From: Gryganskiella cystojenkinii
Taxonomy: Eukaryota; Mortierellomycota; Mortierellomycetes; Mortierellales; Mortierellaceae
Reading direction: 5' to 3'
DNA length: 30,622 bases
NCBI GenBank assembly: GCA_015852425.1
Contig: JAAAIG010000458.1
Coordinates: forward strand, 1-30,622
The translations under genes and the position numbers were made by a program. The notes beneath the pieces are model-generated. The model was not told where the DNA came from. It ran no database searches and was given only the letters and a program-made list of their open reading frames with translations. Shown piece by piece: positions 1-30,622 of the stretch; the first letter of the stretch is position 1; each line of letters begins with the position of its first letter.

Positions 1-582
1 TTTTTTTTGTCCGTGAACCTCTGGTTTTTTTGTTCTGTTTTTCCTTCGTGTGCAAATGTACAAACGAGCTAACCCCTGTTCAGATTATGGTTTTTGTTTG
101 TTACCTTGAACACTGTTACCGTTGTTGTCGACGACGTTTTGATCTTCAGCATCCGTCTCGTCCGTGGCCAGAGTGGCAACCGTTGTTGTACCAAACAACG
201 GAGCAGGGGCGGATGAAGAAGAAGAAGATACTACTGATGCAGGAGCAAAAGAAGTACTCGTTGTCTTTCTCGGCTTTTTCTTTTTTGTCTTGGTGAGAGC
301 TCCAGTCCCCAAGGCCGAGGTGGCATCAAAAGCGACGGCAGCAGCGGTGATAGAGACAGATTCAACTGCTTGCTCTACTGCTGAAGAGGAAGAAGTAGCA
401 GGAGAGAAAGTAGAAGAAGCATCGAGGGTATCTTTTCCAGCTGTAAAGAGAGAGCTCTTGGCCATGCTGTCGTTGTTGTTGCTGGTGTTGTTGTTGCTGT
501 TGGCCTGGACGTTGACAGTGTCAGTGGTCGAGGCAAGGACGTGGGGTGCGAGTGCAGGAGCGGAATGCACGCGCTCTGTCAT
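1..582 (-). CDS. Unrecognised low-complexity protein, N-terminal exon (partial)
   Basis: An open frame starts at 582 and reads leftwards. The likely first exon is 582..105, because a GTAACA donor follows at 104 and the frame stops at 85 if unspliced. The encoded ~159 residues are Ser/Thr/Ala-rich, with an Asn-rich run (NSNNNTSNNND), a basic patch (KTKKKKPRK) and several poly-Ser stretches. This looks like a disordered region, with no domain I recognise. AG dinucleotides that could serve as acceptor lie around 20-45, so the next exon is mostly or wholly outside the window. The GTN-rich opposite strand also has an open frame (164-607), but its Leu/Val runs are simply the complement of the Asn/Ser codons. 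Function unknown; whether it is a gene at all is moderately supported by frame, donor and composition. Confidence 0.45.
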
Positions 583-1814
583 TTGTCTTTCTGGGGGATT
601 GAAATAATGTGAGACAAGAATGTGATACTTGAGACGGAGGGAATGATGTCAGGGAGAGGCGAAGGGGGAACAGGGTCGCAGTGAAATGAGAAGGTGTGTG
701 AGGTTGCGCTCAAACTTGGAAATGAGAAGAGACGGAGAAAGAAAGAAATGGGCCAATGACAAAAATAATAAGAGAATTTTAATGGAAGACAATTCGACAC
801 TTCTTTGTTCTCGCGTGGAGTGGGAGTGAGAGAAATATCAACAGGAAATCAGAGCCAAATTAAAAAAGGTACCTCTTCGTCTCGGACCTTTTTATTTTTA
901 TTTTTGGGCCTTCTGCTGCAATCGTTTCATGATTAGAAGTACAAGGAACCGATTCCGTGGCAGGGAGAGAAGGGACTCAAAGAAACTACGAGGGAATCTT
1001 GTTTGTTTGTAAGAGTTGTTTTTCGTTTTTTATTGAGTTTGAGTCTCTCTCATCCATGTTTATAGTTTTAGGACCTTTTTTTTTTTTTTCTTTTCTGTTT
1101 CTCCCCCTTTGAGATCCCTTGACCTGCTCAGGTCACATCCGCTCCCAGTGCTATTTGCGACCAAGAAAAAGCTTGGGTTGGACGCGTAGGTTCATATGAT
1201 GATAGTTGTTGATCATTGGTAAAGTGTGCTTGTTGTGGTGATGTTGTTGCAAAGTAAAAGTGTAACGGTAAAGAAGAAAAAGAGTGGGTAATAAAAGAAG
1301 TAGGGAAAAGAAAGAAAAAAGGGAGTAAGAGAGGACACAGAGGGACACAAAAAGCATCCGATCCGAATGACAGGAGACAAGAGAAAGTACAAAGAGAAAA
1401 AATATAGGAAAACAGCACGGTAGGGAGGCAAAGGGGACGACAGCAAAAGCAAGAAAAAAAAAAGAGAACAAGAGTAAAACCGGGTCATTATAGGCACAAA
1501 AGGAGTAACTTTTTTTTAGGAACTTGGATGGGCTATCAGAGTAGGTTCGTAAAGGTCAAGAGCGAAAACATTGACCACCTGTATCGACAGCGATCGTCGT
1601 CGCCCCGTTCCCCTCCATCACCGCTCAAGCCGACAAAAAATAAAGATCCTCCAGACATTCAACCAAACTTATGTCGAGGTCTTCAAGGTTGATACCTAAA
1701 ACGAGATTAACCGAGAAAAAAGAGCGTCAGATATCGTTACAAGATTGAATCTTCTGACTGGAATCCGAAATCCATGCGACTATTAACAAGATAGAGCAAA
1801 GTCAAAGGGTATAT
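583..1814. other. Intergenic region between two minus-strand genes
   Basis: This region holds the 3' flank of the casein kinase gene and the 5' flank of the gene at the left edge. It is rich in purine/pyrimidine-skewed tracts: A-rich and GA-rich on the plus strand around 1260-1480, with T runs at 1077-1090. The small open frames on the minus strand here encode only Phe/Leu/Ser low-complexity peptides from those tracts. I see no RNA gene or transposon. Confidence 0.6.
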
Positions 1815-4180
1815 TTACATGCGGTCTGATTGATTTACTCGTGGGTCGTTGCCTTGGTCCTGACCCTGGGCCATGGGCTGCGATGGTTGTGCCACTTGCA
1901 AACGACGGCGGGGTTGAGAATCCAAGACCACAACTGGCGGTGGTGCAGGTCGGTCCTGATGAAGACGGTTTTGCTGCATTGGTTGTTGTTGCTGCTGCTG
2001 CTGCTGAGGGTAGTACATCGTGTTGTATTTCTATCAAACAAAAAAAGGGAAAGAGATTAGACTTTTTCCAAGTATAAAAATTACGCCACCAATCTCAAAA
2101 AGGAGACTTAATTCAGAGATGACGTTTCTCCATACCTGCTCCTGAGGTGGGGGTAATTGTTGATGCTGCTGCTGAGCGGGCGCATCGGCCATGGCCATCT
2201 GTTGGCTACGGGTGCCCTCCTTCTCCTACAATATCAGTAACAAAAAACCTCGTTAGTTCTTCAGTTTCTCCTCAGTCGTTTGTAGACCATACATATCCAG
2301 AATCACAGACATAAAAAGACGCCAAATCAATTCCTTACGTATTTGTAAATGGTCCAGTCAAAGACATAGTCGTATTGGAAACCCTCACGGACAAAGAGGT
2401 CACGGAAGAGCTTGCGCAAGTACGAGTAATCGGGCTTGTCATCAAAACGGAGGGAGCGAACATAGTTAAGGTAGATCGAGAACTCCTGGGGGAAACCACG
2501 ACAGAGTATATCCGTCGATGTCGTCATCTTCTTTTCCATGATTCGATCGTACTTTTGCTTCTTGGTAGCCGCTTTCAATCCCTGCCATGGAAGCGATCCT
2601 CTGCAAAAGTACATCATCACATATGAAAGCGATTCCAAATCATCTCGACGGGATTGTTCTAGAGTAGGAGGAATAAAAAACGATTGGGAAAAGAGTTGGC
2701 ATTTGTTGTTTGGATCATTTCATTGGATCATTTCAGGGTCCATTCCAGGATAAACCAGCAATAGGGCCGAGGCTACACAAAATCACATACCGACTCCGAG
2801 ATGGGTGTTAATACTGGCATAACGGGCGGTTCCGGTCAAGTTCTTGTTTTCTCTGTAGGGGATATGGAGATGACTCTTGGGGTCACGATATTTCTTTGCC
2901 AACCCAAAATCGATGACATAGACCTGGTTTCCACGTTTGCCAATTCCCATCAAGAAGTTGTCGGGCTTGATATCACGATGGATAAAGTTCTTCGAATGGA
3001 TATATTCGATGCGAGAGATCTAACAAAAGAAAAAGGAACATAGTGATGGGTGAGTCCCGGGATGAAAAGATATATAGCCAGCGACCAAAACGACAGTATA
3101 TGGCGGAAAAAGAGATGGAGTGACAATGACGTACCAGTTGATCCGCAAGCAAGAGCACCGTCTTGAGCGAGAACTTCCTGCTGCAAAAGTTGAACAGATC
3201 TTCCAAACTTGGTCCAAGCAAATCCATGACCATGGCGTTGTAGTCGCATTCCGTTCCGAACCAGCGAATAAAAGGGATACCAATACCACCGGCCAACGTC
3301 TTGTACACCCGTGCCTCATATTCCAGCTGTGGGTGTTTTGCTTTGATAGACTCCAGTTTGATGGCTACTTCTTCGCCATTGACGATACTCGTACCTAAGA
3401 GAGATACACATGGAAATGTAGAACAAAAATATATGCGTCAGTCGCTAGTTCAAACAGTCCTTGAATTGAGGCTCCTTTCTATTCATCTAGGAATGTGAGC
3501 AAGGAGGTTGTCGGTGTGGATGCTGTGACGAGATTGGCAAACCAAAAGAAACAAAAGAAACGAGCCAGCGTGGAAGCGAGGCCATGGATCGAAGAGCTAT
3601 TTACGAGCCAATTTAATGAGCCGCGATGCGCTCAACGAGTGTTCCAAAGGGTCCGACATTTGTGTTCCCGGTTGAGTCCAAGCATCGACGGGGGTGTTGA
3701 AAAAACAAACAAAAAAATCTCGCATGAAGATATCCCGATGTTGCATCGTCTGATATCAAACACGCAGCTTGATAGCATGGATATATCAACGAAACATTGA
3801 AACAACACTCTCAACAGTAGTAAATGGAGGGATTGAATTCAAAGAAAGGAAGGTCAAGGGGGGCGGAAGGGAGGGATCGATAGGTGTTACGTATGCACCC
3901 GCCATGACCGCCAAGCCGCTGAGCGATATATCCTGTCAGCTGGCCAAGTCGAGAGCTGAAAATATAAAAAGGAAAGAGGTCGGGCATGGAAGGATAATGA
4001 AACACAAAGAAAAACAAATAAAGGTGCATTGGAATGGAGAACGAATGAAAAAGGTCTCGAGAACGATTTATCGACATGCGATAACAAAAGTAACTTACCG
4101 AGGTAGATGTCTCCAAAAGAGCCAGAGCCAATCTTGCGGCCAATTCTGTACTTGTTTCCTACTCGCAGTTCCATGGTCAT
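1815..4180 (-). CDS. HRR25: Casein kinase I, delta/epsilon (Hrr25) type
   Basis: Serine/threonine kinase of the CK1 family. In fungi Hrr25-type kinases act in 40S subunit maturation, DNA repair, vesicle traffic and meiosis. Six exons are visible: 4180..4099, 3394..3135, 3019..2791, 2658..2339, 2225..2136 and 2030..1815, all with GT-AG junctions and matching phases, giving 398 residues. The glycine loop is [11 protein letters not shown] near residues 18-28. The catalytic loop is HRDIKPDNF (Asp130), followed by [10 protein letters not shown] (Asp151) and then [13 protein letters not shown], the CK1 replacement for APE. The kinase domain ends at about residue 297 with [13 protein letters not shown] short Gln/Pro-rich tail of about 100 residues follows, with an eight-Gln run. 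The tail is shorter than that of yeast Hrr25. Intron 1 is unusually long (704 bp); the others are 91-132 bp. Start chosen at 4180; a second Met two codons later is equally possible. Confidence 0.95.
3395..4098 (-). other. Long first intron of the casein kinase gene
   Basis: The 704-bp interval runs from GTAAGT at 4098 to TTAG at 3395. It is phase 1 and splits the codon of the glycine that ends the glycine-rich loop. It is about six times longer than the other introns of this gene. The small open frames inside it (for example 3495-3800 on plus) show no recognisable protein. No conserved RNA structure was recognised by eye. Confidence 0.8.
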
Positions 4181-4219
4181 TGGTTAAGACTCGTGATGGG
4201 GCGCGGAGGAGAGAGGCGC

Positions 4220-4222
4220 AAG

Positions 4223-4255
<33 letters not shown>

Positions 4256-4274
4256 GGAGGGAGAGAGGGAGAGA
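4220..4274. repeat. GA/CT-rich simple repeat in the casein kinase 5' flank
   Basis: Nearly uninterrupted GA dinucleotides on plus, with occasional GGGA interruptions. On the transcribed minus strand this is a CT tract 40-95 bp upstream of the casein kinase start. Such pyrimidine tracts are common in fungal leaders. Confidence 0.8.
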
Positions 4275-4507
4275 GGATGTGGAACTGTTGTGCTGAATCG
4301 AAATGGCCGTGTTCAGTGTTGATTTGGTCAGTTGGTCAGCTAATGAAACAAAAAAGCAGATGAAAATAATGATCAGAATTATGATGAAAGACGAGATATC
4401 GAATGAATGAATGAGTGAAGGGAAAAAGAAGGGAAAGGAAAACAGAAGAAAAGAAAACAATAAGAGAGGAAAAGCAACAAGGCGAATAAGAGGCGTGCAT
4501 AAAAAAA

Positions 4508-4528
4508 ATATATATATATATATATATA
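4508..4528. repeat. AT dinucleotide microsatellite
   Basis: Ten or more uninterrupted AT units, preceded by an A8 run, in the casein kinase upstream region. Confidence 0.9.
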
Positions 4529-5960
4529 CCCTTTTCATCCACGGCATATCAACAACCCTCATTTCCAAGCTCTTGACCATATCCTGCACCCAATGGTCAT
4601 TGGATGATCGATAAAGGCGTAAAAGATAAACAGCCAAGACCACACCCACACCCACACCTTTTCGTTTCTCACCAAAGAAGCTCGCACAACGAGAAAAAAA
4701 ATAAAAATAAAAAAGGGGCCTCAAGGACAGGTTGCCAGAGAGCGAGAACGAGAGCCGAGAGGAAAGGGTGGGCCTTAAGAAAAGGTCCATGCCCCAATTA
4801 TTAACGCAATTTCTTTGCTTCAAAGTGAAGAGAGCAAAAAAATAAAAGAAAAAGAACCCACTGGCGGAGAAGGAGGAACAAGTGGGGTGATCCGCGTGGG
4901 GATAAAGTCGCTGGACCACACGAGTCGCATATTTCAAAGAAAGAACCCGAAGATATGACCATCAACTGAAAACGAGGTAATTTCTTTTTGCCACTCTTTT
5001 TTTTTTTTTCTTGTTCTTGAAAAGAGGAGATGCGATAAAATAAAAATATCATTCACCGTGCCAGTAAAGAAACGAACGGAGCAAAAGGGGAAAGATAAAG
5101 GGAGCGTAAAGGGAATGGAGAGAAGAAGGGAGGGAGGGCGGGAGGTCCCAAGGCAAGAAGGGGGCGAGACAAAATAAAAAAAAAGACTCTTCTCCTCGTC
5201 CAGCTGAACTGTCGACCTGGTCCAGCAAGCCGAACAACAGCGACGTCAAAGGATTAAAAATGGAAGTGTTGAACACAAACAGCACGGACAACTGTGGAGT
5301 AGGGGATAAAAATTAGGAAGCAAGGAAGGGGGTGAAGGGATGGGGGTAGCATGGACTCCAAAGGGACAGATCAGCTGGTCACTTCCTTTTGTGTTTTCTG
5401 TTGTCCGCACATCTTTCTTCTGTCACTGCCGAGGCCACCTTGTCTGTCCATCTGTCATTGTCGAAAACAGCAAAGGTTTCTTTTTCCCGGGCTACATACA
5501 TCCCGCACATTCTTTAGAGCCATAAAATAAGGAACGCCTGAAGAATACGTAGAGAGAGACAACATAAACATAATGCATCTCTCAACCAAAAAGAAACTAG
5601 AAATAACGCGCCTTGAAACAAAGCCATCCCATCGGACGTCACAGACTGGCTGTGCACTTGTGCCCATCAAATGGTCGTAAAGAGAAGACATAACGTGGTA
5701 TAACTTGACGACAAGTAATAAAAGACCAATCAGGGGATGTAGCCTGGTCTGTTGTGTGGTCACTGACGAGAGTGAATGGAACCACATGGCGTACAAGCTA
5801 AATAGTGAAGGTTTGCGAAGAGAGCATTGTTTCGAGAGTTGAGGTCGGGGGGGGGGGTACCTACAGATGATATTTGCGTATTTGCTTTTGCAGAGAAGTG
5901 CGTGATGATGACGAAAGTAAGGACAGAGCAACAAAGGGGTCAATGATGGTGACGATTTAT

Positions 5961-6001
5961 GATGAGGATGAGGATGAGGATGAGGATGAGGATGAGGATG
6001 A
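5961..6001. repeat. GATGAG hexanucleotide tandem repeat
   Basis: Nearly seven uninterrupted copies of a six-base unit in the divergent intergenic region. It forces a His-Pro repeat in one minus-strand frame. It is probably noncoding. Confidence 0.9.
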
Positions 6002-6654
6002 AATGATGATGAAAGGGGGAAGAGAGCGACAAAGGATGAACAGGCGATGAAGAGATGGAGAAACACGCCAGGGGCGTGTGGTGCGGCGAGTGATTTTTGG
6101 GACACACACCGTCTAAAATTACATTAAAAAAATTGCTACGTCATGGTAGATTGACAACCGTGTATGCTATGGCAACTCTCAAGGTTGCACTTTCTGTCAC
6201 AGAGCACCGACATTTAAAATCAAATCGTAAACAGTGGTGACTGCCTTTCTTACCTCGAAGCTTTTCTTTTTTTTTTTTTGTTGTTCAAAAGGTCTTTCAG
6301 AGTAGGAGGTACACCCAGAAAGAGACGCTTCTTTTTTTTTTTTCCCCTCTCCTTCACCTTCTTTCGTTGCATTCATTCACCTTCCTCTCCTCCATTCAGT
6401 TCTTTTTCTTCTTTTTCTCTTTACCTCCCATTCATTCGGCAGCCTCATATCGATTCCTCCCTCGATACCAGTACTCGCCAGGAACATAAAAAGAAGAACC
6501 GACTCCTACCTTTTATTTGTGTTTGCATTTCATTCATTCTCTCTCCCTACATTGCATTTCGCTTCATTTCCTTCATTGCATCTTTCCACCCAATATCCTC
6601 CTACCCCAGCTCTCAACTTCTCCAACTCAACCTATATAATATCTTTAAACCATC

Positions 6655-9600
6655 ATGTCATCAACAAAAGAATTCAAAGCTCCCGTCACTAAGCGGAAGC
6701 AAAAAGACGAGGAGGACTTTCCCCGTGGTGGCGCCTCGGGTTTGACCCCTCTCGAATACAAGGAAGTCGCTCACCAAGCCGACTCTTCACTCTTTTCTGT
6801 ACGTTGCATATCTTCACCGACATACTCAAAAGTTGGATGGAATGCCTATTCAAGCTTCACAGATCTAACCCTGTTGTTCATTTTTTTCAATATTGGGCCT
6901 ATAGGAACCAGGCAAGGTCGCTGATACTGATGCTGCTGCTGATGGAACCGAGCCTGCCAAGAAGAAGCGCAAGTCGACGAAAAAGACCAGCAATGTCGTC
7001 AGCTTTGAAAATACCTTTGATAAGAAACAGCTCAAGGCCGACATCCTGTCCTTCAAGGTGAGTACTCATGAGAAGCAACTGTGATTCACTGTCGTCTTTA
7101 TAATTATTGTACTAAAGATCTTCATCCCCCCCGGTCTTTCTTTATAGCGCTTGACGGAAGGAACCAAGGTTCTCGGATGTATTAGCGCATTCGGTCGTTC
7201 TCGTGACAGCGACTTGCCCGAGTTGGTTGTCTCTCTCCCAAACAACCTCACTGGATATGTCAACATCGCTGAAATCTCAGATGAGCTTATCCAAAACGCT
7301 GGCGACTCTCTCCCTGATTTGGCTTCCATGTTCTTTATCGGTCAATGGGTTCAGTGCGTTATCATTGGATTGCAACAAGGAGCTACCGGAGGAACTGCCG
7401 CCTCTGGTACCGATAAGCACAGGCGCAAGGTCATTTTGAGCATGAAGCCCTTCATCGTCAATGCTGGTGTCAAGTCTGTCGACATTGCCTCTGGAACCGT
7501 AAGGATCACATACCGGCGCATCTTTATTTTCACTGGACCAAGATTATCGAGGATCGGAAAACCAAGCTAACAGCGTTTCATACTCTTCTAGATCGTTGCC
7601 GGAGCTATTCAGAGTGTGGAAGATCACGGTTACATTGTCTCTCTTGGACTGAACGGTATGCATGGATTCCTCAAGAACTCGGAAGCAAAGATGTATCAGC
7701 GTATCAAGAACAACGACAAGCCCTTGACTGAAGGACAGGTTCTCGTCTTCAGCGTCGTGTCAGTTGATGGAAACAAGAAGACTGTGCAGTTGACTGTTGA
7801 TGCCATGAAGGTCTCCAAGGCTTTGGTAAGGATCGCCTCGCCCCCGCTCATGTTTCTCAATGACGTCGAGTTTGTCACGTCAATGAATTTTAAACTCACG
7901 CTGCCGCTCAAAACATTATATTTTTTCTAGCTCGGCGACAAGTTCGCTTACTCTGAGATTAGCTCTGTCGTTCCCGGCAATGTTGTCGAGGCACATATTA
8001 CAGAAGTCCAGGATTTTGGCGTTATTTGCAAGTTTATGGGCCATTTCGATGCCACCATCGACTACTTCCACACCTCCAAGGGCTTGATCGCGTCCAAGAA
8101 GGATCTCGAGGAAACGTTCAAGGTTAACGACAAGGTCCGTGCCAGGGTCTTGTTCATCGATCTCGCTAGCACCCCCACCAGAATCGGACTCTCGACCGCG
8201 AAGCATGTCATGGGTTTGACTCAGCCCAATACCACCGAGTCTCAAATTGGTGCCAAGGTCTACCCTGGATCGGCTGTCGCCGTCGGAAAGACTTTTGACA
8301 CCGTCACGGTTAAGCGTATCGACTCCCGCAACGGACTCTTGTGCACGATCGACGGCATTGACATTCCCGGATACGTTCATATTTCTCGTGTTGAAGATGA
8401 CCATGTCACCGGCATCACAGCCACTGGAAAATTCCGTGTGGACTCGACTCATCGTGCTGTTGTTGTTGGATATGATCCCGTCGATGGCTTGTTCCAGTTG
8501 AGTTTCCAGAAGACCATGTTGGACGAGCCTTTCTTGCGCATCCAGGATATTGAAGTTGGATCGATCGTCAAGGCCACTGTCGCCAAGAAGACTGATAAGG
8601 GAGTTGTTGTCAACCTGACAAAGTCTATTCGTGGATTCATTCCCTTGATTCACTGCGTCGATTCCGTCATCACCGGCAGTACCAAGAAGCATGTCGATGA
8701 AAAGTTCCAGGAGGGCAAGTCCATCAAATGCAGGGTCCTTTCGACTGATCCAGCTGAGGGCAAGGTCACCTTGACCTGCAAGGGTTCTCTTATCACCAGC
8801 GCAAACCCCATCATCACTACATTGGAGGGTGTTTCTCCCGGTAGCTTCTCGGATGGTGTGATCGTTAAGACCAATGCTCATGGATGCATTGTCTCGTTCT
8901 ATAACAACATCAAGGCTTTTGCCCATATCTCAGAGTTGCAGGAAGCCCACGTCACCAATCTCAACATTTTTCAACCCGGTCAGGTGAAAACCTGCAGAGT
9001 CTTGGAAGTTGATCCTGAGTCTCAGACTCTGAAGGTTTCCTTCAAGGTAACGACAGAGTGCTTCCCCGACTTTCACATGGTGTTTATACCATTGTTGCGC
9101 CAGCTAACCAACTTCTGTTATCTCATAATAGAAATCTTCCGAGATTGATCTTAGCAACGTGACTGTTGGCTCGATCCAGAAAGGAAAGATTGTCACTATC
9201 AAGAAGGATATTATTCACCTCACCTTGAAGCCTTCCGAAGTTAAGGCTGTCCTCCCCGTCGGCCACCTTTCCGATCACTTGGGCGAGCAGGCTGAGCGTA
9301 TTTACCAGAGTTTGAAGGAAGGTATGGTCCTCTCCGATCTCGTCGTTCTCAACAAGGACGAGACTCGCGGAACTGCTCTGGTCAGTAAGAAGCCCTTGTT
9401 GGTCATGGCCGCCAAGGAAAAGAAATTGATCACAGAGCGCTCGCAGGTCAAGGTCGACCACATCTACCCCGCTGTTGTTCGCCAGGCTGTCTCTTTCGGT
9501 GTCTTTGTCGAGTTTTGCGGAGGTGTGGATGCTCTTGCGATGAAGAGCCAATTGGCCGATGCCTCGGATGCAACTTTTGTCAGAAACCAATCTGTCTTGG

Positions 9601-12531
9601 TCAAGGTTACCAAGGTTGATGCTGCTGACGGCAAGATCCAGGTTACTTTGAAGCCCTCCGACATCGGTTCGTCTAGCGACTCGATTCATTTCCAGGGCGA
9701 GTTCCTCTCCTCCTACTTCAAGCAGTTGGAGCGTCTGGCTAAGCAGTCTGATTCCGCTCTCACTGTCGGTGCCGTCACTACCGTCGAGGTCAAGGCCGTC
9801 TCTGCTGATCAGTGGACCGTTGCCTACGGCAACAACAAATCTGGTCACGTTGCCTCTGAACAAACCAAGGGCAAGGGCAAGGTCGGTGTCAAGATTCCCG
9901 CCAAGGTCCTGGACGTTGACTTTGAGAAGGATGAAGTCGATTTCACCCTCAAGGAGACTTTGATGAAGGCCGAGGAGACCAAGGAAGCCAAGACTGGAAC
10001 TTTCAATGTCGTCAACATTACCAAGGATCTTACCACGCTCAAGGAGCTTCAGAAGAAGGAGGAGTCCTTGGAGGCTGTCGTCGAGTTGGTCAAAGAGGAT
10101 TACGTTGTGCTTACGATCCCTCAGGTCAGCAACACAATTGTCTTTGCTGCCACTCGTTCATTCAACAACAGAAAGGGACGCTTTATCAGCTACAAGATTG
10201 GTGAGAAGGTTCGCGTCCAGATTGCTCATGTCCCCAAGTCCCAGGGCAAGGGTCAGACTGCCGAGCGTGTTGTCGTTGTATTTGAGCAGGCTGCTGCCGT
10301 TAAGAATGGCGCCACCAAGGATGCCACGAAGGCTGCTGCCAGCTCCATCCAGCTGTTCGAGGATGTCAAGGAGGGAGAGTTGACTTCCGGTCGCATCTCG
10401 GGTGTCACGCACAGTGGATTGAACGTCCATTTGGGCGGCAAGGTCTTTGGCCATGTTCACGCTTCCGACATTGCTGATACCTATGCTTCTGCAGATGTCT
10501 TGCTGAAGAGCTTCAAGAAGGGTCAGGTCATCAAGTGCTTCGTCCTTCACGTTGACAGCAGCAACAAGAAGATTGATCTTTCGCTCCGTCCTTCACGTTT
10601 GTCTCCAGAGAGCCACTCGATCGTCCGTGACCCTGAGGTCAAGTCTATCAAGGATCTTGCCCCTGGTGGCATCCTTCAAGGATTCGTTAGCAACGTCGCT
10701 GACAAGGGCTTATTCGTTGCCTTGAATCACAAGTTGAGTGCCCGTGTCAAGATTGCCGAGATGTCCGATGATTATCTCAAGGACTGGAAGAGCCACTTCA
10801 CTGTTGGTCAGTTGGTCAAAGGCAAGGTCGTTAGCGTGAATGAGGCCCGTAACCAAGTCGAGTTGACACTCAAGGCTAGTCAGATCGACCCTAGCGTCAA
10901 GGCCAACAAGACATTGGCTGATTTCACCAAGGGTGAGAAGGTCAAGGGAACCATCAAGGCCGTCAAGGATATTGGCGTGTTCATTAAGATTGATAACAGC
11001 ATGGTCAGCGGTCTTTGCCACATCTCTGAGATCTCTGAGAACCATGTGCCCGATGTCTCCAAGCTTTATGCTGTCGGTGACCCAGTCAAGGCCAAGATTC
11101 TCGATATCGATATGGAAAAGAAGCGCATTTCTTTTGGCCTGAAGTCGTCTTACTTTGAGGAAGCCGATGCCGAGGAAGGCGAAGATGACTCTGAGGATGA
11201 AGATGAGGGAATTGAGGCCGAGGACTCTGACGAGGAGATGGAGGGTGCCAGCGACGAGGATGTTATCATGGCTGACGATGACTCTGATGAAGAGGATGAG
11301 GAAGACGAGGATGTCGAGAACATCTTTGCCGGTCACGATAGCGATTCTGAGGAGGATGAGGATGAGGAAGAAGATACCAAGGCTGATGCGGACAGCGACG
11401 TTGAGATGACGGAAGCTGCTCCTCTTGCCGTTTCCTCTGGATTCAACTGGGATGGCAAGGATGATGCTGAGGATGCCAAGAGCGATGCCTCGGATTCGGA
11501 TGATTCTGATGACGATGAGCCTTCGAGCAAGAAGAAGAAGGCCAAGAAGGCCGCTGCTGTTGTGAGCGACGATACCGCCGATCTGGAGTCACAGGCACCT
11601 CAGGTCTCATCCGACTACGAGCGTCTGTTGCTCGGATCGCCCAACTCTTCGTACTTGTGGATCAACTACATGGCATTCCAGTTGCAACTTTCCGAGATCC
11701 AGAAGGCCCGTGAGATTGGTCAACGTGCGCTCAAGACGATTTCGTTCCGTGAGGAACAAGAAAAGATGAACGTGTGGGTTGCGCTGATGAACCTGGAGAA
11801 CACTTTTGGCAGTGCTGATACCTTGGAGGAGGTCTTCAAGAACGCTGTCCAGACGTGTGAACCCAAGAAGGTTTACCTCCAGTTGGTCAAGATTTATGAA
11901 CGTTCCAACAAGATTGACGTAAGTTGGGAATATTCTTTTGTGATGATTTTGTCCGCCTCTTTTCTTTTTTTTTTTTTTCTTTATTTTTTTGGCGTTAAGA
12001 ACCTATGCAGATATGCTAACGTTTCTTAAAATTTGTCTCGTATATACATAGCGTGCCACCGAGTTGTACAACACGATGACGAAGAAGTTCGGTCAAAGTT
12101 CCAAGGTCTGGACTGGATTCGGTCACTTCCAGTTGCACCATGGCAACTTGGAGGCCGGTCGTGAGTTGCTCCAGCGCAGTTTGAAGTCGTTGCCCAAGCG
12201 CAAGCATATCAAGACGATCTCTAAATTTGCTCAACTCGAGTTCAAGTATGGTGAGCCCGAGCGGGGTCGTACGATCTTTGAGGGCGTGATGAGCAACTAC
12301 CCCAAGAGGATCGATCTTTGGTCTGTGTATATCGATATGGAGGTCCGGAACGGAGAGAAGGATGCTGTCCGTCGGTTGTTTGCGCGTGTTGTGTCCTTAA
12401 AGCTGTCATCCAAGAAGATGAAGTTCTTCTTCAAGAAGTGGTTGGCATATGAGAAGGATAATGGCGATGAGGAACATGTTGAAGAGGTCAAGCGGAGGGC
12501 TATGGCCTATGTCGAGTCATTATCAGCATAA
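6655..12531 (+). CDS. RRP5: rRNA biogenesis protein RRP5 (S1 repeats plus HAT/TPR-like C-terminus)
   Basis: Nucleolar RNA-binding factor (human PDCD11) needed for pre-rRNA cleavage on both the 18S and 5.8S pathways within the SSU processome. Seven exons with all phases zero: 6655..6798, 6905..7057, 7148..7498, 7592..7825, 7931..9046, 9132..11918 and 12052..12531. They encode 1754 residues, close to yeast RRP5 (about 1730). The N-terminus is basic (PAKKKRKSTKK). About a dozen S1-type OB repeats follow to residue ~1335, seen as recurring blocks such as KGTIKAVKDIGVFIKI and GLCHISEIS. A long Asp/Glu-rich linker (~1341-1470) contains the short GFNWDG motif. The last ~260 residues are HAT/TPR-like helices (SYLWINYMAFQLQLSEIQKA, RAWE-like repeats). 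The last intron has a TGCTAAC branch-like site. The start lies just after the CT-rich leader. Confidence 0.97.
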
Positions 12532-12619
12532 ACTGTGTGTCTCGACTACGATGAGGAAGAAGAAAGAAAACCGTTACCATTCCAATTTGCATTTTCAGTG
12601 TTTTCTAAACAGAATTTTG

Positions 12620-12625
12620 AATAAA
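12620..12625 (+). terminator. Likely RRP5 polyadenylation signal
   Basis: An AATAAA hexamer 89 bp after the RRP5 stop codon, in an A/T-rich stretch. The assignment is by position and sequence only. Confidence 0.5.
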
Positions 12626-12811
12626 ATCCATATCAGCATTTAATTACATTCGATATTTCTGATTGATGGCCTCATGGCTCCTTCTTCGTCCCAACAACTT
12701 GTTAAAAGTAAGTCAAGATAGATATTTCAAGCAATAAGAACAACCGAGAGGCTATATTTATTATCACATATTGTGTGGGAGGATGGGAGTCTAGTACCAC
12801 ATCTTTCTAGG

Positions 12812-13354
12812 CTAGTTTGCCCAGCAGTTCGGGACACCTTCATCAATGCAATTTCTGGCAGTGGGCTCACCAACACATTGAGACTTAAACCAATCGATGC
12901 ATTCCGCGGTGTGTCGGCGAATATCGTCACCGCTCATGCCATCGTCGTTATACAAGATGTATCGGCCGTATCGGTTCCTACATCGGTAGGTGGTGTGGTC
13001 GTTGTTGTTCATGCAGCTGTCGAGGATGATGTCATCGCTCCAACTACCAACATTTGGCGCCTTCAATTCCATATAGAACGGGTTGCCCTTGGAGGCGTCG
13101 CACATACTGTCGTACCACGTGGAGACCTGCCAGTTGCCTTGCGTAAAAATCATCCATCCTGCACGCGAGTTTGTCGTGGATTGCTCTATGACAAGCTGGT
13201 TGTTGTCCCAGACACAAGCTGCTTCGACGTATCCTTCATCAGACTCCGTAACGGTGATACCTATCACAACCAACGTAGTTGCACTGGCCGAACGAATACT
13301 CTGCGCCAGTAGAGCAATAGCAACGAGGGGTGAAAGAGCCTTGAATCCAAACAT
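12812..13354 (-). CDS. Predicted secreted eight-cysteine protein, copy A
   Basis: A 180-residue protein from the ATG at 13354. An in-frame extension to 13534 exists but crosses a probable 5'UTR intron, and the extension does not match the paralogue. Residues 1-25 form a clear signal peptide (MFGFK, then a hydrophobic core LSPLVAIALLAQ, then ASA before Thr26). The mature part holds eight cysteines, in ACVWD, SMCDAS, DSCMNN, YRCRN, AECIDW, SQCVGE, RNCIDE and PNCWAN, which suggests four disulfides. It is about 75% identical to copy B by hand alignment, with all cysteines kept. I do not recognise the family and infer only secretion. A 5'UTR intron 13467..13371 (GTAAAC to CTATAG) is likely, since an equivalent exists in copy B. 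Upstream of ~13485 lies the 3' flank of copy B, so its promoter differs from that of B. Confidence 0.85.
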   Translation of the reverse strand: MFGFKALSPLVAIALLAQSIRSASATTLVVIGITVTESDEGYVEAACVWDNNQLVIEQSTTNSRAGWMIFTQGNWQVSTWYDSMCDASKGNPFYMELKAPNVGSWSDDIILDSCMNNNDHTTYRCRNRYGRYILYNDDGMSGDDIRRHTAECIDWFKSQCVGEPTARNCIDEGVPNCWAN

Positions 13355-13662
13355 CGTGTTAAATTTTTCACTATAGAGTGCAGGGGAAAAAAATGCCAGC
13401 GCAGGATATGGGTTAACGTCCGCAGGGATGAAGTATGTAGCGTACCGACAGCTGTGTTTGTGTTTACCTGAGAGTGTGGATTTAATAGAAAAGTTTGTGA
13501 AAAGTGGCCACAGGCCAGTTTCCTCCTTCTTCATCCCAACAACTTGTTAAGTCAAAATAGATGTTTCAAGCAAAAAGAACAACCGAGAAGCTATTTTTAT
13601 TACGAACTTTATCACGAATTTGAATTTTTGTGGACGGTGATATTGTACTGCATCTTTCGAGG

Positions 13663-14208
13663 CTAGGTTGCCCAGCAGTTCGAGACATTGTCACCAATGC
13701 AGTTTCTGGAGCCAGGCTCACCAATGCATTGAGATTTAAACCAATCGATGCATTCCGCAGTGTGTCTGATAATATCGGCGCCGCTCATGCCACCGTCATT
13801 ATACAAGATGTATCGGCCGTATCGGTTCATGCAACGGTAGAAGGACTGGTCGTTGTTGTTCATGCAGCTGTCGAGGATGATGTCATTGCTCCAGCTACCA
13901 GCATTCGCCGGCTTTACTTTCATGTAGAACGGGTTGCCCTTGGAGGCATCGCACATACTGCTCCTATATCCGGAGACTTGCCAGTTACCTTGCGTAAATG
14001 TCTCCCATCCCGAACTCGGATGTAACGTAGATTTCTGTATGACAAGCTGGTTGTTGTCCCAGACACAAGCTGCTTCGACGTGACCTCCCTCAAAGAACCC
14101 CGTACCGGCGATACCAATCACAACTAACGTGGTTGCGCTCGCGAAACGCATACTCTGAGCCAGTAGAGCAATAGCAACGAGGGGTGAAAGAGTCTTGAAA
14201 CCGAACAT
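13663..14208 (-). CDS. Predicted secreted eight-cysteine protein, copy B
   Basis: A 181-residue paralogue of the adjacent copy A, single coding exon. The signal peptide is nearly identical (LSPLVAIALLAQSMRFASA, cleavage expected before Thr26). The eight cysteines are in the same positions. Conserved blocks include CVWDNNQLVI, FTQGNWQVS, CDASKGNPFYM, DIILDSCMNNND and RYGRYILYND. Differences concentrate in residues 34-43, around residues 60-70 (STLHPSSGWET) and near the C-terminus (GDNVSN), which look like surface loops. A 5'UTR intron 14317..14225 (GTAAAT to CAATAG) is predicted. A TATAAAAG box at 14388..14381 fits a transcription start near 14355. The function is unknown; a small secreted, disulfide-rich, recently duplicated protein could act on other organisms or on the cell wall, but nothing in the sequence proves this. 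Confidence 0.88.
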   Translation of the reverse strand: MFGFKTLSPLVAIALLAQSMRFASATTLVVIGIAGTGFFEGGHVEAACVWDNNQLVIQKSTLHPSSGWETFTQGNWQVSGYRSSMCDASKGNPFYMKVKPANAGSWSNDIILDSCMNNNDQSFYRCMNRYGRYILYNDGGMSGADIIRHTAECIDWFKSQCIGEPGSRNCIGDNVSNCWAT

Positions 14209-14380
14209 CGTTTTAAATATTTCTCTATTGATATTAAAAAAAATGCAGATGCAGGATGTGTGTTAACGTCCACGGGGATCAAGCATATGGCTTATTGACA
14301 ACTGCGTTTGTATTTACCTGTGAGTGCGGATGGTGGAAGTGGAGAAGGATAAGGATCAAAAAGAGTGGGAAAAGCAGCGT

Positions 14381-14388
14381 CTTTTATA
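14381..14388 (-). promoter_or_regulatory. TATA box of secreted protein copy B
   Basis: TATAAAAG on minus, 173 bp upstream of the copy B start codon and about 64 bp upstream of the predicted 5'UTR intron donor. The spacing is plausible for a core promoter. Copy A has no equivalent, because homology ends before this point. Confidence 0.55.
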
Positions 14389-14542
14389 TCTGAGCGAATA
14401 AGCAAGCTGGTCCATTTACCTTTCTGTGCCCTCTCAATATCGGGGTATGCTGGCGAAAAAAGAACCAATATAGTTCAACGAGAAGAATCGCGGAACTGTT
14501 TGCAGACAAAAAAGTACAATAATAGGAGAACATCTGCGACCT

Positions 14543-15077
14543 GAAACTCTAATTGGGCTAAGCTCATTTTGCTTGTCGTATCTAACAGGATCGTTCTCAA
14601 TGTGCAGTGGTACCTTGATCTTGAATTTCTTTTAAACAATAGGGCAAAAACTGCGTCTGCGTGGGAAACTCTTGAGACAGAAACTCTAAATGGGCTGAGA
14701 TCTTTTCTCGTCGTGTGTACCAGGATCATTCCCCAATGCACAGTGGTTACCTCGCCCTTAAACTTTCTTTGCACAGCTGGGTCAAAGTTGCGTCTGTGTG
14801 GAGAACGCTTGAGACAGACATTCTAGATGGGCTAAGCTCTTTTCACGTCGTCGTGTACCGAGATCGGTTTCCAGCGAACGTGGTGCCTCGTTCCCACATC
14901 TTTCTTTGGACAATAGGGTAAAAGCTGCGCTAATCCCCGAGAGCATGGTGCAATCCCCGGGATTGTGTCCGATTCAGACGGCACCTCGCCTTCCAATTAT
15001 CTTTGGACAATGAGTCCAAAGTCGTGCTAAGCCCCGGATGTAGGAGGCAACTCGCCCTCAAATGTTCTTTGGGCAAT
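14543..15077. repeat. Degenerate tandem repeats, about 137-bp period, noncoding
   Basis: Four diverged units. Units begin with an ACTCTAA.TGGGCTAAGCT-like block at about 14543, 14681 and 14818, so the period is 137 bp. Each unit also carries CAGTGGTACCTCG-like, TTTCTTTGGACAATAGGG-like and AAAGCTGCGTCTG-like blocks. Later copies (14940-15077) are partial. The open frames across them (14569-14826 plus, 14774-14475 minus) show no protein family, so I treat the array as noncoding. It ends where a possible LTR begins. Confidence 0.65.
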
Positions 15078-15644
15078 TGTTTCGCGAACGGACACGCGGT
15101 TAAAGGGGTGAAAGCGAGGAATGAGGTAGTAATAAGAAGGCAGTATGTTTTATTTTGATTTGTGAACTTTATTTAGACTGAAGTTCTATGAAAACTATGA
15201 TGGTGGGCTTGTATAAGAAAGACAAGCGGTACAGCACAGATTATTGGTAAGAGTAGAGATATCATGACATGACATCGTCACTAGGACAAGAACAAAAGAG
15301 AACAAGATAGCAACGACAGAGAACAAGACAGAGCAAGATGGAGGAGGAGGAGTATCAAAAGGTTATGACTCGAAATAATAAATGGTGCTATGAGAAGACG
15401 ACATGACAAGAAGGCGATGGCGAAGACCACGAACAAAGAGATAGCGATGGAGCAGAGAGAAACAAAAGGAAAGAGATAACGAGTTACTCGAACAAGACAC
15501 CATTAAAAGGGATCAGAAGAACAAGGATTGGCGCAGAGGATGGGCTGAGACGATTATTCAGTGATTTCCGTTGGCGGACCTCTGAAACCAGAAAAGGAAA
15601 CCTAGGCGTGGACTTGGAGTGGGTTCTAGGCTGGGTTCGTGACA
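15078..15644 (-). mobile_element. Possible solo LTR of a retrotransposon (degenerate)
   Basis: The 567-bp segment begins TGTTTCGCGAAC and ends GGGTTCGTGACA on plus, so the outer ends are TG...CA with imperfect inverted termini (TGTCACGAACCC on minus). On minus, AATAAA-like signals occur near its 3' end (around 15155-15175) after a C/T-rich stretch, as expected for the R region of an LTR. The 5 bp on each side (GCAAT and ATCGT) do not match, so there is no target-site duplication, and no internal retrotransposon genes are nearby. This is a tentative call. Confidence 0.3.
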
Positions 15645-16081
15645 ATCGTGTTCATGTGTAATTAAAGAATGTGTTTGGTCTGGAGTGGGACTGTTTGTGG
15701 CATATGTTTGCTTTGTGTGGCTCTTGGATGTGCTCGCTTTGACGCGCGGGGCTTTGAACTCGAATTCATTTCACGATCGCCCTAGTTTGTGCGCTTCTGC
15801 TCGTTCTAAAACGACGCGACAGTATCACGTGAGTTGAAATTGTGACTGCGCGAAATTAATATTCCAAGCCCCCGACCTTGTGCTGGAGAACGTCTTTCCC
15901 TTGCTGCGACAATGTGATCAGCCCCCCATTTCCACTCGAAGTTCGCATTCACCTCACTCTCCACTGACCTACTCTACTCTCCGTCGTCGACCTCAACAGA
16001 ATCTCTTCCGCATTAAAGCATAAACACCAACACTACTCCAAATATTTATCTATTACTTAAAACGACATCCGCATTCTCTTA
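15645..16081 (+). promoter_or_regulatory. Upstream region of PRP2/DHX16
   Basis: Contains TG-rich sequence, then a C/T-rich leader (about 15930-16080) with repeated CTCACTCTCC/CTACTCT blocks immediately before the helicase start codon. No other gene is seen. Confidence 0.5.
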
Positions 16082-19000
16082 ATGGACCCACAGGAACTCA
16101 AGCGATGGGTCTCGGACACGTCCATCAAGGTCCTGGGCATGTCTGACGCCAGCACTAGAGACTTTCTTATCGCATGTGGTATGTACATCTCCATTGATGA
16201 AATTCTTGCCATCGTTCTCTCTAGCTTTCTTTTTTTGTTTGTTTGAATGCTCTCGATACCAGCACTAACTATACCTTCTTGACCTCCTTGTTGGTTCACC
16301 CGTTTCTAGCTCAAAAGGCAAAGTCACCCGCGGACCTGATGAAATCCCTTCAAGACATGGACATCCCCTCCAATGCCAGCACCCAACAGTTTGCCCAAGA
16401 ACTCCACAAACGAACACCCCGCGCATCGAGTTTGCGGAAGCCTGGAGGCTCTGCCGCAGGAGCCGGAGACGCTGCAAAGAAGAAACGACAAGAGGCGTTA
16501 AAGCTCTTGGAAATGAACGATAACTTTGGGTTGTTGATCGACGAGGATGCACCCAAGGAAAAGAAGAAAAAGAAAAAGAGCGACAAGGAAAAGGACAAGG
16601 ACAAAGACAAGGACAAGGACAGGGATCTATTATCAGATAAGAAGCGGGAAAAGAAGCTCCGTCGCAAGGACGATCAAGACGATGGCTGGCAGAGTGATGA
16701 GGAGGGCAAAGAGTACAAGCGGAGAAAGATGGAGGAACAAGAACGTGCGGCTCGACCTGCCAAGACCGAAGGTATGTGTTTTGGATAACTGACTCTCTGC
16801 CGAATGTACACTTGTTATATTTCAACTTGGTGATATATATGTTCTTATGAGATATTGACTCTGCTCTGTTTTCTTACAACGAATATAACCTAATAGAGGA
16901 AGTCGAAGAGGAACGACTGGAGCAGGAACGGGAGGCCGATATTCGGGAACGTGACGAGTTTACGAACCGGCTACGGAACAAGGACGATGGCAAGACCAAG
17001 AAATTGGTCGAGGATCGATCCTCAAAACACGATTCCCGTCGAAATCTTGCCGATGACCCTAAAGCCCGGAAAGCCGCTGTTGAAGACTTGAGGGAACGTT
17101 CCCGTCAAGAATATCTTGGTAAACGAGAAGAGATCCAGATTGAAAAGTTGCGACTCGCCGTCCGGGATGAAGAGGCACTCTTTGATGACAAGGACCTTAC
17201 TCGCAAGGAGCGGGAGGATCTCGAGTACAAGAAGGAACTCTTGCGTCTAGCCGAGGAACGGATGAACATCAAGGACGATTACGATGGATATCATATCCCC
17301 GAGGACTACATCACGGAAAAGGGCAAGATGGACAAGAAAAAGAAACACGATGCGCTCTACAAGCGGTACGAGGAAGAACCCGGCAAGGAATTCGTCTCGG
17401 AGCAGGATCAATGGGAACAGCAACAAATCAAGGCCACACGTCAGCATACGACCCGTCGGTCCGATGTCCAAGAAGGAGCCGAGATGGAGTATGATTATGT
17501 CTTTGATGAACAAAACATTGACTTTATCATCGAGAAACAAGCCGAGACCAAGGAGCAAGAGGCCGAGGAGTTGACGGAACGGATTCAAGAACTCGAGCGC
17601 AAGGAAATGTCGATCAAACAAGTCCGAGACTCTTTGCCAATTTTCCAGTACCGTGAGGAACTTTTGCAAGCGATCGAGGATCATCAGGTGCTGATTATCG
17701 TTGGTGAGACTGGATCTGGCAAGACGACTCAGCTTCCTCAGTACCTGTTCGAGGCGGGCTATACCAAGAAGGGTATGAAAATTGGTTGTACTCAACCTCG
17801 TCGTGTCGCCGCTATGAGTGTTGCCGCCCGTGTCGCAGAGGAGATGGGCGTCAAGTTGGGTCATGAGGTCGGTTACTCTATCCGTTTTGAGGATTACACG
17901 TCCGAAAAGACCGTGATGAAGTATATGACTGACGGTATGTTGCTGCGCGAGTTTATGAGCGAACCCGATCTGGCCGGGTACAGTTGTCTGATCATTGACG
18001 AGGCTCACGAACGTACGCTACACACGGATATTTTGTTTGGTCTCATTAAGGACATTGCTCGACTTCGGACGGATCTCAAGGTTTTGATTTCGAGTGCGAC
18101 TATGGATGCGGACAAGTTTGCAGAATACTTTGATGATGCGCCCAAGTTTATGATCCCTGGTCGGCCCTTCCCGGTCGAGGTCCATTACACGGCTTCTCCC
18201 GAGGCGAATTACCTGGCGGCTACGATCACGACCGTGATGCAGATCCATATCTCTCAGGGACCCGGCGATATCCTTGTCTTCTTGACTGGTCAAGATGAGA
18301 TTGAGAACGCAGAGGAGAACCTAAAACAGACCTGTAAAGTTCTTGGAGATCGAATTCAAGAGTTGATTATTTGTCCGATTTACTCATCGTTGCCGTCGGA
18401 TATGCAAGGCAGGATCTTTGCGCCAGCGCCAGAGGGAACCCGTAAAGTCGTGCTGGCGACCAACATTGCCGAGACCTCATTGACGATCGACGGAGTCAAG
18501 TATGTGATTGATCCAGGATTCTCAAAGATGCTCAGCTACAACCCCAAGACCGGCATGGAGTCTCTGGTCGTTACTCCTTGCTCGCGTGCCTCGGCCAATC
18601 AAAGGAAGGGACGTGCAGGACGTGTCGGACCGGGCAAATGTTTCCGACTCTATACACAATGGGCGTATTACAACGAACTAGAGGAGAACACGGTACCGGA
18701 AATTCAACGCATCAACCTGACATCTGTAGTTCTGACGCTCAAGTCTCTCGGTATCAACGACATTATCGGATTCGAGTTTATGGACCCGCCACCAGCCGAG
18801 ACGCTGATGCGTGCGTTGGAACAACTGTATGCGCTCGGAGCCCTGAACGATAAGGGGCAGCTGACGAAACTGGGACGGAGGATGGCCGAGTTCCCTGGTG
18901 ATCCTATGTTGGCCAAGACGTTGATCATGGGCGAAAAGTACAAATGCACGGAGGAAATTGCATCGATTGTTGCGATGCTTTCGGTCCAGAATGCGCTGTT

Positions 19001-19716
19001 TTACCGACCCAAGGACAAGAAGGTTCATGCGGACAAGGCCCGACAAAACCTGACGAGACCCGGAGGTGATCACTTGACTTTGTTGAATGTCTGGAACGAG
19101 TGGGTCGAGAACAACTACTCGATCCCTTGGTGCTATGATAATTTCTTGCAACATCGATCAATGACGCGAGCTCGAGATGTGAGGGATCAGATGGTGGGGT
19201 TGATGGAGCGAACCGAGGTCCAGATGGTCTCGAATCCAAATCCGGGAGATACGACCAATATCCGCAAGGCGATTACTTCGGGATTCTTTTACAATGCGGC
19301 CAAGTTGACACGGTCGGGGGACTCTTACAGGACTGTGAAGAGTAACCAGACAGTGATGATTCATCCGAGCAGTTCTTTGTACCAGATCAACCCACGGTGG
19401 GTGGTCTACTTCGAGTTGGTGTTGACGTCCAAGGAGTTTATGCGAATCGTGATGGAGATTGAGTCTGAATGGCTCATGGAAGGTAATGTGTTTTGACTTT
19501 TTTTTTATTTTTTTATTTTCATTTTCTGACTTTATATTTGAAGAAGGAAAAAGTAACGTGAACGATGAACTAACAGCTATATTTTCTCGTTTTGTTTTTT
19601 ATTAAATCCCCCCAATAGTCGCACCGCATTACTACAAGTCGAAGGATCTGGAGGATGATAGCAAGAAAAAGATGCCCAAGGGACAAGGCATGGCCCGGAT
19701 CGAACCCCCAAGGTGA
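16082..19716 (+). CDS. PRP2: Pre-mRNA-splicing DEAH-box ATP-dependent RNA helicase (Prp2/DHX16)
   Basis: Spliceosomal ATPase that remodels the activated spliceosome before the first transesterification (yeast Prp2, fission yeast Cdc28, human DHX16). Four exons with matching phases: 16082..16178, 16310..16771, 16897..19482 and 19619..19716. They give 1080 residues, similar to DHX16 (about 1040). The N-terminus ([20 protein letters not shown]) matches the DHX16 start. A charged Lys/Asp/Glu-rich region follows, with a [10 protein letters not shown] run near residues 125-140. Helicase motifs: GETGSGKTT (Lys462), [24 protein letters not shown] (554-557), [23 protein letters not shown] and [19 protein letters not shown]. 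The winged-helix, ratchet and OB regions follow. The last exon encodes [13 protein letters not shown], typical of this subfamily. Nothing looks broken. Confidence 0.97.
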
Positions 19717-20000
19717 AACAATGATCCGGCCGTTGGAAAAGAGAGACCATCAGTCGTCTCGATAACCAGCAAAAAATAAAAATAAAAAATTTAAGAAACG
19801 CCTTATCTTTCGCAATAACTGTTGTTGGAACTTGTACTCCCGCCGAGATCATCATATCGAGGAAAGGTATCCTTTTTTCACACGGTTCGTTGCTTTATTG
19901 CTAATCACTTTTCGCCCTCTTTCCCACTCACTACCTTCATTACCTTCTTTACCTTCCTTACATTCATTCCACACCATCGCCTGCTCTACCCCTCGACCTG
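19717..20000 (+). promoter_or_regulatory. Short intergenic region and leader of the F-box-like gene
   Basis: 284 bp between the helicase stop and the next start codon. It holds an AAAAATAAAAATAAAAAA tract (about 19770-19788), a possible polyadenylation signal, followed by a C/T-rich leader with repeated TACCTTC blocks (19930-19965). Confidence 0.5.
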
Positions 20001-21068
20001 ATGTCGTTGTGTTCATTCGGGTCTAGGGAATCTTCCCCCTTTGACAATCCACAAATCATTCTCTTAATCGGCCACCATCTCAATTCACACGAGCTCGGCA
20101 CCGTCCTTCAAGTCTCGCGTCGTTGGCACAATACCCTCCGACCCTTGTTCTGGCATACCATCCATCTCAAGACCGTAGCAGCACACAACGCGTTTTCTTC
20201 TCCCGAGACCCTCAAGGCCCTCCTCGTGAACCAGGAACATGTTCGCGAACTTGTAACTGTTCAGCCATGTCTGCTTCTCCCACTTTTCCGTTCCCTACAA
20301 GACGATGATGCCAGCGGGCACACTGACAGCAGCAACAACGACAAAAATTTCGTCCAAGGATTTTGTTTACTCGGTCACTTGTCGAAACTTGTACTTTCCG
20401 TCCCGGACGACGATGATGATGATTTGGATTTGGATCGCAAGTGCTCAAACTCTCTCGGTTCCGCTCTCATCGCAAGAGCGGCGTTTGAAAAGTCAAGACG
20501 GAGCATTAGGGCTCTGGCGCAGAGGAATCATGCTTGTGAACATGGTAAACCGCAACGAAAAGAAAAAGTCGAAGATTACACGTTTCGGCCACCACCAACA
20601 CGGAACGCTCCGGAAGCAGAGTGGATGCTTCAACATCAAGCGAAAGAAACTCAAGAAATCATTCACTCCATCGAGATCGAGTCGATAATGAATATGTTAC
20701 GCCATAACCGAGGCCTTCGCATCTTGGTCATTCACAATTTCCCGTCCTGGAGTCAAAACGCTATCCGAGCCTTGAGTCGAGATTGGTTACCAGTCTTGGA
20801 GGAATTGGATTTGTTGAGTGCACGGTCAGCCATGGTCAGCACAATGTACCTAAGGATCTTGCTGAAAGGGTTGACACCAAAACTGAAACGACTCAAGCTT
20901 ACGATTGGGAGTACGTTGTATCCAGACGATGATGCCATGACGTTGGAGCAACTTCAAGAATATTGGTCATACCACGGCCACGAAGAGGAGCAGGAAGAGG
21001 ACTTTGAGCTTCAGGACCTTACTCTTGTTGGCGATCTTTTACGACCCACAGTTACTGAAAGCGTGTAA
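20001..21068 (+). CDS. F-box-like protein (short, LRR-poor)
   Basis: A single exon of 355 residues. Residues ~10-55 (NPQIILLIGHHLNSHELGTV, then VSRRWHNTLRPLFWHTIHL) fit the F-box pattern of Mortierella proteins. F-box proteins link substrates to SCF ubiquitin ligases through Skp1. The rest has an acidic run (DDDDDDLDLD), a Lys/Arg/Glu-rich linker and a few leucine-rich strands (LRILVIHNF, LPVLEELDLL, LKRLKLTIG). Mortierella F-box/LRR proteins are usually longer, so the C-terminus may be truncated. The stop lies only 60 bp from the end of the convergent leucine-rich gene. The substrate is unknown. Confidence 0.7.
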   Translation: MSLCSFGSRESSPFDNPQIILLIGHHLNSHELGTVLQVSRRWHNTLRPLFWHTIHLKTVAAHNAFSSPETLKALLVNQEHVRELVTVQPCLLLPLFRSLQDDDASGHTDSSNNDKNFVQGFCLLGHLSKLVLSVPDDDDDDLDLDRKCSNSLGSALIARAAFEKSRRSIRALAQRNHACEHGKPQRKEKVEDYTFRPPPTRNAPEAEWMLQHQAKETQEIIHSIEIESIMNMLRHNRGLRILVIHNFPSWSQNAIRALSRDWLPVLEELDLLSARSAMVSTMYLRILLKGLTPKLKRLKLTIGSTLYPDDDAMTLEQLQEYWSYHGHEEEQEEDFELQDLTLVGDLLRPTVTESV

Positions 21069-21128
21069 TCAACACCTCAGTATCAGAATTGGCCATTAAT
21101 GTTTATGTGTGTTGTTGTGTTCTCTATT

Positions 21129-24100
21129 TTAGCTATCTGCGGATTTTCTGATCACTCTCAGAGATGGTACCCGAAGTAACAGTTTGGTCTCCATGCAATC
21201 GAGTGCCGACTTGTCATGGAGAAGAGGAGTTCCTGCGATGAACAGGTCCGTCAAAGACGCCAGCGCTACGTTGCAGATCCTTTCGCGATTGGCAGATGGG
21301 TAAGGTAGCTTCGTCCGGAGTAGATCCATCTGTTGTAGGCCAAAACTTGTGTCCTCGACATCCAGACATTGCAATGTGCTTTTGAAATCCAGCAGGTCCA
21401 GGAGGTACCCCCACTGTTTGTTGGAAAGAAAACAGTTTGTGATCTTGAGAGTTTGGAGGGGTGAGGTTGAGGGCAATCCTGTCTTTGAGATCAAGGACAG
21501 GATGCTGTCCATGGCGTTCTTGGTATCAACGTGGATTTTTCTTGGACCCCCAAACATAATCTCTAGGTGTCGGAGACCTGGAAGCCTGCCTCGATGTAGC
21601 GAGATGGCTTCGATCCATTCCAAGTTGCGCCCCTCGGCGTGAAGGATGAGTCTGCTCACTTGTCTACCGCTCGGCCGGTCACGAAAACCAAACATATCAA
21701 TGTAGTCGATGGCCTTGGCGCATGAACTGGTGTCTTGGAGGTGCGAAAATGAAAGTGTGAACTCACTTGATGCAGTGGAGTTATCGACAAGGGTTTGAAC
21801 GGATGCAATATCGGAAAGGTTGCAGGGATCGATTGCTAAATCTTCCAGGATTGACCCGTTGTCCTCTATCGATTTCGCGAGGGATCTCAGCATGGAATCG
21901 TCAAGGAGATGGTTGGTGGATAGTTTTAAGATAGACGAGCCATAGACTTGAAAAATTCTATCCAGGTGAACATTGCTGTTTTGTGTTCCAGTCATTTCTG
22001 AGTTGATTCTGATATCTTGAAGACCGGTCAGCTGAAACACAACAGTCATTTCGACTTTGTGTTCCGTTGGGAGAGAGCATAACCGAAGGACTCGTCTTAA
22101 CGACGAAGCTTGTCCACGGACCGATTCTACTACCATTTCGAATTCCTCTAATGCGACCCGGATATCGAGGACGTCCAACTGATCGCAGGCTTTGTCGAGA
22201 TATCTGAGCAAATCCTCCAATGAATCTCGTGAGTGCGAAGGCAAACAATCAAGTCGGACCGCTCTCAAGTGTGGACCCGTGGAACTCATGATAGGAGAAA
22301 GATCATGTTCAACACTTGCAGAAATCTCAACCGTGTGCGTGGGTTTGTCGTAATCATCTGTTGCCAAAGTCACAACTGCTTTAAAACCCGTGTCGACCAT
22401 CGTGACCTGTTGGAGGCGTTTCTGGCCCTCTCGGATTTGATCCGGTAAATCATCATCATATGCGCACTTGAGCGTCAGGTGCGTAAGGGCCGGACAGAGA
22501 GCGAGGAGGATCTTTAGTGAGGACAGATCACGGCTTGGAGTAAATGGAAGGTCGAGATCCAAATATGTTAATTGACATGTCTGATCCAGAGAGTTGTCGA
22601 CCATTCGACTAAAAAGGTCCTTGAATCCAACAAGTCGCATGCTTCGACATCTTTTGTTGGTCATGATCTTCATGATCAACCGACTGACACTAGATATTGA
22701 TCTCTCGAGGAGACTGCCGTCGAGAGTTACGTGTGGAATATTTGCCCCGCTAATGCCCTTTTGCAGCTTGCTCCAGGCATTTTTTTCGGAAACGTACGAT
22801 GAACCAAACCGGACCAGGACTTTCTTCACTCCCGGTACAAGGTAGAGAGCCTGGTAGAGTTCGTCCATGACCTTCTCATCATCTAAGAGTGTGAACTCAA
22901 GGAAGCCCTTTAAACGATCTAGAGAGCCGGGCTTTGCCATCCTTAGGACCACGGATTCCAAGGCATTCCACAAGGTCTTAGCTTTGGCGGACGGTCCAAC
23001 ATGGTCCTTACACACCCACTGCAATTCGCCGCTGTGATCTGAAAAAGTGATTTTCATGTTTCCGTAGATGCCGTTGGGGTCCACGCTCTGGAGAAACCGT
23101 GTAAATTCTTGATACTCGTACCCTTCAAGAGGCTCAGGTATGTCACTGATGCCATCATACAGAAGTCTGTTGTCCTCTAAGACCACTTTTGGAACTGTGG
23201 ATTTACAAAGATTAGCAACGAGATCCATCGCATTGCGATAAGGGTCACTAAAGCTCGGAGTGTTGTTATTCAAAAACGACTGAGTAATCGTGATCCAGCT
23301 GGTGATTTTAATGAGCGAACTCAACGGCGGGACGATGGCTCCCGCGGCGACGATCCCGATATGAAGGCAGGTCAATACCTTTAGCAGATAGGGGCCATAT
23401 TTTTTACAGAATTTTTTTGGGTCTGTCAGTTCGTAACCATGGTGGTTAGATAGGTGTGTGCTCGGGTTGTTGCTCAAAAGATGGTCATCGATACCACGGG
23501 GATCCTGTTGCCATGGTAAAGGCGCCATCTGATCAATTGAGGTAAGAGAGCCAGGTGAAGAGGAGCTTGAAATCGTAGACTCATGGATGCCACATTCGCA
23601 AAGAAGATGCAGCTGCAAGTGGTTGCGTATCGAAACCTTGAACTTCCGTTCCGAAACAGGGTGGAGCACACAAAACCTCCTTGGAACTGGGAAGAGCTGA
23701 ACCTGGAGACCTTTGAACGCGAGTTTTTGAGCGGTATCGTTTGCTGACCTATCCTCCAAGTCCCTAAACCGCTGCTGGATCGCCTTTTTCAGGAGCTCTA
23801 TCTCTTGAACATCGCCTCTCTCGTACTCTCTGGATAAAAGATGAAAAAGGTCGTCCGCATTTCTAATTGCCGCTTGAGTTGTCGTCATGGGCAGTGGTGG
23901 TGGCGGCGGTGGCAATGTGCTTTGTGGCAACCCCTTTTCTCGGAGTTTGACCTTAAAGGTGCCATCCCTGTGTTCGTAACAAGGCCAATTACCACTATAC
24001 AAGTAAATATCGAAAAAGGATCATCAGGTTATTTATTACCCTTGGATCTCTGTCGTCGTCAAGTACGCAGTCGTCTCCCTTTCGTTTCTTACCTGTCACA

Positions 24101-24460
24101 TCTCTTCAAGGGAAGCTGGTCAATGATGATATATTCCCCATCCATCTCGACCTCAATACATTGGATATTCCCGTCTAGAGCACCCTCGATAACTTCTTTG
24201 CGGACAATATGTCCGCCGAAGGTGTCGTCCCAGATTGCCAGGATTTTGTAATCGCTACCGTCAATTATCTTCTGGACTCGCTGGATTCGATCAACGATTC
24301 GTGCCTTCGTCTGTGAAGTGCGAGTGATTGGTATGTCCATAAAACTGGAAGATAAAAGGGAGGAAGAAGAGAAAGTAGAGGAAGGGAAGGAAGACGGCGA
24401 TGTAGAGAGATGAGTAGAGTAGGAGGAAGTAGACATGGAGGGCGAAGGTGAGGACATCAT
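21129..24460 (-). CDS. Large leucine-rich protein with a fungal-specific N-terminal module
   Basis: Two exons, 24460..24093 and 23994..21129, joined by a 98-bp GTAAGA-TATAG intron, give 1077 residues. Residues 1-40 are a Ser-rich disordered stretch. Residues ~55-145 form a compact module (KILAIWDDTFGG, GEYIIIDQLPLKRC, GTFKVKLREKG). A six-Pro run follows at 151-156. Residues ~220-350 contain VPRRFCVLHP, LHLLCECG (255-258) and GPYLLKVLTCLHIGIVAAGA, a pattern I recall from a large Mucoromycota family ('RLFVVLP...FLCECG...YGxYxLxLL...'). The C-terminal ~600 residues are irregular leucine-rich repeats (LTYLDLDLPF, LTHLTLKC, LQTLKITNCFLS, LQCLDVEDTSF). Family members are usually uncharacterised, so a sensing or scaffold role is only an inference. 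It is divergent from the Hsp70 fusion gene, with 560 bp between starts. Confidence 0.85.
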
Positions 24461-24540
24461 CGTATTAGCAAAACAGTGTCGATGATATTGTCTTGATCGC
24501 TTTGTAGGTTTGATGAGAGAAAGGAGCGCCAGAAAAAAAG

Positions 24541-24598
24541 CAAAGGCGGAAAGGCGGAAACGGTGGAAAGGTGGAAACGGTGGAAAGGCGGAAACGAA
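24541..24598. repeat. Short tandem repeats (GGYGGAAAC/GGYGGAAA)
   Basis: About six copies of an 8-9 base G/A-rich unit, alternating GGCGGAAA, GGCGGAAAC, GGTGGAAA and GGTGGAAAC. It lies 80-140 bp upstream of the leucine-rich gene start, within its presumed leader or promoter. Confidence 0.75.
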
Positions 24599-24715
24599 TC
24601 ACCTCCAAAAAAAACTCCCCATCGTTGATGTGAGCTTGGAAAACGAACAAAAACTTGCTCACAAAAATTTTGTGACCATCTTCGCCTTCGAATGTTCACT
24701 TCGCCTTTCGAAACT

Positions 24716-24958
24716 CTAACTTCGCCTTTCGTTTGTGACCAGAAAATCAAGGAAAGTGGGGGCAATTGAGGGCGTATCTTCATTGTATGCTTGATATCTA
24801 TTTTGTTCTATTCTCTCCTTCTCCCTTTTCTCGTCCAGCAATTCCAAAATTTTCTCTGCCGCCTCCGCCAGACAGTCATCCATATCTGACCAAGTTGCGA
24901 CAGCTAGACACTTCTCAGAGGGCAGCCAGCACCACGCCAAGTATTGTCTAAAAAGCAA
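24716..24958 (-). CDS. Possible small gene or exon remnant (80 codons)
   Basis: An 80-codon frame inside the divergent promoter. The peptide is more protein-like than the surrounding noncoding frames. It begins QYLAWCWLPSEKCLAVATWS and continues with an amphipathic acidic/basic helix (EAAEKILELLDEKREKERIE). No family is recognised. It could be a relic exon of the leucine-rich gene family, a small protein, or chance. A C/T-rich plus-strand stretch accounts for part of the helix composition. Confidence 0.25.
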   Translation of the reverse strand: MLFRQYLAWCWLPSEKCLAVATWSDMDDCLAEAAEKILELLDEKREKERIEQNRYQAYNEDTPSIAPTFLDFLVTNERRS

Positions 24959-25020
24959 TATAGATTCCTTGTATTTTCCATTCCAAGCTCCTCTCTTTTA
25001 CCCGACTTCTACCGACTGCG

Positions 25021-28000
25021 ATGCCCTTAGCCTACGATGACTTTCCGGTCGTTGTCTCCATTGACTTCGGGGCTAGTTTCTCGTAAGTTGGCGTTCTTTG
25101 AGCCTACTTTGCTGTGCAAACAATTGATTCTCTCAGCTCCTTACACAGCGTCTGTTTTCGAATGACAATATCGTAGAGGATGTGCGTATAGTTACATTCC
25201 AGATGGCAAGGTGCCCAAGTTGATCGCGGATTGGTAAGAGTCCTGACTTCAGTAGCCCGTAGAACTTCTCAAGGGAGACACATCTATCTTTCTCTCTCGG
25301 TCATTCTATTTACATGTTCCAAAAAAAACCCTCAAATCTATAGGCCAAATCAAAACATGTACTACTCCAAGACTCCTACCATCAATCTATACAACGGAAA
25401 CAAGAAAAACCATAGGATGGTTGAGTGGGGTTGGAATGCGAGACACAAGGGGATACCAGAGAACATCCAGCTCCAAAACTACAAGCCTTATCTCGACGAA
25501 AACCTTGAACTGCCGCCTTGGACAGGACCGATTTCTATCGTCGACGCCATCTCAGATTACATTGGCGCCCTCCATGAGTATGCTGCAGGAAAAATTGAAG
25601 AGGAACTTGGGCAGAGAATGACGCGCGAAAAATTTCGTTATTGCCTTACAGTGCCTGCCATGTGGTCGGATAGAGTCAAGAATACCATGAGGCAGGCAGC
25701 CATCAAAGCCAAACTTATTACAGCATATGACGACCCTGATCGTTTGATGCTGGTATCAGAACACGAAGCAGCGGCCTTGTACTGCGTAAAGTCATGCAGG
25801 GAGTATGATATAAAGCCTGGTGACAGGTTCTTGATCTGTGATGCGGGTGGCAGCACGGTCGATCTTATTGTATATGACGTTGCCGAAGGCCGAATGTTAT
25901 CCGAAGTCTGTAAGGGTCATGGCGTTACTTGTGGCTCGATGCTCATCGATAGAAACTTCGGTAATCTTTTGATTGGAAAGTTTGGAAGTCAGGGCGCCAA
26001 AATCCAACCCGAACTCGTGTCTGACTTGGTCGAGAAGTTCGCGTATGAGCTCAAGCCCCGTTTCGACGGTGTTCAGGAACTTTTTCTTGGTCTTCCATGG
26101 AATTCGTTCTTTTCAAACCTTAAGGACCCAGGCACCATTGGCATTGACGATGGCAGGATGCATTTCACGGCATCCGAGTTGAAGAGTGTTGTCTTCGATC
26201 CAGTCGTGGGACAAGTTTTAGGACAGATTCAGAGACAGCTTGACGAGGCTAAGGACTGTTCATCAATCTTTATGGTTGGTGGGTTTGGATCCTCAGCCTA
26301 TCTACTGAATCGTGTTAAACAGGAGTTTGGCGCCAAGGTCAAGACCATATCGGCACCAGACAGACCCGAGATTGCAGTTGTCTGTGGAGCAATATATGCT
26401 GCAACGGACCACTTGCTAGAGACTAGCATCCACTTGGCTGAAAACGCAGGTGAAACATTTCCAGCATCTCGATCTGCTGTTCACTCGGAGCTAGACAGCC
26501 AGTCTATAGTACAAGAACACATGAATAGCGGTTCTGTACTGCCTCCACTCAAGACGCTGAAGGATTGGTTCAATGCCGTGGATACTGATGGGAATGGTAC
26601 ACTTTCAGCTGAGGAACTTCAGAGGACTTTGATGAACGGAGACTGGACCCCTTTCAGTAGTAAGTTTCGAATCCAGATGCATTCTGTGCTGCTGTGGCAT
26701 TTTCGCTGCAAAAAAAAAAGACCAGGAAAGTAACATCTCCTCTCTCATTCTCTCTTTCCCTCCTTTTCCGTTACTTTTGTCTATGGAAAATGAATAGTGG
26801 AAGCTGTTCGGATGATGATCACCATGTTTGACAGGAGTGGTAATGGGTAATGTATTGAACACAAGGAAAGGACTGGCGGACAGGGAGAAAAAGACGAAAC
26901 CTGCTGCATCACCGTGCCTAACCCTGCAACTTTTGATTGAACTACTACTTTCCTCAAACACAGGTCCATCTCCTTCAACGAGTTCATAGGCTTATGGAAT
27001 TATATTGAGAAATGGAAGGCCTGCTTCCAGACCTTCGATCTCGATCGATCCGGAACCATCGACACCGAGGATTTCCATACGGCACTTAAAGGGTTTGGAT
27101 TCAATCTCTCACCTACTTCAGTGAACCTGATCGCCAAAAAGTATGATGCCCGGGGTCGGGGCAATATTACGTTTGATAACTTTGTTCAGGGTTGTGTCAC
27201 AGTTCTGAACCTGACGGAAACTTTCCGCCGAATGGATCATTCCGGGACAGGCGTCGTGACCATGTCGTATGAACAGGTAAAATCGAAGGACTGTGGCTTA
27301 GAACAACAATTAAGTGTGCGTCCCAGACCTGCTGTTAACCTGAATATTCTGCTTGGTCATCTAGTTCCTTAGTGTTGTACTCAAGGATGAAGATCGCCAT
27401 GTCACGTCTTCAGTGGCACAGGCGCTTGGCAAGCAGTCTTCATTATCAGAATCAGCTATCCAGTCCCTCATTGCTGCACTCAAGGATGAAGATGAAAATA
27501 TCAGGTCTTCAGCAGCACAGGCGCTTGGCAAGCAGTCTTCATTATCAGAATCAGCTATCCAGTCCCTCATTGCTGCACTCAAGGATGAAGATGAAAATAT
27601 CAGGTTTTCAGCAGCACAGGCGCTTGGCAAGCAGTCTTCATTATCAGAATCAGCTATCCAGTCCCTCATTGCTGCACTCGAGGATGAAGATCGCAATGTC
27701 AGGTATTCAGCAGCACAGGCGCTTGGCAAGCAGTCTTTACTATCAGAATCAGCTATCCAGTCCCTCATTGCTGCACTCAAGGATGAAGATGAAGATATCA
27801 GGTTTTCAGCAGCACAGGCACTTGGCAAGCAGTCTTCACTATCAGAATCAGCCATTCAGTCCCTCATTGCTGCACTCAAGGATGAAGATCGCAATGTCAG
27901 GTCTTCAGCAGCACAGGCACTTGGCAAGCAGTCTTCACTATCAGAATCAACTATCCAGGCCCTCATTGCTGCACTCAAGGATGAAGATGAAGATGTCGGG

Positions 28001-29459
28001 TCTTCAGCAGCGTCAGCATTGGGCAGTCAGTCTACACTGCCAGAATCAGCCATTCAGTCCCTCATTGCTGCACTCAAGGATGAAGATCGCAATGTCAGGT
28101 CTTTAGTAGCGCAGGTGCTAAACGAGCAGTCTTCACTATCAGAGTCAGCTATCCAGGCCCTCATTGCTGCACTCAAGGATGACGATGAAGATGTCAGGTC
28201 TTTAGCAGCACAGGCGCTAGGCAAGCAGTCTACATTGTCGGAGCCAGCCATTCAATCCCTCATAGCTGCACTCAAGGATGATAACCGCAATGTCCGGTCT
28301 TCAGCAGCTTCTGCATTAGGCAATCAGTCTATATTGCCACAATCTGCTATCAATGACTTGGAAGTAGTTTTATCACATGTGGTCTTGAAACCCCTCATGG
28401 ATGATACACTGGTGTCTACCAATGTCACTGATATCACAGATGTTCCTCTACCCAACCCAATGCTCACAAACGCAGATGAAACATTACCAGAACCTCGATT
28501 GGCTTTTCATTCAGAACGTGAGATCCCACTCCTAACTTCAGACTCGGAAAAAGTTTCATCACATGTCCTTTCGAAACCCTTCGTGGACAATGAGCTTGTG
28601 TCTACCACTGTTGTAGATATCCCGGACATTCTCCTACCTAATCCGATGTTTACAAACATGGATGAAACATTACCAGCACCTCGATTGGCTTTTCACCTGG
28701 AACGCGAGATCTCACTCCAACGTTCTGACTTGGAAGAGGGTTCATCACATGAGGTCTTGAAACCCTTCGCAGACAGTATGCTGATGTCCACCAATGATAT
28801 TGATGGCACAGACACTACCATTGCACACAGTACAGATGACTCTACTACCAGTAAACGACCAGCACCTGTTCAGGTTTTCAGCCTATTTAGCACAGACAAG
28901 GAAAAGCTGGGGACAATCGACATGCAGTCCCAACCTGATGATTCAACAGGGAAGGATGTCATACTCTGGAGTCACATTCTGGACCGATGTCCGAACGCGG
29001 TCTATCTCAAGGACCGTGAAAGGAAAGTAGTCGAGTTCCTTCAAGATTCTTTCCAGGAAGAGTAAGTGCAAAGAAAAAGGTTATACAGAAATAGTGAGAA
29101 CTCCAATTTTTTTTGCTGCTACCAGACCAATCACTAACAGCTTCTGCAGACTGCTTCCTCTGCGCATCGAGTGCAAGGACGAACCCTTGAATCTCATAGT
29201 GTACTGTCGAAAAACGGACGGCGAAGCAGATGGCGAATTCGAAGCGCTTCCAGTCAGTCAAGGTGTCAGGATCCAGCCTCTAAGGCAACCAACAGATGGG
29301 ATCCGGCAACGAAGACAGTTCAATAAAGCCGTCTACCAAGCGCAACATAGACAAATAGTCGCGCGGGAATTAACAGCCACCATCACCAACAGCTCTTCGT
29401 CATATAAGGATGCTCCCAACGACGCAATAGTTGGGTATGATCTGAACTTCAGATATTAA
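25021..29459 (+). CDS. Hsp70 (HSPA12-type) / penta-EF-hand / HEAT-repeat fusion protein
   Basis: Seven exons with consistent phases: 25021..25082, 25177..25233, 25344..26659, 26798..26846, 26964..27276, 27365..29061 and 29150..29459; 1267 residues. Residues ~8-415 are an Hsp70-fold ATPase of the HSPA12 type: phosphate-1 loop DFGASFSG (15-22), phosphate-2 CDAGGSTVDL (Asp206) and adenosine motif MVGGFGSSAYL (350-360). No Hsp70 substrate-binding domain follows. Residues ~442-604 are a penta-EF-hand domain: loop 1 DTDGNGTLSAEE and loop 2 DRSGNGSISFNE are canonical, loop 3 DLDRSGTIDTED has Asp at position 12, and loops 4 and 5 are degenerate as in ALG-2. Residues 600-935 are HEAT repeats, nine full 33-residue copies. 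Residues 936-1060 hold 62-residue repeats. Residues ~1128-1267 form a Mortierella-type module (VILWSHILDRCPNAVYLKD). Biological role unknown; calcium-regulated ATP-dependent sensing is my inference. Confidence 0.88.
27365..28372 (+). repeat. Near-identical 99-bp coding repeats (HEAT array)
   Basis: Nine full and two partial copies of a 99-bp unit encoding SAIQSLIAALKDEDENIRSS plus AAQALGKQSSLSE. The first copies are nearly identical even at synonymous sites; copies 1 and 2 differ at one base by eye. The unit matches PBS-lyase-like HEAT repeats (two helices, LIAALKD and AAQALG). The last copies (6-9) are more diverged. Confidence 0.95.
28373..28790 (+). repeat. 186-bp coding repeat, two full copies and one partial copy
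   Basis: Starts at 28373, 28559 and 28745, an exact 186-bp (62-codon) period. Shared protein blocks include KP, D..LVST, LPNPM, ADETLPEPRLAFH and its counterpart MDETLPAPRLAFH, EREI. It directly follows the HEAT array in the same exon. No structure is recognised, and it is likely an extended Pro/Ser/Thr-containing linker. Confidence 0.85.
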
Positions 29460-29605
29460 ATCGTTTGTAATGAAGGCTCAAATAACCCTAGAAGCAACCA
29501 CTACTTTCCTATAAAATATTACATTGTCATTCTCCATCCTCACCCTTCTTTTCCTCTTTTGATGAAAGGGTTCCAGGAGCATTGCGGATATCATAACGTA
29601 CAATC

Positions 29606-29624
29606 AATAAAATACTTCAATAAA
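29606..29624 (+). terminator. Likely polyadenylation signals of the Hsp70 fusion gene
   Basis: Two AATAAA hexamers (29606-29611 and 29619-29624) about 150-165 bp after the stop codon. Convergent transcription from the kinase fragment ends at 29685, leaving about 60 bp between the last signal and that stop. Confidence 0.45.
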
Positions 29625-29684
29625 ACCTGAATGTGCCAGCTTGTATCTTTGGGACGTCATGTCATTTTTTTTAATTGACACCAG

Positions 29685-30361
29685 TTAGTCTATGATCTTG
29701 CCCTCGATATAATCCATAAAGTTGAAATTAGGTGGAGGGACTGCAAAGGGATCTTGAAGAAGCTCTGTGGCCGTGGGTCTCAAATTGGCATCTGTGATAA
29801 AACACCTTGCCAAAAATCGTTGACCTTCCTCAGATAACGTCTCGGAGATTGGAGGATGAGTGCCACTGCTTGCGACCTACATAAGAGAAGGGGATCAAGT
29901 AAAATCAGAGGAGAAAACAAAGAAAAATGTCAGTAGTCGACTAGGTTCATCAGGAACGAAAAAAGAAAGAAAGAGGCAACTCACTGTGAACTGGGCTTGT
30001 TGAGGCTCACAACCCTTCCATGGTTGCTGGCCCGTAAATATTTCCAGAACTAGACATCCAAAACTCCAGATATCGATCTTGGCACCGTATGCCTTGGACA
30101 TGACCATTTCAAGAGCCATCCTATTTTTTTTTGGTTTTTTTGTTTTTGACAAAAAGGATATCAGCCCAGTTTAGAGACAGCTGCATGAAGAAAATAAAAA
30201 AAAATCTCTGCATTTGGGGTAGGATTCATTACTGAGCCTTGCAAAGAACCAACGTTTTGGTCATAACCTCCTTGACTCTGAGCATTCTTCTTGGAGACTC
30301 CAAAGTTAAAAATCTTGCAGATTCCTTGCGTGTCCACCAAGACATTCGCCGCCTTGATATC
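29685..30361 (-). pseudogene. Bck1-like MAP kinase kinase kinase, C-terminal fragment, probably inactive
   Basis: Three exon-like blocks on minus. 30361..30233 (43 codons) starts with the Asp of a split HRD motif: DIKAANVLVDTQGICKI, then NFG, then SLQGS. 30120..29985 holds MALEMV, KIDIWSFGCLVLEIFTGQQP and WKG. 29876..29685 holds PPISETLSEEGQRFLARCF, LRPTATELLQDPF and a TAA stop. The pattern is that of fungal Bck1/MAP3K C-terminal lobes of the cell-wall integrity cascade. Three lesions are visible: the magnesium-binding DFG Asp is Asn (NFG), the APE Pro is Leu (ALE), and the GT-AG junction 30232/30121 leaves the frame off by one with no better acceptor found. The sequence from 30362 to the window edge lacks the expected preceding kinase exon. 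A functional pseudokinase using other splice sites cannot be excluded. Confidence 0.55.
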
Positions 30362-30622
30362 CTATCGGAATATAAACCAAAGAAAGGATGAAATAGTGGT
30401 TAGACTTTGCCTTGTCAAAGTTTTGTCATGTGTAATCCTTAATAATTAATTAATAAATAATATTGTGCATTTCACTCAAAAAAATAAAATTTGCTGTTAT
30501 CCTTGCCAATAAATTTTAAAAAAATTACCAGTGACCGCTTCTAACTTTTATCTCCGCTCGAATAACCTTTTCTTGGGGTGATCCTCGCCATGGCAGAAAC
30601 CGATATATACCTCTGTCCAGCG
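30362..30622 (-). other. AT-rich sequence upstream of the kinase fragment (intron or degraded region)
   Basis: An acceptor TCCGATAG ends at 30362. Upstream the sequence is A/T-rich (30425-30530) with no donor-flanked kinase exon that I can identify. A GTATAT donor-like site occurs near 30610, so this may be an intron whose 5' exon is cut by the window edge. Confidence 0.4.

Follow-up and report, generated by a model that had tools for sequence, protein, structure and literature searches.

A seven-exon gene of Gryganskiella cystojenkinii predicted to join an Hsp70-type ATPase domain, a penta-EF-hand domain and a HEAT-repeat array in one possible NLR-like receptor

The window analyzed here, 30,622 nucleotides of G. 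cystojenkinii contig JAAAIG010000458.1, carries a seven-exon gene on the forward strand (25021-29459) whose predicted 1267-residue product consists, in this order, of an Hsp70-type ATPase domain, a penta-EF-hand (PEF) domain, ten HEAT units, a set of linker repeats and a domain that we labeled TD. The gene model (coordinates, junctions 26659/26798, 26846/26964 and 27276/27365, end at 29459, 1267 residues and domain order) confirmed in every one of these points a preliminary description made from the letters alone, in which the linker repeats and TD had not been recognized. We regard the fusion gene as very probably real, and give about even chances to its product being an NLR-like intracellular receptor that forms one half of a gene pair. 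No account of an Hsp70-PEF-HEAT architecture was found among the listed titles and abstract openings of open-licence papers, and no relatives were confirmed in prokaryotic and viral contigs, which were not expected to contain any.

Exon 1 (25021-25082) encodes phosphate-loop 1 of the Hsp70 domain (IDFGASFS) and is followed by exon 2 (25177-25233), the introns of both matching the Hsp70 paralog on contig C687 in position and phase. Exon 3 (25344-26659) was found by translation and profile searches to hold the remaining ATPase domain, a copy of the linker and EF-hand 1. The preliminary description had placed all Hsp70 motifs and EF-hand 1 in one uninterrupted exon, which holds for CDAGGSTVDL, MVGGFGSSAYL and EF-hand 1, all in exon 3, but not for DFGASFSG, which is split by intron 1 (25082/25177). 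EF-hand 2 begins in the 49-base exon 4 (26798-26846), identical in size to an exon of a free PEF gene on contig C419, and exon 5 (26964-27276) completes it and continues through EF-hand 5, as judged from translation, the ALG-2 match and C419. Exon 6 (27365-29061) encodes the end of the PEF helix, the HEAT array, the linker repeats and the first part of TD; exon 7 (29150-29459) encodes the second part of TD and the stop codon, with two AATAAA signals downstream (29606-29624, + strand).

All six introns match, by position and phase, introns in gene models predicted for single-domain relatives from the same genome: introns 1 and 2 those of C687, introns 3 to 5 those of C419, and intron 6 one that occurs in the C91 and C418 genes for TD. 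In exon 6 an in-frame stop lies at 27362 and the first in-frame ATG at 28397, 3' of the HEAT array; the HEAT exon, with no in-frame ATG before or within its array, thus depends on the upstream exons. The shared introns and the ATG-less HEAT exon support the single fused gene proposed earlier and led us to reject two separate genes; the product is predicted to be a chimeric intracellular protein assembled from exon-bearing modules and encoded by one gene. No near-identical second copy of the locus turned up when its Hsp70, PEF, HEAT and tail regions, the neighboring gene and a helicase ORF were used as queries.

The HEAT array (27380-28369, + strand) comprises ten units of 33 residues (99 bp), which belong to the same family as the units of this genome's NACHT-HEAT genes; the best match of each unit in arrays elsewhere agrees at 70-87 of 99 nucleotides. 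Pfam HEAT_2 matched the whole protein with E 3.2e-81, AlphaFold2 modeled the array alone from a single sequence with a pLDDT of 92.4, and Pfam, AlphaFold2 and Foldseek all point to a solenoid of two-helix repeats. An AQALG/AQVLN signature is present in eight of the ten units (1-6, 8 and 9) and in none of the 86 units taken from five other arrays. This signature bears on whether two loci were joined within the HEAT repeats during assembly, which we consider extremely improbable. Such arrays do break the assembly elsewhere, those of C872 and C1002 reaching contig ends, and unit 10 is slightly nearer to another array than to its own (70 vs 68 of 99) while unit 7 is about equally near to both (other array 84, own 85). 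Against this, wherever a join is assumed from unit 1 to unit 9, the signature occurs on both sides of it; the linker sequence that precedes the PEF domain recurs beyond the HEAT array, and a search with the tail showed the linker part on no other contig. A contig chimera was rejected on these two grounds, the array-specific signature and the linker recurring on either side of PEF-HEAT.

The NACHT domain of the related genes was identified by a profile match in C654 (E 3.7e-20), the only one scanned, and by eye C492, C631, C358 and C1002 contain a Walker-A motif like that of C654. As described for fungal NLRs in PMC12258605, N-NACHT occurs in fungi only with HEAT, and 26 such NLRs are found in Entomortierella parvispora. 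The fusion protein shares its HEAT unit family with the NACHT-HEAT genes of its own genome, but in place of NACHT it has Hsp70 and PEF, and its HEAT repeats, although of the NLR sensor type, are internal rather than C-terminal. Neither NACHT nor NB-ARC appeared in the Pfam results for the 1267 residues, a list that ends at 25 families, or in those for the Hsp70 and tail parts alone. The preliminary description had left the role open between receptor and scaffold; the receptor is favored since the HEAT units are akin to those of the NACHT-HEAT genes.

The variable HEAT columns are largely common to the fusion and NACHT-HEAT arrays. Columns 6, 7, 10, 11, 14 and 18, which are among the more variable ones, correspond to alphaRep positions 18, 19, 22, 23, 26 and 30, given in PMC3754942 as the binding, variable positions of these designed proteins. 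In the fusion array the differences in these six columns are nonsynonymous, with zero or almost no synonymous ones, and their mean entropy was reached by random sets of non-anchor columns in 0.0083 of draws, a test that is partly post hoc since the set was picked after the variable columns of this array had been seen. The fairer test is that of the other arrays, positive in four of five (0.0001-0.015 of draws), with no column bias in C631 (0.19 of draws). Columns outside the set are equally variable in the fusion array (21, 29 and 8, with 0.64, 0.51 and 0.47 nonsynonymous differences per pair), and in the other arrays synonymous change also occurs within the set. Units were required to match seven of eight anchor positions, which excluded diverged ones; the column and signature analyses did not include the C358 array, with its four regular units of identity 0.43. 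Mean identity among the fusion units is 0.78, below the 85% threshold of PMC4986451, in which internally conserved repeats are described as enriched in fungal NLRs; mean dN/dS between units is 0.45, which indicates no overall positive selection. Several top Foldseek hits were alphaRep binders (PMC3754942) with units 40-46% identical to the fusion HEAT unit, the array sequence matches an alphaRep fusion with E 7.9e-78, and the six variable positions are the same; the present array differs in being natural, in its unit of 33 rather than 31 residues, and in being part of a larger protein.

The Hsp70-type nucleotide-binding domain spans residues about 10-401 (25048-26427 including introns, + strand). 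Of the domain searches on the product, those for PEF and HEAT returned strong matches, whereas Pfam HSP70 found none in the fusion protein, though it matched the paralog C287 (E 1.2e-7). NCBIfam HscA matched residues 10-394 with E 4.2e-6, far below that model's curated cut-off, and the Hsp70 alignment, run as a profile against the PDB, gave no hits at E 0.01; an AlphaFold2 model of exon 3 made without an alignment (pLDDT 34.6) was set aside. The similarity of the fusion protein itself to Hsp70 is weak, and it is the paralogs, 46-53% identical on seven contigs and 30-31% on two, that tie the domain to Hsp70. HSPA12 homologs, the type proposed earlier, were restricted to vertebrates among the genomes surveyed in PMC2266713. 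Similarity to the paralogs stops near residue 401, at a point beyond which four of the five aligned (C687, C581, C287 and C552) have a conserved C-terminal segment, while in the fifth (C714) the exon ends there. PEF and HEAT thus occupy the place of this segment, in line with the earlier proposal that they replace the substrate-binding domain, which this segment may represent.

The ATPase motifs of the fusion protein are changed from GTT to GAS, GGGT to GGST and EPEAA to EHEAA; EPEAA and GGGT are kept in C687, C581, C287 and C552, and C714 departs as well. Measured against the Hsp70 signatures DxGTT, EPxAA, GGxT and LxGG (PMC12692333), all four of which C687 retains, the fusion protein has DFGAS, EHEAA, GGST and MVGG, so that only GGxT is preserved and three are altered. 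The idea of ATP gating is weakened by these changes. The domain may be non-functional, and is best read as a degenerate Hsp70 fold. ATPase domains without a substrate-binding domain are also described for Hsp70-13, an atypical Hsp70 that lacks the peptide-binding domain (PMC12692333), and for bacterial conflict systems, in which HSP70 likewise lacks it and HSP70 systems are treated as analogs of STAND NTPases (PMC7159879); unlike these, the fusion joins PEF and HEAT in the same chain and has altered motifs.

The PEF domain (residues 435-604; 26527-27379 including introns, + strand) matches PDCD6/ALG-2 over its full five-EF-hand span with E 4e-47. Known PEF proteins end near EF5, and ALG-2-type PEF domains dimerize through EF5. 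The EF5 sequence is retained in the fusion and runs on into HEAT, while the free gene C419 ends 11 residues past its last intron. With ALG-2/PDCD6, peflin and fungal Pef1 the domain shares its complete five-EF-hand make-up, and with C419 its exon structure; it differs from them in being followed by further domains and in position 12 of EF3, which is D instead of E. The calcium ligands of ALG-2 at EF1 and EF3 are E47 and E114 (PMC5037681). With the EF1 loop canonical and the EF3 loop ending in D, calcium gating, also proposed earlier, is weakened. At 133 of 165 residues the domain is identical to that of C419, with dN 0.09-0.10 and dS 0.8-1.3 (NG86: dN 0.089, dS 1.26). Changes were 17 nonsynonymous and 18 synonymous on the fusion branch vs 6 and 19 on the C419 branch, a relative rise in nonsynonymous change on the former at Fisher p 0.065.

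These properties could also fit a calcium-responsive co-chaperone or membrane-repair scaffold with no immune role and a merely borrowed HEAT array, in which PEF would recruit the protein to damaged membrane, HEAT would bind clients and Hsp70 would handle them. The canonical EF1 and the closeness to the free gene speak for it, as does PMC13232526, according to which every fungal PEF protein studied to date takes part in responding to membrane disruption. We consider it rather unlikely, as the fusion has lost the C-terminal segment that its paralogs carry on the substrate side, the ATPase motifs are altered, and HEAT and TD are each found in NLR-type genes of this genome.

The linker copy between Hsp70 and PEF (26442-26489, + strand) matches 28468-28515, located after the HEAT array, at 81% of DNA positions (E 2e-7). 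The latter lies within linker repeats of 186-bp (62-residue) period, of which there are two copies and a partial third one (28370-28804, + strand). TD (28868-29248, + strand), split by intron 6, has relatives on C91, C418 and C790, and its profile gave nothing below E 0.69 in the PDB. On C91 one ORF joins the second half of TD to the N-terminal domain of NACHT-HEAT genes (51% to C654, E 1.9e-15); this ORF, which begins with TD, is by its sequence a predicted NLR-like one, TD being N-terminal there vs C-terminal in the fusion protein. On C418 and C790 TD starts genes of what we call the CECG family, judging by neighboring ORFs. A relic of Hsp70 was also observed on C418.

Such a relic could be debris of the kind of shuffling that would have left the fusion as a non-functional chimera, transcribed or silent, in decay, a possibility to which the altered Hsp70 motifs and the larger nonsynonymous share on the fusion PEF branch would also lend themselves. 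It is nonetheless very unlikely, given 1267 codons open across seven exons, synonymous change that falls in conserved HEAT columns, and a PEF dN that is low relative to dS, although part of this divergence may predate the fusion, as a free gene.

If the product is a receptor, its HEAT surface would bind a ligand or client, PEF would dimerize the protein and make it responsive to calcium or attach it to damaged membrane, while Hsp70 would act in NACHT's place as a nucleotide-held switch or scaffold, and TD would couple the protein to partners, possibly the product of the head-to-head gene; this exact division of labor is doubtful. Were the receptor reading true, the nucleotide switch of NLR-like proteins would be replaceable by an unrelated ATPase fold, such fungi would assemble receptors from modules invisible to searches based on NACHT or NB-ARC, and the ligands of fungal NLR HEAT repeats would become testable. 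It would also offer a candidate integrated decoy outside plants, of which we know no earlier case. A narrower proposal, of a paired immune receptor with an Hsp70 fold for NACHT and PEF as integrated decoy, a copy of the cell's own membrane-damage sensor set into a protein whose HEAT recognition surface is of NLR type, is quite unlikely; attack on PEF, or its calcium loading, would be read as danger and signaled via TD to the head-to-head partner. As in the NLR pairs of plants that carry integrated decoys (PMC9528088), the two genes lie head-to-head a few hundred bp apart and one partner bears an added domain that also exists as a free host protein; unlike them, the fusion gene lacks NB-ARC and NACHT.

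The partner, absent from the preliminary description, is a CECG-family gene on the opposite strand (21129-24460), LRR-like by eye, whose 963-aa main ORF matched no Pfam family and whose start codon was taken as the first in-frame ATG. An hhalign comparison of TD with the N-terminus of this partner gave a probability of 17%. The 560-bp divergent intergenic region (24461-25020) contains a 17-bp minisatellite and is inferred to hold a shared promoter. A CECG neighbor stands head-to-head at all four TD loci found, the two closest relatives of the present one facing other TD genes; the four are probably copies of one pair and not independent cases. At the other three, with start codons placed by eye, the intergenic distance is about 460-590 bp.

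The gene at 25021..29459 (+) in the window (contig C506) was modelled with seven exons on the plus strand (25021-25082, 25177-25233, 25344-26659, 26798-26846, 26964-27276, 27365-29061 and 29150-29459), which join into a reading frame of 1267 open codons. A Pfam search of the 1267-residue product recovered EF-hands from residue 444 and HEAT repeats, in line with the preliminary description. Relatives were sought in the same genome (35 Mb, 1050 contigs), whose gene content fits the view that it is a Mortierella-like fungus. In place and phase, introns 1 and 2 agree with those of an Hsp70 paralog on contig C687, introns 3, 4 and 5 with those of a free penta-EF-hand (PEF) gene on C419, and intron 6 with those of genes on C91 and C418 carrying the same unnamed C-terminal domain (TD); all six (intron predictions, not transcripts) thus recur in relatives with one part only. 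In the frame of the HEAT exon a stop codon lies at 27362 and no ATG follows until 28397, 3' of the array, and the linker between Hsp70 and PEF (26442-26489) has a copy 3' of the array (81% DNA identity, E 2e-7). Because of these three lines of sequence evidence, namely introns shared with single-part relatives, a HEAT frame without an upstream ATG and linker sequence on both sides, we consider Hsp70, PEF, HEAT and TD to be parts of one gene. The single fusion claimed earlier is thereby upheld, but its placing of DFGASFSG in one exon with the other Hsp70 motifs was wrong, as intron 1 splits this motif. Copies of one linker sequence flank the PEF and HEAT parts (26442-26489; 28355-28804), as though both had entered a linker with repeats that joined Hsp70 to TD; on the other contigs of the genome, the linker portion of the tail had no match.

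Within the genome, the Hsp70 half had 13 further matches on 9 other contigs, the PEF part 11 on 5 contigs, the HEAT array 21 on 6 and the tail 3 on 3. Flanks of 1.5 kb, shorter where a contig ended, were scanned around 54 overlapping loci with a part: the 8 from the window contig hold several parts, the 46 others one each. In five contig pairs (C687/C581, C287/C699, C552/C962, C714/C693 and C361/C745) the Hsp70-like and PEF matches of the two members resemble each other in score and arrangement, a pattern such as a large duplication would leave; C687 and C581 have 435 of 480 residues in common, with dS 1.0-1.4. For the window gene, the genome searches turned up no such partner.

The Hsp70 part is divergent: Pfam HSP70 gave no match to it, NCBIfam HscA matched residues 10-394 (E 4.2e-6), and the paralog C287 matched Pfam HSP70 at 1.2e-7. 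The protein departs from a standard Hsp70 in two respects, motifs and C-terminal domain. By the signature motif list of PMC12692333, it reads DFGAS, EHEAA, GGST and MVGG against DFGTT, EPEAA, GGGT and LVGG in C687; EPEAA and GGGT are kept in C581, C287 and C552, and C714 departs too (TEAEAA, GGLT). In C687, C581, C287 and C552 the ATPase domain is followed by a conserved stretch of some 100-150 residues, which the window protein lacks, and in C714 the exon stops at the end of the ATPase domain. The window protein may still bind ATP, although it would be unsafe to presume that it runs a functional ATPase cycle.

The PEF part is recognised as a PEF domain, residues 435-604 matching ALG-2 with E 4e-47 in a PDB sequence search. 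The domain is identical to the free gene of C419 at 133 of 165 residues (dN 0.089, dS 1.26 by NG86; 0.10 and 0.82 by YN00). The copy is old, and the fusion or a precursor of it is therefore predicted in related species. Over 120 codons of EF2-EF5, polarised with C1023, the window branch carries 17 nonsynonymous and 18 synonymous changes, against 6 nonsynonymous and 19 synonymous on that of C419 (Fisher p 0.065): the domain is under constraint overall, which may be relaxed in the window gene. Decay of the gene as a chimera is to be weighed here, and we place it second among three rival explanations. EF1 (DTDGNGTLSAEE) has every ligand, and EF3 (DLDRSGTIDTED) has D at position 12, where ALG-2 and C419 have E. 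In ALG-2, EF1 and EF3 are described as the calcium sites, and E47A/E114A as abolishing the calcium-induced change (PMC5037681); calcium sensing by the window PEF is plausible but probably altered. The EF5 helix passes directly into the first HEAT unit; the C419 chain stops 11 residues past the same intron.

Ten units of 33 aa span residues 605 to 934 and behaved as HEAT repeats in the tests applied. The array, modelled alone, reached pLDDT 92.4 and matches designed HEAT-repeat binding proteins (alphaRep) and other solenoids. The nine regular units have a mean pairwise identity of 0.78, on average short of the 85% threshold of PMC4986451, which reports fungal NLRs to be enriched in internally conserved repeats; mean dN/dS between units is 0.45. 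Best matches in other arrays share 70 to 87 of 99 bases, and similar units build arrays in genes carrying a NACHT domain: C654, the sole array gene scanned, has Pfam NACHT at E 3.7e-20, and its Walker-A motif is also visible in C492, C631, C358 and C1002. These five NACHT-HEAT genes are large, and 30 HEAT units were recognised in C654; the C872 array gene is cut off by the contig end before any NACHT-like domain. In fungi, according to PMC12258605, NACHT of the N type has been reported in combination with HEAT repeats only; Entomortierella parvispora has 26 NLRs of this kind. That the assembly wrongly fused two loci within the array is improbable, and we rank this last among the rivals: 8 of 10 window units (1-6, 8 and 9) bear an AQALG/AQVLN signature, against 0 of 86 in five other arrays. 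The two units that lack it, 7 and 10, match other arrays and their own about equally well.

The randomised alphaRep positions (18, 19, 22, 23, 26 and 30; PMC3754942) align to unit columns 6, 7, 10, 11, 14 and 18, where the window units show nonsynonymous change and little or no synonymous change; several conserved columns bear synonymous change, and columns 21, 29 and 8 are as variable as these six. The six-column mean entropy was reached by 0.0083 of random non-anchor column sets in the window array, and by 0.015 in C654, 0.0072 in C872, 0.0002 in C492, 0.0001 in C1002 and 0.19 in C631, the other arrays being the fairer test since the set was picked after the window columns were seen. None of 32 slid registers reached it, bar one in C631. 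In four of the five arrays tested, the columns that vary coincide with the positions through which alphaRep proteins bind, so the NACHT-HEAT family may be a natural binder repertoire.

The TD (~130 residues, 3' of the linker repeats) has relatives at C91, C418 and C790 (E 0.01 or better), no Pfam match, and nothing below E 0.69 in the PDB. In C91:3-820 (-), one ORF, which runs off the contig end, holds the second half of TD and the N-terminal domain of NACHT-HEAT genes (51% to C654, E 1.9e-15). All four TD loci have a divergently transcribed neighbour of a family that we label CECG, its start codon, as judged by eye, lying ~460 to 590 bp from that of the TD gene. The window CECG gene is LRR-like by eye, without a Pfam match, and closest, among 35 matches listed, to the neighbours at C91 and C418 (426 and 408 bits; next 70). 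All four loci probably descend from a single ancestral pair and so do not count as independent cases; a comparison of TD with its CECG partner gives an hhalign probability of 17%. On C418, Hsp70 sequence and the TD gene lie ~2 kb apart on opposite strands; the Hsp70 fragment (C418:15139-15288, +), 50% identical to the window domain and antisense inside a long minus-strand CECG-type ORF, is a relic close to the TD locus. The divergent intergenic region of the window (24461-25020) contains a minisatellite with a 17-bp unit (24548-24596) near the neighbour gene start and might take part in regulating both genes. Plants are known to have NLR pairs arranged head to head in which a decoy domain has been added (PMC9528088).

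The sequence shows one gene model of four modules, with HEAT repeats of the NACHT-HEAT family, a TD common to an NLR-like ORF and a paired gene order. No NACHT, which defines NLRs, was seen among the Pfam matches listed; we rate the gene as a variant within the NLR-like receptor repertoire of fungi. The HEAT array would be the recognition part; the PEF would dimerise and sense calcium or membrane damage (PMC13232526); the Hsp70 fold would be a switch or scaffold in place of NACHT; and TD would signal. HSP70 systems have been proposed as STAND NTPase analogs in bacterial conflict systems (PMC7159879). A co-chaperone or repair scaffold is the likeliest of the three rivals to this receptor. We found no description of this architecture among the matches listed from open-licence literature. 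Elsewhere in the window, on the minus strand, 12812-13546 and 13663-14262 are small ORFs in tandem that resemble each other; judged by eye, their products begin like signal peptides and contain several cysteines, and they are probably duplicated secreted proteins.
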